NCBI RefSeq assembly: GCF_038632915.1
Contig: NZ_CP152050.1
Span: 1,085,001 to 1,149,000, forward strand
From: Paenisporosarcina sp. FSL H8-0542
GTDB lineage: Bacteria; Bacillota; Bacilli; Bacillales_A; Planococcaceae
Direction of reading: 5' to 3'
DNA: 64,000 nt
Positions 1 to 64,000 of this stretch are shown here, one piece after another. The translations under genes and the position numbers were made by a program. Each line of letters begins with the position of its first letter. Within the stretch, counting starts at the first letter, position 1. Below the pieces are notes generated by a model that was not told where the DNA came from, searched no databases, and saw only the letters and a program-made list of their open reading frames with translations.

Positions 1-2465
<2,465 letters not shown>

Positions 2466-2530
2466 AAAATGAACTTGAATGGTTTTCAATGACCCGTTTA
2501 TCCAGTTTTGAGTGAACAAACACTCAAATA

Positions 2531-2647
<117 letters not shown>

Positions 2648-2657
2648 GATTTATTCC

Positions 2658-2733
2658 GGAGGATTAGCTCAGCTGGGAGAGCATCTGCCTTACAAGCAGA
2701 GGGTCGGCGGTTCGAGCCCGTCATCCTCCACCA
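2658..2733 (+). tRNA. tRNA-Val(UAC), copy 1
   Basis: 76 nt cloverleaf with acceptor GGAGGAT/ATCCTCC, anticodon TAC and encoded CCA. First tRNA of a trnB-type operon, starting ten bases after 5S. Confidence 0.98.
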
Positions 2734-2752
2734 TTTTTCTTTTTAACACCGT

Positions 2753-2828
<76 letters not shown>

Positions 2829-2834
2829 TTGTTA

Positions 2835-2910
2835 GAGCCATTAGCTCAGTTGGTAGAGCATCTGACTTTTAATCAGAGGGTCGTAGGTTCGAATCCTACA
2901 TGGCTCACCA
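2835..2910 (+). tRNA. tRNA-Lys(UUU), copy 1
   Basis: 76 nt, acceptor GAGCCAT/ATGGCTC, anticodon TTT, CCA encoded. Confidence 0.98.
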
Positions 2911-2925
2911 TTTTTATACTAAGAT

Positions 2926-3010
2926 GCGGGTGTGGCGGAACTGGCAGACGCACTAGACTTAGGATCTAGCGCCGCAAGGCGTGGGGGTTCGACTCCCTTC
3001 ACCCGCACCA
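2926..3010 (+). tRNA. tRNA-Leu(UAG), copy 1
   Basis: 85 nt class II tRNA with a long variable arm, anticodon TAG, CCA encoded. Confidence 0.98.
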
Positions 3011-3029
3011 TTTTCACAATTTTATACGA

Positions 3030-3104
3030 GCGGAAGTAGTTCAGTGGTAGAACACCACCTTGCCAAGGTGGGGGTCGCGAGTTCGAACCTCGTCTTCCGC
3101 TCCA
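3030..3104 (+). tRNA. tRNA-Gly(GCC), copy 1
   Basis: 75 nt, acceptor GCGGAAG/CTTCCGC, anticodon GCC, discriminator T as usual for Gram-positive tRNA-Gly, CCA encoded. Confidence 0.98.
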
Positions 3105-3117
3105 TATCTTCTTAAAT

Positions 3118-3206
3118 GCCGGGGTGGCGGAACTGGCAGACGCACAGGACTTAAAATCCTGCGGTAGGTGACTACCGTACCGGTTCGATTCCGGTCCTCG
3201 GCACCA
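3118..3206 (+). tRNA. tRNA-Leu(UAA), copy 1
   Basis: 89 nt class II tRNA, anticodon TAA, long variable arm, CCA encoded. Confidence 0.98.
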
Positions 3207-3227
3207 GTTTTTAAAATAGTATAATAT

Positions 3228-3304
<77 letters not shown>

Positions 3305-3316
3305 TAATTTTTGACT

Positions 3317-3393
3317 CGGGAAGTAGCTCAGCTTGGTAGAGCACTTGGTTTGGGACCAAGGGGTCGCAGGTTCGAATCCTGTCTTCCCGACCA
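3317..3393 (+). tRNA. tRNA-Pro(UGG), copy 1
   Basis: 77 nt, acceptor CGGGAAG/CTTCCCG, anticodon TGG, CCA encoded. Confidence 0.98.
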
Positions 3394-3413
3394 GTTTATT
3401 TTATCCCTTTTAC

Positions 3414-3489
3414 GGGGCCTTAGCTCAGCTGGGAGAGCGCCTGCCTTGCACGCAGGAGGTCAGCGGTTCGATCCCGCTAGGCTCCACCA
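3414..3489 (+). tRNA. tRNA-Ala(UGC), copy 1
   Basis: 76 nt, anticodon TGC, acceptor GGGGCCT/AGGCTCC with one G-T pair, CCA encoded. Confidence 0.98.
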
Positions 3490-3507
3490 ACATTTTATAA
3501 AGATCCT

Positions 3508-3581
3508 GGCGGCGTAGCTCAGCTGGCTAGAGCGTACGGTTCATACCCGTGAGGTCGGGGGTTCGATCCCCTCTGCCGCCA
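3508..3581 (+). tRNA. tRNA-Met(CAU), elongator, copy 1
   Basis: 74 nt, acceptor GGCGGCG, anticodon CAT. The discriminator A is followed by a T run, so CCA is not encoded and must be added by CCA-adding enzyme. Matches the elongator Met position of trnB. Confidence 0.95.
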
Positions 3582-3588
3582 TTTTTTA

Positions 3589-3665
3589 GGACCTTTAGCT
3601 CAGTTGGTTAGAGCAGACGGCTCATAACCGTCCGGTCGCAGGTTCGAGTCCTGCAAGGTCCACCA
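3589..3665 (+). tRNA. tRNA-Ile2(CAU), lysidine type, copy 1
   Basis: 77 nt with anticodon CAT. The body (GGACCTT acceptor) and its place after elongator Met match the TilS-modified minor tRNA-Ile of trnB, so it should read AUA and not AUG. Confidence 0.9.
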
Positions 3666-3677
3666 CTTATATACTGC

Positions 3678-3770
3678 GGAGGTATACCCAAGTCCGGCTG
3701 AAGGGATCGGTCTTGAAAACCGACAGGGGAGTCAAATCCCGCGGGGGTTCGAATCCCTCTACCTCCTCCA
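3678..3770 (+). tRNA. tRNA-Ser(UGA), copy 1
   Basis: 93 nt class II tRNA, anticodon TGA, acceptor GGAGGTA/TACCTCC. The discriminator base before CCA is T rather than the G usual for bacterial tRNA-Ser. The second copy has the same T. Confidence 0.96.
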
Positions 3771-3888
3771 TTTTTACTAAGTGTGTGGTGTAAGATCATC
3801 AAACATATAAACATACATATACTCGCGCTAAAGAAATCGTGATATTACTAGAAGCGTTGAGTCATAGTGTTTATAACAATAATATTAT

Positions 3889-3966
<78 letters not shown>

Positions 3967-3968
3967 AT

Positions 3969-4044
3969 GGTCCCGTGGTGTAGCGGTTAACATGCCTGCC
4001 TGTCACGCAGGAGATCGCGGGTTCGATTCCCGTCGGGACCGCCA
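3969..4044 (+). tRNA. tRNA-Asp(GUC), copy 1
   Basis: 76 nt, acceptor GGTCCCG/CGGGACC, anticodon GTC, CCA encoded. Confidence 0.98.
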
Positions 4045-4187
4045 TTTTTTATGAAGTGTTAAGAATTGGAATAAGCAAAGAAGGTCTAGGAAGCAAAATG
4101 AGTAAGTGAAGGAGCGTACTAACGTACGTGACTGAACGAACGAATGAAGCTGACAACGAGATTCGAAGCTTAGTACAATTCGAATGT
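4045..4187 (+). other. Asp-Phe tRNA spacer with conserved motif, copy 1
   Basis: 143-base spacer, far longer than its neighbours. It contains GGAGCGTACTAACGTACGTG and an ATTCGAA...TTCGAAT inverted pair. The copy-2 spacer keeps the first motif but has lost the second pair. Function unknown; possibly a processing or structural element of the tRNA precursor. Confidence 0.5.
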
Positions 4188-4263
4188 GGCTCAGTAGCTC
4201 AGTCGGTAGAGCAAAGGACTGAAAATCCTTGTGTCGGCGGTTCGATTCCGTCCTGAGCCACCA
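4188..4263 (+). tRNA. tRNA-Phe(GAA), copy 1
   Basis: 76 nt, acceptor GGCTCAG/CTGAGCC, anticodon GAA, CCA encoded. No tRNA-His follows, unlike B. subtilis trnB. Confidence 0.98.
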
Positions 4264-4267
4264 TATT

Positions 4268-4341
4268 GCGGGTGTAGTTTAGTGGTAAAACCTCAGCCTT
4301 CCAAGCTGATGATGAGAGTTCGATTCTCTTCACCCGCTCCA
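4268..4341 (+). tRNA. tRNA-Gly(UCC), copy 1
   Basis: 74 nt, anticodon TCC. T-stem GAGAG/CTCTT; copy 2 has GAGGG/CCCTT, a compensated base-pair change. Confidence 0.98.
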
Positions 4342-4350
4342 ATTTTTTGT

Positions 4351-4427
<77 letters not shown>

Positions 4428-4428
4428 T

Positions 4429-4503
4429 TCCGAAGTAGCTCAGTGGTAGAGCAATCGACTGTTAATCGATTGGTCGTAGGTTCGAGTCCTACCTTCGGAG
4501 CCA
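4429..4503 (+). tRNA. tRNA-Asn(GUU), copy 1
   Basis: 75 nt, acceptor TCCGAAG/CTTCGGA, anticodon GTT, CCA encoded. One base after tRNA-Ile. Confidence 0.98.
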
Positions 4504-4512
4504 ATTATTTCT

Positions 4513-4603
4513 GGGGAAGTACTCAAGTGGCTGAAGAGGCGCCCCTGCTAAGGGTGTAGGTCGGGCAACCGGCGCGAGGGTTCAAATCCCTCCTTCTCCG
4601 CCA
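4513..4603 (+). tRNA. tRNA-Ser(GCU), copy 1
   Basis: 91 nt class II tRNA, anticodon GCT, discriminator G, CCA encoded. Confidence 0.98.
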
Positions 4604-4610
4604 GATGTAA

Positions 4611-4682
4611 GGCCCCTTGGTCAAGCGGTTAAGACACCGCCCTTTCACGGCGGTAACACGGGTTCGAATCCCGTAGGGGTCA
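4611..4682 (+). tRNA. tRNA-Glu(UUC), copy 1
   Basis: 72 nt without encoded CCA, anticodon TTC, acceptor GGCCCCT/AGGGGTC. Last tRNA of the operon, just before the terminator. Confidence 0.97.
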
Positions 4683-4692
4683 TTTAAAAAGA

Positions 4693-4722
4693 TGCGCTAT
4701 CTTCGGGATAGCGTGTTTTTTT
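4693..4722 (+). terminator. Intrinsic terminator of tRNA operon copy 1
   Basis: Hairpin CGCTATC-TTCG-GGATAGCG followed by a T run, directly after tRNA-Glu. Confidence 0.9.
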
Positions 4723-4785
4723 ATGGAGAAATGTCGAATTGTAGCGAAACGTGACAGACGAAATTCATACAAGTATTTTTATAAA

Positions 4786-4812
4786 CAAACAACCGCAATT
4801 GCGGTTGTTTTT
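4786..4812. terminator. Shortened copy of the menA terminator
   Basis: Perfect palindrome AACAACCGCAATTGCGGTTG with flanking A and T runs. Compared with the hairpin at 7527-7564 it has lost 13 bases between direct GCAATTGC repeats, so it has no proper loop. Confidence 0.6.
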
Positions 4813-4816
4813 CATT

Positions 4817-5140
4817 CTATATTATGTAGCCGATCAATAAACCTATGCCGAGTAAGAATCCGAATAGTGTATTTGTTAATGCTGTATCTTTCATAGCCGG
4901 CATTACTTCCAGTGGGTGTTCTTTTGTTTTGAAAACTTGGATGTCATGCACTGGTTTCTTTACGCTTAAGATCACAAATAGTGCCCAAGGCGTAACAAGG
5001 TTTAGAACAACTAATATTAAAATCCAAATGTATGAAATTACGAACAGTGCTAACAAGACATTAACTGCTCGTTTGCGACCGATTAAGATGGCCATCGTTT
5101 TTCGACCACTTTCTTTATCACCTACTAAATCCCGAGTATT
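4817..5140 (-). pseudogene. menA 3' fragment (duplication remnant)
   Basis: C-terminal third of the MenA prenyltransferase, about 107 codons corresponding to the part after RDLVGDK in the intact gene at 7569-8480. It is cut off at the duplication join, where the reading frame continues a few codons into 23S-5S spacer. The frame is still open but several residues differ from intact MenA, for example A to E after VGDK and A to D after KKPVH. It has no start context and lacks the aspartate-rich active-site region, so it should be non-functional. Confidence 0.9.
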
Positions 5141-5185
5141 AATGGTTTTCAATGACCCGTTTATTCAGTTTTGAGTGAACAAAAA

Positions 5186-5239
5186 TGTTTTTTTAAAAAA
5201 ATAAAAAACACTTGTAAATTTCGTCAGACTTGTTATAAT
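5186..5239 (+). promoter_or_regulatory. Sigma-A promoter with UP-like A/T tracts before 5S copy 2
   Basis: A -35 TTGTAA at 5212-5217, a 16-base spacer and a perfect -10 TATAAT at 5234-5239. It is preceded by T and A runs (5187-5208) that resemble an rrn UP element. The sequence is absent from the spacer before 5S copy 1. It should start a transcript about 20-25 bases before 5S copy 2, making the second cluster independent of the upstream rrn promoters. Confidence 0.8.
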
Positions 5240-5267
5240 AAATCTTGTCTTAAAAAAAGAATACCCA

Positions 5268-5384
<117 letters not shown>

Positions 5385-5394
5385 GATTTATTCC

Positions 5395-5470
5395 GGAGGA
5401 TTAGCTCAGCTGGGAGAGCATCTGCCTTACAAGCAGAGGGTCGGCGGTTCGAGCCCGTCATCCTCCACCA
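5395..5470 (+). tRNA. tRNA-Val(UAC), copy 2
   Basis: Same as the gene at 2658; anticodon TAC, CCA encoded. Confidence 0.98.
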
Positions 5471-5487
5471 TTTTTTTTTAACACCGT

Positions 5488-5563
<76 letters not shown>

Positions 5564-5569
5564 TTGTTA

Positions 5570-5645
5570 GAGCCATTAGCTCAGTTGGTAGAGCATCTGA
5601 CTTTTAATCAGAGGGTCGTAGGTTCGAATCCTACATGGCTCACCA
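5570..5645 (+). tRNA. tRNA-Lys(UUU), copy 2
   Basis: Same as the gene at 2835; anticodon TTT. Confidence 0.98.
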
Positions 5646-5660
5646 TTTTTATACTAAGTT

Positions 5661-5745
5661 GCGGGTGTGGCGGAACTGGCAGACGCACTAGACTTAGGAT
5701 CTAGCGCCGCAAGGCGTGGGGGTTCGACTCCCTTCACCCGCACCA
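5661..5745 (+). tRNA. tRNA-Leu(UAG), copy 2
   Basis: Same as the gene at 2926; anticodon TAG, class II. Confidence 0.98.
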
Positions 5746-5764
5746 TTCTTACAATATTATACGA

Positions 5765-5839
5765 GCGGAAGTAGTTCAGTGGTAGAACACCACCTTGCCA
5801 AGGTGGGGGTCGCGAGTTCGAACCTCGTCTTCCGCTCCA
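5765..5839 (+). tRNA. tRNA-Gly(GCC), copy 2
   Basis: Same as the gene at 3030; anticodon GCC. Confidence 0.98.
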
Positions 5840-5852
5840 TATCTTCTTGAAT

Positions 5853-5941
5853 GCCGGGGTGGCGGAACTGGCAGACGCACAGGACTTAAAATCCTGCGGT
5901 AGGTGACTACCGTACCGGTTCGATTCCGGTCCTCGGCACCA
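5853..5941 (+). tRNA. tRNA-Leu(UAA), copy 2
   Basis: Same as the gene at 3118; anticodon TAA, class II. Confidence 0.98.
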
Positions 5942-5962
5942 GTTTTTAAAATAGTATAATAT

Positions 5963-6039
<77 letters not shown>

Positions 6040-6051
6040 TAATTTTTGACT

Positions 6052-6128
6052 CGGGAAGTAGCTCAGCTTGGTAGAGCACTTGGTTTGGGACCAAGGGGTC
6101 GCAGGTTCGAATCCTGTCTTCCCGACCA
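6052..6128 (+). tRNA. tRNA-Pro(UGG), copy 2
   Basis: Same as the gene at 3317; anticodon TGG. Confidence 0.98.
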
Positions 6129-6148
6129 GTTTATTTTATCCCTTTTAC

Positions 6149-6224
6149 GGGGCCTTAGCTCAGCTGGGAGAGCGCCTGCCTTGCACGCAGGAGGTCAGCG
6201 GTTCGATCCCGCTAGGCTCCACCA
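6149..6224 (+). tRNA. tRNA-Ala(UGC), copy 2
   Basis: Same as the gene at 3414; anticodon TGC. Confidence 0.98.
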
Positions 6225-6242
6225 ACATTTTATAAAGATCCT

Positions 6243-6316
6243 GGCGGCGTAGCTCAGCTGGCTAGAGCGTACGGTTCATACCCGTGAGGTCGGGGGTTCG
6301 ATCCCCTCTGCCGCCA
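6243..6316 (+). tRNA. tRNA-Met(CAU), elongator, copy 2
   Basis: Same as the gene at 3508; CCA again not encoded. Confidence 0.95.
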
Positions 6317-6323
6317 TTTTTTA

Positions 6324-6400
6324 GGACCTTTAGCTCAGTTGGTTAGAGCAGACGGCTCATAACCGTCCGGTCGCAGGTTCGAGTCCTGCAAGGTCCACCA
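6324..6400 (+). tRNA. tRNA-Ile2(CAU), lysidine type, copy 2
   Basis: Same as the gene at 3589; predicted TilS substrate. Confidence 0.9.
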
Positions 6401-6412
6401 CTTATATACTGC

Positions 6413-6505
6413 GGAGGTATACCCAAGTCCGGCTGAAGGGATCGGTCTTGAAAACCGACAGGGGAGTCAAATCCCGCGGGGGTTCGAATCCCTCTACCTC
6501 CTCCA
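6413..6505 (+). tRNA. tRNA-Ser(UGA), copy 2
   Basis: Same as the gene at 3678, including the unusual T discriminator. Confidence 0.96.
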
Positions 6506-6623
6506 TTTTTACTAAGTGTGTGGTGTAAGATCATCAAACATATAAACATACATATACTCGCGCTAAAGAAATCGTGATATTACTAGAAGCGTTGAGTCAT
6601 AGTGTTTATAACAATAATATTAT

Positions 6624-6701
<78 letters not shown>

Positions 6702-6703
6702 AT

Positions 6704-6779
6704 GGTCCCGTGGTGTAGCGGTTAACATGCCTGCCTGTCACGCAGGAGATCGCGGGTTCGATTCCCGTCGGGACCGCCA
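6704..6779 (+). tRNA. tRNA-Asp(GUC), copy 2
   Basis: Same as the gene at 3969; anticodon GTC. The long spacer after it (6780-6926) has diverged from copy 1 but keeps GGAGCGTACTAACGTACGTG. Confidence 0.98.
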
Positions 6780-6926
6780 TTTTTATTAAGTAATTCTTTA
6801 AGAATTTGAGATAAGCAAAGAAGGTCGAGGAAGCAATTGAGTAAAGGAAGGAGCGTACTAACGTACGTGACTGACTGAACGAAAGAAGCTGACAAAGAGA
6901 TTCAAAGCTTAGCACAAATTCAATGT

Positions 6927-7002
6927 GGCTCAGTAGCTCAGTCGGTAGAGCAAAGGACTGAAAATCCTTGTGTCGGCGGTTCGATTCCGTCCTGAGCCAC
7001 CA
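6927..7002 (+). tRNA. tRNA-Phe(GAA), copy 2
   Basis: Same as the gene at 4188; anticodon GAA. Confidence 0.98.
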
Positions 7003-7009
7003 TTATTAT

Positions 7010-7083
7010 GCGGGTGTAGTTTAGTGGTAAAACCTCAGCCTTCCAAGCTGATGATGAGGGTTCGATTCCCTTCACCCGCTCCA
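7010..7083 (+). tRNA. tRNA-Gly(UCC), copy 2
   Basis: As the gene at 4268, but the T-stem pair A-T (4317/4327) is G-C (7059/7069). Confidence 0.98.
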
Positions 7084-7089
7084 ATTTGT

Positions 7090-7166
<77 letters not shown>

Positions 7167-7167
7167 T

Positions 7168-7242
7168 TCCGAAGTAGCTCAGTGGTAGAGCAATCGACTG
7201 TTAATCGATTGGTCGTAGGTTCGAGTCCTACCTTCGGAGCCA
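7168..7242 (+). tRNA. tRNA-Asn(GUU), copy 2
   Basis: Same as the gene at 4429; anticodon GTT. Confidence 0.98.
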
Positions 7243-7251
7243 ATTATTTCT

Positions 7252-7342
7252 GGGGAAGTACTCAAGTGGCTGAAGAGGCGCCCCTGCTAAGGGTGTAGGT
7301 CGGGCAACCGGCGCGAGGGTTCAAATCCCTCCTTCTCCGCCA
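7252..7342 (+). tRNA. tRNA-Ser(GCU), copy 2
   Basis: Same as the gene at 4513; anticodon GCT, class II. Confidence 0.98.
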
Positions 7343-7349
7343 GACGTAA

Positions 7350-7421
7350 GGCCCCTTGGTCAAGCGGTTAAGACACCGCCCTTTCACGGCGGTAACACGG
7401 GTTCGAATCCCGTAGGGGTCA
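7350..7421 (+). tRNA. tRNA-Glu(UUC), copy 2
   Basis: Same as the gene at 4611; CCA not encoded. Confidence 0.97.
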
Positions 7422-7431
7422 TTTAAAAAGA

Positions 7432-7461
7432 TGCGCTATCTTCGGGATAGCGTGTTTTTTT
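7432..7461 (+). terminator. Intrinsic terminator of tRNA operon copy 2
   Basis: Hairpin CGCTATC-TTCG-GGATAGCG followed by a T run, identical to the copy-1 terminator. Confidence 0.9.
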
Positions 7462-7526
7462 ATGGAGAAATGTCGAATTGTAGCGAAATGCGACAGACGA
7501 AATTCATACAAGTATTTTTATAAACA

Positions 7527-7564
7527 AACAACCGCAATTGCTGAATGCAATTGCGGTTGTTTTT
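7527..7564. terminator. menA terminator (bidirectional)
   Basis: Stem AACAACCGCAATTG with loop CTGAATG and its exact complement, flanked by A and T runs on either side. It serves menA on the minus strand. Confidence 0.85.
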
Positions 7565-7568
7565 CATT

Positions 7569-8480
7569 CTATAATAAGTAGCCGATCAATAAACCTATAC
7601 CGAGTAAGAATCCGAATAGTGTGTTTGTTAATGCTGTATCTTTCATAGCCGGCATTACTTCCAGTGGGTGTTCTTTTGTTTTGAAAACTTGGATGGCATG
7701 CACTGGTTTCTTTGCGCTTAAGATCACAAGTAGTACCCAAGGCGTTACAAGGTTTAGAATAACTAATATTAAAATCCAAATGTATGAAATTACGAACAGT
7801 GCTAACAAGACATTAACTGCTCGTTTTCGACCGATTAAGATGGCCATGGTTTTTCGACCACTTGCTTTATCACCTACTAAATCCCGAATATTATTGGAGA
7901 GCATAATTGCTGCAACAAGTAACATACTGGGTATAGACAATAATAGAGCAAGGGTCGTTATTTCACCTGTTTGGATATAAAATGCGATGAGAACAATGAG
8001 CATTCCCATAAATACACCTGAAAATATTTCTCCAAAAGGTGTGTACGCAATCGGGTAGGGACCGCCTGTATAGAAATAGCCGATCGCCATTGACACAGCA
8101 CCAACGACTGCCAGCAACCAAGTGGTTTCAATACATATGTATATCCCTAAGATAATTGAAACTGCATAAAGCAGTAACGCGAGCTGCATAACTGTTTTTG
8201 GTTGAACGCCATTTCTGACGATGGCTCCACCAATTCCCACAGACTTCTCATTATCTAAACCTCTTGTGAAATCATAATACTCATTAAACATATTAGTTGC
8301 TGCTTGGATGAGCATACTTGCAACTAGCATTGCTAAGAATAAAGGCCAGTGTATATCTGTATAAGAAATTGCAATCATTGTACCTAGAAACACCGGAACA
8401 AATGATGCAGTTAACGTGTGAGGCCGTGTTAATTGCCACCAAATACGCCAGCCACTATCAGCTTTTAACTCGTGTGACAT
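7569..8480 (-). CDS. menA: 1,4-dihydroxy-2-naphthoate polyprenyltransferase
   Basis: Integral membrane UbiA-family prenyltransferase that attaches the polyprenyl tail to 1,4-dihydroxy-2-naphthoate to give demethylmenaquinone. 303 residues from the chosen start. The N-terminal WWQLTRPHTLTASFVP and the aspartate motif NEYYDFTRGLDN are typical, as is the second motif NNIRDLVGDKASGRKT. Many hydrophobic segments. I chose the ATG at 8480 (MSHELKADSG) because it aligns with known MenA starts. The longer frame to 8528 adds a charged 16-residue extension with no family support. Divergent from the other men genes across a 170-base gap. The 3' third was duplicated to 4817-5140. Confidence 0.95.
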   Translation of the reverse strand: MSHELKADSGWRIWWQLTRPHTLTASFVPVFLGTMIAISYTDIHWPLFLAMLVASMLIQAATNMFNEYYDFTRGLDNEKSVGIGGAIVRNGVQPKTVMQLALLLYAVSIILGIYICIETTWLLAVVGAVSMAIGYFYTGGPYPIAYTPFGEIFSGVFMGMLIVLIAFYIQTGEITTLALLLSIPSMLLVAAIMLSNNIRDLVGDKASGRKTMAILIGRKRAVNVLLALFVISYIWILILVILNLVTPWVLLVILSAKKPVHAIQVFKTKEHPLEVMPAMKDTALTNTLFGFLLGIGLLIGYLL

Positions 8481-8654
8481 ATAGTTTCCGCTCCTTCTTC
8501 TTTTTTCACCTCTCTCATTGTACTTCATCCACTTAATTCTGTGTAGATTGTTTGCTTAACGGGTGCTGAATTGTCAATAAAGAGGTATGATAGAAGGTAG
8601 GATATTAAAGGGTCCTCATATGTTTATGAAGTCCTAATTACGGAGGGAAGCTGG

Positions 8655-10037
8655 ATGAAACGAAAGTCATTTACATCCACAGAATATGTAGTCGAGGATC
8701 ATTCTTCGGCCGTACATTTTTATACAGAAACAATTGAAGTGAATGGATTATCCTCTGTTGCTTTCTTTGAAGCAGGAGAGTCATATAAAGGTCAACGATT
8801 TTACTGGCAAAACCGTGAAAAGACATTTACATTAGTCGGACTTGGACATGCTCATGTCATTACAAGTTCGTCAGAAGAAAATCGCTTTGCAGAAGTGGAT
8901 AAACAATGGAATGAATTATGTTCTAAAATCGTGAATGAAGAGCATGATTTACAGCCAATTTTGTTTGGCGGGTTTTCATTTGATCCAGCCAATAAATTAT
9001 CTTCCGAGTGGGATATGTTTCCTTCGGCTTACTTTACTGTGCCTTCTTTTCAACTCGTTATTCGTGATGACAGAGTATTTATCAGCATCCATTTAATCAC
9101 GAGTGATAAAAATTCACAACTTCAATTCGATCGGTTGCGAGGTGAACGGGACGACCTGATTCATGCAGCACAGGTCAAAGAATTGAAACCTTATGCAAAG
9201 CCTCTATTAACTCAAATGGATGAGCGCTTCAAAGAGTTGTATATGGATGCAGTTTCACATGTCACGAAATTTATTCATGCCGGAGAAGCTCAAAAAGTTG
9301 TCATTGCACGTTCATTGACACTGACCTTTGCTGAAGAAGTGAGTTCACCATCCGCAATGTATCATATGTCTAAAGAGCAACCAGAAAGTTTTCTATTTGG
9401 TTTAGAGCTTGCAGATAATTTGTTTTTTGGAGCGACACCAGAACGCTTAGTTAAAGTGGAAAATCGACGAGCATTGTCCACTTGCTTAGCTGGATCTGTT
9501 AAGCGGGGACAAACCGCAACCGAAGATCAGCAATTAGGCAATGATTTACTGCAGGATTCAAAAAACAGGGAAGAACATCAATACGTGGTAGATATGATTA
9601 CAGGTGTTTTCAACCAATATTGTGATGATGTTAAAGTGCCTAAATATCCAAAATTGATGAAAATCAGGGATATCCAGCATCTATATACACCGGTGGAAGG
9701 GAAGTTGCAAAAAGGTCAAGGAATATTGCAACTGGTTAAAGATTTGCACCCAACGCCGGCTTTAGGTGGAGAACCCCGAGGAGATGCCATGGCTATAATT
9801 AGAATGGTTGAGCAAATGAATCGTGGATACTATGCTGCTCCAGTTGGATGGATAGATGCAGAAGGAAATGGTGAGTTTGCTGTTGCGATCCGTTCCGCGT
9901 TATTAAATAAAACGCACGCTTACCTATATGCTGGTGGAGGTATTGTTGCGGATTCGGATCCGACTTCAGAATATGCGGAGACGTTAGTGAAATTCAGGCC
10001 GATGTTACGCACGCTTGGAGGCAAATTACATGGATAA
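8655..10037 (+). CDS. menF: Isochorismate synthase
   Basis: Converts chorismate to isochorismate, the first step of menaquinone synthesis. 460 residues, normal for MenF. The chorismate-binding C-terminal half is clear: KVVIARSLTL, LAGSVKRGQT, TPALGGEPRGDAM and PVGWIDAEGNGEFAVAIRSA. The N-terminal half is the usual divergent part. The ATG is preceded by CGGAGGGAAG with good spacing. First gene of menFDHB(E)C, and menD starts inside its last codons. DhbC/EntC-type siderophore isochorismate synthases are the alternative, but the men context decides. Confidence 0.95.
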   Translation: MKRKSFTSTEYVVEDHSSAVHFYTETIEVNGLSSVAFFEAGESYKGQRFYWQNREKTFTLVGLGHAHVITSSSEENRFAEVDKQWNELCSKIVNEEHDLQPILFGGFSFDPANKLSSEWDMFPSAYFTVPSFQLVIRDDRVFISIHLITSDKNSQLQFDRLRGERDDLIHAAQVKELKPYAKPLLTQMDERFKELYMDAVSHVTKFIHAGEAQKVVIARSLTLTFAEEVSSPSAMYHMSKEQPESFLFGLELADNLFFGATPERLVKVENRRALSTCLAGSVKRGQTATEDQQLGNDLLQDSKNREEHQYVVDMITGVFNQYCDDVKVPKYPKLMKIRDIQHLYTPVEGKLQKGQGILQLVKDLHPTPALGGEPRGDAMAIIRMVEQMNRGYYAAPVGWIDAEGNGEFAVAIRSALLNKTHAYLYAGGGIVADSDPTSEYAETLVKFRPMLRTLGGKLHG

Positions 10038-11748
10038 TCGTGCAATGTTAACTGAGTATGTACACTCAATTGTACAAACCTTTCTCCAGGCAGACGTTAA
10101 AGATATCGTAATCAGTCCAGGTTCTCGTTCTACTCCCTTGGCTTATGCATTCAGTCTTACAAAAGAATTCAACACGTATATGCAAATCGATGAGCGATCC
10201 GCTGGTTTTTTTGCTTTAGGAATGGCAAAAGCTAAACAGAGTCCAGTTCTTTTACTATGTACGTCCGGAACAGCCGCAGCCAACTATTTTCCTTCTATTG
10301 TAGAAGCGAACTATGCGAGAATTCCACTTATTGTTTTAACGGCAGATCGTCCGCATGAACTTAGGGAAGTGGGAGCACCTCAAGCCATTGATCAAGTTCA
10401 ATTGTATGGAAAACATGTTAAGTGGAGTGTGGACTTTCCTTTGGCTGACGACCATAAAGAGACGATTCCATTTATTATCCGTCATACGGGGAGGGCCATT
10501 GCATACGCAAAGACTGCACCAATGGGACCAGTACATATGAACATCCCTTTCCGTGAACCTTTACTGCTTGATTTTGACTATCAAATAGAAGCTCCTTCTT
10601 TTCAAAAATCATTACCAGGGACTATCGTTGCTTCACAGTCCCATATGGATTTTGTTGAACAGACGATTGCTCAAGCAAGACGTGGTTTACTTATAGTTGG
10701 GGAACTATCGGCAGACACTGATAAGAATGAGTTTTGGGCTTTTGCTAAGTCAATCCAGTGGCCTGTATTGGCGGATTCACTTTCTCAACTTCGGACAGGC
10801 GTCCCACAAGAATGCCAACACTTACTCATGGAACAATACGATGCACTTCTAAAAAGTGAACACTTTAAACAGTCCATTGTTCCCGATGTAGTTATTCGCT
10901 TTGGTGCCCAACCAGTATCCAAACCGCTATCGTTATTTTTGAAAGATGTACAGCCTGAAATCTATATTGCGGTGGATGAAGATCCTTTGTTCAGGGATTC
11001 ATTAGGTGTTGTGACTCATCATGTCCAATCCGAGGCCCAAGCGTTATGGAAAGAGTTAAGTAACATTCAAGAGAATGAAGCTCTTCCAAAATGGACAGAG
11101 GCTAATACGATTGCTACCAAGCACGTTGAGAGATATATTAATGAACAACACGACGAAGGTGCGCTAGCAGGTCTGCTCTTTAAACATTTGCCTGATGGGA
11201 GTGATCTTATTTCAGGCAGCAGTATGCCAATCCGTGATGTCGATACGTTCTTCAATCAAACTGATAAAGACATTTCGATTTATGCTAACCGGGGAACGAA
11301 TGGAATTGACGGTGTTGTTTCCACCGCTCTAGGTATTCAGCAGGCGAGAAAAAGACCTGCGACTTTATTAATCGGGGACATCTCGTTCCTGCACGACAGC
11401 AATGGATTACTGGTTACACGTTTCCATGAAACTGACCTCACCATTGTTGTTATGAATAACGATGGTGGCGGCATCTTCTCGTATTTGCCTCAGTCCACCG
11501 AAGAGACGTACTTCGAAAAATTGTTTGGTACGCCAACCGGTTTGACGTTCGATTCAATTGCCACCATGTATGAAGCTGAATATTTTGCTGTGGAATCAAA
11601 AGAAGATTTTACAAAAGCTTTATCAACGCCAAAACAAAAAGACTTACGAATCATTGAAGTAAAGACCAATCGGCAACAGAATGTTTTAACACATCGTCAG
11701 TTATGGAACGGAATTACTGAGGAGTTGGACCGAAAATGGAACAACTAG
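10030..11748 (+). CDS. menD: 2-succinyl-5-enolpyruvyl-6-hydroxy-3-cyclohexene-1-carboxylate synthase
   Basis: Thiamine diphosphate enzyme that joins isochorismate and 2-oxoglutarate (with loss of CO2) to give SEPHCHC. About 572 residues. It shows the N-terminal SPGSRSTPLAYA, the E of the TPP domain in QIDERSAGFFALG, and the C-terminal TPP/Mg site GDISFLHDSNGLL...NNDGGGIFSYLPQ. The ATG at 10030 has GGAGG eight bases upstream and overlaps the menF stop by 8 bases. A TTG five codons earlier is possible but less likely. It overlaps menH at its 3' end by 13 bases, so the genes are probably translationally coupled. Confidence 0.96.
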   Translation: MDNRAMLTEYVHSIVQTFLQADVKDIVISPGSRSTPLAYAFSLTKEFNTYMQIDERSAGFFALGMAKAKQSPVLLLCTSGTAAANYFPSIVEANYARIPLIVLTADRPHELREVGAPQAIDQVQLYGKHVKWSVDFPLADDHKETIPFIIRHTGRAIAYAKTAPMGPVHMNIPFREPLLLDFDYQIEAPSFQKSLPGTIVASQSHMDFVEQTIAQARRGLLIVGELSADTDKNEFWAFAKSIQWPVLADSLSQLRTGVPQECQHLLMEQYDALLKSEHFKQSIVPDVVIRFGAQPVSKPLSLFLKDVQPEIYIAVDEDPLFRDSLGVVTHHVQSEAQALWKELSNIQENEALPKWTEANTIATKHVERYINEQHDEGALAGLLFKHLPDGSDLISGSSMPIRDVDTFFNQTDKDISIYANRGTNGIDGVVSTALGIQQARKRPATLLIGDISFLHDSNGLLVTRFHETDLTIVVMNNDGGGIFSYLPQSTEETYFEKLFGTPTGLTFDSIATMYEAEYFAVESKEDFTKALSTPKQKDLRIIEVKTNRQQNVLTHRQLWNGITEELDRKWNN

Positions 11749-12563
11749 TCGCAACCGTTCGAGGAGTGAAAGTTAGTTATTCTATCACCAACAGAGAAGC
11801 TTCGGAAACAATCATCTTTTTACATGGATTTACTGGTAGCTCGAAAACATGGGTCCCGATTATTGAACAATTACCTGATTCTGTCCGTTGCATTACAGTC
11901 GATTTAATGGGGCATGGTAAAACCGATTCACCGAGTGATGCAAATCGTTACATCATGTACGATCAAGTGATGGATTTACACGAACTTTTTCTATTTCTGA
12001 ATGTTACTAATTTCTCCCTCGTTGGTTATTCTATGGGAGGACGCATTGCGCTTGCTTATGCGCTTGCATTTCCTAAGCATGTTAAGCGGCTCGTACTGGA
12101 GAGTGCATCTCCAGGTTTACAATCAGAAGCTGACAGACTGGCCCGAATAACTGCAGATGAAAAATTAGCGAAGAAAATGGAAAGTGAAGGTCTTTCATCT
12201 TTTATTGATTTTTGGCAGGACATTCCTTTATTTCATTCTCAAAAAAAGTTAGGTGAGATAAAGCTTCATTCCATAAGGGAAGAGCGAATGCAACAAGCTG
12301 TTTCGGGATTGGCTAATAGTTTAAAGGGAATGGGAACCGGCAGACAGCCTTCTTACTGGTCCAGATTGAATGAGTTGAAAATCACTGTCATCATAATCAC
12401 AGGTGAACTCGATGAAAAATTTACGATCATTGCCAAACAAATGACAGAACTCATTCGATATAGCCAGCATCTTGAAGTTTCAGGGGCAGGACATGCAATA
12501 CATGTGGAAAATCCCGTTCAGTTTGCTACAATAATATTGGAGCAAGTATTAGAAAGATTTTGA
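11736..12563 (+). CDS. menH: 2-succinyl-6-hydroxy-2,4-cyclohexadiene-1-carboxylate synthase
   Basis: Alpha/beta hydrolase-fold lyase that eliminates pyruvate from SEPHCHC to form SHCHC. 275 residues. Oxyanion region [12 protein letters not shown] near residue 30, nucleophile elbow GYSMGGR near residue 100, aspartate in TGELDEKF and histidine in GAGHAIH. The motif GYSMGGR together with the position between menD and menB distinguishes it from generic hydrolases. Its start overlaps menD and it ends just before the menB ribosome binding site. Confidence 0.93.
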
Positions 12564-12574
12564 GGAGGAAGAGT

Positions 12575-13393
12575 ATGACACGTCAATGGGTATCAGAACG
12601 TACATATGAAGATATTAAGTATGAAACATATAACGGTATTGCGAAAATTACAATTAACCGTCCGGAAGTAAGAAATGCTTTCCGACCTAAAACAGTTAAA
12701 GAATTATTGGATGCATTTACTTATGCACGCGATGATTCAAAAGTAGGCGTTATCGTATTAACGGGCGAAGGCGAAAAAGCTTTCTGTTCAGGTGGAGACC
12801 AGTCCGTTCGTGGACATGGTGGATATGTTGGGGAAGATGAAATCCCACGTTTGAACGTTTTGGATTTACAGCGCCTGATTCGTGTTATTCCTAAACCTGT
12901 AGTGGCAATGGTAGCGGGTTATGCGATCGGTGGCGGACATGTACTGCATGTCGTATGTGATTTGACGATTGCTGCAGACAACGCGATCTTCGGACAAACT
13001 GGACCGAAAGTGGGATCGTTTGATGCAGGATACGGCTCAGGATATTTAGCTCGTATTATCGGTCATAAAAAAGCACGTGAAATCTGGTACTTATGCCGTC
13101 AATATGACGCACAGGCAGCACTAGACATGGGCTTGGTTAACACTGTAGTTCCTTACGCACAATTAGAAGATGAAACGGTTCAATGGTGTGAAGAAATGCT
13201 TTCAATGTCACCTACAGCCCTTCGTTTCCTGAAAGCGGCAATGAATGCAGATACTGATGGTTTAGCAGGTCTGCAACAAATGGCTGGAGATGCGACACTT
13301 CTTTACTACACGACAGATGAAGCAAAAGAAGGCCGCGATGCCTTTAAGGAAAAACGTAAACCTGACTTCGGTCAATTCCCACGTTTCCCTTGA
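12575..13393 (+). CDS. menB: 1,4-dihydroxy-2-naphthoyl-CoA synthase
   Basis: Crotonase-family enzyme that cyclises o-succinylbenzoyl-CoA to DHNA-CoA. 272 residues. Family motifs: [17 protein letters not shown], the bicarbonate/oxyanion site [13 protein letters not shown], and [19 protein letters not shown]. The C-terminal [15 protein letters not shown] is characteristic of MenB. I chose ATG 12575 (MTRQW) because GAGGAGGAA lies directly upstream at 12562-12570. A longer frame would start inside the menH stop. A terminator-like hairpin follows. Confidence 0.97.
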
Positions 13394-13408
13394 TAATAAC
13401 AATTTTCT

Positions 13409-13436
13409 AGCTGTCCTTTTTAAGGGCAGCTTTTTC
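13409..13436 (+). terminator. Hairpin with T run between menB and menE
   Basis: AGCTGTCCTT-TTT-AAGGGCAGCT followed by TTTTTCT. It should act as a partial intrinsic terminator inside the men operon and reduce menE/menC expression, unless menE has its own promoter. Confidence 0.7.
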
Positions 13437-13454
13437 TAAAGGTGGCTATAAATC

Positions 13455-14903
13455 ATGTACCCTAACTGGCTAGCACAACGGGTCAAAATGACTCCGAAAC
13501 GCAAGGCATTAACATTTGGACAACATTCCTGGACGTTTCAACAGCTTTTCGACGAAGCAATGAATTTAGCTGGTTCACTAAAGACAGTTGGAATTGACAA
13601 TGGAAATCGCGTCGCCATTCTATCACCTTCAAATCCTTCTTTAATTGTTACAATCCATGCCTGTTGGCAATTGGGCTGTGAAGTTGTTCTATTAAATGAA
13701 CGATTGTCTGATGGGGAACTTGACTATCAAATTAACGATGCACAGCCAACACTTTTGTTAGTCGATAAAGACTATCAGGCAAGAGTGGCTAACCACCCAT
13801 CAGTGACATTGGACGAACTGGCAGAAAAGGCTTCAAGCAAATTCGAGATAGAAGATGAATGGCCAATCGATCGTACCATGTCCATTATGTATACATCCGG
13901 TACAACGGGAAATCCAAAAGGTGTTCGTCAAACCGTCAGAAACCATACCACGAATGCAACGGCTTCAGCGTTTAACATGGGGATACAATCAAATGATGTA
14001 TGGCTTTGTACGATGCCAGTCTTTCACATAAGCGGTTTATCCATATTCATTCGCTCCGTATTATATGGAATGGAAGTGAAGCTCTATTCAAAATTCGACT
14101 TGGTAAAAGTGGTCGACGATTTAGTAGATGGACAGGTCACACGTATGTCTGTTGTCTCCGTTATGCTAGAAAGGATTTTAAGGGAATTAGAGGAGCGGGA
14201 TGCGAAAGTATCGCCTTGTTTACTGACGATGCTAGTGGGTGGAGGTCCTGTTCCGAGCAATTATTTAGAGCGAGCTATTTCTCGCGGTATTCCAATACTG
14301 CAAACTTATGGAATGACCGAAACGGCCTCCCAAACAGCAACGCTTGCTCCTGAAGATGCGGTCAGGAAACTGGGGTCTTCTGGCAAACCATTGTATTTGA
14401 GTTTCATTCGAATCGATCAAGCATCAAAGCCATTTGAAGAAGGAGAGATTTGCATACGTGGCGGGCATGTAACACCTGGTTACATTGGCAGTCATACAAC
14501 TACGGCATCCCAAGTAAAAGGGTGGCTTCATACCGGCGATATTGGCTATTTCGATGAAGAAGGATATTTATTTGTTGTCGACCGACGTTCTGATTTAATT
14601 ATTTCCGGCGGGGAAAATATTTACCCAGCAGAAGTGGAGAGTGCGATTCTTCAACATCCACAGATTCGAGAAGCCGGAGTCTGCGGAATGAGTGACGAGA
14701 AGTGGGGACAAGTGCCCGTAGCCTTTATTGTCAGTGATGAGGATATGACATTGGCATCATTACAGGCATTTTTACAAGCCAAATTAGCACCTTATAAAAT
14801 GCCGAAAGCATTATATCAAGTCAATGCTATGCCAAGGAATGCATCGAATAAATTACTTAGAAGAGAGCTGAGAGCGTGGTTAATATCCAAATCAAGCAAG
14901 TGA
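13455..14903 (+). CDS. menE: o-succinylbenzoate--CoA ligase
   Basis: ANL-superfamily acyl-CoA synthetase that activates o-succinylbenzoate with ATP and CoA. 482 residues, usual length. Motifs: P-loop-like MYTSGTTGNPKGV near residue 147, YGMTETASQ near residue 295, LHTGDIG near residue 357, DRRSDLIISGGENIYP and the C-terminal catalytic lysine in NKLLRREL. The ATG has AAAGGTGG upstream. The last 28 bases overlap menC in another frame. Confidence 0.95.
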   Translation: MYPNWLAQRVKMTPKRKALTFGQHSWTFQQLFDEAMNLAGSLKTVGIDNGNRVAILSPSNPSLIVTIHACWQLGCEVVLLNERLSDGELDYQINDAQPTLLLVDKDYQARVANHPSVTLDELAEKASSKFEIEDEWPIDRTMSIMYTSGTTGNPKGVRQTVRNHTTNATASAFNMGIQSNDVWLCTMPVFHISGLSIFIRSVLYGMEVKLYSKFDLVKVVDDLVDGQVTRMSVVSVMLERILRELEERDAKVSPCLLTMLVGGGPVPSNYLERAISRGIPILQTYGMTETASQTATLAPEDAVRKLGSSGKPLYLSFIRIDQASKPFEEGEICIRGGHVTPGYIGSHTTTASQVKGWLHTGDIGYFDEEGYLFVVDRRSDLIISGGENIYPAEVESAILQHPQIREAGVCGMSDEKWGQVPVAFIVSDEDMTLASLQAFLQAKLAPYKMPKALYQVNAMPRNASNKLLRRELRAWLISKSSK

Positions 14904-15988
14904 CGTTATATCACGTATGTGTACCGCTAAAGCAAACGTTTTCTACTCATTTACAGGAAGTGGTGGAACGAGATAGTATCTTGCTTGAAGTAATGGATGT
15001 CGACGGTACAATCGGTGTAGGCGAATGTGTGGCATTTACTTCCCCATGGTACACCGAAGAAACAGTGGACACTGCTTGGAACACGCTTGAAAATTGGATA
15101 ATCCCAGCTTTGTTGAATCAATCTTTTTCACATCCAGACCAACTAGACGCCGCTTTAGAGAAAATAAAACGCAATCATATGGCAAAAGCGGCTTTTAATC
15201 ATGCAATATGGGATATTTATGCCAAGAAATTGAACCAACCTCTATGGCAAGTAATCGGCGGAACAAGGCCCGTTATAAATGCCGGAATAGTGGTAGCTGC
15301 TGCAACTGAAAAAGCCATGATGGAAGAAATCGAAACCGCAGTAAAAACCGGGTATAAACGGATAAAGTTAAAAATTTCTCAAAACACAGATCCAAAGCTC
15401 ATGAAATCAATTATCGCACAATACCCTCAAATGTTATTCTTCGCCGATGCGAATGGAGCATTCACAGAAAGAACACTGGATTACTTAATCGCATTCGACG
15501 AATGTGGTTTTGCATTAATCGAACAACCTTTTTCAGAACACCATAATCGCTTGTCTGCTGAAGCTCAACGAATAATGAAAACGCCATTTGCCCTGGATGA
15601 AAGTATTGCAAGTTTAGCAGATGCCCAGGATATGATTGAACGCAAGTCTGGGAAAATAATTGTGATGAAACAAGGTAGAGTTGGTGGACTAACTGCTGCT
15701 CTTCAAATTCATAATCAATGTGTCATAGCAGAGGTACCAATTTGGGTGGGTGGTATGATTGAATTTGGCGTTTCAAAAGCATTCAATTTAGCTTTTGCTT
15801 CATTACCAGGAGTTAAGTTTCCAGGAGATTTCAGTTCATCGACTCATTTTTGGGAGAAGGATTTGGCGACTCCACCTATCGATGTATATGATGGTAAAAT
15901 CGAACTCTCTAATTTACCAGGTGTCGGAGTATCTTGGAATCATGCCATTCTTCAGAAATTCGAAGTGCAAACCAAGCTATTTAAATGA
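14876..15988 (+). CDS. menC: o-succinylbenzoate synthase
   Basis: Enolase-superfamily dehydratase converting SHCHC to o-succinylbenzoate. 370 residues. The catalytic lysine pair lies in KRIKLKIS, metal ligands in FADANGAF, EQPF and ALDESI, and the second lysine in VMKQGRVGGL. Start is GTG at 14876, within the end of menE, giving MVNIQIKQVTLYHVCVPLK. The SD is weak, consistent with coupling to menE. Many MenC enzymes of this subgroup also act as N-acylamino acid racemases; the men context favours OSB synthase. Confidence 0.94.
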   Translation: MVNIQIKQVTLYHVCVPLKQTFSTHLQEVVERDSILLEVMDVDGTIGVGECVAFTSPWYTEETVDTAWNTLENWIIPALLNQSFSHPDQLDAALEKIKRNHMAKAAFNHAIWDIYAKKLNQPLWQVIGGTRPVINAGIVVAAATEKAMMEEIETAVKTGYKRIKLKISQNTDPKLMKSIIAQYPQMLFFADANGAFTERTLDYLIAFDECGFALIEQPFSEHHNRLSAEAQRIMKTPFALDESIASLADAQDMIERKSGKIIVMKQGRVGGLTAALQIHNQCVIAEVPIWVGGMIEFGVSKAFNLAFASLPGVKFPGDFSSSTHFWEKDLATPPIDVYDGKIELSNLPGVGVSWNHAILQKFEVQTKLFK

Positions 15989-15990
15989 GT

Positions 15991-16026
15991 AAAACCACGG
16001 AATGAAAGCCATTCCGTGGTTTTTAT
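15991..16026. terminator. Bidirectional terminator after menC / znuA
   Basis: AAACCACGGAATG-AAAG-CATTCCGTGGTTTTT, with A run on one side and T run on the other, between two convergent genes. Confidence 0.9.
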
Positions 16027-16027
16027 A

Positions 16028-16996
16028 TTAGTTTGCTGAAGCCAGTGCTTTCTTTAATGTTTCTAAATTTTGCTCCATTAATGTGAAGTAAGTTTCTTTG
16101 TTTTTAATATCTTCCTGTGTCAGTACGCCTAAGTTATGCAAGGTCATGGCATCTGCACCGACTTCATTTTGAATCACTTTCGTTAAATTGGATGAGACAT
16201 TTTGTTCAAATAAAATCGTTTTGATGTTTTTTTCTTTTGCCAATTTGACGATATCAGTAAGATCTTGTTGAGAAGGTTCGTCCTGTGAATTCAAGCCTGA
16301 AACTGCAACTTGCTCAAGACCATATGTTCCAGCCAAATACCCAAAAGCCGCATGGGATACAAAGAACGTTTTATTATTCGATGCGTCCGCCATTTCCTTG
16401 AAATCCGAATCCAATTGTTTGAGTTCAGTCACTAATATGTCGTAGTTCTTAGTATAAGTTGCTTCATTTTCAGGATCTTTTTCAATTAAAGAATTTTTAA
16501 TTGAAGATGCAAGTTTAATGCTGATTTGAGGTGAAATCCAAAGGTGCGGATCGATGTCACCATGATCATGCTCATCGTGACCTTCTTCTTCATGTCCATG
16601 GCCATTTGCTTTACCCATTTCCAATTCTTTATCAGAAACTGCATCGGCAGTTGCGACCAAAGAAACATCTTCATTTGCCAATGTCTTTTTCGCATTTTCA
16701 ACAAAACCTTCAAGTCCTAAGCCAATATAAAAAAACAAGTCTGCATCTGCTAAATCCATCATATCTTTTTGCGTGGGATCGAATGTATGCTCGTTTGAAC
16801 CTGCAGGATATACGGATTCCACATTCACATGCTTGCCACCGATTCGTTCGGTAAAGTAAGTAAGTGGATAGACCGTTGTATAGACAGTTAAGGCATTGGG
16901 GTTTTCAGATTTACCATTAGTCGAAGTGTCTTTTCCACAAGCAACAGTAAATAAAGTAAGAACAATAATAAAACTATATAATAGAAATTTCTTCAT
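16028..16996 (-). CDS. znuA: Zinc ABC transporter substrate-binding lipoprotein (ZnuA/AdcA family)
   Basis: Extracytoplasmic metal receptor of cluster A-1. 322 residues with a lipoprotein signal peptide ending TVAC, so the cysteine near residue 20 is lipidated. Metal-binding histidines are visible: SNEHTFDP near residue 70, the His/Asp/Glu-rich loop NGHGHEEEGHDEHDHGDIDPH at about 130-150, and VSHAAFGYLAG near 215. The His-rich loop points to zinc rather than manganese. No permease or ATPase gene is adjacent, so it must work with ZnuBC encoded elsewhere. A 21-base Zur-like palindrome lies just upstream, so induction by zinc starvation is likely. Confidence 0.9.
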   Translation of the reverse strand: MKKFLLYSFIIVLTLFTVACGKDTSTNGKSENPNALTVYTTVYPLTYFTERIGGKHVNVESVYPAGSNEHTFDPTQKDMMDLADADLFFYIGLGLEGFVENAKKTLANEDVSLVATADAVSDKELEMGKANGHGHEEEGHDEHDHGDIDPHLWISPQISIKLASSIKNSLIEKDPENEATYTKNYDILVTELKQLDSDFKEMADASNNKTFFVSHAAFGYLAGTYGLEQVAVSGLNSQDEPSQQDLTDIVKLAKEKNIKTILFEQNVSSNLTKVIQNEVGADAMTLHNLGVLTQEDIKNKETYFTLMEQNLETLKKALASAN

Positions 16997-17011
16997 GTTT
17001 ATCTCCTTTTT

Positions 17012-17032
17012 AAATAGTAACGATTACGATTT
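17012..17032 (-). promoter_or_regulatory. Zur-like operator upstream of znuA
   Basis: AAATAGTAACGATTACGATT plus T. It matches the B. subtilis Zur consensus AAATCGTAATNATTACGATT(T) at all but two defined positions and sits 16 bases before the start codon. Confidence 0.8.
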
Positions 17033-17096
17033 GAATTAAGAACTTACTTATCATACAAGATAAATCTTTAAAATACAAGAAAAATGGACACAAAAA

Positions 17097-17121
17097 AAAT
17101 GACTCTTTTCAAGTCATTTCT
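17097..17121 (-). terminator. Terminator of ytzI-yidD
   Basis: On the minus strand AAATGACT-TGAAAAG-AGTCATTTTTTTT. The stem overlaps the yidD stop codon. Confidence 0.7.
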
Positions 17122-17344
17122 TTGTAGGCCATTCTTCTGGTACTGGATCATATCCGCCTTCATGAAATGGATGACAACGAAGGATACGGCTGATTGCCAA
17201 GTAAGTGCCTTTGATTGCTCCGTGTTTTTCGACAGCTTCAACGCCGAAATGGGAACATGTTGGATAAAATCGGCAACTCGGCGGTGTCATTGGCGAAATG
17301 AATTTCTGATAAAACCGGAAGATGCCCATAACAAGGAATTTCAT
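17114..17344 (-). CDS. yidD: Membrane protein insertion efficiency factor
   Basis: Small YidD/UPF0161 protein, 76 residues, helping insertion of membrane proteins by YidC. The three-cysteine core [20 protein letters not shown] and [14 protein letters not shown] are diagnostic. The start codon overlaps the stop of the small upstream gene (ATGA), so translation is coupled. In B. subtilis the homologue ytjA is also near the men cluster. Confidence 0.95.
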
Positions 17345-17487
17345 GTGTTGTCACTTTTGCCTGCTGATTCAGTTGGAACTGGATCTATTTTATGCTCTAT
17401 TTTATAGGCTTTTTTAGTTGCAAGAAGGAACATCATGGTGATGCCGATGACCATTACTATTGAGACGATTATCATAAATGCTAACAT
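17341..17487 (-). CDS. Small single-span membrane protein, YtzI-like
   Basis: 48 residues. Residues 1-23 are hydrophobic ([20 protein letters not shown]), followed by [14 protein letters not shown] and a short polar tail. The position of the hydrophobic segment and the K-x-Y-K-x-x-x-x-DP-x-P pattern resemble YtzI of Bacillus. The ATG has GGAGTG eight bases upstream. The stop overlaps the yidD ATG. Function unknown; coupling to yidD suggests the two are made together. Confidence 0.75.
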
Positions 17488-17587
17488 TTTTTTCACTCCA
17501 CTTCGTTCTGTATGTTTATTGTAGAGAACTTAGTGGTAAATTGAAAGTATTCAGAGCGATAAATAAAATTAGGAGTGTGAAGTTTTT

Positions 17588-18037
17588 ATGTCAGCAGCAT
17601 TAAATACAGAACTAAATAAGCAAGTAGCAACTTGGTCAGTAATGTATGCGAAGTTACATAATTTCCATTGGTACGTAAAAGGACCTCAATTCTTTACATT
17701 ACATGCAAAGTTTGAAGAACTTTACAATGAAGCAACGTTACATATGGATGAGATTGCCGAACGTTTGCTTACTTTAGGCGGTAAACCAGTTGCCACATTG
17801 AAGGAGCATTTAGAACTATCAGATGTTACGGAAGCGACAGGCAAAGAAAATGATATGCAAATGGTTGAAACAGTTGTAAAAGATTTCGGTAAAATTATGA
17901 AATCATTGAAAAAAGGGATGGACGAAGCTGCAAAAGATGAAGACGATATGACAGAAGATGTATTGAATGCAGTGTATCAATCGATTGAAAAACATCAATG
18001 GATGTTAAATGCTTTTTTAGGCGATACAAACAAATAA
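17588..18037 (+). CDS. dps: Dps family DNA-binding/ferritin-like protein
   Basis: 149-residue four-helix-bundle miniferritin that oxidises and stores iron and protects DNA. The ferroxidase-site residues are visible: H and D in KLHNFHWYVKG (near 23-30), and the second half in HAKFEELYNEATLHMDEIAERLLTLGG. Homologue of B. subtilis YtkB/Dps2 at the same place after the men cluster. SD AGGAGTG. No convincing PerR box was found in front of it. Confidence 0.93.
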   Translation: MSAALNTELNKQVATWSVMYAKLHNFHWYVKGPQFFTLHAKFEELYNEATLHMDEIAERLLTLGGKPVATLKEHLELSDVTEATGKENDMQMVETVVKDFGKIMKSLKKGMDEAAKDEDDMTEDVLNAVYQSIEKHQWMLNAFLGDTNK

Positions 18038-18144
18038 GCATCTCAGCAAAATCCTTATGGGAATTTACTTCAGACTGTAGACAAACAAAAAAATGAGTGA
18101 ATATAACTGTATACTATTGAAAAAGAGTCTATGCAAGAAAATGT

Positions 18145-18317
18145 TGATTTCCATTGCGGCGGACGCGTTTCGCGGGCAGGCTTCAGTCTCCTCGTCACTA
18201 GAAAAACCGGTGCTTCTGCATCGCTTCGCTAGCTTCGTCGCAAACGAATGGTGCAAAGTTCCATTTGCACTATTCGTTTCCTGTGGGGTCTTCAGCTCGT
18301 ACTGTTCCCGCTGAAAT
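18145..18317 (-). repeat. Structured interspersed repeat, element A (minus orientation)
   Basis: Read on the minus strand it has the landmarks shared with elements B and C: GCGGGAA, AGACCCCACAG, a variable centre with the stem TAGTGCAAATGGAACTTTGCAC, then GAGGAGACT and GCCCGCGAAACGCG. GC-rich compared with its surroundings. Less perfectly paired than B. Confidence 0.65.
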
Positions 18318-18348
18318 GATTAGGACCAAAGGCAATTTGGTCCTAATC
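18318..18348. repeat. Perfect hairpin
   Basis: GATTAGGACCAAA-GGCAA-TTTGGTCCTAATC: 13 base pairs with a five-base loop. No long T run follows. Lies directly against element A and may be part of it. Confidence 0.8.
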
Positions 18349-18451
18349 TTTGCGACGAGTAACCGCAGGAGCAGATGTTTTCAGACGCCTCCACTCCAAT
18401 CAAAAGAAATTGCTTCTGTAAGCTGTCTCTGCAAAATATATAAGTTGGAAG

Positions 18452-18583
18452 GTGGTTGGCTATTTCTGAAGACTCCTGTGGAAAAACGAAACAAGCTAGA
18501 CCCCACAGGCTCAGCGGTCATAGACAGCTGAGCCGAGGAGGCTAGTGTTTCGTCCGCGGAAAGCGAAAGAAATAGCCGACCAC
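18452..18583 (+). repeat. Structured interspersed repeat, element B
   Basis: 132 bases. Outer stem GTGGTTGGCTATTTCT pairs with AGAAATAGCCGACCAC (16 pairs, one G-T). Inside are GACTCCTGTGG, ACGAAAC pairing with GTTTCGT, AGACCCCACAG, the stem GGCTCAGC/GCTGAGCC, then GAGGAGGCT and CCGCGGAAAGCG. The whole element folds as a long branched hairpin. Confidence 0.8.
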
Positions 18584-18667
18584 AATCTTTTTCGATAGAG
18601 TGCAAAAAATAAGAACTCAATTTTTATACTTTTATATTAATTATTATTCTTTTGTCAACAAGCTGCA

Positions 18668-18696
18668 GCAAATTCCTTCCGGGAATTTGCTTTTTT
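18668..18696 (+). terminator. Terminator-like hairpin
   Basis: GCAAATTCC-TTC-CGGGAATTTGC followed by TTTTTT. No gene ends near it; it may stop transcripts that cross the repeat region. Confidence 0.7.
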
Positions 18697-18765
18697 CAAT
18701 TCTCCTATCGGTTGCATGCATGAAATATATCCATAATGCCATGCTAGAAAAAAGGGGTTGAAAAA

Positions 18766-19068
18766 ATGTCGAAAGTATATGTTTCGGTCACTCATCACCG
18801 ATACTATTTCCATCCTGAGGATTCGCAATGGGAATATGAGATTGAAGCCGAGCCCGAAGTTTTAACCGTACTAGATCAATTATTTGATCAAAAGGAATCC
18901 TTTGAATGGAAAGGTTTTTGGAGAGCTCAAACGCCTTATGTACCTTATCATCTAGACCCAGAAAATGACGGTGTCGATTTGCGATTGAAAAAGTTATACG
19001 CTGTCATTCATGAGTACGGAAATGAAGAAGCAAAACAACAAATAGAAACATTGCCTTATTATAGTTGA
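18766..19068 (+). CDS. Hypothetical protein, 100 residues
   Basis: Soluble acidic protein with a good SD (AAAAAGGGG) before the ATG. Contains VSVTHHRYYFHPEDSQWEYE at the N-terminus and WRAQTPYVPYHLDPENDGVD in the middle. No family recognised. It lies directly before ytkD in the same direction and is possibly co-transcribed with it. No signal peptide or membrane segment. Confidence 0.7.
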   Translation: MSKVYVSVTHHRYYFHPEDSQWEYEIEAEPEVLTVLDQLFDQKESFEWKGFWRAQTPYVPYHLDPENDGVDLRLKKLYAVIHEYGNEEAKQQIETLPYYS

Positions 19069-19115
19069 ATGCTGTGCATGCCTTCGCTACACTATTTGAA
19101 AGGAGTGTAGCAGGC

Positions 19116-19628
19116 ATGTTTTCTTTTGTAGATCAGCATGGGTTAAAAGTTACGTTATCATTTGAACCAAATGCCTTTTTAATTCCTACCACACATGTAC
19201 TCGTGCTAGCGAACAGGCAGAACCAGTGGTTGCTCACAAAACATCCACAAAGAGGGATTGAATTTCCCGGTGGAAAAGTAGAATCAGGCGAGACGTTAGA
19301 ACAAGCAGCAAAACGGGAAGTATTTGAAGAAACAGGCGCACAACTTTCAAATTTAATATGGTTTGCAGAATATATGGTGCATGAGCGTAAGCCTTTTTGT
19401 AAGGCGGTTTTCCGTGCAACAGTTGATTCAATTGAAAACAATAGTGAACGATTTGAGACTGAGGGCCCTGTATGGATGACGCTACAGGAGTTTTTCAAAT
19501 CAACTAATCTTAGTTTTCATATGACAGATGACGGAATGAGAAAAATGTTGGAACAGGTGATGTTAGATGAAAGTAGACGGAACAATTGTACACAGACTTC
19601 CGTATCCAAGTCCAAATCCACTAGTTAA
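19116..19628 (+). CDS. ytkD: Nudix nucleoside triphosphate hydrolase YtkD
   Basis: 170 residues; the B. subtilis homologue removes 8-oxo-dGTP from the nucleotide pool. A complete Nudix box is visible at about 52-74: GGKVESGETLEQAAKREVFE followed by ETGA. The N-terminal SFVDQHGLKVTLSFEPNAF resembles YtkD. I chose ATG 19116 with AAGGAG upstream; a longer frame to 19065 overlaps the previous stop. The last 62 bases overlap ytmA in another frame, a rather long overlap, leaving a C-terminal tail of low complexity. Confidence 0.88.
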   Translation: MFSFVDQHGLKVTLSFEPNAFLIPTTHVLVLANRQNQWLLTKHPQRGIEFPGGKVESGETLEQAAKREVFEETGAQLSNLIWFAEYMVHERKPFCKAVFRATVDSIENNSERFETEGPVWMTLQEFFKSTNLSFHMTDDGMRKMLEQVMLDESRRNNCTQTSVSKSKSTS

Positions 19629-20352
19629 ATTAACGGAAATTGTCTATTGGTCATGTGGATTCAGGGTAAAAGGGTTACTCGCGGAGCCACGCAAAGAAGG
19701 CAAGTATGAGGGAATCCTCTATTTACGTGGAGGTATTCAAAACATTGGTATGGTTCGATCTGCTCGAATTGCTCAGTTTGCCACACAAGGATTCGTGGTG
19801 TTTGCCCCTTATTATCGTGGGAACAGAGGCGGCGAAGGTAGAGATGAATTTGCTGGGGAAGATCGGTTTGACGCTACCAATGGAGTAGAAGTATTAAGAC
19901 AGTTTATTTCAGTGAACCGTATTCATTTGTTTGCATTTTCTCGTGGAGGAATTATGGCTTTATGGACGGCTGTTCTGCGTTCAGATATTACATCGGTTGT
20001 CACCTGGTCAGGTGTGTCAGACATGGTTCTCACCTATGAGGAACGTGAAGACATGCGTAGAATGATGAAGCGGGTGATTGGTGGTAATCCTACGAATGTA
20101 CCTGAGGCATATGAACTTCGTCAACCACTCAAACATGTCAGTGCTATTGATGCCAAAATTCTAATTATCCATGGACGAAAAGATGGGAATGTCGGAATTG
20201 AACATGCCTTACGTCTCGAAAGAGCACTCATTGATGGAAATAAAAATTTTGAGACTTGGTATTTTAAAGATTACACACATTATTTCCCTTCGAAAACCAA
20301 TAGACAAACTGTCAGAGATTTAACGGACTGGATGAAACGACAAGGGGATTAA
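19567..20352 (+). CDS. ytmA: Prolyl-oligopeptidase-like alpha/beta hydrolase YtmA
   Basis: 261 residues, peptidase S9 fold. Nucleophile elbow FSRGGIMAL near residue 120, aspartate in HGRKDGNVG and histidine in THYFPSK. It follows the B. subtilis YtmA pattern closely (LYLRGGIQNIGMVR, PYYRGNRGGEGRDEFAGEDR). The substrate is unknown. Start ATG 19567 within the end of ytkD. Followed four bases later by an unknown gene in the same direction. Confidence 0.9.
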   Translation: MKVDGTIVHRLPYPSPNPLVKLTEIVYWSCGFRVKGLLAEPRKEGKYEGILYLRGGIQNIGMVRSARIAQFATQGFVVFAPYYRGNRGGEGRDEFAGEDRFDATNGVEVLRQFISVNRIHLFAFSRGGIMALWTAVLRSDITSVVTWSGVSDMVLTYEEREDMRRMMKRVIGGNPTNVPEAYELRQPLKHVSAIDAKILIIHGRKDGNVGIEHALRLERALIDGNKNFETWYFKDYTHYFPSKTNRQTVRDLTDWMKRQGD

Positions 20353-20355
20353 TAT

Positions 20356-20805
20356 ATGAAACATATCCGAATTCATTTAAAGACTATCAGTACTGCTAAC
20401 AAAACCTCGGTCCCTAATGATACGTCATATTGGAAAAAGCTTTGGGATACGTATACGCGTGAATATGCTTCAGTGGAAATTCAGTGTTGGCAGGAAGAAG
20501 TGCATGATATTGAGGAATTGACCAAACTCTCTGCACATTCTGTGAAACAAGGACTTGTAAAATCGTTTACAATTACATTGAACGAAAAAAACTGTAACTA
20601 TTTACGTAATCATTCAATTGATGCAGATGGCGGTTTAAAATGGTTCACTATATTCTTTTATAAAGAAGATATTCAAATGCTTGAGATAGCACAATATGGT
20701 TCAGAAATTGTATTATATGGAGTAAATGAGAAAGAAGCGGAAGAATTTGAAGCGCTATTCCCTGAAATCGAGAACGCGGAATACTTCAAAGAACACCTCA
20801 TGTAA
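20356..20805 (+). CDS. Unknown protein, member 1 of a tandem paralogue pair
   Basis: 149 residues, soluble, no family recognised. Its C-terminal half is similar in pattern to the next gene: LKWFTIFFYK..., YGSEIVLYGV..., EAEEFEALFPEIE compared with IPWYTLVFKR..., HGSELFFYQI..., DAKEIESYFPEET. The SD AAGGGGA is well placed. It lies four bases after ytmA, so it is probably in one operon with it. Confidence 0.75.
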   Translation: MKHIRIHLKTISTANKTSVPNDTSYWKKLWDTYTREYASVEIQCWQEEVHDIEELTKLSAHSVKQGLVKSFTITLNEKNCNYLRNHSIDADGGLKWFTIFFYKEDIQMLEIAQYGSEIVLYGVNEKEAEEFEALFPEIENAEYFKEHLM

Positions 20806-20822
20806 GCAGAGGAGGGTGAGGC

Positions 20823-21263
20823 ATGGGCAATTTACATATAATATACGACTCTTTATTACTAACCAGTGAAACCAACAAGCTTAGGAAGAGTATTAGCTAT
20901 TGGTTTCCGTTAATGAATGAGGTACTTCCAGTGTTTACAGAAGTCGAAGTACATTGTCATGAAGATGAAAAAGAAGCAATTCTTAAGATTAAACCTTTCG
21001 CTCATACCATTCGATATGGAAGTGGATTGGTCATTTTTACAATGCCTCTAAATCAGAAGCTAAAAGACTTGCTACTGTATGGGGTAAATGAAGGGCATAC
21101 AAGAATTCCCTGGTATACATTAGTATTCAAGAGAAATGGTGCACATATTTGTACTGTTAAACATCACGGATCTGAATTGTTTTTCTACCAGATAACGAAA
21201 GAGGATGCTAAAGAGATAGAATCTTACTTTCCCGAAGAGACAGTTTTTGAATATACGGAGTAA
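20823..21263 (+). CDS. Unknown protein, member 2 of a tandem paralogue pair
   Basis: 146 residues, with a strong SD AGGAGGGTG before ATG 20823. Paralogue of the preceding gene, most clearly from about residue 85 to the end (W-Y-T-L-V-F, H-G-S-E, E-x-x-FPEE). The N-terminal half also has the pattern SYW near residue 25 in both. No signal peptide. Function unknown. Ends at a terminator shared with pckA. Confidence 0.75.
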   Translation: MGNLHIIYDSLLLTSETNKLRKSISYWFPLMNEVLPVFTEVEVHCHEDEKEAILKIKPFAHTIRYGSGLVIFTMPLNQKLKDLLLYGVNEGHTRIPWYTLVFKRNGAHICTVKHHGSELFFYQITKEDAKEIESYFPEETVFEYTE

Positions 21264-21265
21264 AA

Positions 21266-21300
21266 AAATGGCCTGCACATGAAGTGCAAGCCATTTTTGT
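21266..21300. terminator. Bidirectional terminator
   Basis: AAAATGGCCTGCAC-ATGAA-GTGCAAGCCATTTTT between convergent genes. Confidence 0.88.
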
Positions 21301-21303
21301 ATT

Positions 21304-22890
21304 CTAGATAATTGGACCGCCTTTAGAAATAATGTCTTCAGACACTGATCCAAATTTATTGAAGTTCTCACGGAATCGATTAGCCAATTCTTGTGCTTTT
21401 TTATCGTATGCTGCTGGATCCGCCCATGCATCGCGTGGGTTTAATACGTCAGAAGGTACGCCAGGTACTTCTTTAGGAATAGCTAAACCGAATGCTGAAC
21501 CTTTATCCATTTCAACATTATCTAATTTGCCTTCCAATGCAGCACGAACCATCGCACGTGTATAAGAAAGTTTCATACGGCTACCAACGCCATATTCGCC
21601 GCCTGTCCAGCCAGTATTTACAAGGAAGACTTGTGCATCATGCTCATCGATTTTCTTCCCTAACATTTCTGCATATACAGTTGCAGGAAGGGGAAGGAAT
21701 GGAGAACCGAAACAAGTTGAGAATGTTGCTTGTGGAGATGTAATTCCACGTTCTGTACCAGCAAGCTTCGATGTAAATCCGCTTAAGAAGTGATACATCG
21801 CTTGTTCTTTCGTCAACTTACTGATTGGAGGTAATACCCCAAACGCATCAGCAGTTAAGAAAATGATGGTTTTTGGATGACCCGCTACAGAAGGATCAAC
21901 AATATTGTCGATTGCTTGTAATGGGTAAGCAGCACGCGTATTTTCAGTTAACGAAATATTTTCGTAGTCGGGTATACGCGTTTCTGGATCCAATACTACG
22001 TTTTCCAATACAGAACCAAAACGGATTGCATCGAAAATTTGTGGTTCATTTTCACGTGTTAAGTTAATTGCTTTTGCATAACAGCCGCCTTCAATATTGA
22101 ATACGCCGTTATCTGACCAGCCATGCTCATCATCACCGATTAATTTACGATCTGCATCAGCAGATAATGTTGTCTTTCCTGTTCCGGACAATCCGAAGAA
22201 CAAAGCAACATCGCCTTTTTCACCAACGTTTGCAGAACAGTGCATCGGTAGGATGCCTTGCTCAGGAAGCAAGTAGTTCATAATGGAGAAAATTGATTTT
22301 TTCATTTCACCGGCATACTCAGTACCACCGATTAAAATGATGCGTTTTTCCATTGACACAATGATAAACGTTTCCGAACCTGTACCATCGATTGCAGGAT
22401 CTGCTTTGAAAGTCGGAGCATAAACGATTGTGAATTGTGCTTCATGCGATGCCAACTCATCTTTAGACGGACGAATGAATAATTGGTGTGCAAAAAGGTT
22501 ATGCCAAGCATATTCATTAATTACTTGCAATGAAAGGCGAGATTCTTTATCCGCACCGGCAAAGCCATTAAAGACAAATAACTCTTCTTTTGTTTTTAAA
22601 TAGTTCACAACTTTTTTATATAAAGAGTTGAAAATTTCAGATGATATTGGTTGGTTTACTGAGCCCCAATCAATCTTGTCTTTAGAGCTATCTTCCACAA
22701 CAACATATTTGTCTTTAGGAGAACGTCCTGTATATTTTCCTGTCACTACTTTTACAGCTCCAGTTGGTGTTAAGACAGCTTCTCCACGTAATGTTGCTTT
22801 CTCCACAAGTTGTGGGACTGAAAGTTGCACATGCACGTTTTGGCCATTTAACAAGTCGTTCAGCTCGTTCATCGTGTTCACTGAATTCAT
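21304..22890 (-). CDS. pckA: Phosphoenolpyruvate carboxykinase (ATP)
   Basis: Gluconeogenic enzyme, oxaloacetate + ATP to PEP + CO2 + ADP. 528 residues. Substrate loop TGRSPKDKY near residue 53, kinase-1a P-loop [11 protein letters not shown] near 234, and metal site [19 protein letters not shown]. Start ATG 22890 with AAGGAAGG upstream. A CcpN-like box overlapping a TATACT -10 in front of the gene suggests glycolytic repression as in B. subtilis. Confidence 0.97.
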
Positions 22891-22952
22891 GTATATGTAC
22901 CTTCCTTTATCGTATATTACCCTTATATCGGGTTAACCTTGATTCGAAAATT

Positions 22953-22963
22953 AGTATAACACA
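22953..22963 (-). promoter_or_regulatory. CcpN-like box overlapping the pckA -10
   Basis: On the minus strand TGTGTTATACT, which fits the CcpN consensus TRTGHYATAYW at every position. It contains the candidate -10 TATACT about 63-70 bases before the pckA start. No clear -35 was seen. Confidence 0.6.
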
Positions 22964-23041
22964 TTACGCTTAATAATCTACACTAATAGCCTAATTAATT
23001 TTATCTGATTTTCGAACATTTATATAGAACGAAAAAAATAT

Positions 23042-23070
23042 TTGACAAGGCTTCATTAGTTTATTATGAT
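23042..23070 (+). promoter_or_regulatory. Sigma-A promoter of metK
   Basis: TTGACA at 23042-23047, 17-base spacer, TATGAT at 23065-23070. It lies about 18 bases before the riboswitch. Confidence 0.9.
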
Positions 23071-23087
23071 GTAAAACTGAACGGATA

Positions 23088-23211
23088 CTCTTATCCCGAG
23101 CTGGTGGAGGGGTCAGGCCCTATGAAACCCGGCAACCTGCAGTTATGAACCAAGTAGTAATTGGCAAAGGTGCTGAACCTGAAGCAAGGTGTATTCCTTG
23201 GATGATAAGAG
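23088..23211 (+). ncRNA. SAM-I riboswitch (S box) of metK
   Basis: P1 CTCTTATC (23088-23095) pairs with GATAAGAG (23204-23211). The conserved cores GAGCTGGTGGAGGGG, CCTATGAAACCCGGCAACC and AAGGTGCTGAACCTG are all present. SAM binding should favour the downstream terminator and switch off metK. Confidence 0.97.
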
Positions 23212-23234
23212 TGAAAGGTGCCTATTAACGAATG

Positions 23235-23272
23235 CCTTTCCTCATGTTTTTACGTGAGAGAGGGTTTTTTTT
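23235..23272 (+). terminator. SAM-controlled terminator of metK leader
   Basis: CCTTTCCTCATG pairs with CGTGAGAGAGGG (11 of 12 positions, some G-T), followed by eight T. GAAAGG at 23213-23218 can pair with CCTTTC at 23235-23240 as part of the alternative fold. Confidence 0.85.
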
Positions 23273-23410
23273 ATGACATCTCCCTTTATCCTCGTGTGCA
23301 GAAGCCCGAAAAGGCGGAAGGTTTTATTCTAATGAATAAGCTGGACATGGGAAATGAGTACCGTTTGAATTTTCCGAGAGCAATCTCGAAGGATATAGGA
23401 GGAATATTAA

Positions 23411-24607
23411 ATGACAACTCGTCGTCTATTTACATCAGAATCAGTAACAGAAGGGCATCCGGATAAGATTTGTGATCAAATCTCAGACGCAATTTTAGAT
23501 GCTATATTAACAGAAGACCCGAACGCACGTGTCGCTTGTGAAACAACTGTAACAACAGGTTTAGTGCTTGTTGCTGGAGAAATCACAACATCTGCTTATG
23601 TGGATATTCAAAAAGTTGTACGTGAAACAGTTCGTGAAATTGGCTACACTCGTGCAAAATATGGTTTTGACTCAGAGACTTCTGCAGTATTGACCGCAAT
23701 CGATGAGCAATCTGCCGACATCGCAATGGGCGTTGACAGAGCACTAGAAGCACGTGAAGGTTCGATGACAGATTCAGACATCGAAGCAATCGGTGCAGGT
23801 GACCAAGGTTTAATGTTCGGTTTTGCTTGTAATGAAACACCGGAATTAATGCCTCTTCCAATTAGTATGGCTCATAAGTTAGCTCGTCGTTTAGCATTAG
23901 TTCGTAAAGAAGAAATTCTTCCATACTTACGTCCAGATGGCAAAACACAAGTAACTGTAGAATATGATGAAAACAATAAACCGTTGCGCATTGACACAAT
24001 CGTTATTTCTACTCAACATCACCCAGAAGTAACTCTTGAGCAAATTCAACGCAACTTGAAAGAACATGTCATCAATCCTGTCGTTCCGGCAGAATTAATT
24101 GACGAAAATACAAAATACTTCATTAATCCAACTGGTCGCTTCGTAATTGGTGGACCACAAGGGGATGCTGGTTTAACTGGTCGCAAAATTATCGTTGATA
24201 CTTACGGTGGATACGCTCGTCACGGTGGCGGCGCATTCTCTGGTAAAGATGCGACAAAAGTTGACCGTTCAGCAGCATATGCAGCACGTTATGTAGCGAA
24301 AAACATCGTAGCAGCAGGACTTGCTGACCGTTGCGAAGTTCAACTTGCATATGCAATCGGTGTTGCACAACCAGTATCAATTGCAATCGATACTTTTGGT
24401 ACAGGCACTGTAGAAGAATCGAAACTTGTTGAAATTGTTCGCGATTCATTCGACCTTCGCCCAGCTGGAATCATCAAAATGTTAGATCTACGTCGTCCGA
24501 TTTACAAGCAGACAGCTGCTTATGGACACTTCGGTCGCACAGACTTGGATGTACCATGGGAGAAAACAGACAGAGCGGCTACTTTGAAAGAAAAAGCAGG
24601 CGTTTAA
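23411..24607 (+). CDS. metK: S-adenosylmethionine synthase
   Basis: Makes SAM from methionine and ATP. 398 residues, standard length. Signature motifs: [17 protein letters not shown] near residue 16, [10 protein letters not shown] near 119, and [20 protein letters not shown] near 265. The SD AGGAGG is eight bases before the ATG. The 138 bases between the riboswitch terminator and the ATG hold no gene that I can support. Ends at its own terminator. Confidence 0.98.
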
Positions 24608-24611
24608 GATT

Positions 24612-24648
24612 GAGAAGCCATTCTGGGTATGCCCTAGAATGGCTTTTT
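24612..24648 (+). terminator. metK terminator
   Basis: AAGCCATTCT...AGAATGGCTTTTTTA hairpin right after the stop codon. Confidence 0.88.
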
Positions 24649-24722
24649 TATTGGAAATTAGTGGGCGAAAGGGAACAAATCAATTTGAACGGGAATAAAT
24701 TTAAGAATGCTTCAACATATTA

Positions 24723-24752
24723 AAAGGACCGGGCTCTATCACCCGGTCCTTA
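24723..24752. terminator. Terminator of ytoA
   Basis: AAGGACCGGG-CTCTATCA-CCCGGTCCTT, GC-rich stem at the 3' end of the minus-strand gene. Confidence 0.75.
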
Positions 24753-24760
24753 CTATCCGT

Positions 24761-25279
24761 TTACTTTTGTTGTTGCATTTCCTTATAAATCTGTCCTTTT
24801 TCAGCATATTCTCTCACAATACGTTCCATATCTAGTTTGTCTTCAGCATTCAACTCCCGAACCACTTTTGCCGGACGTCCCAATGCAAGCATACCTGGGG
24901 GAATTACTTTACCGGGTGGAACCAAGCTACCTGCCCCGATAAATGCACCTTCACCAATCTCTGCGCCATCCAGGACAATGGAACCCATGCCAATTAAGGC
25001 GCCTTTTCGTACGGTACAGCTATGTAGAGTTACTTGGTGACCGATGGTGACTTCATCTTCCAAAATTAATGGAGCGGCAGGGCTTTGATGAAGGCAACAC
25101 AAATCTTGAATATTAACTTTGCGGCCGATTCGAGTCGCATTGACATCACCACGAATAATGGTATTAAACCAAATAGTGGACTCTGGACCGATTGTCACGT
25201 CACCACTTATTGTGACATAATCAGCAATATAAACAGATGGGTCAATCATGGGTGTTTTATCTTTAAAAGGGTAAATCAT
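24761..25279 (-). CDS. ytoA: Gamma-carbonic-anhydrase-like hexapeptide repeat protein YtoA
   Basis: 172 residues. Left-handed beta-helix of hexapeptide repeats (VTISGDVTIGPESTIWFNTI, VTIGHQVTLHSCTV, GAEIGEGAFIGAG) with the metal-ligand context RGDVNATRIG, NIQDLCCLH and HQVTLHSC. Gamma-class carbonic anhydrase or acyltransferase-like; the true substrate is not known. Conserved neighbour of metK in Bacillales. Confidence 0.92.
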   Translation of the reverse strand: MIYPFKDKTPMIDPSVYIADYVTISGDVTIGPESTIWFNTIIRGDVNATRIGRKVNIQDLCCLHQSPAAPLILEDEVTIGHQVTLHSCTVRKGALIGMGSIVLDGAEIGEGAFIGAGSLVPPGKVIPPGMLALGRPAKVVRELNAEDKLDMERIVREYAEKGQIYKEMQQQK

Positions 25280-25383
25280 TCAAAAAACCTCGTTTCTTCT
25301 TGCCATATGGTTTCATTATACAAAAAAAGAGGAACTAAAAAAGGATGACTTCGTCGAATAAAGAAATAGAAGGAGCGATGATT

Positions 25384-26184
25384 ATGTGGAAATGGGAAGC
25401 TGATGGCCAGGCAAAAGCAGTCATCGCCATCGTACACAGCGCGTATGAACATCACCGTCGGTACGCCTGGTTAATAGAAGAATTTAGAAGTTCAGGATTT
25501 CATGTTGTAATGGGGGATCTACCTGGGCACGGAGAATCGGCTCTCAATAAACAAGCACATGACGAAGATTTTCAATCCTATGGCACTTTTATCAATCACT
25601 TGATTGACGCTTCGCTTACATATAACTTACCTGTTTTTATTATGGGTCACGGGCTAGGTGCAACTTTAGTCATGCAGATGCTTCAGGAAAAATCAATTGA
25701 ATGTGCTGGAATAATTCTGACATCTCCTTGGATGCATTTACATATTCATGCATCGAAACTTTCCAGTGCTTTAGCCAACATGGGGAAGCTTGCTGAAAAC
25801 GTCAAGAGTACTCATGAAATAACCATTAAAAAACTGACAAGAAATTATGATGTTTATACGCAAGATAAAGACGATGATCTATATAACACGACCATTACTT
25901 TGAAGTGGTACAGGGAGTTGCAGCATTTGATGAAAGCAACAACTGCCAAACAAGAAAGCATTCAAAATGTTCCTATTTTGATGATGACTGCAGAGTGGGA
26001 TAAAATTGCCGATCCGACATTCGCAAAGAATTGGCTGCAAAAACAACAACTTTCTGAAATACAATATAAAGAGTGGAAAAATTGTTTTCATGATCTGTTC
26101 CAAGAGCCAGAACGAGAAGATGTGTTTTATTACACGAAGACGTTCGTGAATAATGTGTTGCGTTCACTCGGATATGTGGTTTAA
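25384..26184 (+). CDS. ytpA: YtpA-like alpha/beta hydrolase lacking the catalytic serine
   Basis: 266 residues, similar throughout to the B. subtilis lysophospholipase YtpA (MWKWEAD start, FHVVMGDLPGHGES, EWDKIAD, EPEREDVF). The nucleophile elbow GHSMGG reads GHGLGA: codons CAC GGG CTA GGT at about residue 100, so serine is glycine. The oxyanion-side HG is HS. The general-base region with His (CFHDLFQEPERED) and the Asp (EWDK) are kept. The reading frame is intact, so it may be a pseudoenzyme rather than a decaying gene. Start ATG 25384 is chosen from AAGGAG spacing of eight and family alignment. Confidence 0.88.
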   Translation: MWKWEADGQAKAVIAIVHSAYEHHRRYAWLIEEFRSSGFHVVMGDLPGHGESALNKQAHDEDFQSYGTFINHLIDASLTYNLPVFIMGHGLGATLVMQMLQEKSIECAGIILTSPWMHLHIHASKLSSALANMGKLAENVKSTHEITIKKLTRNYDVYTQDKDDDLYNTTITLKWYRELQHLMKATTAKQESIQNVPILMMTAEWDKIADPTFAKNWLQKQQLSEIQYKEWKNCFHDLFQEPEREDVFYYTKTFVNNVLRSLGYVV

Positions 26185-26190
26185 GTCAAA

Positions 26191-26229
26191 TAAAAGCCTT
26201 TCTAATGAAAAATTAGAAAGGCTTTTACT
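26191..26229 (+). terminator. Terminator after ytpA
   Basis: AAAAGCCTTTCTAAT-GAAAA-ATTAGAAAGGCTTTT. Confidence 0.9.
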
Positions 26230-26569
26230 ATGGATTTGTTTATGACTTCATTTATGAATTATGCTGATTTACAAGGATTTATAAATTATTCTGACATGAA
26301 AATTAGCCGCCTGTAAAAAAGGGAAGCAATAGATTCAAAATTTCAAAACCTGAACATTTTCCAATATGATAATTCTATTTTAATAAAAATATTCCTCTAT
26401 TGTTTTTTAGACCTTGGAAACTTGGATTTATGTACGCTAGGGCTTGCAAAAGTCGAAGTTAGCATAATGAAAATCTAGAAGTATATAAAATCTTTCATTG
26501 TACTAACATCATTTTTGTAATACAGTGAATAATGTGACAATATTATGAACAAACAAAGGGGGAAATTGG
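26230..26569. other. 340-base intergenic stretch, nothing certain
   Basis: AT-rich, no open frame with SD and no convincing hairpin. Presumably holds the promoter of the symporter gene. TTGCAA...TAATGA near 26450 has a short 15-base spacer and is not convincing. Confidence 0.6.
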
Positions 26570-28042
26570 ATGGAAGAGTTTATTGGGCAAATAAATAACT
26601 TTTTATGGGGACCTTGGATGATTTATGGCTGTTTGGCTATCGGTCTATTATTTTCAATCCTTACTCGTTTCTTGCAAGTTCGACTGATCAAGGATATGGT
26701 TGTTCAAATGTTCAAAGGTGAAAAATCGGATGCCGGGGTATCTTCATTCCAAGCATTATCGATTGCATTATCAGGTCGTGTTGGAACCGGAAATATTGCA
26801 GGGGTTGCTACGGCGATTGCATTTGGTGGTCCAGGGGCTGTATTCTGGATGTGGGCAATTGCGTTTATCGGGGCGTCTTCAGCGTTTGTCGAATCAACTT
26901 TGGCCCAAATTTATAAAGTGAAAGACCAAGGACAATACCGTGGTGGTCCTGCTTATTACATAGAAAAAGGAATCGGCTCGAAGTGGTATGCAGTTATTTT
27001 TGCACTCGCAACATTACTGGCTATGTCCATTTTGATGCCAGGCATTCAATCGAACTCCATTGCCATAGGGATGGAAAATGCATTTGACATGCCTCGATGG
27101 GTTACTGGAGCTATAATTGTTGTCATTCTAGGCGGCATTATTCTCGGCGGAGTAAAACGTATTGCAAACGTAGCTCAATTTGTCGTACCTTTCATGGCGC
27201 TAGCATACATTCTAATGGCAATTATCATTATTGGAATGAACATTACTGAAGTGCCAAGTGTTCTTAGATTGATCTTTTCAAGTGCTTTCAGCTTTGACTC
27301 GACTTTCGGTGGGATAATTGGTGCTGCAATTGCATGGGGCGTCAAACGTGGAGTCTATTCAAATGAAGCTGGTCAAGGTACTGGACCTCACGCAGCAGCT
27401 GCGGCAGAAGTTTCTCATCCGGTGAAACAAGGTCTAGTTCAGGCATTCTCAGTGTACATTGATACATTGTTGGTGTGTTCAGCAACTGCTTTCATGATTT
27501 TATTCACAGGGATGTACAATGTTCAATTGGATGACGGCGAAGGCGAATTTGTTGTTGAAAACCTTCCAGGAGTCGATGCTGGAGCTGGCTACACGCAAGC
27601 AGCAATTGATTATGCAATGCCGGGAGCAGGTATTGGAGCTGGATTTGTTGCAATTGCGTTGTTCTTCTTTGCATTCACGACAATTATGGCTTACTACTAT
27701 ATGGCAGAAACCAATGTTGCTTATCTACTGAAAGGCAATGCTGAAAAAATAGGTATTTTTGTTTTGAAAATTGTCATTTTAATAACAGCGTTCTATGGAA
27801 CGATAAATGAAGCTAAATTAGCATGGGCACTAGGCGATGTAGGGTTAGGTTTAATGTGTTGGTTGAATTTAATTGCAATTCTCATCATAGCTAAGCCCGC
27901 TCTTCTTGCTCTTAAAGATTATGAAGCTCAGAAAAAAGAAGGCAAAGATCCAGTATTTGATCCGAGAAACTTAGGCATTAAAAATGCTGATTTCTGGGTT
28001 GAATATAATGACAACTTAAAAAATGAGAACCTGAAGAAATAA
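26570..28042 (+). CDS. Alanine/glycine:cation symporter (AGCS family)
   Basis: 490 residues with about ten to eleven membrane segments. The AGCS signature region ALSGRVGTGNIAGVATAIAFGGPGA near residue 66, and GVKRGVYSNEAGQGTGPHAAAAA near 260, are diagnostic. Imports alanine, glycine or glutamine with Na+. SD GGGGGAA. Monocistronic, ending at a weak terminator. Confidence 0.93.
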   Translation: MEEFIGQINNFLWGPWMIYGCLAIGLLFSILTRFLQVRLIKDMVVQMFKGEKSDAGVSSFQALSIALSGRVGTGNIAGVATAIAFGGPGAVFWMWAIAFIGASSAFVESTLAQIYKVKDQGQYRGGPAYYIEKGIGSKWYAVIFALATLLAMSILMPGIQSNSIAIGMENAFDMPRWVTGAIIVVILGGIILGGVKRIANVAQFVVPFMALAYILMAIIIIGMNITEVPSVLRLIFSSAFSFDSTFGGIIGAAIAWGVKRGVYSNEAGQGTGPHAAAAAEVSHPVKQGLVQAFSVYIDTLLVCSATAFMILFTGMYNVQLDDGEGEFVVENLPGVDAGAGYTQAAIDYAMPGAGIGAGFVAIALFFFAFTTIMAYYYMAETNVAYLLKGNAEKIGIFVLKIVILITAFYGTINEAKLAWALGDVGLGLMCWLNLIAILIIAKPALLALKDYEAQKKEGKDPVFDPRNLGIKNADFWVEYNDNLKNENLKK

Positions 28043-28048
28043 CAATGT

Positions 28049-28080
28049 ATCGCCTAACTCCTGTTGGGCGATTTTGTTCT
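28049..28080 (+). terminator. Terminator after the AGCS symporter
   Basis: ATCGCCTAAC-TCCT-GTTGGGCGAT followed by TTTTGTTCTTT. Confidence 0.75.
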
Positions 28081-28174
28081 TTAAGATAAAGAAAAAGAGA
28101 TTATCTGCGGACTATACATTTTGATTTCCGAACATACTTGGGAATTTAATATAATGGACGAATGACTTTTTCTT

Positions 28175-28404
28175 AAGGATGCCTTGGCTGCAGGTGCTGC
28201 TATTGCAGCGGATGGAAGATCGGTAAATAATGCATAAGGATTCCCAGGGATATTTCGTGGTGCTTTGAATGCAGGCGTGAGTGGCATCAGTTACCCGATG
28301 CTAGTCATACAAAACCAGGGGATTTAATATCAAATCCATTAGATCCGAGTGTGCATACAGTTGTAGCAAGAGCTGTTGAACAAGCCGTACAGGAACAAAA
28401 ATAA
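28175..28404 (+). pseudogene. Degenerate C-terminal fragment resembling malic enzyme
   Basis: The plus strand reads KDALAAGAAIAADGRSVNNA-stop-GFPGIFRGALNAG, then after a frame change PGDLISNPLDPSVHTVVARA and a stop at 28402. The blocks resemble the malic enzyme C-terminus (ATGRSDxPNQVNN, FPGIFRGALD, PxPFDPRVAPxVA). One in-frame stop, one frame shift and internal deletions. No N-terminal part is present. The identification rests on memory of the family pattern. Confidence 0.5.
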
Positions 28405-28410
28405 GTAATA

Positions 28411-28447
28411 ACCGTTTCATTCCATTGTGAATGAGACGGTATTTGTT
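28411..28447 (+). terminator. Terminator after the malic-enzyme-like relic
   Basis: ACCGTTTCATT-CCATTGTG-AATGAGACGGT followed by a T-rich stretch. Confidence 0.75.
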
Positions 28448-28476
28448 TTATGATTATACAAAGTGGAGGTGCCATC

Positions 28477-30045
28477 ATGACAAAAATCTGTTTTCATCAT
28501 GCAACATTTTATACGATGAAAGATTCACAACATACTATTGATGCAGTTTTGGTCGAGAACGGCAAAATTATCAATACCGGTTTATATGAAGATATGAAAA
28601 AGTATGCAGATCAATGTATCGATCTTGAGGGGGCATTTGTCTATCCTGGATTTGTGGACAGCCATATACATATGATTGGTCATGGTGATAAATTGCGTCA
28701 TATTGATTTATCTAAATATATGTCTCCAAATGAAATGACGGCAGATTTGAAAAATCTTCTGATCAATCATCCAGAGGGAGAATGGTTCCTTGCTGAAGGA
28801 TGGAATGAAAATAATTTTGACAACAAAAAAATACTTACCCGCTACGAACTGGATGAGCTTTCTACTTCACCGATTGTATTAAAGCGAATTTGTAGACATG
28901 CTATGATTGTGAATTCAGTTGCACTTAAGCTGGCGGGAATTACAAAAGATACTCCCGACCCGGAAGATGGTGTCATAGTCAGAGACGATGAAGGCGAGCC
29001 AACTGGATATTTATTGGACGGGGCTATGGCTTTTGTAGAAAAACATATACCTGAAGTGTCTGTTACACAATTGATTATTTCTTTAGAAACGGCTTTGACC
29101 GATTTGTTATCGCGAGGTTTTACAGGCGTTCATACAGAGGATATGAGTTATTACGGTGATTACAACCGACCGTTGCAAGCGTTTAAAACAGTCATCGGAA
29201 ATGACCGCAAATTCCGTGTGAATTTACTTCGCCATCATACAGTCTTTGAAGAGATGATGCATGAAGCAACATATGATCAACCGTGGATTGAACCAGGCGC
29301 AATGAAGATATTTATTGATGGTTCCCTTGGAGGGCGAACTGCCTTGCTGAGTGAGCCATATGCCGACGACATGTCAACTTCAGGTGTTTCAATTCATACT
29401 CAAGAAGAATTGAATGCCCTCGTGGCAAGAGCTCGTTCTTATGGTGAAGCAGTAGCTGTGCATGCAATTGGTGATATGGGGATGGAAATGATTGTATCCG
29501 CTATAGAAAAACATCCTGTCCGAGAAGGGAAACGAGATCGTTTAATTCATGCGAATGTATTACGCGAGGATTTAGTAGACCGTATGGAGAAACTCGATAT
29601 TGTACTCGATATACAACCAAGTTTTGTTACATCGGACTTTCCGTGGGTTAAAGAGAGGTTGGGAGAAACTCGACTTGACTGGGCGTATGCTTGGAAAAAG
29701 CTATTGGACCGCGGAATTACATGTAGCGGAGGTTCAGATTCTCCAATAGAAGAAGTGGATCCACGACTCGGTTTATATGCAGCCATTGCAAGGAAGAGCC
29801 CTGGAGACACACATGACGGGTATCAACCACAGGAAAAACTCAGTCGATACGACGCGATTGCCCTATATACGATTGGCAGTGCAATGGCTATTGGCAAGGA
29901 ACATGAAAGAGGCTACATTAAGAAGAACTTTGACGCGGATTTTACCGTCTTTGATCGAGATTTATTTGACGGATCAGATGAACAAGTTCTGGAAGCAAAA
30001 GTCGTGAAAACAATCATCGCCGGAGAGATTGTGTTTGAAAAATAA
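28477..30045 (+). CDS. Amidohydrolase, YtcJ/LAF3-like
   Basis: 522 residues, metal-dependent TIM-barrel hydrolase of the amidohydrolase 3 family. Metal ligands in YPGFVDSHIHMIG near residue 60, a central IDGSLGGRTALLSEPY, histidine in AVAVHAIGDMGMEM, histidine in LIHANVL, and the aspartate in CSGGSDSPIEEVDPRLGLYA. No natural substrate can be assigned. The ATG at 28477 has GTGGAGG upstream; an earlier ATG at 28450 lacks an SD. Confidence 0.88.
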   Translation: MTKICFHHATFYTMKDSQHTIDAVLVENGKIINTGLYEDMKKYADQCIDLEGAFVYPGFVDSHIHMIGHGDKLRHIDLSKYMSPNEMTADLKNLLINHPEGEWFLAEGWNENNFDNKKILTRYELDELSTSPIVLKRICRHAMIVNSVALKLAGITKDTPDPEDGVIVRDDEGEPTGYLLDGAMAFVEKHIPEVSVTQLIISLETALTDLLSRGFTGVHTEDMSYYGDYNRPLQAFKTVIGNDRKFRVNLLRHHTVFEEMMHEATYDQPWIEPGAMKIFIDGSLGGRTALLSEPYADDMSTSGVSIHTQEELNALVARARSYGEAVAVHAIGDMGMEMIVSAIEKHPVREGKRDRLIHANVLREDLVDRMEKLDIVLDIQPSFVTSDFPWVKERLGETRLDWAYAWKKLLDRGITCSGGSDSPIEEVDPRLGLYAAIARKSPGDTHDGYQPQEKLSRYDAIALYTIGSAMAIGKEHERGYIKKNFDADFTVFDRDLFDGSDEQVLEAKVVKTIIAGEIVFEK

Positions 30046-30055
30046 ATTAAAAAAG

Positions 30056-30092
30056 TAAAAGGCTGACTACTTATTAGGGTCAGCCTTTTTGC
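30056..30092 (+). terminator. Terminator after the amidohydrolase gene
   Basis: AAAAGGCTGAC-TACTTATTAGG-GTCAGCCTTTTT. Confidence 0.88.
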
Positions 30093-30108
30093 GTAGGGAA
30101 ATCGTATA

Positions 30109-30645
30109 TTAGAAGACTTCTTTGTAATTCGTAACTTCCCGTAAAGCTGCTTCTTCCATCGGGATGCGCACACACAAAATAATTAAATTTAATAAAGCAA
30201 ATATCAGTGCTGTAAAGTAAGCCCCAAACATTAAGGGAATCACTAAAATTTCCAATGAAACGACGACATAATTTGGGTGTCTTAAGAAGCGGAAGGGTCC
30301 TTTTTTAACGACATGCGCACCAGGTAAGACAAGGATTTTTGTGTTCCAGAACCTTCCAAGTGACGCGATTACCCATACTCGCATGATTTGCAGACCTACA
30401 AAAATTATAAATAGCACAGGCCAAAGAGAGGGGAGTTCGCGCTCGAACATCAAAAATTCAACAATTAGACTAAGGAAAAAGCCAACATGTATGCCTACCA
30501 TGTAAGGATAGTGCCTCGCACCGACTTCGTATCCTCCTTGACCACGAATCCATCGCTCATTATTGCGTGCGACAAAGAGCTCAACTATTCTTTGCACAAT
30601 AACAAATCCCACTATACTGGAGAAAATAATTGTTTCTATTGCCAT
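30109..30645 (-). CDS. bpsB: Isoprenylcysteine carboxyl methyltransferase family protein (BpsB-like)
   Basis: 178 residues with about four membrane segments. ICMT-type SAM site KKGPFRFLRHPNY near residue 115, followed by IPMEEAALREVTNYKEVF. In B. subtilis the homologue YpbQ/BpsB O-methylates the alkylpyrones made by the adjacent type III polyketide synthase. Start ATG 30645 overlaps the bpsA stop by ten bases, so translation is coupled. Confidence 0.88.
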   Translation of the reverse strand: MAIETIIFSSIVGFVIVQRIVELFVARNNERWIRGQGGYEVGARHYPYMVGIHVGFFLSLIVEFLMFERELPSLWPVLFIIFVGLQIMRVWVIASLGRFWNTKILVLPGAHVVKKGPFRFLRHPNYVVVSLEILVIPLMFGAYFTALIFALLNLIILCVRIPMEEAALREVTNYKEVF

Positions 30646-31715
30646 TCCAGCAACACCAATTCTCCACTGAATCCAGGTCCAAGTGCCGCCAACAAACCTT
30701 TTTCTCCTGGAGAACAATCCATCTTCATGAAAGCTTCCAATACATAAAGAACGGTGGGCGAAGACATATTCCCGTGTTTTCTTAAAATTTCCCTTGAAAT
30801 ATCAGTTTTGGATGAGTCAAACCCAAGCGATTTTTCGTATGCAGTCAGCACTTTCTTGCCACCAGGATGGGCAATAAAATGGTCAAGCTGTTTAGAAGTC
30901 AAGTGGTGTTCTGCCAAAAATTCTGTAACGAATGGCTCGAGCCACTTTTCAATAATGGAAGGAATGCTTTTGGAAAAGACGACATGCAATCCATCGTTTT
31001 TCATATCCCATCCCATCACATTTTCGGAATTGGCCATTGTTTTTGAAGATGTGGCGACAAATGTGGGACAAGGTTTCTTGGATTGAATGGCTGCGTCGTC
31101 TCCGCAAATCAATGCACAAGCTACTCCATCTGCAAATAAAGATGCCCCAATTAAATTGCTCTTTGAGTAGTCATTTGGCTGAAATGTTAAGCTGCATAAT
31201 TCCACACATAGCACGAGTACTTTCGCTTTCGGATAAGCAAGACAATAGTCAAATGCGCGACTTAATCCTGATGCACCGCCTGCACACCCCAGTCCCCAAA
31301 TCGGGATGCGTTTGACATAGTCAGAGAATGGAAGTTGATTTAAAATTCGCGCCTCGATACTCGGTGTCGAAAAACCGGTACTAGAAATAAATAAAATACC
31401 GTCAATCTCGGAAGGATGAACGGACTCTTCCAAAAACTCACGGTTTTGCAGACAGGCATTAATAGCTAAAGCACCGTAGGAAGTGGCAAGTTCAATGTAT
31501 AGTCGATTTCGTTCTTCCAAATCATGAGGATGTTCAAACCACTCCATTGGCACGCAAAATTGACGGGATTCAATTTCGCCATTTTCAAACACTTTGAGCA
31601 TCCGTTCCAAATCTTCATAGTGATCGGTAAATAAATTTTTCAATAATGTCGAGGCTTCTTCTTGGGAATAGGAATATGGAGGAAGGAATGAACTGATGGA
31701 TTGGATTTTTGGCAT
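30636..31715 (-). CDS. bpsA: Type III polyketide synthase (alkylpyrone synthase, BpsA-like)
   Basis: 359 residues, chalcone-synthase fold. The catalytic triad is complete: Cys in WGLGCAGGASG, His in FIAHPGGKK, Asn in HGNMSSPT. Expected to extend fatty acyl-CoA with malonyl-CoA to alkyl pyrones, which the downstream methyltransferase modifies. Start ATG 31715 (MPKIQ) has AAGGAG six bases upstream; the longer frame lacks this. Confidence 0.92.
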   Translation of the reverse strand: MPKIQSISSFLPPYSYSQEEASTLLKNLFTDHYEDLERMLKVFENGEIESRQFCVPMEWFEHPHDLEERNRLYIELATSYGALAINACLQNREFLEESVHPSEIDGILFISSTGFSTPSIEARILNQLPFSDYVKRIPIWGLGCAGGASGLSRAFDYCLAYPKAKVLVLCVELCSLTFQPNDYSKSNLIGASLFADGVACALICGDDAAIQSKKPCPTFVATSSKTMANSENVMGWDMKNDGLHVVFSKSIPSIIEKWLEPFVTEFLAEHHLTSKQLDHFIAHPGGKKVLTAYEKSLGFDSSKTDISREILRKHGNMSSPTVLYVLEAFMKMDCSPGEKGLLAALGPGFSGELVLLEWQ

Positions 31716-31772
31716 AGAAATCTCCTTAGGGAAAAATGATAACCCTAGTTTTTCCAATCCTCTTAAAATTAT

Positions 31773-31812
31773 GCAAAAAACCTTAAGGAAAGCTAAATAG
31801 CTTACCTTAAGG
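31773..31812 (-). terminator. Terminator of ytqA-mnmM
   Basis: On the minus strand CCTTAAGG...CCTTAAGG with inner TAAGCTA/TAGCTTT pairing, followed by TTTTTTG. Confidence 0.8.
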
Positions 31813-32379
31813 TCATGTAAGATGCTTCATTTTCTCAATCGCCACAACAAACGGCGGATGATTTTGTTGATTGATAAATTCATATTTCAGTACATGGACA
31901 AATGATTGAGGTAATGTTTGTAAATACTCAAGCAAAGCGTCACGCTCCACATCGCCCCCCTCATGTCCATGGTATACGACCAACACAATGATTCCACCGA
32001 CTTTTAATAAATCCAGACAACCAGTGATTGATTGAATGGTTGTATTCGGTTTTGTGATGATGGAATGGTCTGCACCTGGCAAATAGCCGAGGTTGAAAAC
32101 GGCGGCAGATATTTCATTCGTTACATATTGGGTAATTTTCTCGTGACCATCTTGTATGACCGTAGCACATTCCTGCCATTCACCTAATCGTAATCGTGTT
32201 GCTTCAATTGCCTCTTCCTGAACATCGAAAGCATACACTTTTCCAGTCAGTCCAACCAGCTGTGCGAGAAAGAGGGTATCATGGCCATTCCCAGCGGTTG
32301 CGTCTACAACAGTATCTCCAGGAGAAACCGAGCTTTTTATTAATGTTTTCACATAGGGGAGAACCCTTTCGAGTTTCAT
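31813..32379 (-). CDS. mnmM: tRNA wobble-uridine methyltransferase MnmM (YtqB family)
   Basis: 188-residue class I SAM methyltransferase. Motif I VVDATAGNGHDTLFLA near residue 25, motif II AFDVQEEAI, and FNLGYLPGADHSI with VVYHGHEGGD typical of the family. B. subtilis YtqB has been assigned to the last methylation step making mnm5s2U in tRNA. Start ATG 32379 overlaps the ytqA stop (ATGA). A longer frame exists but has no SD. Confidence 0.88.
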   Translation of the reverse strand: MKLERVLPYVKTLIKSSVSPGDTVVDATAGNGHDTLFLAQLVGLTGKVYAFDVQEEAIEATRLRLGEWQECATVIQDGHEKITQYVTNEISAAVFNLGYLPGADHSIITKPNTTIQSITGCLDLLKVGGIIVLVVYHGHEGGDVERDALLEYLQTLPQSFVHVLKYEFINQQNHPPFVVAIEKMKHLT

Positions 32380-33326
32380 TGTATGGTCACCTTCTCTGAG
32401 AAATGTTTGCCTTGCCAACTGTCCCGGTGAACAAGTTCAGCATCGATCGCATTCAATACAGACCATTTATTGACACTCCACATGGGCCCGATCATTAAAT
32501 TAATCGGTCCATCTCCTGTAATACGATGAATTACCATTTCAGGTGGCAGTAGTTCAAGCTGATCGGCAACGAGTTGGACATATGCGTCCTGGTCCATAAA
32601 CTCGACCATTCCTTTTTCGTATTGTTTGATCATAGGTGTTCCCTTCAGTAAATGAAGCAAATGGATTTTAATCCCTTGGACATCCAGTTTGGATACTTCA
32701 CGGGCAGTTTCCATCATCATCTCTTTATCTTCAAGAGGCAGACCATTAATAATATGGGCACATACGTTAATGCCATGTTTGCGGAGTTTTTGAACTCCTT
32801 CGACATAACAAGCATAATCATGTGCACGATTGATTAACTTTGCTGTCCGTTCGTGAACGGTCTGAAGACCAAGTTCTACCCATAGATAGGTACGTTCGTT
32901 CAATTCAGCCAAATATTCCACGACATCATCTGGCAGACAATCGGGGCGTGTTGCTATCGATAAACCGATAACGCCTTCCTGTGCTAAAGCAGCTTCGAAT
33001 TTTTCTTTTAATACAGGGAGCGGCGCATGTGTATTCGTGTAAGCCTGAAAATAAGCCATATATTTTCCGTCTTTCCATTTCTTATGCATCTTATTTTTCA
33101 CTTCTTCAAATTGAACGTCAATCGAATCTACACGGTCACCGGCAAAATCTCCTGAGCCCGCCGCGCTGCAGAAAGTGCAACCTCCGAAGGCCACTGTTCC
33201 GTCCCTATTTGGACAATCAAATCCAGCGTCTAATGCTACTTTAAATACTTTGAAACCAAATTCGTTTCGTAAATGACGGTTCCAGGTGTAGTATCGCTTC
33301 CCGTCAGAAGGAAAAGGGAAAATCAT
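32376..33326 (-). CDS. ytqA: Radical SAM protein YtqA (TIGR01212 family)
   Basis: 316 residues. Cysteine-rich N-terminal motif DCPNRDGTVAFGGCTFC near residues 37-53 binds the 4Fe-4S cluster. Further blocks: YFQAYTNTHAP, IATRPDC, VELGLQT, HIINGLPLED, IKIHLLHLLKGTPM. It is coupled to mnmM by an ATGA overlap, which suggests a role in the same wobble-uridine modification. The exact reaction is not shown by the sequence. Confidence 0.9.
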   Translation of the reverse strand: MIFPFPSDGKRYYTWNRHLRNEFGFKVFKVALDAGFDCPNRDGTVAFGGCTFCSAAGSGDFAGDRVDSIDVQFEEVKNKMHKKWKDGKYMAYFQAYTNTHAPLPVLKEKFEAALAQEGVIGLSIATRPDCLPDDVVEYLAELNERTYLWVELGLQTVHERTAKLINRAHDYACYVEGVQKLRKHGINVCAHIINGLPLEDKEMMMETAREVSKLDVQGIKIHLLHLLKGTPMIKQYEKGMVEFMDQDAYVQLVADQLELLPPEMVIHRITGDGPINLMIGPMWSVNKWSVLNAIDAELVHRDSWQGKHFSEKVTIQ

Positions 33327-33408
33327 TTATGCATCCACTCCTCTAAAAGGGTATTTTATCATGATTCTCTTAGAAAACCCATTCGCCCAAAAAGCAGAAT
33401 ACTTGTAT

Positions 33409-33457
33409 TATTTGAGACATCTTGTTGGATTGCCCAAAAAAGACTACAATTATTTAG
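33409..33457 (+). promoter_or_regulatory. Possible promoter of the MFS gene
   Basis: TTGTTG, a 17-base spacer, then TACAAT, about 35 bases before the start codon. The -35 matches only partly. Confidence 0.4.
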
Positions 33458-33483
33458 GATTTCGAAATAATGGAGGAATTGTC

Positions 33484-34674
33484 ATGCCTAGAAGTGTATG
33501 GCTTTTAATAATAGGTATGCTCGTCAATGTCACGGGTAGCTCGTTTTTATGGCCCTTAAATACTATATATTTACATGAACATTTAGGAAAAAGTCTGTCA
33601 GTGGCAGGGTTGGTTTTAATGGCGAATGCAGGTGCAGGAATCTTCGGTAATTTACTCGGTGGTTATTTGTTTGACCGTATTGGTGGGTATAAATCCATCA
33701 TGCTTGGAATTGTAATTACTATAATTGGTCTGATCGGGTTAACTCTATGGCACGGTTGGCCGCATTATGTGTGGTTCCTGACGATTATAGGATTCAGTGG
33801 AGGTATTGTCTTTCCAAGTATGTATGCGATGGTCGGAACTGCCTGGCCGGAAGGTGGGAGGAAAGCGTTCAATGCGATCTATCTTGCACAAAATTTGGGT
33901 GTAGCTATCGGTCCGGCAGTAGCGGGAATTATCGCGGATGCCAGTTTTGATTATATTTTCATTGCGAATTTAGGCATGTATCTTGTGTTCTTTTTCATTG
34001 CGTTTTTTGGCTATCGAAAGTTTAATATTTCGCCGAATATGCATACTTCCGTCATTAATGAAGGGAAAAAGATACGAAACAAATCACCGTTTTATGCCTT
34101 GCTTATCGTCACTAGCGGCTATTTAATATGTTGGCTAGTGTATGTGCAATGGCAGTCAACTATTGCTACGTATACTCAGGAGCTGGGTCTGACACTGAAG
34201 CATTACAGTTTGCTATGGACAATTAACGGCTTGCTCATTTTAGCTGCCCAGCCAATCATTCAACCGATTGTCAAAAGACTTGAACACCGTATAAAAGCTC
34301 AGCTGGTTTTAGGTATTGTCATCATGATGATTTCATTTATCGTCGTTGGATATGCACAAGTATTTTCGATGTTCGTAACAGCGATGGTGATATTGACCAT
34401 TGGGGAGATGTTTGTGTGGCCCGCTGTGCCGACTTTAGCAAGTCAGCTGGCACCTAAGGGCAGGGAAGGGTTCTATCAGGGAATTGTTAACAGTACTGCG
34501 ACTGTTGGAAGAATGCTGGGTCCTTTTGTAGGTGGAGTCCTGGTCGATCAGTATGGTATGACAGCTATGTTTTTAATCTTGACGTCATTTATGGCATTGG
34601 CTATCATCCCAAGCCTTTACTATGATCGTCCACTTAAAAAAGCAATGTTAAAGAATGCAGTAGATGTTGAATAA
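33484..34674 (+). CDS. MFS transporter, YttB-like
   Basis: 396 residues, twelve hydrophobic segments. MFS motif A variant GGYLFDRIGGYKSIMLG between segments 2 and 3, and GPFVGGVLVDQYGM in the second half. A drug/metabolite exporter is likely; the substrate is unknown. ATG 33484 (MPRSVW) has GGAGG upstream. The in-frame 41 codons before it are not membrane-like and overlap the putative promoter. The gene sits where B. subtilis has yttB. Confidence 0.88.
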   Translation: MPRSVWLLIIGMLVNVTGSSFLWPLNTIYLHEHLGKSLSVAGLVLMANAGAGIFGNLLGGYLFDRIGGYKSIMLGIVITIIGLIGLTLWHGWPHYVWFLTIIGFSGGIVFPSMYAMVGTAWPEGGRKAFNAIYLAQNLGVAIGPAVAGIIADASFDYIFIANLGMYLVFFFIAFFGYRKFNISPNMHTSVINEGKKIRNKSPFYALLIVTSGYLICWLVYVQWQSTIATYTQELGLTLKHYSLLWTINGLLILAAQPIIQPIVKRLEHRIKAQLVLGIVIMMISFIVVGYAQVFSMFVTAMVILTIGEMFVWPAVPTLASQLAPKGREGFYQGIVNSTATVGRMLGPFVGGVLVDQYGMTAMFLILTSFMALAIIPSLYYDRPLKKAMLKNAVDVE

Positions 34675-34838
34675 GAATTGAAAGAGTACATGTACTTTTC
34701 TGTTGCATGATGGCATGTGTAGTAAGAGTGCAAATTAGGAGGAAATTGGTTAGTTGCTCCAAAGAGAGTGCATTTACATCTATCATGAAATCTATGATAA
34801 CAATAGGAAATTTAAATTTAACCTTAAGAAAAGAAAGT

Positions 34839-34868
34839 GAAGAGCCTACTTAGGCTCTTCGCTTTTTT
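34839..34868 (+). terminator. Terminator before the PAS-AAA+ regulator
   Basis: GAAGAGCCTA-CT-TAGGCTCTTC followed by GCTTTTTT. Upstream at 34681-34700 is also a short AGTACATGTACT palindrome. Confidence 0.85.
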
Positions 34869-34930
34869 GCATAATTGCGTATTCTTTGGGAAAATAGAAT
34901 GGAACGAATCGCAAAGTTAGGGTGAGTAAA

Positions 34931-36274
34931 ATGAAGTCAGTATTACAACAATTACCGGAGTCTGTTCTTGCACAAATATTGGAGAACGCATTTCAATGGT
35001 TTGTCGTGGTAGATAAAAATTCACGAATCCTTTATATCAACGAAGACTATTGCCGGTTTTTAGAGGTGCCACGAGATCAAGCCATCGGAAAACCTGTGGA
35101 TGAAGTAATCGAAAATACAAAAATGCACGAAGTTATTAAATCCGGAATGGCACACCAAGCATCTCCTCATTACATAAAAGGGACATATATGCTGGCTAAT
35201 CGCGTACCTTTAATAGTGGATGGAGAAATTGTCGGTGCTTTTGGAAGCGTTGTTTTTCGGGATATGAACGATTGGAAAAAGCTTAGTTCACACGTTAGGA
35301 CTACCATGGACAAAATTAACATGACTTCGCATGAAGCACCGAACAAATTATATCGTCTTGAAGATATTAAAGGTAGTTCGAAAGCGATTCGTTCGATCAA
35401 AGAAACAATACAAATGATTGCCCCAAGTGATTTGTCCGTACTGATAGAAGGCGAAAGTGGGACGGGAAAAGAACTATTCGCTCAAAGTATCCATGAACGA
35501 TCGGAGCGTGCCGAATTTCCCTTTGTGAAAATTAATTGTGCAGCAATCCCAGAGGATTTATTGGAATCGGAGATTTTTGGTGCCAATATAGAGCCCGAAA
35601 AGCATCATCGAAAAGGACGCTTTGAACTTGCCGATAATGGCACCTTGTTTCTTGATGAAATTGGTGCAATGCCACTGACCATTCAAGCGAAGCTATTACG
35701 CGCTATACAGGAAGGTGAAATTGAACCCATTGGCTCTAATATGACGAAACAGGTAAACGTTAGAATACTTGCAGCAACCAATCGTCCTTTGGAACATTTA
35801 ATTGAACAAGGCAAATTCCGAGAAGATTTATATTATCGAATACAAGCCATTACGCTACGTATTCCCCCGTTACGTGAGCGAATGGAAGATTTCACAGAAC
35901 TGGCTAATACCTTTCTGCAGCAATACATATTAAAGGCTGGTAAACGCAGACTTGTCCTGTCGAGCCGAACAAGAGAGTATTTACAAAACTACCATTGGCC
36001 CGGCAATGTTCGCGAATTGCAAAATGTCATTCAAGCGGCAGTTTATTTAGCCGAGCACGAGATAATAGAACCAACTGCATTACCGGAACAATTAAAACAA
36101 GTTCGAAAAAAACCCGTAACTCAGTTCGTCAACTTGCAGGATGCAATTGAAGATCTTGAAAAAATGATGATTCAACATGCATTGCAAGATGAAAAGGATA
36201 AAAGGATAATAGCCAAACAATTAGGACTGAGTCGTTCGACACTTTATGAAAAAATAAAAAAATATAACTTATGA
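34931..36274 (+). CDS. PAS-AAA+-Fis regulator of the 3-hydroxybutyrate operon, without GAFTGA loop
   Basis: About 447 residues. N-terminal PAS domain (VVVDKNSRILYINEDYC), central AAA+ domain with Walker A GESGTGKE near 178 and Walker B LFLDEIG, second region of homology LREDLYYR-like FREDLYYR, and a C-terminal Fis-type helix-turn-helix RIIAKQLGLSRSTLYEKIKK. Sigma-54 activators have GYEKGAFTGA after ESELFG. Here the sequence runs ESEIFGANIEPEKHHRKGRF, so the sigma-54-contacting loop is missing, as in TyrR. ATG 34931 follows GGGTGAG; a GTG at 34922 is an alternative start. Its likely target is the operon starting at 36509. Confidence 0.9.
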   Translation: MKSVLQQLPESVLAQILENAFQWFVVVDKNSRILYINEDYCRFLEVPRDQAIGKPVDEVIENTKMHEVIKSGMAHQASPHYIKGTYMLANRVPLIVDGEIVGAFGSVVFRDMNDWKKLSSHVRTTMDKINMTSHEAPNKLYRLEDIKGSSKAIRSIKETIQMIAPSDLSVLIEGESGTGKELFAQSIHERSERAEFPFVKINCAAIPEDLLESEIFGANIEPEKHHRKGRFELADNGTLFLDEIGAMPLTIQAKLLRAIQEGEIEPIGSNMTKQVNVRILAATNRPLEHLIEQGKFREDLYYRIQAITLRIPPLRERMEDFTELANTFLQQYILKAGKRRLVLSSRTREYLQNYHWPGNVRELQNVIQAAVYLAEHEIIEPTALPEQLKQVRKKPVTQFVNLQDAIEDLEKMMIQHALQDEKDKRIIAKQLGLSRSTLYEKIKKYNL

Positions 36275-36280
36275 CCTAAT

Positions 36281-36380
36281 TCCGAATAAACGGACGTAAA
36301 TCCGAAAAATAGGACTACTAATTTCGACAAAATCTCTATTCATATTAAATAGACTTCTAAATAGTCCGAAATTTCGGACT
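36281..36380. promoter_or_regulatory. Three TCCGA-type palindromes, candidate operators
   Basis: TCCGAATAAACGGA at 36281-36294, the imperfect TCCGAAAAATAGGA at 36301-36314, and the perfect 18-base palindrome AGTCCGAAATTTCGGACT at 36363-36380. Their half sites TCCGA/CGGA are shared. They lie 40-140 bases upstream of the candidate -35, as expected for activator sites. The direct repeat ATTTCGACAA at 36321 and 36393 and the palindrome AGTTGTCACAACT at 36405-36417 are close by. Confidence 0.65.
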
Positions 36381-36421
36381 TAAAGACGAGGGATTTCGAC
36401 AATTAGTTGTCACAACTTCTA

Positions 36422-36450
36422 TTGCGTGAAAATTCTGTATCTGTTTTAAT
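36422..36450 (+). promoter_or_regulatory. Sigma-A-type promoter of the 3-hydroxybutyrate operon
   Basis: TTGCGT at 36422-36427, 17-base spacer, TTTAAT at 36445-36450. The weak -35 fits an activator-dependent promoter. No sigma-54 -24/-12 pattern (GG...TTGC with correct spacing) was seen in the region. Confidence 0.55.
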
Positions 36451-36455
36451 AGCTA

Positions 36456-36469
36456 TGAAAGCGCTTTTA
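36456..36469 (+). promoter_or_regulatory. cre site (CcpA)
   Basis: TGAAAGCGCTTTTA fits the cre consensus TGWAANCGNTNWCA with one mismatch. It covers the expected transcription start of the operon, a position typical for carbon catabolite repression. Confidence 0.7.
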
Positions 36470-36508
36470 TACAATTAATTAAATGAATTCTTGTAAGGAG
36501 GAAAACAC

Positions 36509-37198
36509 ATGAAGCCAATCTATTCTTCTGCAGAAGAGGCTGTACAACAAATTCAAAATGGGGCGACATTAATGGTCGGTGGTTTTGGACTGGTTGGAAT
36601 ACCCGAAAAATTGATTCTTGCTCTTGTTGATAAAGGAGTAACCGATTTAACCGTTATCTCGAATAACTGTGGAATTGATGATTGGGGACTTGGTCTTTTA
36701 TTGAAAAATAAACAAATAAAAAAGATGATCGGTTCATATGTTGGTGAAAACAAGGAATTTGAACGCCAAGTATTATCTGGCGAAATCGAAGTGGAGTTGA
36801 CGCCACAAGGGACTTTAGCTGAAAAAATTCGTGCGGGCGGTGCTGGCATTCCTGCATTCTTTACTCCGGCAGGCGTTGGTACAACCATTGCTGAAGGAAA
36901 AGAAATTCGTGATTTTGACGGTAAGGAATATGTACTTGAAGAAGCATTGCGAGCTGACTTTGCACTTGTTCGTGCTGCGAAAGCTGATAAGTTTGGGAAT
37001 CTTGTTTATAACAAAACAGCGCAAAACTTTAATCCGATGATGGCAGCTGCAGGGAAATTCACCATTGCAGAAGTGGAAGAAATTGTTGAAACAGGTGACT
37101 TGGATCCGAACACAGTTCAAACACCAAGCATCTATGTACAAGGACTACTGCAAGCATCACAGGAAAAACGGATTGAACGTTTAACGACTCGTTCATAA
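36509..37198 (+). CDS. scoA: 3-oxoacid CoA-transferase subunit A
   Basis: 229 residues. Transfers CoA from succinyl-CoA to acetoacetate together with ScoB. Signature [13 protein letters not shown] near residue 24, SNNCG near 50, and [13 protein letters not shown] near 110. SD AAGGAGG. First gene of an operon with scoB, a permease and a dehydrogenase, equivalent to B. subtilis yxjC-scoAB-yxjF in another order. Confidence 0.94.
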
Positions 37199-37218
37199 GA
37201 CAGGAGGAGACAAACAGC

Positions 37219-37881
37219 ATGGGAAAAGTAAATGTTAGGGATCGTATAGCTATTCGAGCTGAACAAGAAATTGAAGACGGAAACTACGTGAACTTAGGAA
37301 TTGGGATGCCAACTTTGGTTGCAAACTATATTTCTCCTAACAAAACAGTAGTTTTACAATCTGAAAACGGATTACTAGGTATCGGACCGTATCCAACAGA
37401 AAATGAAGTTGATCCTGACTTGATTAACGCAGGAAAGGAAACGGTTACAACAATTCCAGGTTCTGCATTTTTCACAAGTGCTGAGTCGTTTGCCATGATT
37501 CGTGGTGGACATGTTGACGTTGCTATTTTAGGTGGTATGGAAGTTTCAGAGACTGGCGATTTAGCAAACTGGATGATTCCAGGCAAAATGATTAAAGGCA
37601 TGGGCGGCGCAATGGATTTAGTTCATGGTGCCAAGAAAATCATCGTGATTATGGACCATGTTGCAAAAGATGGGTCAGCCAAAATCAAGAAACAATGTGA
37701 TCTCCCGTTAACCGGTAAAGGCGTAGTAAATAAAATAATTACAGAACGTGCTTTGATTGAAGTAACACCAACTGGATTGGTTCTAAAAGAAGTTTTTGAA
37801 GGGTTCTCTGTTCAAGACGTCATTGATTCTACAGAAGCTTCTTTAAATGTGGATAATGTAAAAGAAAACGTCCAGTTCTAA
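37219..37881 (+). CDS. scoB: 3-oxoacid CoA-transferase subunit B
   Basis: 220 residues. The catalytic glutamate lies in SENGLLGIG near residue 49, with NLGIGMPTL near 28 and [14 protein letters not shown] near 95. Follows scoA by 20 bases with the SD CAGGAGGAG. Acts as the partner subunit of ScoA. Confidence 0.95.
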
Positions 37882-37915
37882 AACGTCTTAATAAAATTTC
37901 GGGGGAAATTTATTA

Positions 37916-39256
37916 ATGGATACTAGTATTGTATTAAGTATGATCGGCCTCCTTGGTGGACTAGCTTTACTCATTTTCTTAACATTAAAAGGTGTAAATA
38001 TTCTTATTGGTGGTCCCATTTCTGCATTATTCGTTGCCGTCATGAGTGGTCTGCCATTATTTCCTCAGTTGGTTGAAGAAGGAGCAGCAAACTTTGTTAC
38101 CAGTTATATGACAGGTTTTACATCATTCATTTTAGCTTGGTACCTAATGTTCTTACTTGGGGCTGTTTTTGGAAAAGTAATGGAAGACAGTGGTGCTGCA
38201 GATTCAGTTGCCAAATGGTTTGTAGCAAAATTAGGCATGAAGTTTGCCGTGCTTGCAATTGTACTTGCATGTGCAGCTTTAACTTACGGCGGTGTTAGTT
38301 TGTTCGTCGTAGCATTCTCTGTATATCCAATGGCTATCTCTTTATTTAAACAAGCAGATTTACCACGTCGTTTTATTCCGGCGACATTAGCTTTAGGATC
38401 TGTCACATTTACAATGACTTCTGCAGGTTCTCCAGAAATTCAAAACTGGATTCCAATTCCATATTTAAAGACAGATCAGTTTGCAGGTTGGGAAGTCAGT
38501 TTAATTGTAGCTGCTTTCATGGCAGTTTTCGGTTATTGGTGGTTGAAAAAACTTATCACGAAAGCAGTCAATAAAGGTGAACGTTTTGAAGATCGTGAAA
38601 CGGATCCAACTTTTGATGTAAACCGTCCATTGCCAAATCCATTCCTATCTATGATTCCATTATTGGTTGTATTGGGTATTTCGTTCATTTTCCACAATGA
38701 ATTAAAAACTTCCGCATTAATTGTTGCCTTGCTGGGTGGAATTATTGCAACGTTTATCGTTAGTTGGAAATACTTTAAATCACCTTGGGAAGCAGTTTCT
38801 GCAGGTACTGTAGGTGCTATTATCGCTATTGGTAACACGGCTGCGGTTGTAGGCTTCGGTGGAGTTGCAAAATCTGTGCCTGCATTTCAGGTAGCAGTTG
38901 ATGCAATGACCAGCATTCCTGGTTCTCCTTTAATCGGAGCAGCTGTAGCGGTATCAGTAATTGCAGGTATGACTGGTTCAGCTTCTGGTGGGCAAGCTAT
39001 AGCATTACCATTATTAGCACCAGGTTATATGGATGCTGGTGTTAACCCTGAAGCGTTACACCGTGTTGTGGCCATTTCATCTGGAGCGCTTGATTCATTG
39101 CCACACAATGGCTATGTAGTCACAACTATTCATTCCATTTGTGGTGAGAAATATAGCCAAGCATATTGGGCAGTAGCTGCAACTACAGTTGTTACACCAG
39201 CAATCGGTGTAGTAATTGCGATTATACTTTTCTCGTTTGGTTTTGGAATTAATTAA
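37916..39256 (+). CDS. GntP family permease, probable 3-hydroxybutyrate/acetoacetate transporter
   Basis: 446 residues with about twelve membrane segments. GntP-type blocks: GKVMEDSGAADSVA near 85, TYGGVSLFVVAF, and GMTGSASGGQAIALPLLAP near 350. Homologous in type and context to B. subtilis YxjC. Substrate inferred from the operon. A hairpin follows within the operon. Confidence 0.88.
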   Translation: MDTSIVLSMIGLLGGLALLIFLTLKGVNILIGGPISALFVAVMSGLPLFPQLVEEGAANFVTSYMTGFTSFILAWYLMFLLGAVFGKVMEDSGAADSVAKWFVAKLGMKFAVLAIVLACAALTYGGVSLFVVAFSVYPMAISLFKQADLPRRFIPATLALGSVTFTMTSAGSPEIQNWIPIPYLKTDQFAGWEVSLIVAAFMAVFGYWWLKKLITKAVNKGERFEDRETDPTFDVNRPLPNPFLSMIPLLVVLGISFIFHNELKTSALIVALLGGIIATFIVSWKYFKSPWEAVSAGTVGAIIAIGNTAAVVGFGGVAKSVPAFQVAVDAMTSIPGSPLIGAAVAVSVIAGMTGSASGGQAIALPLLAPGYMDAGVNPEALHRVVAISSGALDSLPHNGYVVTTIHSICGEKYSQAYWAVAATTVVTPAIGVVIAIILFSFGFGIN

Positions 39257-39262
39257 ATGAAC

Positions 39263-39290
39263 TCAGCCGCCTAGTGCGGCTGATTTTTTT
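39263..39290 (+). terminator. Terminator-like hairpin inside the operon
   Basis: TCAGCCGC-CTAGT-GCGGCTGA followed by seven T, directly before the SD of the dehydrogenase gene. It should reduce readthrough. Confidence 0.85.
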
Positions 39291-39300
39291 GGAGGGAAAT

Positions 39301-40071
39301 ATGATGGTAAAAGATAAAGTGTTATTCATTACTGGTGCAGCACAAGGAATCGGTTTTCAAATAGCACAAGAGTTTGCACAAGCTGGCGCCAAAGTGGTGT
39401 TGACTGATTTGAATGAAGAAAAAGTAAAAGAAGCAGCGGCTTCACTTGGTTCAGGTGCAATCGGCTTAAAATGTGACGTAACTGTTGAAGAGGAAATTAT
39501 CATTTCAATCGATGAAACCATCAGACAATTTGGCAAGCTTGATATTTTAATCAACAATGCTGGTATGCAACACGTTGCCATGTTGGAAGATTTCCCAACT
39601 GCACGTTTTGAATTGCTTATAAAAATCATGCTCACTGCTCCATTTATTGCCACGAAAAATGTATTGCCACATATGCGCAAACAAGGCTTCGGCCGTATTA
39701 TCAATATGGCCTCAATCAACGGATTAGTAGGGTTTGCTGGTAAATCAGCCTATAACTCGGCCAAGCATGGCGTGATTGGATTGACGAAAGTTACAGCTCT
39801 TGAAACAGCAGTGGACGGCATTACCGTAAATGCAATTTGCCCAGGTTATGTGGACACGCCACTTGTGCGTAATCAGTTGCAAGATTTGGCTACAACTCGC
39901 AATGTGCCCCTTGAATCAGTGCTTGAAGAAGTTATTTATCCGTTGGTTCCACAAAAACGTTTACTGGATGTAAAAGAAATCGCGGATTTAGCAATGTTCT
40001 TATCCAGCGAATCGGCAAAAGGCATGACGGGACAGGCAGTTGTCCTGGACGGCGGATATACTGTTCAATAA
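39301..40071 (+). CDS. 3-hydroxybutyrate dehydrogenase (SDR family)
   Basis: 256 residues. Classical short-chain dehydrogenase: TGAAQGIGFQIA near residue 12, NNAGMQHVA near 90, catalytic Ser (MASINGLVG) and YNSAKHG (Tyr-x-x-x-Lys), and CPGYVDTPLV. Oxidises 3-hydroxybutyrate to acetoacetate with NAD+, which ScoAB then activates. Similar to B. subtilis YxjF. Start ATG 39301 after GGAGG; the second ATG three bases later is equally possible. Confidence 0.93.
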   Translation: MMVKDKVLFITGAAQGIGFQIAQEFAQAGAKVVLTDLNEEKVKEAAASLGSGAIGLKCDVTVEEEIIISIDETIRQFGKLDILINNAGMQHVAMLEDFPTARFELLIKIMLTAPFIATKNVLPHMRKQGFGRIINMASINGLVGFAGKSAYNSAKHGVIGLTKVTALETAVDGITVNAICPGYVDTPLVRNQLQDLATTRNVPLESVLEEVIYPLVPQKRLLDVKEIADLAMFLSSESAKGMTGQAVVLDGGYTVQ

Positions 40072-40074
40072 ATC

Positions 40075-40103
40075 TTGTGCTTTTTGAAAACTTCGATTAC
40101 AAT
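40075..40103 (+). promoter_or_regulatory. Promoter of the leuS leader
   Basis: TTGTGC at 40075-40080, 17-base spacer, TACAAT at 40098-40103. It starts immediately after the preceding stop codon. Confidence 0.65.
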
Positions 40104-40109
40104 AAAAAA

Positions 40110-40320
40110 CAATAGTGTAAGACTGTGAAAAGGATCAGTAAATAATGTTGTGTTTTGTAGAGAGCCGACGGTTGGTGCAAGTCGGTATCACAAATTATTG
40201 AACTCGCCTTGGAGTCTGCAGTGGTGAAGTAGTAGTAACCGGTGCCGTTTTCCGCGTTAAGGAAACAAGTTGAGCAATATTTGTTGCTAATTTGGGTGGT
40301 ACCGCGGGAGTATGCGTATA
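40110..40320 (+). ncRNA. T-box leader of leuS
   Basis: Stem I elements AGAGAGCCGACGGTTGGTGC and GTCGG, specifier region GAACTCGCC with CTC (Leu codon), and the T-box core TGGGTGGTACCGCG at about 40303. Uncharged tRNA-Leu(GAG) or a wobble-reading isoacceptor should stabilise the antiterminator. The leader boundaries are approximate. Confidence 0.93.
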
Positions 40321-40367
40321 ACTCTCGTCCCTTAGTCTTTTTTGACTAATGGACGAGAGTTTTTTTT
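40321..40367 (+). terminator. T-box controlled terminator
   Basis: ACTCTCGTCCCTTAGTC pairs with GACTAATGGACGAGAGT, followed by seven T. Confidence 0.93.
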
Positions 40368-40419
40368 ATTTTGGCTATGTTATATTTCTTTGTTGTTTTT
40401 TACTGGTAAGTGATATGGA

Positions 40420-40588
40420 GCAAAACAGCGAAGACTCCTTTGGGAAAGCGAGACAGTCGAGACCCCCCAGAAGCGAATATAGGAACGAAGGCTAGGAACG
40501 CCACCTCGTGTGGCAACGCCTTCGTGACCAACATCCTGTTGGCCTGAGGAGGCTCGACACTCGCCCAAGGAAAGCGTAGCTGTTTTGC
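40420..40588 (+). repeat. Structured interspersed repeat, element C, in the leuS leader
   Basis: 169 bases between the T-box terminator and the leuS SD. Outer stem GCAAAACAGC/GCTGTTTTGC, then CCTTTGGG/CCCAAGG, GTCGAG/CTCGAC, with AGACCCCCCAG and GAGGAGGCT as in elements A and B. The centre holds two more hairpins, ACGAAGGC...GCCTTCGT (with GCCAC/GTGGC inside) and CCAACA-TCC-TGTTGG. It should be part of the leuS mRNA. Confidence 0.8.
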
Positions 40589-40640
40589 GGAAAATCAACA
40601 GCATTGTTTAACAGAGCCTTTATTTTAAGGAGGAAAAGAT

Positions 40641-43055
40641 ATGAATTTTAAACATCAACAGATTGAAAAAAAATGGCAAACGTATTGGGATCAAAATAAA
40701 ACATTTAAAACTGGGGAAGATTCTTCAAAACCGAAGTTTTATGCTTTGGATATGTTTCCTTTTCCGTCAGGTGCAGGACTGCATGTAGGTCATCCAGAAG
40801 GATATACGGCAACTGATATTTTGAGCCGATTCAAGCGTATGCAAGGTTACAATGTGTTACATCCAATGGGATGGGATGCTTTCGGTTTGCCTGCAGAGCA
40901 ATATGCTCTTGATACAGGCAATGACCCTGCTGAATTTACGGCAAAAAACATTGCGACATTCAAACGTCAGATTCAGGAACTTGGATTCTCTTATGATTGG
41001 GAACGTGAAATCAATACAACGGATCCTTCTTATTACAAGTGGACGCAATGGATATTCCTTCAGCTACATAAAAAAGGATTGGCTTATGTGGATGAAGTGG
41101 CAGTGAACTGGTGCCCGGCACTTGGAACTGTGCTTGCAAACGAAGAAGTGATTGATGGGAAATCCGAACGCGGAGGGCATCCTGTTGAAAGACGTCCAAT
41201 GAAGCAATGGATGCTGAAAATTACAGCATATGCCGATCGTTTAATCGAAGATTTGGATGAACTGGATTGGCCAGAAAGCATTAAAGATATGCAACGTAAC
41301 TGGGTTGGCCGTTCAGAAGGAGCAGAACTGACATTCAAAGTGGATTGCACTGAGCACTCATTCCGTGCATTTACTACACGTCCGGATACAATCTTTGGCG
41401 CAACATATGCAGTACTGGCACCCGAGCATGCTTTGGTAAAAGATATTACCGTAGCCGAACAACGTGAAGCGGTAGAAAAATATATTGAATCTGTGAAGTT
41501 GAAAAGCGACCTTGAGCGTACAGATTTAGCAAAATCCAAAACAGGTGTGTTTACAGGTGCTTATGCACTTAATCCAGTAAATGGAGAAAAAATGCCGATT
41601 TGGATTGCTGACTATGTACTGGCTTCATATGGTACGGGCGCAATCATGGCTGTTCCTGCACATGACGAACGCGACTATGAATTTGCCAAACAGTTTGAAC
41701 TTCCAATAGTTGAAGTCGTTGCAGGTGGAGACGTTTCAAAAGAACCGTATGCAGGAGAAGGCGAGCATGTAAACTCTGATTTCTTGAATGGTCTGGACAA
41801 AACGGAAGCAATTGAAAAAGCGATTGCTTGGTTTGAAGAAAAAGGAACTGGCGAAAAGAAAGTAACATATCGCCTACGTGATTGGTTATTCAGCCGTCAA
41901 CGTTACTGGGGAGAGCCGATTCCTGTAATTCACTGGGAAGATGGTTCAATAACAGCTATTGATGAATCAGAACTTCCACTGATTTTACCGAAATCTAATG
42001 ATATTAAACCAAGTGGAACAGGTGAATCACCACTTGCTAAAATAGACGAATGGGTAAATGTTGTTGATCAGAAAACGGGCATGAAAGGCCGTCGTGAGAC
42101 GAATACAATGCCAAACTGGGCAGGTAGCTGCTGGTATTACCTGCGCTATATTGATCCAAACAATGATCAAGCCATCGCAGACCCAGAATTGATTAAACAA
42201 TGGTTGCCTGTCGATATTTATATCGGTGGAGCTGAACATGCGGTTCTTCACTTACTTTACGCTCGTTTCTGGCATAAAGTGTTGTATGATATTGGCGTTG
42301 TGCCAACTAAAGAACCATTCCAAAAACTTTACAACCAAGGAATGATTTTGGGCGAAAATAACGAGAAAATGTCCAAATCAAAAGGGAATGTCGTGAATCC
42401 TGACGATATCGTGGAAAGCCACGGTGCAGACACTCTTCGTTTATACGAAATGTTCATGGGGCCATTGGACGCGTCCATTGCGTGGTCAGAAAATGGACTT
42501 GACGGTGCCCGTCGATTCCTAGATCGCATCTGGCGCTTGTTCGTAAATGAAGATGGTACAATCAGCGGTAAGATTGTTGAGTCAAATGATGGAACACTCG
42601 AAAAAGTGTATCATCAGACAGTGAAGAAAGTGACGGAAGACTACGAAGGAATCCGTTTCAACACAGCGATTTCGCAAATGATGGTCTTTATCAATGATGC
42701 TTACAAAGCACCACAAATTCCTGTTGAATATGTAAAAGGATTCGTTCAGCTACTTGCTCCTGTAGCACCACACGTGGCAGAAGAGCTTTGGGAAAAACTT
42801 GGAGGCAGCGAAACGATTTCTTACGTGGCTTGGCCGACATTCGATGAATCCAAACTAGTGGAAAACGAAATTGAAATGGCTATCCAATTCAATGGTAAGG
42901 TTCGCACGAAAATGGTCGTTAGTAAAGATTTCACTAAAGATGAGTTGGAAAAAGCGGTTTTACAAGACGAAAAAGTGATTGAAATTCTTGATGGAAAAGA
43001 AATCAAAAAAGTCATTGCCATTCCTGGTAAGCTTGTGAACATAGTGGTCGGCTAA
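40641..43055 (+). CDS. leuS: Leucine--tRNA ligase
   Basis: 804 residues, bacterial LeuRS. HIGH motif as [12 protein letters not shown] near residue 50, KMSKS as [10 protein letters not shown] near 575, editing domain with [12 protein letters not shown] near 250. SD AAGGAGG. Controlled by the T-box upstream, with an inserted structured repeat between leader and gene. The stop overlaps the start of a small membrane-protein gene. Confidence 0.98.
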
Positions 43056-43222
43056 TGGAACCGATACATGTTGTCTTAATACTTGTCGTCATCGCATTTT
43101 CTTGGAAGATTTTCACGATTCTACGTCACCCGGAAATTTCTAAATCCAACAAAAGGATGGCACTCAGTGTATTTATCATTTCACTGATATCATTCGCCAT
43201 TGCACTATATTTTGCAGGATAA
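43055..43222 (+). CDS. Small two-span membrane protein coupled to leuS
   Basis: 55 residues beginning [20 protein letters not shown], then a basic loop (RHPEISKSNKR) and a second hydrophobic stretch (VFIISLISFAIALYFAG). The ATG overlaps the leuS stop as TAATG, and the frame ends just before a strong terminator, so it is the natural last gene of the operon. No strong SD of its own; termination-reinitiation is likely. No family recognised. Confidence 0.75.
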   Translation: MEPIHVVLILVVIAFSWKIFTILRHPEISKSNKRMALSVFIISLISFAIALYFAG

Positions 43223-43225
43223 GCG

Positions 43226-43263
43226 AAAACCCCAGTCATTTAAATGACTGGGGTTTATTTTTG
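43226..43263 (+). terminator. Terminator of leuS operon
   Basis: AAACCCCAGTCATTT-AAATGACTGGGGTTT followed by ATTTTTG. Confidence 0.9.
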
Positions 43264-43325
43264 TTGATTAGATGGTGAAGTTGCGATCGTTCCGAAAAAA
43301 GTAGTTGTCCCACATTATCTGTTCT

Positions 43326-43697
43326 TTATACGTGTTGATCCACGAGAATAGGATTACCGTCTGGATCTTCAATTGTAAAACTGGCTGGTCCAACGCTTGA
43401 TGTATCTGCTTCAGTCAGTATTTTAATTCCTTTTGCTTTAAGCTGATTCTGCAGTTCTCGAATGTCCGTAAACGTATCAAGATTCTCGGCATTTTGATTC
43501 CATCCTGGATTAAAAGTCAGAATGTTCTTTTCGAACATTTCTTGGAACAGCCCTATTACGCAACCTTGGTTCTTCATAATAAGCCAATTTTGAGTAATGT
43601 CCCCACCGAAGACTTCAAACCCTAAATCTTCGTAAAATGATTTTGATTTATTAATGTCTTTTACACTTAAACTTACAGAAAATGCTCCTAGTTTCAT
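43326..43697 (-). CDS. VOC family (glyoxalase/bleomycin resistance-like) protein
   Basis: 123 residues. Vicinal-oxygen-chelate fold: VSLSVKDINKSKSFYEDLGF at the N-terminus and ASFTIEDPDGNPILVDQH at the C-terminus, with the repeated beta-alpha-beta pattern. Related to small predicted lactoylglutathione-lyase-like proteins; substrate unknown. SD AGGAGG on the minus strand. Single gene, divergent from the next. Confidence 0.88.
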   Translation of the reverse strand: MKLGAFSVSLSVKDINKSKSFYEDLGFEVFGGDITQNWLIMKNQGCVIGLFQEMFEKNILTFNPGWNQNAENLDTFTDIRELQNQLKAKGIKILTEADTSSVGPASFTIEDPDGNPILVDQHV

Positions 43698-43865
43698 ATT
43701 ACTTCCTCCTATAGTTTTGAATATTCATGCTTTATATAAGTTCAGTATAGATGTGTCATTTGGAATACACAACATTCATCTTAAGTGAAGTGGACAGCTC
43801 CTCATACATTCCATGCTCAAGTGCTATACTAAATAGATACGTAGAAAGAATGGGAGGATAAAACA

Positions 43866-44963
43866 ATGAGCCAAACTAATCTTCTAATGGATTCTTTTAA
43901 ACAAACTAAATATCAAATTGATGGACACGGTACAAGAAATATTCAAATATTGAAAGAGGCATTCGACTCTTTCGATGGCCAGACAGTGAGCGATATGTAC
44001 GGAAGAGGTGAAATAATTGAAGCTTTTCAAGCCAAGATGGCAGCGTATTTAGGTAAAGAAACAGCTGTCTTCTTTCCAAGTGGCACAATGGCCCAGCAAA
44101 TCGCATTGCGTATCTGGTGCGACAAAAAAGGCCAGAGAAAAGTGGCTTATCATCCATTAAGCCATCTGGAAATTCATGAGCATGATGGCTTGAAGGAATT
44201 GCACCACATCGAAACGGTGTTGTTGGCGGACAAGAACAGGGTAATTGAACTGAATGATGTGCTAACTATGGACGAGGAAATAGCTTGTCTATTGCTGGAA
44301 TTGCCTCAGCGTGAAATAGGAGGTCAATTACCGACGTATGAAACACTCGAAAAAATATCCAGTCATTGTCGTGAGAAAGGAATCATGTTGCATTTAGATG
44401 GGGCACGACTTCTTGAAATACTTCCTTATTATCAAAAAACTGCAACTGAGATCTGTAGTTTATTTGATAGCGTATATATCTCCGTTTATAAAGGGATAGG
44501 TGGAATTGCGGGGGCTATTCTGGCCGGTGATCAAGACTTTGCGCAAGAATCAAAGATTTGGAAACGACGTCATGGGGGAGATTTAATCAGTCTGTACCCA
44601 TATATCATCAGTGCCGATCATTATTTTGATCAAAGATCAGAGAAAATGGGGCAATATTATGAGGATGCAAAGGAACTTGCCGGACTTTTCAACTCATGTC
44701 ATGGAGTGGAAACATTACCATTGAAGCCTGTTTCTAATATGTTCCACGTCTATTTTGGTGGCGCAAAGGAAACCATGGAACATTTGTTGGCAGAAATACA
44801 CATTGAAACAGGTATTGGTTTAACCAGGTATTTAAGAGAAACATCAGATGAAAGATGTAATTTTGAATTGAGCATTGGTGACTTGTATGAGAGTGTACCA
44901 AAAAGTGAATTAAAGCACGCATTTCAACTGCTGGATAAGAAGATGCGAGAGATTACGCAATAA
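43866..44963 (+). CDS. Threonine-aldolase-like PLP enzyme
   Basis: 365 residues, fold type I PLP enzyme of the beta-eliminating lyase / L-threonine aldolase family. FPSGTMAQQIALR near residue 75, aspartate in LHLDGARLLE near 178, PLP lysine in SVYKGIGGIAGA near 210, followed by RRHGGDLIS. Sequence is distant from classical LtaE, so the substrate is uncertain. SD GGGAGG. Single gene with its own terminator. Confidence 0.85.
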   Translation: MSQTNLLMDSFKQTKYQIDGHGTRNIQILKEAFDSFDGQTVSDMYGRGEIIEAFQAKMAAYLGKETAVFFPSGTMAQQIALRIWCDKKGQRKVAYHPLSHLEIHEHDGLKELHHIETVLLADKNRVIELNDVLTMDEEIACLLLELPQREIGGQLPTYETLEKISSHCREKGIMLHLDGARLLEILPYYQKTATEICSLFDSVYISVYKGIGGIAGAILAGDQDFAQESKIWKRRHGGDLISLYPYIISADHYFDQRSEKMGQYYEDAKELAGLFNSCHGVETLPLKPVSNMFHVYFGGAKETMEHLLAEIHIETGIGLTRYLRETSDERCNFELSIGDLYESVPKSELKHAFQLLDKKMREITQ

Positions 44964-44969
44964 TGTTAT

Positions 44970-45012
44970 GGAAAGGGGGAAGTGACAAAATCACTTGCCT
45001 CTTTCCTTTTTT
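44970..45012 (+). terminator. Terminator of the aldolase-like gene
   Basis: GGAAAGGGGGAAGTGA-CAAAA-TCACTTGCCTCTTTCC followed by TTTTTT. Confidence 0.88.
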
Positions 45013-45104
45013 GATTCTTATATCTTACTAGGGTTTAGAACCGTACGTTTGCGCTGGCCGCATGTTCCGCATGAGCCAACAAAAATAAGTGAGAAGTAAT
45101 TAAA

Positions 45105-45144
45105 AAACGGAGCAAAGTGACTGGATCACTTCGCTCCGTTTTTC
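45105..45144. terminator. Terminator of the YtfP-like gene
   Basis: AAACGGAGCAAAGTGA-CTGGA-TCACTTCGCTCCGTTTTT; works on both strands and lies just beyond the minus-strand stop. Confidence 0.88.
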
Positions 45145-45160
45145 GTTAGTTGTGGAATGA

Positions 45161-46450
45161 TTATTTATATTCAACCGGTACGTATGGAATCGTTTTTGCG
45201 TATTGCGCAGCGCTCATGCCAGCAATTTTCCCGGTAACGAGAGCAGAGGTAATGTTATACCCGCCAGTATAGCCGTGAATATCCAAAATTTCACCGCAGA
45301 AATACAGACCAGGCTTTTTCTTGGAAGCCATCGTCTTCGGTTCAATTTCTTTTACTGAAACACCGCCACCGGTAACGAACGCTTTTTCGATAGGTTGAGT
45401 GCCATTTACTTTCATCGTAAATGATTTCAACAAGCTGGCCAAAGCTCGAACTTTTTCATTGGACAGGTTAGCACCGATTTCATTCGATTCGATGCCAGCT
45501 CGATTTAATAAAAACAACAGCCAACGTTCAGGCGCAACGCCTTTCCAAACATTTTTCACTGATTTCTTGGCATCTTCTTTCATCAACTTGACCAGCATCT
45601 GGAAAGCTGACTCCGCATTTTCTTGCGGCAAGGAATCGATAACCATATCAACAGGGGATTCCCCGTTTTTCATGCGTTCTTTGACGACAAATTGACTGCA
45701 ACGTAAAATAGCGGGACCGCTTAAACCGAAATGTGTAAATAACATGTCCATTTGATGGGTAATCAACACTTTTCCTTTTTTATTCAAGACAGAGACCGCT
45801 ACATCACGAAGTGCGAGTCCTTGCAATTCTTTTGAGCGAATGAATTTTTCATCAGACAACAACGGTACTTCAGTTGGGTATAAGGTGGTGACTGTATGTC
45901 CTGCACGCTGTGCCCATGGGTAACCGTCGCCAGTCGACCCTGTTTGAGGGACAGCTTTTCCTCCGACAGCAAGTACAACGGCTTTACTTAAGATTTCTTG
46001 TCCACTTTTCAGACGGACGCCAAGAATTTTATCTTCGTTCATCAAAAGTTTCGCAACGGGTCTTTCGAATAGTACTTCTACACGCAACTTTTCCAATTGG
46101 CGTACTAAAGTATCGACAACATCCTGAGCCCTATTGGAAACAGGGAACATGCGCCCATGATCTTCTTCTTTCAGCTCAACACCAAGACCTTCAAAGAAAG
46201 TAATGATGTCTTCATTATTGAAAACCGAGAAAGGACTATACAGGAACCGTCCATTACCGGGTATGTGCTTCACAATTTCTTCCTGGGATAATCGGTTCGT
46301 AACGTTGCAACGTCCACCGCCAGATATCGCTAATTTTTTTCCAAGTTTCGTTCCTTTTTCAAGAAGTAATACTTTCTTGCCAATTTCACCAGCAGCAATG
46401 GCTGCCATTAATCCAGAGGGACCGCCTCCGACAATTATTACATCATACAT
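45161..46450 (-). CDS. ytfP: HI0933-family FAD-dependent oxidoreductase (YtfP-like)
   Basis: 429 residues. FAD-binding [19 protein letters not shown] at the N-terminus, GGGRCNVTN near 45, [18 protein letters not shown] near 160, and at the C-terminus [19 protein letters not shown] and [15 protein letters not shown] conserved flavoprotein of unclear substrate. I chose ATG 46450 (MYDVII). The upstream 14 codons are basic and run over a TATAAT-like promoter element. Confidence 0.9.
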
Positions 46451-46561
46451 GGGATAAACACACTTTCTTCTTTTTTCTTTATTATAAACCATTTGTGGTT
46501 TTCATGTTCGAGGGGTAAAATATCCTGTAGGTTTTAAAATTTAGAGGTCAGGAAGTTAAAC

Positions 46562-48169
46562 ATGTCAAATAATTTATATAAAGGTACGGCCATTCTGACG
46601 ATTGGTCTATTCCTCTCGAAAATATTAGGGGTTATTTATATCATCCCATTTTACTCGATGGTTGGAGAAGAGAATATTGGGCTGTACCAATATGCATATA
46701 TTCCATACAATCTTATGCTAGCAGTAGCGATTTCCGGTGCGCCTTTGGCTTTTTCAAAGTTTGTTTCCAAATATAATTCTTTAGGGGATTATGAAACAGG
46801 CAGAAGATTATTAAAATCCGGTTTAATGGCGATGCTGGTCACAGGATTCCTATCGTTTTTGTTTTTATATTTCTTTGCGGAACCACTTGCAAGGGTTACC
46901 ATCGCTGAGAATGAGAAAATATATACGGTTGGAGACGTGACGGATGCCATTCAATGGGTTAGTTTTGCATTGATTGCTGTTCCTTTTATGAGCTTGCTTC
47001 GAGGATTCTTCCAAGGGTATAGTTTCATGATGCCAACAGCATCTTCTCAATTGATTGAACAAATCGTACGGATTATCTTTTTACTTGGGGGCACTTTCCT
47101 GGTCTTGAATGTTTTTGGTGGAACACCAAAAGAAGCCATTCAAGTAGCTGTACTATCCGCATTTGTCGGTGCACTTGGCGGTATAGTCGTGCTGTATTAT
47201 TATTGGCGGAAAAAGAAACCGGAATATGACAATTTACTTGAAAAATCTACAGCTTCTTACGATGTGAATTTAAAAGATATGTATAAAGAAATTTTGGTTT
47301 ATGCAATTCCGGTAGTATTTTTGGGAGTTGCTAATCCACTGTTCCAATTTGTGGATCTATTAACATTCAATCGTGCAATGAGTGATGCAGGACATTCCTT
47401 GAAAACCGATTATTTGGGTATTCTGAATCTCACGGCACATAAATTGGTTATGATTCCTGTCATGCTTGCGACCGGATTCTCCATGGCATTGATACCTTTG
47501 GTAACTAAATATTTCACGACCAATGAGCATAAGCAATTGTCACGAACGCTTGATCAGACATTCCAAATCCTATATTTCCTTACGATGCCTGCTGTGATTG
47601 GAATGACGGTTCTGGCTCCTGAACTCTATCACTTATTCTATGAACAAAGTGCAGTAGGCTCAGATATTCTGGCGCATTACTTGCCTGTTGCCATTCTATT
47701 CAGTCTGTTCCCTGTAACTGCTGCCATTTTACAAGGTATCAATCAACAGAGATGGATCATTCTCAACTTGTTGGTTGGATTATTAATTAAATTGGCGTTG
47801 AACATTCCGTTAATCAGCTTGTGGGAAACGAACGGGGCTATTGCAGCGACAATTATTGGATACAGTGTTGCAATCTTTATGAACTTTGCTGTATTGGTGG
47901 TAACGCAAAACTACCGTTCCATTTTATTGGTAAGAAGAATCGTACTTATTACCGGGATAAACGTAGCGATGTTTATTGCCGCTGTCATCACTCGCATGGT
48001 GCTAATTCAGATCATGCCTGCCGAATCTAAATTCGGGGCTATGTTGATTATCTTAATTGTAGGTGCAATTGGTGCACTAGTTTATGGAGCCATTGCCCTT
48101 CGTTTGGGAATTGCGCAGAAATTATTTGGTGAACGATTAACGAAATATACGAAGAAATTTGGTTTTTAA
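46562..48169 (+). CDS. ytgP: MurJ/SpoVB-type lipid flippase (YtgP)
   Basis: 535 residues with about fourteen membrane segments, MOP superfamily. N-terminal KGTAILTIGLFLSKILGVIYIIPF and RGFFQGYSFMMPTASSQ are typical of YtgP/MurJ. The homologue flips lipid II for peptidoglycan synthesis. Divergent from ytfP across a short gap, and 12 bases before the pseudouridine synthase gene, as in B. subtilis. Confidence 0.92.
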   Translation: MSNNLYKGTAILTIGLFLSKILGVIYIIPFYSMVGEENIGLYQYAYIPYNLMLAVAISGAPLAFSKFVSKYNSLGDYETGRRLLKSGLMAMLVTGFLSFLFLYFFAEPLARVTIAENEKIYTVGDVTDAIQWVSFALIAVPFMSLLRGFFQGYSFMMPTASSQLIEQIVRIIFLLGGTFLVLNVFGGTPKEAIQVAVLSAFVGALGGIVVLYYYWRKKKPEYDNLLEKSTASYDVNLKDMYKEILVYAIPVVFLGVANPLFQFVDLLTFNRAMSDAGHSLKTDYLGILNLTAHKLVMIPVMLATGFSMALIPLVTKYFTTNEHKQLSRTLDQTFQILYFLTMPAVIGMTVLAPELYHLFYEQSAVGSDILAHYLPVAILFSLFPVTAAILQGINQQRWIILNLLVGLLIKLALNIPLISLWETNGAIAATIIGYSVAIFMNFAVLVVTQNYRSILLVRRIVLITGINVAMFIAAVITRMVLIQIMPAESKFGAMLIILIVGAIGALVYGAIALRLGIAQKLFGERLTKYTKKFGF

Positions 48170-48181
48170 GGTGGTTCTTTT

Positions 48182-48895
48182 ATGAGGTTAGATAAATTAC
48201 TTTCAAATATGGGCTATGGTTCCAGAAAAGAAGTAAAGCTTTTGCTTAAATCAAAAGCAGTTGAAGTAAACGGCGTTTCTGCGAAGGATGTCTCCATGCA
48301 CGTCGATACGGAAAAAGATTCGATCGTTGTTTATGGGGAAGAAGTTATTTATACAGAGTTTATTTATTTAATGATGAACAAACCCCCTGGTGTCATTTCT
48401 GCCACGGAAGATAAAAAAGATGAAACCGTCATTGATTTACTTGATCCAGTGGCGCAACATTTTAAACCTTTTCCGGTAGGACGCTTGGATAAAGACACGG
48501 AAGGTCTGTTGATTCTGACGAATGACGGCCATCTATCCCATCAGCTTTTATCGCCGAAAAAACATGTGCCGAAATTATATTTCGCCACTATTGATGGGCG
48601 AGTAACAGATGATGATGTGAAGAAGTTTAAAGAAGGTGTCACGCTTGATGATGGGTATTTCACAAAACCTGGTGAATTGACTATCTTGTCAAGTGGTGAA
48701 GTGTCTGAAATCGAGTTGACGATTATGGAGGGGAAATTTCATCAAGTAAAACGAATGTTTGAATCCGTAGGTAAAAAAGTGACGTATCTAAAACGGATGC
48801 GTATGGGTTCTCTTCAATTGGATGAAACTCTCGAGCTCGGCGATTATCGTCCATTAACAGAAGCTGAATTAGAAGCATTACAACAGAAAGAATGA
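48182..48895 (+). CDS. Pseudouridine synthase, RsuA family (YtzG)
   Basis: 237 residues. N-terminal S4 domain (MRLDKLLSNMGYGSRKEVK), catalytic aspartate in PVGRLDKDTEGLLILTNDG near residue 100, and KFHQVKRMFESVGKKV. Acts on 16S rRNA by family inference. It starts 12 bases after ytgP with the SD AAGGTGG. Confidence 0.93.
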   Translation: MRLDKLLSNMGYGSRKEVKLLLKSKAVEVNGVSAKDVSMHVDTEKDSIVVYGEEVIYTEFIYLMMNKPPGVISATEDKKDETVIDLLDPVAQHFKPFPVGRLDKDTEGLLILTNDGHLSHQLLSPKKHVPKLYFATIDGRVTDDDVKKFKEGVTLDDGYFTKPGELTILSSGEVSEIELTIMEGKFHQVKRMFESVGKKVTYLKRMRMGSLQLDETLELGDYRPLTEAELEALQQKE

Positions 48896-48924
48896 CCGAG
48901 ATTTTCTCGGTCATTCTTTTTTAC
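48889..48924 (+). terminator. Terminator after the pseudouridine synthase gene
   Basis: AATGACCGAGA-TTT-TCTCGGTCATT followed by CTTTTTT. Confidence 0.9.
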
Positions 48925-48938
48925 CTTGATTAAGTAGT

Positions 48939-49160
48939 CTAAGATGTCATTTTTACGCGTTTGTTCGTCGTTGTCCATCTGCCTCGACTTGGACTGCTGA
49001 CCAAGTCATTAAAGGCTAACACATTCAAATCTCTTTGAACGGTGCGAGGAGTGATGCCGAATTCATCGACTAAGTCTTGTGTCGTAACAATCCCATGATC
49101 TCGGATAAACATGTACACATCTTTAATACGATTGAGCATCCGATCAGTAGTTGGTTTCAA
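48939..49160 (-). CDS. ytzE: Small DeoR-type HTH protein YtzE
   Basis: 73 residues, only a winged helix-turn-helix: QDLVDEFGITPRTVQRDLNV with the flanking NDLVSSPSRGRWTTT wing. It lacks any sensor domain. Conserved small regulator at this place in Bacillales. SD AAGGAGTGG on the minus strand. Confidence 0.9.
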   Translation of the reverse strand: MKPTTDRMLNRIKDVYMFIRDHGIVTTQDLVDEFGITPRTVQRDLNVLAFNDLVSSPSRGRWTTTNKRVKMTS

Positions 49161-49509
49161 TGTAGAACCACTCCTTCATCTTATGTTCTCTTGGCAAAAG
49201 ACTAGCGGACGATATTATGAGTCTTAAAGTAGACTCCACTATATTGAATAGAGTGCCGTAAACAGCCCCTTTTCTATTAGTTCGTCAGACTACTGTTATC
49301 TGACAATTCGATTATATAGTAAAAAGCTCAATAATTCTAGTATTATATCTAAAATTTACAGTGTCTTTACAATATTGACATATAAAAACGAACGATTTTT
49401 GCATAAAAGTACTATAATGTTCGTATAAAAAGAAAGTGGAATTGCCCCCTATGATTTTTCGAAGAAAAGTGTAGAATAGCTTTAAGAAAGTGGCAGGAGG
49501 AATTCAAAC
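49161..49509. other. 349-base intergenic stretch with a PurR-type operator
   Basis: No coding frame. Contains a pair of inverted PurBox-like motifs around 49385-49428 and otherwise AT-rich sequence. In B. subtilis the guanine/hypoxanthine permease gene pbuO lies between ytzE and ytjP (pepV); no trace of such a gene is seen here. Confidence 0.7.
49385..49428 (+). promoter_or_regulatory. PurR operator (paired PurBoxes) with TATAAT between them
   Basis: AAAACGAACGATT at 49385-49397 and, inverted, AATGTTCGTATAA at 49417-49429. The CGAA and TTCG cores are 27 bases apart, close to the spacing in the B. subtilis pur operator. TATAAT at 49413-49418 may be a -10; no good -35 was found. Confidence 0.6.
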
Positions 49510-50907
49510 GTGATTAATTGGATGGAAGAAGCACACAAAAGACAGGATGAACTATTAGCAGAATTACAACAACTGATACAAATTCCCAGTGTTCTGGATG
49601 AAACACAATCGTCAACAGATCACCCGTTTGGACCCGAGCCGCTAAAGGCGCTAGAGTGGATGCTTCAAAAAGGTCAGCAAGCGGGAATGCAAGTGAAAAA
49701 TGTCGATCAAATGGCTGGGCACATTGAAATGGGAGAAGGAGAAGAACTTCTTGGTATTTTAGGACATGTTGATGTGGTGCCAGCAGGCAAAGGTTGGACT
49801 TATCCTCCGTTTGAAGGTCATATTGAAAATGACCGTTTGTATGGAAGAGGTGCCATTGACGATAAAGGCCCAACAATGGCTGCTTGGATGGCTATGAAAA
49901 TGGTGAAAGAAGCTGGAATACCGTTAAATAAACGGGTGCGATTAATTATCGGAACAGACGAGGAAAGTGGATTCCGATGCGTAAAACGTTATTTTGAAAA
50001 AGAAGAAATGCCGCATATTGGGTTTGCTCCTGATGCCGATTTCCCAATTATCAACGCAGAAAAAGGCATTTCTACTTTAAGATTCACTACGGCCAAGGTA
50101 GAGCAGGAAGAGCAGTTGCAATCATTCCAAGCAGGGACACGTACAAACATGGTTCCTGATTTGGCAACAGCTGTTGTATATGGTGAACTAGATACAATTG
50201 AACAGGAATTTGAACAGTTCACACAGCAACATCAACTGCAAGGTTCTATTGAAAGAAAAGATCAGACCATTCAACTGTCATTGGAAGGGAAATCAGCGCA
50301 TGCCATGGAACCAAATGATGGAATAAATGCGGGTGTGTATCTGGCTGAGTTCCTGAAAGATGTTGTGACAACTGCTGGATCGAAGACTTTTGTTGAATTT
50401 GTTTCCACATCATTCTTTAAAGATTCTAGAGGAAATGCTTTCGGTTTGAACTACAATGATGAAATGTCAGGAGATACAACCTTGAATGCAGGTATCATTT
50501 CTTTTGATCCTGCTAAAGGCGGAACGGTGGATGTCAGCTTACGATACTCCGTGACCTATGATTTTGAGAAACAATTGCCACAGTGCCAGACGATAATGAG
50601 TGACAAAGGAATCGCCGTCGATGTTACATCAAATTCAAAACCACATTATATAGAAGAATCGGATGAGCTTATTCAAAGTTTATCCCGTGTATATGAACGT
50701 CAGACGGGTGAAAAGGCAACATTGCTATCCATTGGCGGCGGTACTTATGCGCGTGTCCTTAAAAAAGGTGTAGCGTTCGGAATGTTATTCCCGGGTGAGA
50801 AAGATGTAGCCCACCAAGTGGATGAATTTGTTGATATTCCAAATCTAATCAAAGCAGTTGCCATTTATGCAGATGCAATTTGTGAACTGGCTTCAAATCA
50901 ATCGTAG
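49510..50907 (+). CDS. pepV: Dipeptidase PepV (M20 family)
   Basis: 465 residues, zinc-dependent. Metal ligands in GILGHVDVVP near residue 87, GRGAIDDKGP near 118 (bridging Asp), TDEESGFRC near 153, DADFPI near 177, and the last His in DVAHQVDEFV. Start is GTG 49510 with a strong SD CAGGAGG. Followed 14 bases later by dat, as in related genomes. Confidence 0.93.
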   Translation: MINWMEEAHKRQDELLAELQQLIQIPSVLDETQSSTDHPFGPEPLKALEWMLQKGQQAGMQVKNVDQMAGHIEMGEGEELLGILGHVDVVPAGKGWTYPPFEGHIENDRLYGRGAIDDKGPTMAAWMAMKMVKEAGIPLNKRVRLIIGTDEESGFRCVKRYFEKEEMPHIGFAPDADFPIINAEKGISTLRFTTAKVEQEEQLQSFQAGTRTNMVPDLATAVVYGELDTIEQEFEQFTQQHQLQGSIERKDQTIQLSLEGKSAHAMEPNDGINAGVYLAEFLKDVVTTAGSKTFVEFVSTSFFKDSRGNAFGLNYNDEMSGDTTLNAGIISFDPAKGGTVDVSLRYSVTYDFEKQLPQCQTIMSDKGIAVDVTSNSKPHYIEESDELIQSLSRVYERQTGEKATLLSIGGGTYARVLKKGVAFGMLFPGEKDVAHQVDEFVDIPNLIKAVAIYADAICELASNQS

Positions 50908-50921
50908 AAAGAAGGATTTAT

Positions 50922-51773
50922 ATGAATTGGGTATTGTGGAATGATCGATTAGTAAAAGACGAAGAAATACATTTATCTAAAGAAGACCGTGGTTACCAGT
51001 TTGGCGACGGCATTTACGAAGTCATCCGAGTATATAATGGCAATATGTTTACGGCGAAAGAACATATTGATCGCTTTTACGAAAGTGCCGATAAAATTAA
51101 ATTAGTCATTCCATATACAAAAGATGTATTCCATAAAATGATGTACGATTTAATCGAGGCCAACGAAGTGACAACTGGGCAGGTATATGTTCAAATTACG
51201 CGCGGCGGAAGTCCAAGACAACATAATTTTCCTACCGAAGCTGTTGAACCGGTTCTAACGGCATACACGAAGTTAGTGGAACGTCCCGTTTCCCAAATGG
51301 CGAACGGGGTAGCTGCCAAATCGGTTGAAGATGTACGCTGGTTGCGTTGTGATATTAAGAGCTTGAATTTACTAGGGAATATCATGGCAAAACAAGAAGC
51401 TTATGAAAATGGATGTTTTGAAGCACTTTTACATAGAGGAGATACAATCACGGAAGGTTCTTCTTCGAATATGTATGGGATTAAAAACGGCGTTCTTTAT
51501 ACACATCCAGCGACCAACTTAATACTAAATGGCATCACACGTCGCGTCATTCTGGCTTGTTGTGAAGAGATCGGTTTACCAGTAGTCGAAGAACCGATGT
51601 CTCTATCAACTGTTTATTCAAATGATGAATTCTTCATGTCTTCGACAACTTCGGAAATCATGCCAATTGTCGTCATCGATGGAGTAAAAGTCGGTTCAGG
51701 TTTACCTGGAGTTTGGACGAAAAAATTACAAGCCGCATTTGAAGCTAAAATTGAGCAAGCTGTGCATGCATAA
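50922..51773 (+). CDS. dat: D-alanine (D-amino acid) aminotransferase
   Basis: 283 residues, fold type IV PLP enzyme. GDGIYEVIRVYNG near residue 28, PLP lysine in RCDIKSLNLLGN near 145, EGSSSNMYGI near 178, and the C-terminal SSTTSEIMPIVVIDG. Interconverts D-alanine and D-glutamate for peptidoglycan. SD GAAGGAT. Likely an operon with pepV. Confidence 0.95.
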   Translation: MNWVLWNDRLVKDEEIHLSKEDRGYQFGDGIYEVIRVYNGNMFTAKEHIDRFYESADKIKLVIPYTKDVFHKMMYDLIEANEVTTGQVYVQITRGGSPRQHNFPTEAVEPVLTAYTKLVERPVSQMANGVAAKSVEDVRWLRCDIKSLNLLGNIMAKQEAYENGCFEALLHRGDTITEGSSSNMYGIKNGVLYTHPATNLILNGITRRVILACCEEIGLPVVEEPMSLSTVYSNDEFFMSSTTSEIMPIVVIDGVKVGSGLPGVWTKKLQAAFEAKIEQAVHA

Positions 51774-51776
51774 GTT

Positions 51777-51812
51777 AAATGCCTCTCCACTAAGTGGAGG
51801 GGTATTTTTTTT
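51777..51812 (+). terminator. Terminator of pepV-dat
   Basis: ATGCCTCTCCACT-AAG-TGGAGGGGTAT followed by seven T. Confidence 0.88.
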
Positions 51813-51861
51813 AACCTTATTCCTGTAAACTGAGTTTTATAAAAAGGGTGGTGTATATGAG

Positions 51862-52401
51862 ATGCAACATTATTTTATCGGGGTAAAACTACCAAGTGAA
51901 CTGTCTCAACAACTGGTCGATACACGGAATGATTGGCAGTTGGAAAACACACACAAAAGATTGTCTGCTGCAGAGGATTTGCATATTACGTTGGTTTATT
52001 TAGGTGCCGTGGAAAGCGAAAAATTGGAGACATTGATGCTAGAGCTGGATGACAATGAATCCTTTGCATCCATGAAACTTACAATTAGTGGAGTGTCCAC
52101 ATTTGGAAATCCCACTACGCCACGTGTAATCTATGCAGCGATCGAAGAACATCCGAAATTGAGCGAGTTGCAAAGTACAATTCTTGAAAAATGCCTGGAT
52201 CTTTCATTGCCTGTGGATAGCAAGAAGTTTGTTCCGCATATCACTTTAGCGAAAAAATGGAGTGGACAGCAAGAGGGATTTTCAAAAGAAATGCATATAG
52301 CAACAAGTACGTTCAAAGTGAATCAATTTTCTGTATACTCCATCAATCCTGGAGTCACGCCTTCTTATCAAGCAATACATACCATTTACTTAAAGGACTA
52401 A
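51862..52401 (+). CDS. thpR: RNA 2',3'-cyclic phosphodiesterase (2H superfamily)
   Basis: 179 residues. Two H-x-T/S motifs, LHITLVYLG near residue 41 and PHITLAKKW near 127, form the active site of the 2H phosphoesterases (also called 2'-5' RNA ligase). Homologue of B. subtilis YtlP. SD region GGGTGGTG. Confidence 0.9.
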   Translation: MQHYFIGVKLPSELSQQLVDTRNDWQLENTHKRLSAAEDLHITLVYLGAVESEKLETLMLELDDNESFASMKLTISGVSTFGNPTTPRVIYAAIEEHPKLSELQSTILEKCLDLSLPVDSKKFVPHITLAKKWSGQQEGFSKEMHIATSTFKVNQFSVYSINPGVTPSYQAIHTIYLKD

Positions 52402-52405
52402 TTTG

Positions 52406-53326
52406 ATGAAAACAACCATTATTGTCAATCCCACAGCAGCAAACGGAAAGTCGTTGAAACGCTGGGAGCAATTCAAGAATAAATTAAATTTTACATACGA
52501 TCTCCAAATGACAACCAGTCCAAAACACGCCACTACATTAGCGAGAAAATGTGCTGAAACGGGTGAGCCCCAACTGATTATTGCATTTGGAGGAGACGGT
52601 ACTGCCCATGAAGTAATTGAAGGGATTCTCGATTGTTCTAATTGTATCGCAGGAGTCATCGGAGCCGGATCAGGCAATGATTTTGGACGCGGATTTCTGT
52701 CCTTTCAAAACGCGCACGAAGTCAATCAATATGTGCAGTCACAAGGTTTGGCAACTGAAATGGACATCGGTGTAATGCATCATCAGAATAGAAGTTACTA
52801 TTTTGTTAACAATGCAGGCATTGGTTTTGACGCTTACATTGCATACCAAGTAAACAAATCACCAGTGAAAAAAATATTGAATAAATTCAGTCTTGGCAAA
52901 CTTGCTTATACATTCTTTCTCATTAAGACATTGGTGACATTTCAACACTTCGATTTAAACGTAGAAACGCCTAGTTACAGTCGATCATTCAAAAAAGTAT
53001 GGTTTGTGACTGTAAGTAACCAGCCCTACTATGGAGGAGGCATGAAAATCTCTCCCCAATCCAATCCAGCTGATGGTCAAATTGAATTAACGATTGTTCA
53101 TCATTTGTCCCGTATTAAACTGTTGCTCGTTTTTGTCTCTGTATATTTTGGGAAGCATACATCGTTTAAAGAAGTACATCAAATGTCAGCTAAATCGTTT
53201 GCTTTAACAACTAATGATTATATGTATCGACACACAGATGGGGAGTTTGCGAGCAAGACGGTGCCACAAGTAGCGGACAAATTTACAGTTCTTCCCAAGC
53301 GGTGGAAAATAACGAAATTGACATGA
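52406..53326 (+). CDS. Diacylglycerol-kinase-type lipid kinase (YtlR-like)
   Basis: 306 residues. DAGK catalytic domain: IIVNPTAANGKSLKRW at the N-terminus, IAFGGDGTAHEVIEG near residue 62, and GAGSGNDFGRG near 90. Phosphorylates a lipid or lipid-like substrate with ATP; exact substrate unknown. ATG 52406 is preferred to the adjoining TTG. It lies four bases after thpR, so co-transcription is likely. Confidence 0.9.
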   Translation: MKTTIIVNPTAANGKSLKRWEQFKNKLNFTYDLQMTTSPKHATTLARKCAETGEPQLIIAFGGDGTAHEVIEGILDCSNCIAGVIGAGSGNDFGRGFLSFQNAHEVNQYVQSQGLATEMDIGVMHHQNRSYYFVNNAGIGFDAYIAYQVNKSPVKKILNKFSLGKLAYTFFLIKTLVTFQHFDLNVETPSYSRSFKKVWFVTVSNQPYYGGGMKISPQSNPADGQIELTIVHHLSRIKLLLVFVSVYFGKHTSFKEVHQMSAKSFALTTNDYMYRHTDGEFASKTVPQVADKFTVLPKRWKITKLT

Positions 53327-53328
53327 AC

Positions 53329-53357
53329 TTGACGATAGCGGGAACTTGGATGATAAT
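53329..53357 (+). promoter_or_regulatory. Sigma-A promoter of trmB
   Basis: TTGACG at 53329-53334, 17-base spacer, GATAAT at 53352-53357; five of six positions match in each box. Confidence 0.8.
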
Positions 53358-53395
53358 GTATAGTCGAAAAGCACGTATGAAAGTAGGAATAGATT

Positions 53396-54052
53396 ATGAG
53401 ATTACGCAATAAACCGTGGGCAGAAGATTTTATCGCTGCACACCCACATATCGTGATACCAAATCCGGAAGACCATAAAGGCAAATGGAAAGAAGTCTTT
53501 CAAAATGACAATCCATTGCATATTGAAGTAGGCACTGGAAAAGGTCAATTTGTGACAGGTATGGCGAAAGCCAATCCACATATTAATTATATGGGCATCG
53601 AATTATATGACAGTGTGATTGTATCTGCTTTAGAAAATGCGCTGGAAGCGGGAACATTGCCAAACTTGAAACTGTTAAAAGTGAATGGGGCACACTTGGC
53701 GAAATTCTTTGAAAAGAATGATGTTAGTCGCGTTTATTTAAACTTCTCGGATCCTTGGCCAAAAGTTAGACACGAGAAAAGAAGATTATCTCACGAAAAC
53801 TTCTTGAAGTTATACGAGTCAATTCTGATTGATAATGGTGAAGTTCATTTTAAAACCGATAATCGTGGACTTTTTGAATTCTCGTTAATGAGCATGTCAG
53901 CATATGGCATGTTGTTAAAATATGTTTCACTGGATTTACATGCAAACATGCCAGAAGACAATATCATGACGGAATACGAAGAAAAGTTTTCTGCAAAAGG
54001 ACAACCCATCTATCGCCTAGAATCTCAATTTATCACGAAGAAGGCTGAATAA
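53396..54052 (+). CDS. trmB: tRNA (guanine-N7-)-methyltransferase
   Basis: 218 residues. Makes m7G46 in tRNA. SAM site [16 protein letters not shown] near residue 42, [10 protein letters not shown], and the TrmB signature [16 protein letters not shown] near 117. C-terminal [18 protein letters not shown] is typical. Has its own promoter and terminator. Confidence 0.96.
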
Positions 54053-54066
54053 AGTTATAACATACT

Positions 54067-54102
54067 CGCCACGCAATCAAGAGATTGTCGTGGCGTTTTT
54101 TG
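54067..54102 (+). terminator. Terminator of trmB
   Basis: CGCCACG-CAATCAAGAGATTGT-CGTGGCG followed by TTTTTTG; the loop itself contains CAATC/GATTG. Confidence 0.88.
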
Positions 54103-54135
54103 ATACACTGAAAACAGTACAAAGGAGGGTTCCAT

Positions 54136-54984
54136 ATGGATCAATATATATTTCACAAAATGACTTTATCATGGTTAAACGGAGGCTCGACAAACTTAGA
54201 TGGGGGTTCCATGTTTGGGGTGGTACCCAAAATGGTATGGTCAAAAAAATACCCTGCCAACGAATCAAACCAAATTGCCATGAGTACCGACCCAATTCTG
54301 ATTCAAGTAGATGGGAAAAACTTATTGATTGATACCGGTGTTGGGTTTAATAAAATGGACGAGCGACAATTACGCAATAATGGGGTAAAAGCACAGTCAC
54401 AACTCGAGGATTCATTGGCTATGTTAGGGCTCTTAACTGATGATATTCATTACGTTCTCATGACACATATGCATGCCGATCATGCTTCTGGTCTGACAAG
54501 AAGAGAAAATGATCAACTTGTTTCTACTTTCCCGAATGCGAAAATTCACTTATCTGCTATTGAATGGAACGAAGTGCGTAACCCAAACATCCGTTCAAGG
54601 AATACATATTGGAAAGAAAATTGGGAAGCAATCCAAGGCCAGGTTGAAACATTCGAAGGAGAGCTTGAAGTACTTCCAGGAGTCCGAATGGTTCATACAG
54701 GGGGACACAGTGAAGGGCATAGCATCATCAAGCTCGAACAAAATGGCGAAACGATCATCCACATGGCGGATATCATGCCAACACATGCCCATCAAAATCC
54801 ATTGTGGGTACTGGCTTTTGACGACTACCCAATGACTTCCGTTTTTGCCAAAGAAAAAATAATGAAAGAAGCGTTAGCAAACGGTCATTCATTTATCTTC
54901 TATCATGATGCTTACTACAGATTGATCAAGTGGGATAAAACAGGAAAAGAAATCATCGAGAAATTAGAACGGACAAATAATTAA
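54136..54984 (+). CDS. ytnP: MBL-fold lactonase-like hydrolase YtnP
   Basis: 282 residues. Metallo-beta-lactamase fold with the zinc motif MTHMHADHASGLTRRE near residue 113, DTGVGF near 70, HTGGHSEGHS near 190, and ADIMPTHAHQ. In B. subtilis YtnP has been linked to cleavage of lactone signalling molecules; substrate here is not known. SD AAAGGAGGG. Confidence 0.9.
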   Translation: MDQYIFHKMTLSWLNGGSTNLDGGSMFGVVPKMVWSKKYPANESNQIAMSTDPILIQVDGKNLLIDTGVGFNKMDERQLRNNGVKAQSQLEDSLAMLGLLTDDIHYVLMTHMHADHASGLTRRENDQLVSTFPNAKIHLSAIEWNEVRNPNIRSRNTYWKENWEAIQGQVETFEGELEVLPGVRMVHTGGHSEGHSIIKLEQNGETIIHMADIMPTHAHQNPLWVLAFDDYPMTSVFAKEKIMKEALANGHSFIFYHDAYYRLIKWDKTGKEIIEKLERTNN

Positions 54985-55071
54985 TACCTTTTAATTTCTG
55001 AACTTTTATAAATGCTTTTATTCTTGGGTTTTCGGATAACTTCAGAGGCTGTACCATTGCCTATTAAATGA

Positions 55072-55111
55072 ACAAGGGGGGAGATGTGGGATCGTCACAT
55101 CTCCCCCTTGT
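55072..55111. repeat. Strong hairpin without T run
   Basis: ACAAGGGGGGAGATGTG and CACATCTCCCCCTTGT, sixteen pairs with one bulged G and a seven-base loop. No T run on either side, so it may be a processing or insertion-related structure rather than a terminator. Confidence 0.7.
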
Positions 55112-55236
55112 CAATGCAAGGAATTCTTTCGCTAGAATGATATCGGAGGGGATTTTGACTTATTGAGTAGTTCAAGGATAGTGTGGAATAATTGTCTAAA
55201 ACAGTTTAAGACTTGCAGTGTTAAAGGGGAATGACC

Positions 55237-56178
55237 ATGTTTCAAATGAATATCATCAAAAAACTTAAAACATCATTCGAAATAAAAATGTCCAATGATC
55301 AAGGATTATTATGTCATACGATGGGAGGTAAGACGATAGTATTTGATACTAAATCATGGGAAAAGGTTGCTGAACTAACCAAACCAAAACATCCTGGTGA
55401 TTTAGTGTTTTCAAGAAATAATGATTATTTATACATCAAAAACGCTCTCGGTACTCTTTGTGTTTATGATACGACTACGTTTCAGTTAGTCAAAAACATC
55501 CAATCAAATAAATCATTGAAAATGACAGAGGGGAGATTTGCAATAACTAAAGACCCCTTCAAAATTATAGATATGGTTAAGACTAAAAACGGGAACCAAC
55601 TTGCTTCAATTAACTTGGATAATGCTGATTCCAAAGTAATTACTACCTACGAAGACACTATTACTAGATTTACATACCATCAGTATATTCCATCTGAAGA
55701 TTATCATCTATTTACCCTCGAATATGATAATAAAGCTGAGGACATACGTGAATATAAATTATTAAAAATTAAAGAGTCAACTCATGAGATTTCTCTATTA
55801 AGTCATCCCAATAGATTATATTGGAAGTACGTTATCTATGATCCAATCCATGATGTATATATAGTAATGCAAGAGAATTATAAACTTATTGTTGTGGATT
55901 CAACCTTTAAAAAAGTATTGAGGGAAAAGACTTTATACACTGAAATAAAGGGAAGAAGACCCGGTATGTATGTCACTTATTTTCATCAGTCTTCTACTGG
56001 TAAATATATTGTAGTTACTTATGATGAAATGATTCTAATTTTACGTTACGAAGACTTAGAAGTCTTAATGACTGAAACTATACAGTATGCTTGTTTTGCG
56101 GAATTTAGTGATGATAATCAATATTTATTAATTGGTACTTGGAAAAATGGATATGTATTAGAAAACAATTTGCAGTAG
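55237..56178 (+). CDS. Unknown protein with propeller-like repeats
   Basis: 313 residues, no signal peptide. Repeated short beta-strand patterns such as TIVFDTKSWEKVAEL, LCVYDTTTFQLVKNI, LIVVDSTFKKVLREK and ILILRYEDLEVLMTE look like blades of a WD40/YVTN-type propeller. AT-rich, with more Asn/Lys/Ile codons than its neighbours. It interrupts the usual ytnP-ytoP order, so it may be acquired. ATG 55237 is chosen from AAGGGGA spacing; ATG 55231 lies too close to the SD. Confidence 0.75.
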   Translation: MFQMNIIKKLKTSFEIKMSNDQGLLCHTMGGKTIVFDTKSWEKVAELTKPKHPGDLVFSRNNDYLYIKNALGTLCVYDTTTFQLVKNIQSNKSLKMTEGRFAITKDPFKIIDMVKTKNGNQLASINLDNADSKVITTYEDTITRFTYHQYIPSEDYHLFTLEYDNKAEDIREYKLLKIKESTHEISLLSHPNRLYWKYVIYDPIHDVYIVMQENYKLIVVDSTFKKVLREKTLYTEIKGRRPGMYVTYFHQSSTGKYIVVTYDEMILILRYEDLEVLMTETIQYACFAEFSDDNQYLLIGTWKNGYVLENNLQ

Positions 56179-56208
56179 AAAGTGATTTTAATCGAGGAGA
56201 TTTTCATA

Positions 56209-56325
56209 GGTGTTTGCAGCCGTTTATCCATTCCGTGTGAATGGCCAATCAGAATCGATTATGCAAACGGACCGATTTATGTTGGCGACCACGATTTGTA
56301 TGAAGAAGTAGAGAAAGAAGATTGA
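56209..56325 (+). pseudogene. Short open remnant, 38 codons
   Basis: The frame reads SRLSIPCEWPIRIDYANGPI and onward to YVGDHDLYEEVEKED before a TGA. It has no start codon, begins right after the unknown propeller-like gene, and looks like the C-terminus of a lost protein. No family recognised. Confidence 0.35.
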
Positions 56326-56365
56326 TGAAAAGACTCCATATTAAACTCCTTGCAATTTTTATTAT

Positions 56366-56402
56366 AAAAAAAGCGATCCCGCAAAATGGGATCGCTTTTG
56401 TC
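56366..56402. terminator. Bidirectional terminator
   Basis: AAAAGCGATCCC-GCAAAAT-GGGATCGCTTTT. Confidence 0.88.
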
Positions 56403-56717
56403 TTATATTTTGATTAATTCAACGACAGTACCTGTACGTGCATCTGCGAAAAATTCGAATTGCTCGATTTCCCCTTCATGCACGCGTGAAATGCCACCTC
56501 TGTAAACATCAGTCGAGATCGCTTGACGTTTGAAAGGTTCTGTCTTCATATAAATCCACGAACCATCAATAGGTCCTTCAGCTTTAAATGATTGTTTGAT
56601 GCCATGCAAAACAAGTTCGGCCGGTTTCGTTGGGTCAATTCGATGGGCAGCTTCGCGAATTAAAAATCCTGCCGCGATACCCGTGGAAAATCCAAGAAGT
56701 AAATCTCTCGTTCTCAT
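56403..56717 (-). CDS. Small PepSY-like protein with N-terminal membrane segment (YtzB-like)
   Basis: 104 residues. N-terminal hydrophobic stretch LLLGFSTGIAAGFLI, then a PepSY-type domain with GIKQSFKAEGPIDGSWIYM and FFADARTGTVVELIKI. Probably anchored outside or at the membrane; function unknown. ATG 56717 has AGGAGG seven bases upstream; the longer frame does not. Confidence 0.75.
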   Translation of the reverse strand: MRTRDLLLGFSTGIAAGFLIREAAHRIDPTKPAELVLHGIKQSFKAEGPIDGSWIYMKTEPFKRQAISTDVYRGGISRVHEGEIEQFEFFADARTGTVVELIKI

Positions 56718-56887
56718 TAAATAACCTCCTAATAAAACCATTTTTTTCAGTGTATCATAATTGAGTCCGCCAAACAGTGTGTAAATCACTCATGCGAATA
56801 ATTCGATTGTCGAAAGAAAAAAGATGGAAATGTTCTGATAAATCGACTACAATATGAAAGACTGTAAGTACTTAGGGGGATAAGACA

Positions 56888-57961
56888 TTGAACTCAGAAA
56901 CACTTCAATTATTTAAAACATTAACTGAACTTCCAGCAGCTCCAGGCAATGAACATGCCATGAGAAAGTTTATGAGAAGCGAACTTGAAAAATACTCTGA
57001 TGAAATTGTCCAAGACCATTTAGGTGGCATCTTTGGATTGAAAAAAGGGGATGACCAAGGTCCTCGTATCATGGTTGCAGGACATATGGATGAAGTCGGC
57101 TTTATGGTGACGCAAATCACAAAAAACGGAATGTTACGATTCCAGCCATTAGGTGGATGGTGGAGCCAGGTTTTACTTGCACAGCGTGTCGAAATTATTA
57201 CAGATAATGGACCAGTTGTAGGAGTCATCGGTTCGATTCCCCCACATTTATTAAGTGATGCTGTACGCAACAAACCAATGGATATTAAAAATATGCTCAT
57301 TGATATTGGTGCGGATGATTTGGAAGATGCCAAAAAAATTGGTATCCGACCTGGTCAGCAAATTGTCCCGGTCTGTGCATTTACGCCAATGGCAAATAAT
57401 AAAAAAATATTAGCGAAAGCATGGGATAACCGATATGGTTGTGGCCTTGCGATTGAATTGCTAAAAGAATTGAAAGATGAAAAATTACCAAACACACTTT
57501 ATTCAGGTGCCAATGTAATGGAAGAAGTGGGTTTAAGAGGAGCACAAACAGCTGCAAGCTTAATCAAACCTGATTTGTTCTTCGCTTTGGATGCGAGTCC
57601 TGCAAATGATATGTCTGGTTCTAAATCAGAATTCGGTCAACTTGGTAAAGGAACATTGCTCCGTATTTTTGACCGCTCCATGATTACACATCGTGGAATG
57701 CGTGAATTTGTATTGGATACTGCTGAAACACACAATATTCCATATCAATATTTCATATCTCAAGGTGGAACTGATGCTGGACGCGTACACATGTCAAATG
57801 AAGGCGTACCGAGTGCAGTTGTAGGGATTTGTTCACGATACATTCATACATCGGGTTCAATTATTCACACGGACGATTATGCAGCGGCAAAAGAATTAAT
57901 TGTGAAATTAGTCCGTTCTGCTGACAAAACAACACTCGATACCATTCGACAAAATGTATAG
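56888..57961 (+). CDS. ytoP: M42 family aminopeptidase (YtoP)
   Basis: 357 residues, dinuclear metal peptidase. Ligands in [12 protein letters not shown] near residue 64, [13 protein letters not shown] near 180, [14 protein letters not shown] near 213, LDASPANDM near 236, and the final His in [17 protein letters not shown] start 56888 with AGGGGGA upstream. Glutamyl/deblocking aminopeptidase activity by family. Confidence 0.9.
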
Positions 57962-57978
57962 TAAACCAAAATAATAAA

Positions 57979-58006
57979 GAAGTGCCTGAAAAGGCGCTTT
58001 TTTTGT
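57979..58006 (+). terminator. Terminator after ytoP
   Basis: AGTGCCT-GAAA-AGGCGCT followed by TTTTTTT. Confidence 0.8.
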
Positions 58007-58027
58007 GCGGAATTCAAGGAGACTCAT

Positions 58028-58558
58028 ATGAAAATTGCTATTGGAACAAAAAATCAGGCAAAAGTGAACGCAGTAGAAAATATATGTTCTTCATTACTGG
58101 AAAATGTGGATTTCTTTTCAGTTTCTGTACCCTCGAATGTTTCGGATCAACCAATTGGAGACGAAGAAACTTTACTCGGTGCAAAAAACCGAGCATGGTT
58201 AGCTTTCAAGGAATCCCAAGCGGAAATTTCTTTCGGACTCGAGGGAGGAGTGAAAGAGATAAATGGTCAACTGTTTGTTTGCAACTGGGGTGTACTGCAT
58301 ACGAAAACAGGTCAGCAATTTATCGCTGGAGGCGCCCAGATTCCTTTGCCTGCAGAAGTGGCGGAACCCATCCGAATTGGGGAAGAGCTTGGACCTGTAA
58401 TGGAATCCTACACAAAACAAGTGGGAATACGACATAAAGAAGGAGCCGTAGGTGTGTTCACAAACGGACTTGTCAATCGCAGTGTGATGTTTGAACACAT
58501 TGTCAAACTATTGATAGGTCAATACTTGTATGCCAATCCTACGCAAAAAACGACTTAA
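58028..58558 (+). CDS. DUF84 / NTPase I-T family (inosine/xanthosine triphosphatase-like)
   Basis: 176 residues. N-terminal IAIGTKNQAKVNAVENI, then PSNVSDQPIGDEETLLGAKN and GLEGGVKEINGQLFVCNW, the YjjX/DUF84 pattern. Likely hydrolyses non-canonical purine nucleoside triphosphates. SD AAGGAGA. No related gene next to it. Confidence 0.85.
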   Translation: MKIAIGTKNQAKVNAVENICSSLLENVDFFSVSVPSNVSDQPIGDEETLLGAKNRAWLAFKESQAEISFGLEGGVKEINGQLFVCNWGVLHTKTGQQFIAGGAQIPLPAEVAEPIRIGEELGPVMESYTKQVGIRHKEGAVGVFTNGLVNRSVMFEHIVKLLIGQYLYANPTQKTT

Positions 58559-58623
58559 GTTGCAACGATATGGGAACCATATTAAAATAGAACATAGTGC
58601 TTTCTTAGATAGGAGGGAAAAAC

Positions 58624-59142
58624 ATGAGACGAAAATGGATGCGAATTGCGATCGCACCTTTCTTATTAGTAACTTTAGTTGCTTGTTCTGCAACTCCTGA
58701 AGAACAAATGGGAGAAGGAATAAATGCTGCAAAAGAAGCTTTTCAAAATGAATCAGCTGAGCCGAATGAACAAATTGAAAATGTTGAATTATTTGTTCCA
58801 AAAGGCTTTTCTATAGAGGAAGATTCGGACGAAACGAACATCGTCATGAAGGATAACGACGAATCGTATGTGTTGTTTGTAAACCCGAATGAACAACAAG
58901 ATAGTCATTTATTTTATGATTTATTACAAGCTGAGAAAAAAGATGACATTAAAGCTCAAGAGACTTTTGAGCAAAATGGTCGCTTTGGTTTCATCGCTGT
59001 TTTACCATCAGGTGAGGAACAATACGAAATTATGGCAAGTATCGGTGGCGTGAAACTAACGACCATTTCGGATAAAGCTAACATTTCGGAGAACATGGAG
59101 CAAATGATGGAAATTGTTCGTTCTGTAAAAATTGATTCATAA
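58624..59142 (+). CDS. Predicted lipoprotein of unknown function
   Basis: 172 residues. Signal peptide with lipobox LVAC (cysteine near residue 21), then an acidic linker (AEPNEQIENVE) and a beta-rich domain (SYVLFVNPNEQQDSHLFYDL). No family recognised. SD AGGAGGG. It precedes ytpP by 13 bases, so the two are probably one transcript. Confidence 0.85.
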   Translation: MRRKWMRIAIAPFLLVTLVACSATPEEQMGEGINAAKEAFQNESAEPNEQIENVELFVPKGFSIEEDSDETNIVMKDNDESYVLFVNPNEQQDSHLFYDLLQAEKKDDIKAQETFEQNGRFGFIAVLPSGEEQYEIMASIGGVKLTTISDKANISENMEQMMEIVRSVKIDS

Positions 59143-59155
59143 AGGAGGAATTCAA

Positions 59156-59470
59156 ATGAGAGATTTACAATCTGTTGAAGAATTCCAAGCTCTGAAATTA
59201 ACGGAAGATGTAGTGTTTCTATTTACGGCTGGCTGGTGTCCGGATTGTCATTTTATTGACCCTTTCATGCCAGAGGTTGAAGAGAAGTTTGAAATCTTCA
59301 CATTTGTATCTGTTAACCGGGATCAATTTATTGATTTGTGTGCAGAACAAGAGATATATGGAATTCCAAGTTTCTTAGTCTTTAGAAACGGACTGGAAGC
59401 AGGGCGTTTTGTCAGCAAAGACCGTAAAACTAAGGAAGAAATAGAACAATTCCTAACAGAACTTCTTTAG
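59156..59470 (+). CDS. ytpP: Thioredoxin-like protein YtpP
   Basis: 104 residues. Thioredoxin fold with active site TAGWCPDCHFIDP (CPDC instead of CGPC) and the cis-proline segment YGIPSFLVFRNG. ATG 59156 with AAAGGAGG upstream. Conserved with ytpQ and ytpR. Confidence 0.92.
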   Translation: MRDLQSVEEFQALKLTEDVVFLFTAGWCPDCHFIDPFMPEVEEKFEIFTFVSVNRDQFIDLCAEQEIYGIPSFLVFRNGLEAGRFVSKDRKTKEEIEQFLTELL

Positions 59471-59488
59471 AATGTTCCAATATTATGA

Positions 59489-59526
59489 GAGCGGTTCCGC
59501 CCAAATGGTAGGAACCGCTTCCTTTT
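59489..59526 (+). terminator. Terminator-like hairpin between ytpP and ytpQ
   Basis: AGCGGTTCC...GGAACCGCT followed by TCCTTTTG. It interrupts the ytpPQR block. Confidence 0.75.
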
Positions 59527-59543
59527 GTAAAGGATGTGAAATT

Positions 59544-60359
59544 TTGAAACCAGAACAATTAGTTGAACGATTAAAGCAAGAACTACCGAATCCTTCATTC
59601 ACGTGGCAACATGATAAAAAAACTGATCGAATGCGTCTGAATCATACTGGGTTGAATAAAGGTATGGAAATTTCATTGCCAGAAATTTTGGCTAAATATG
59701 AAATGAAAAAAGATCTGGCAATCCAAGAGGTTGTCTATACCATTAGCCAGACTTTCGAGGCGATGGAACAGGAAACCAAAGGCTTGACCAAATCAACATC
59801 ACATATATATCCTGTTATCCGTTCAACTTCATTCCCTTTGAAATCGAATGAAGGACATGCATTCGTTGTTACTGATCATACAGCGGAAACACGAATCTAT
59901 TATGCACTGGATTTGGGGAACACGTATCGATTGCTCGATGAACAAATGATGAGTCAGTTAAATATCACAGATTCAGAGATGAAAGAAGCTGCGCGTTTCC
60001 AAGTCAGAAAACTATCAACCGACATGAAAGAAGACCATGTGGCAGGTAATATATTTTACTTTGTCAATGCGAACGATGGATATGACGCCAGTCGTATTTT
60101 AAATGAACAATTTTTGAAAGATATGCAAACGAAAATTACAGGAGATATGACATTGTCAGTTCCTCATCAAGATGTGTTAATCATCGGAGATATTCGAAAC
60201 GAAGCAGGTTATGATGTACTTGCCCAGTTAACCATGCATTTCTTTACAGTAGGTAAAGTGCCAATCACATCTTTATCTTTCATTTACGAAGACGGGGAAT
60301 TGGAACCGATCTTTATTATGGCCAAAAATCGCGTACAAAAGGAGAACAATGACAAATGA
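59544..60359 (+). CDS. ytpQ: DUF1444 protein YtpQ
   Basis: 271 residues from the chosen TTG start. The family blocks [51 protein letters not shown] and [19 protein letters not shown] match B. subtilis YtpQ well. A longer frame from 59472 would run through the terminator hairpin, so TTG 59544 with AAAGGATG upstream is preferred. Function unknown. Overlaps ytpR by ATGA. Confidence 0.88.
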
Positions 60360-60961
60360 ATATTTTTTACAATACAAAGGGTGTCGGAGATGTGCTTTTA
60401 GTACAACTGGTCACACATACATTTGAAGAAGTGATAACTGAAACAACAGGTGACATTACGTTAATCAAAGATGCAGAGACAGGCAAAGTTGGGGCATTTA
60501 ATGTATTTAACTCGAGTAAATATCTTCAATTGACTGAGCAAGGCTCCGTTGAAGTAACAAAAGAAATCGTGGAATCTTTACAACAACTGCTGATCAATCA
60601 TGATTTTGACTTGAAATTAGAGGTCGACTTTTCGCCTAAATTTGTAGTTGGCTATGTTTCTTCTAAAGAAAAACATCCAAATGCTGATAAATTAAATGTT
60701 TGCCAAGTTGAAGTGGGCGAAGAAACGCTTCAAATTGTATGTGGAGCCCCGAATGTGGAAGCGGGCCAAAAAGTAGTAGTAGCAAAGGTTGGCGCTGTGA
60801 TGCCAAGTGGTCTAATGATCAAAGATGCAGAATTACGTGGCGTTGCATCGAGTGGTATGATTTGTTCGGCGAAAGAATTGGCTTTACCAGATGCACCTAC
60901 CGAAAAAGGGATTTTAGTATTAGAAGACACTGCTGAAATAGGATCAGCTTTCCAAGCATAA
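60356..60961 (+). CDS. ytpR: tRNA-binding-domain protein YtpR
   Basis: 201 residues. N-terminal domain of about 90 residues, then an EMAP/Arc1p-type OB fold: [40 protein letters not shown], and [14 protein letters not shown], as in the N-terminus of the PheRS beta subunit. Coupled to ytpQ by an ATGA overlap. Its role is not clear. Confidence 0.92.
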
Positions 60962-60969
60962 ACTAGGTA

Positions 60970-61012
60970 AAACTCTGTGTACTCAAGGATTTTGATGCGC
61001 AGAGTTTTTTTA
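60970..61012 (+). terminator. Terminator of ytpQR
   Basis: ACTCTG...GCAGAGT followed by seven T, with a loose loop. Confidence 0.75.
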
Positions 61013-61076
61013 AGCCGTTTGATTTGACTTACAAACCTGCTAAAATGGAAGCATTGACACGAAAAGAGGGTTTGTA

Positions 61077-63596
61077 TTGAATTGGTTGACCAAAACATTA
61101 AAAAAAGTATTTTCAGAAGAATCAATAGAAAAAGAAGAAGTAATATTAATAGAAGAAATTGAGCAGACTACATACAGAGAGACCAAAACACCTTTCCGAT
61201 TCCCTTTAATCAGCGATGATGAGAAAGATCGTTCAGAAGATGCTGATTTAGATGATGGAGAAAAGGAAGAAGAATATCAACCTTTATATATGCATAAACA
61301 ATGGCAACAGAAGCGACAAAACACAGTTGTCCATCAAGCGACAAAACCAAGAGTAGAGCACTCAAGTATTCCGAGTCCAAGAGATAGCTTTTCGACCACA
61401 AGAGAAAGCTTCCAAGAAGTAAAGCCAAGAATAACAAAAGTGCCTGTTCAGTCGAAGCCGTTTGTTCCTTCAGAAGTTCCATCCCCTATTCATGGTTTCA
61501 ATCGCCCAAAAATATCTCCGATTGATGATCTATTAGCCAAAAAGAACATGGGTGAAATGAATAAAGAAACAGCGGCTTCCATTATCGAAGAAAGTGAATC
61601 ACCGACGATTAAGCCATCTGGAACCATCATCAAACAAAGCGAACTGGAAATGAAAAAGCATCAACCTATCACAGAAAAAGAGATAGTTCGGGAAACACCT
61701 TTCCGTTCGAAAATATCTCCTTTTGATGAGTTGTTGGCTAAAAAGAATGAGATAAAAGTCGTTGAACAAGAGGCGAGTGTATTTGTTGAAGTTAAACCGA
61801 CTGAAACAAACATTTCCAAGCAATTAGAATCTGAAATGCTCGAACAATCAGCCACAATACAAAAAGAAGTTGTAAATGAGTCCCATGTAAAGGTTGAAGA
61901 ACAGTTGGATGTAGAGATGCCATCGGCTATTGATGAGCAAGTAACCGACATCCCATTAACAGAAAAGAAAAAGAAATCTTTGCCTTTTAATGTGATGATG
62001 CTTAATTCTGATAAGGCAAAATATCAGCAAGCCACAACACGAACAAATATGATACCTACTATAATGCCAAAACAAGAGATTCCTAGTAAACCAATCGAAC
62101 AACAGCCAGTGGATGCTCCTGTTGAAAGGTCGACTGGTCAGGACCAACAACTTGATCATGCAGTTGTGGAAGATAGTCAGCCTGGCTATATTTTCCCGAG
62201 AGAGAGATATTTAGTACCACCTGAGCAAAAGACGCAAGATAACGAGTGGATGAGCATGCAAGCTGCTCGATTAATCGAATCCTTGTCTTATTTCCAAGTT
62301 AAAGCGGAAATTGTAAGCATGGTTCAAGGTCCTGCTGTCACACAATTTGAAATGACAGTCGGTCAAGGGACGAAAGTAAGCAAAATTCGTAATCTGGCGG
62401 ATGATTTGAAATTGGCACTTGCTGCGAAAGACATTCGGATACAGGCACCGATTCCTGGGAAAAGTTCGATTGGAATTGAAATTCCAAACCAAACGTCCCG
62501 TCCTGTCCGTCTATCGGAAGTTGTCGGGAGTTCAAACTTCACGGATTCTGACTCACCGCTAGAAGCAGCTCTCGGATTAGATTTGACTGGGACACCTATT
62601 ACCATTGATTTGCGTAAAATGCCACATGGCTTAATTGCGGGAGCAACGGGATCAGGTAAGTCAGTTTGTATTAATTCTTTATTAATCAGCTTATTATATA
62701 AAGCCACGCCGAAAGAATTAAATTTACTCCTGATTGATCCGAAAATGGTAGAACTGGCACCCTTCAATCATATCCCTCATCTCGTCAGTCCCGTCATTAC
62801 TGACGTTAAGGCTGCAACTGCTGCACTAAAATGGGCAGTAGAAGAAATGGAACGCCGTTATCAGCTGTTTGCTCATACAGGGGTAAGGGATATCACGCGT
62901 TATAATGCAATGGCAGAAGAGAAAAGACAATTTGCACAAAAAATGCCTTATTTGTTGATTGTTATTGATGAATTGGCAGACTTAATGATGATGGCACCTA
63001 CGGAAGTGGAAGAATCCATTTGTCGGATTGCCCAAAAAGCACGTGCTTGCGGGATTCATTTAGTGGTCGCTACACAACGTCCGTCTGTAGATGTCATAAC
63101 AGGACTGATTAAAGCAAATATCCCGACTCGTATCGCATTTTCAGTATCCTCACAAATAGATTCGCGCACGATTTTGGATGTCCAAGGTGCTGAAAGGTTA
63201 CTCGGACGAGGCGACATGCTCTACCTCGGCAATGGTATGTCTGCGCCAATCCGTATACAAGGGACCTATGTAACGGATGAAGAGATGGAAGAAATTATTG
63301 AACACGCACGTAGTCAAGGAGAACCATCATATTTATTTGAGCAAGAGGAATTGGTACGTCGTCTGGAAGTGGCAGAAGATCAGGATGAGTTATTTGAAGA
63401 AGCGTGCCGATTTATTTTGGAACAAGGTTCTGCTTCAACTTCACTGCTTCAACGTAAGTTTCATATAGGCTACAACCGTGCAGCAAGACTTGTTGACTTA
63501 ATGGAACAGCATGGATATGTTTCGGAATCAAGAGGAAGTAAAGCACGGGAAGTTTTCATTACAGAAAATGATTTACAGCTTCTCTTCAATGATTGA
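61077..63596 (+). CDS. sftA: DNA translocase SftA (FtsK/SpoIIIE family)
   Basis: 839 residues. Soluble FtsK-like motor that helps clear the chromosome from the division septum. No N-terminal membrane segments, which separates it from SpoIIIE. The first ~370 residues form an acidic, low-complexity linker containing two copies of KISP-(I/F)-D-(D/E)-LLAKKN. Motor: Walker A GATGSGKSVCIN near 524, Walker B LLIVIDELADLMMM near 620, then a C-terminal winged-helix gamma domain (SASTSLLQRKFHIGYNRAAR). TTG start 61077 with AAAGAGGG upstream. Confidence 0.93.
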   Translation: MNWLTKTLKKVFSEESIEKEEVILIEEIEQTTYRETKTPFRFPLISDDEKDRSEDADLDDGEKEEEYQPLYMHKQWQQKRQNTVVHQATKPRVEHSSIPSPRDSFSTTRESFQEVKPRITKVPVQSKPFVPSEVPSPIHGFNRPKISPIDDLLAKKNMGEMNKETAASIIEESESPTIKPSGTIIKQSELEMKKHQPITEKEIVRETPFRSKISPFDELLAKKNEIKVVEQEASVFVEVKPTETNISKQLESEMLEQSATIQKEVVNESHVKVEEQLDVEMPSAIDEQVTDIPLTEKKKKSLPFNVMMLNSDKAKYQQATTRTNMIPTIMPKQEIPSKPIEQQPVDAPVERSTGQDQQLDHAVVEDSQPGYIFPRERYLVPPEQKTQDNEWMSMQAARLIESLSYFQVKAEIVSMVQGPAVTQFEMTVGQGTKVSKIRNLADDLKLALAAKDIRIQAPIPGKSSIGIEIPNQTSRPVRLSEVVGSSNFTDSDSPLEAALGLDLTGTPITIDLRKMPHGLIAGATGSGKSVCINSLLISLLYKATPKELNLLLIDPKMVELAPFNHIPHLVSPVITDVKAATAALKWAVEEMERRYQLFAHTGVRDITRYNAMAEEKRQFAQKMPYLLIVIDELADLMMMAPTEVEESICRIAQKARACGIHLVVATQRPSVDVITGLIKANIPTRIAFSVSSQIDSRTILDVQGAERLLGRGDMLYLGNGMSAPIRIQGTYVTDEEMEEIIEHARSQGEPSYLFEQEELVRRLEVAEDQDELFEEACRFILEQGSASTSLLQRKFHIGYNRAARLVDLMEQHGYVSESRGSKAREVFITENDLQLLFND

Positions 63597-63740
63597 CAAT
63601 GGAATTGAGAATAACCCCAGCCAGGTCTATATAATTGTGGGAAAAATCGTTCATTTCTAGGCAAGATTAAATGATGATATAATGGGGTAAGGAATTATTG
63701 ATAATAAAGTACGGGCACCTTTCCCAGGAGGTTTATACAA

Positions 63741-64000
63741 ATGACAGTGTTTCATTTTACAGGAATTAAAGGGTCTGGCATGAGTTCACTTGCACAAATT
63801 TTGCACGATGCAGGGAACCAGGTTCAGGGCTCTGATATAGAGAAACATTTCTTCACTGAAGATCCACTACGAGAACGTGACATCAAAATCTTGCCATTTA
63901 ACGCAGATAATATTGAAAAAGGCATGACCGTAATTGCGGGGAATGCATTTAAAGACAATCATGAAGAACTGATTCGTGCTAACGAATTAGGAATCGATGT
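63741..64000 (+). CDS. murC: UDP-N-acetylmuramate--L-alanine ligase, 5' part
   Basis: First 86 codons, cut by the window edge. N-terminal [20 protein letters not shown] is the UDP-binding glycine loop of MurC, followed by [19 protein letters not shown]. Follows sftA as in B. subtilis. Confidence 0.93.

Follow-up and report, generated by a model that had tools for sequence, protein, structure and literature searches.

The second of two tandem 5S-tRNA clusters in this genome is preceded by a promoter-like site (5186-5249) that, on comparison with orthologous loci, is a putative internal promoter ancestral to the 23S-5S spacer of a tRNA-rich, rrnB-type rRNA operon. A sequence-only reading of the locus had taken the second cluster (copy 2) to have gained this promoter. 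That view was not borne out: the site, ancestral in the family, arrived as part of a duplicated 23S-5S spacer, and it is the first cluster (copy 1) that lost it. We consider it very probable that a promoter already resident in the ancestral spacer was duplicated, that copy 2 thereby became autonomous and that conversion removed the promoter from copy 1; the history is read from comparison of loci, and from it we infer promoter activity and a division of inputs between the copies.

The window, the whole 64,000-nucleotide stretch of DNA analysed, covers positions 1,085,001-1,149,000 of a single-contig 3.63-Mb genome whose nearest named relatives are Paenisporosarcina. It opens within a 23S gene, followed by 5S, 20 tRNA genes, a terminator and an antisense 3′ fragment of menA, and then by a second 5S gene, 20 tRNA genes in identical order, the same terminator and intact menA. 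The individual features are as follows.

2468-2531, plus strand: 23S-5S spacer of copy 1, 64 nt and promoterless, resembling the 64-67-nt promoterless spacers of the genome's other rrn operons
2532-2647, plus strand: 5S rRNA of copy 1 (Rfam, 101.6 bits), with the helix-I alleles of promoterless operons by allele comparison
2658-4682, plus strand: 20 tRNA genes of copy 1, Val to Glu (ARAGORN)
4689-4719, plus strand: intrinsic terminator of copy 1, a stem-loop (-14.9 kcal/mol, z -4.8) followed by a T run
4787-4810, no strand assigned: second hairpin, lying after the tRNA genes and before the menA fragment, shorter than in copy 2
4817 to about 5141, minus strand: duplicated, truncated 3′ fragment of menA, differing from intact menA at 14 of 324 aligned bases
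5138-5146, no strand assigned: duplication junction joining menA to the 23S-5S spacer, with about 1 nt of microhomology (junction compared with both parents)
5143-5185, plus strand: start of the 23S-5S spacer within the duplicated unit (about 98% identity to the spacer start of other rrn operons)
5186-5211, plus strand: A/T-rich UP-like tracts, from sequence, the A-tract being conserved in 39 spacers
5212-5217, plus strand: -35 hexamer TTGTAA (within CTTGTAA), from sequence and conservation
5231-5239, plus strand: extended -10, TGtTATAAT (TG at 5231-5232, TATAAT at 5234-5239), from sequence and conservation
5247, plus strand: predicted +1 G in the conserved CTTGTC, 8 nt past the -10, from conservation
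5269-5384, plus strand: 5S rRNA of copy 2 (101.1 bits), the sole 5S gene of the genome without 23S upstream
5395-7421, plus strand: 20 tRNA genes of copy 2, all called intact (ARAGORN)
7428-7458, plus strand: intrinsic terminator of copy 2 (-14.9 kcal/mol)
7569-8528, minus strand: intact menA, a 319-aa ORF whose orthologues adjoin the same operon in relatives

The proposal that copy 2 is a 5S gene with 20 tRNA genes and neither 16S nor 23S was confirmed by the menA fragment and terminator upstream and by the count of ten 5S genes against nine 23S 3′ ends in the genome; nine of the 5S genes have such an end just upstream, and the exception is that of copy 2. The terminator and the truncated antisense menA that had been described upstream of copy 2 are both real, and the unit ends in a terminator of its own. 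As judged from their positions and predicted folding, the upstream terminator and the antisense fragment are expected to limit readthrough into copy 2; readthrough from copy 1 is possible. The tRNA order matches that of Bacillus subtilis rrnB minus His.

Several further elements were observed along the window. The hairpin before menA lies at 4787-4810 in copy 1 versus 7526-7562 in copy 2; copy 1 is short of 13 bases of the loop and upper stem, and the folding energies are -14.3 and -25.3 kcal/mol, respectively. A spacer element of about 108 bp lies between tRNA-Asp and tRNA-Phe (4073-4180, with GAAGGAGCGTACTnnnGTACGTGACTGA as its core) and has relatives at 6813-6917 and in the operons at 820 kb and 240 kb. 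Its four genome matches are all in stable-RNA operons and no Rfam family matched it. Other genera show similar sequence in their 23S-5S spacers (L170, L178 and L181). A SAM riboswitch (23088-23211), a T-box leader (40116-40335) and a Bacillaceae-1 RNA (40476-40542) all exceed their Rfam gathering scores.

The origin of copy 2 can be read directly at its junction, where menA runs to ...GAGTATTA and is followed by spacer ATGGTTTTCAATGACC, with about one base common to both. This arrangement is that of an illegitimate tandem duplication, which spans about 2.7 kb and is predicted to extend from inside the spacer to inside menA. Because the duplication began inside the spacer, 16S and 23S would have been left out of copy 2, which would have received the promoter, 5S, 20 tRNA genes and terminator. 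The duplication was not found in relatives of other species having a complete 23S-5S-menA locus. Divergence between the copies amounts to 14 of 324 positions for the menA fragment against intact menA and 5 of 1,121 across the stretch from tRNA-Val to tRNA-Ser(TGA).

Copy 1 shows the marks of a later replacement. Its 64-nt spacer and its 5S alleles on both sides of helix I are those of promoterless rrn operons, and at the three positions inside 5S where the two copies differ, copy 2 matches the single-copy P. quisquiliarum operon every time. From these alleles, copy 1 most likely lost its promoter after the duplication through gene conversion, a promoterless rrn operon having overwritten its 23S-spacer-5S stretch. 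We favour conversion over simple deletion because a deletion would not alter the 5S. A second conversion tract in copy 1 spans 3848-4264 and is 99.3% identical to the 820-kb operon, compared with 88% for copy 2 there.

The promoterless spacer could instead be an assembly error, the promoter being present in both copies, and the switch at the end of the conversion tract does coincide with an rrn repeat boundary, where assemblies go wrong. The genome, however, is a single contig, and the copy 1 5S carries a base (A2638) absent from the genome's nine other 5S genes, which makes this explanation quite unlikely. In the same-species strain HGH0030, assembly gaps fall on the critical stretches. There, two tRNA blocks adjoin menA with scaffold gaps between them (L069, 10894-18157), and the 3.8-kb gap is longer by about one 2.7-kb unit than two copies require; this strain may have three tandem units.

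Conversion in copy 1 would account for a promoter seen before only one of the two 5S genes. Each element previously named there is present, namely TTGTAA-16-TATAAT at 5212-5239 and A/T tracts at 5186-5211, and the -10 is an extended one. The extra bases of copy 2 relative to copy 1, earlier put at about 74, come to a net of about 72 nt just 5′ of the 5S; the full spacer measures 64 nt in copy 1, whereas that of the P. quisquiliarum single-copy operon, to which copy 2 is 98% identical, measures 137 nt. By consensus alone, 9 kb contained 12 promoter-like sites against 9.6 ± 3.2 expected, which is not above chance. Because some ten such sites are expected per 9 kb on this basis, the case for the promoter rests on comparison. 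Alignment of 39 distinct spacer promoters, whose rows were selected for a TATAAT-like -10 and TGTC/T and for none of the other conserved elements, reveals conservation of an A-tract, CTTGnAA, TTGn-TATAAT and AAAnCTTGTC, and the copy 2 core retains every strongly conserved position. It is this conservation, rather than the match to consensus, that raises the putative promoter above chance.

The -35 and -10 elements at 5212-5239 have a spacing suitable for a housekeeping (SigA-type) sigma factor, and this arrangement is conserved. The same promoter was also sought in front of other 5S genes: its exact core occurs twice in the 3.63-Mb genome and not once in a reversed control, and both matches sit just upstream of the 5S of a tRNA-rich cluster (copy 2 and the 820-kb operon). 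A likeness to 16S-operon (rrn P1/P2-type) promoters was not found in comparison with a single unmasked 16S leader (L035), which has TTGACT and TTGACA cores followed by AAAGTTGC and no CTTGnAA ... CTTGTC. Origin as a copy of a 16S-type rrn promoter was ruled out by this different core. Elsewhere, a promoter of the same type as that of copy 2 (TATTGTAA ... TGGTATAATAAATCTTGTC) precedes a lone tRNA-Asp gene downstream of an rrn operon (L031, 8302-8353).

Copy 2 would then be transcribed by the housekeeping RNA polymerase from a predicted start near G5247. Were the promoter silent, copy 2 would be a decaying duplicate transcribed by readthrough alone, and unused duplicates can presumably persist for some time. 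Such decay is hard to reconcile with a 5S of 101.1 bits, 20 intact tRNA genes and a promoter core that keeps all strongly conserved positions, and the terminator precedes the promoter; we regard a silent promoter as highly unlikely.

The ancestry of the promoter is apparent from its setting in relatives. Within copy 2, the promoter block occupies the remainder of the 23S-5S spacer after 5143-5185. The same block is found between 23S and 5S in the single-copy Paenisporosarcina operons of P. quisquiliarum (98% identity) and of two further genomes (G001 and G002), all with the same 20 tRNAs and with menA next to the cluster; in P. quisquiliarum, 23S lies directly upstream and menA downstream. In another genome (G005), a promoter-5S-menA operon lies at the contig start. 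Across four genus groups (Psychrobacillus, Planococcus/Planomicrobium, Sporosarcina and Paenisporosarcina), the spacer promoter is present in each named menA-linked operon that has a complete spacer (17 of 17), and the second tRNA-rich operon of this genome, located at 820 kb, is arranged as 23S-promoter-5S-16 tRNAs. The putative promoter is therefore ancestral to the locus, lying between 23S and 5S in orthologous single-copy operons, with the 23S absent in copy 2.

A new promoter acquired by copy 2 after the duplication, through insertion or capture, would explain why neither copy 1 nor seven other rrn spacers contain the extra block. Yet relatives that lack the duplication have the same block at the orthologous locus, between 23S and 5S, and the bases preceding it in copy 2 are the 23S-5S spacer itself; we give such a gain very little credence, and insertion is ruled out by the single-copy orthologues already bearing the promoter. 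Copying of the copy 2 spacer from the 820-kb operon, after both copies had become promoterless, is similarly implausible: the promoter there is similar and operons of this genome exchange tracts, but copy 2 shares 98% identity with the P. quisquiliarum orthologue of the spacer, against 84% with the 820-kb operon, and has the 5S alleles of the menA-linked locus.

Units resembling the duplicated one occur in other genomes. P. indica (L151) has a unit of its own promoter, 5S, 13 tRNAs and a terminator of the copy 1 type, with no 23S, beside a gene that, from reading its sequence, we take to be GMP-reductase-like. Other Planococcaceae (L193, L194 and L199) have 5S with 20 or 21 tRNAs, no 23S and a promoter-like site, and one more (L200) has a 5S unit without 23S, of ten or more tRNAs, whose promoter looks like that of 16S operons. 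L208, L210 and L219, from a second family of the class, carry 5S-Val-Thr-Lys units that lack 23S. All of these share with copy 2 a 5S gene leading into Val-Thr-... tRNAs, a promoter-like site and the absence of 23S; outside Paenisporosarcina, their promoter sequences are different and their origins probably separate. In a survey of 12 complete genomes, 4 of 6 apparent orphan 5S genes were retained, of which two, in G012 and at 2.52 Mb in G010, stand at the start of a full tRNA cluster; the other two, both in G010, do not. The apparent orphans of G055 and G093 were discarded as the product of masked sequence upstream, and that of G028, which adjoins an assembly N, was left out of the count. In G010 we also observed a 63-nt 23S tail (L196, 4318-4380) close upstream of tRNA-Val, -Thr, -Lys and -Gly (3931-4274), with no 5S detected between; this rearranged cluster adjoins a larger one that also starts with a 23S tail.

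Two inputs of one ancestral operon, the rrn promoters and the internal promoter, thus appear from the arrangement of the locus to be split between two copies, and we infer that copy 1 would now rely on the former and copy 2 on the latter. Regulatory subfunctionalisation, with the rrn promoters left solely to copy 1 and the internal promoter solely to copy 2, making one 5S and 20-tRNA set ribosome-coupled and the other independently controlled, is a possibility we put forward tentatively, with the balance somewhat against it. Independence of position does not in itself put copy 2 out of step with ribosomes, and decoupling of 5S and tRNAs from ribosomes was already possible in the ancestral operon. 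The rRNA promoters of B. subtilis all start with GTP and track its level (PMC7824091), a shared control with which the conserved G5247, as the likely +1, would be consistent; copy 2 may therefore well rise and fall together with rRNA.

The apparent gain of a promoter becomes a loss, copy 2 having kept what copy 1 gave up. A duplication that starts inside the 23S-5S spacer can yield a working operon because the spacer promoter is already in place, and the locus shows the ease with which a 5S-tRNA unit becomes independent. The near-identical pair of clusters, with and without an internal promoter, offers a natural test of separate control over tRNA and ribosome supply. Although our literature search found no paper describing this exact arrangement, it is an instructive instance of an ordinary kind, internal promoters of rRNA-tRNA operons having been known since 1988. 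The idea that 5S and tRNAs are made out of step with ribosomes has a precedent in Escherichia coli, where the riRNA internal rrn promoter sustains the making of spacer tRNA while rRNA synthesis is repressed; unlike the promoter here, it sits inside 16S and serves the 16S-23S spacer tRNA rather than 5S and a 3′ cluster (PMC5179076). The title of one study reports an internal promoter of the B. subtilis rrnB tRNA cluster (Vold et al. 1988, J Biol Chem 263:14480) and that of another a minor 5S rRNA gene within a B. subtilis operon (Vold et al. 1988, J Biol Chem 263:14485; cited in PMC9142559 and PMC6582537). At the level of these titles, rrnB likewise has a large tRNA cluster behind its rRNA genes and a promoter within the operon, whereas the promoter of copy 2 stands at the head of a unit lacking both 16S and 23S. 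The minor-5S operon similarly places an additional 5S gene in an rRNA-tRNA operon context, and compared with that operon as its title describes it, the copy 2 unit arose by tandem duplication beside menA.
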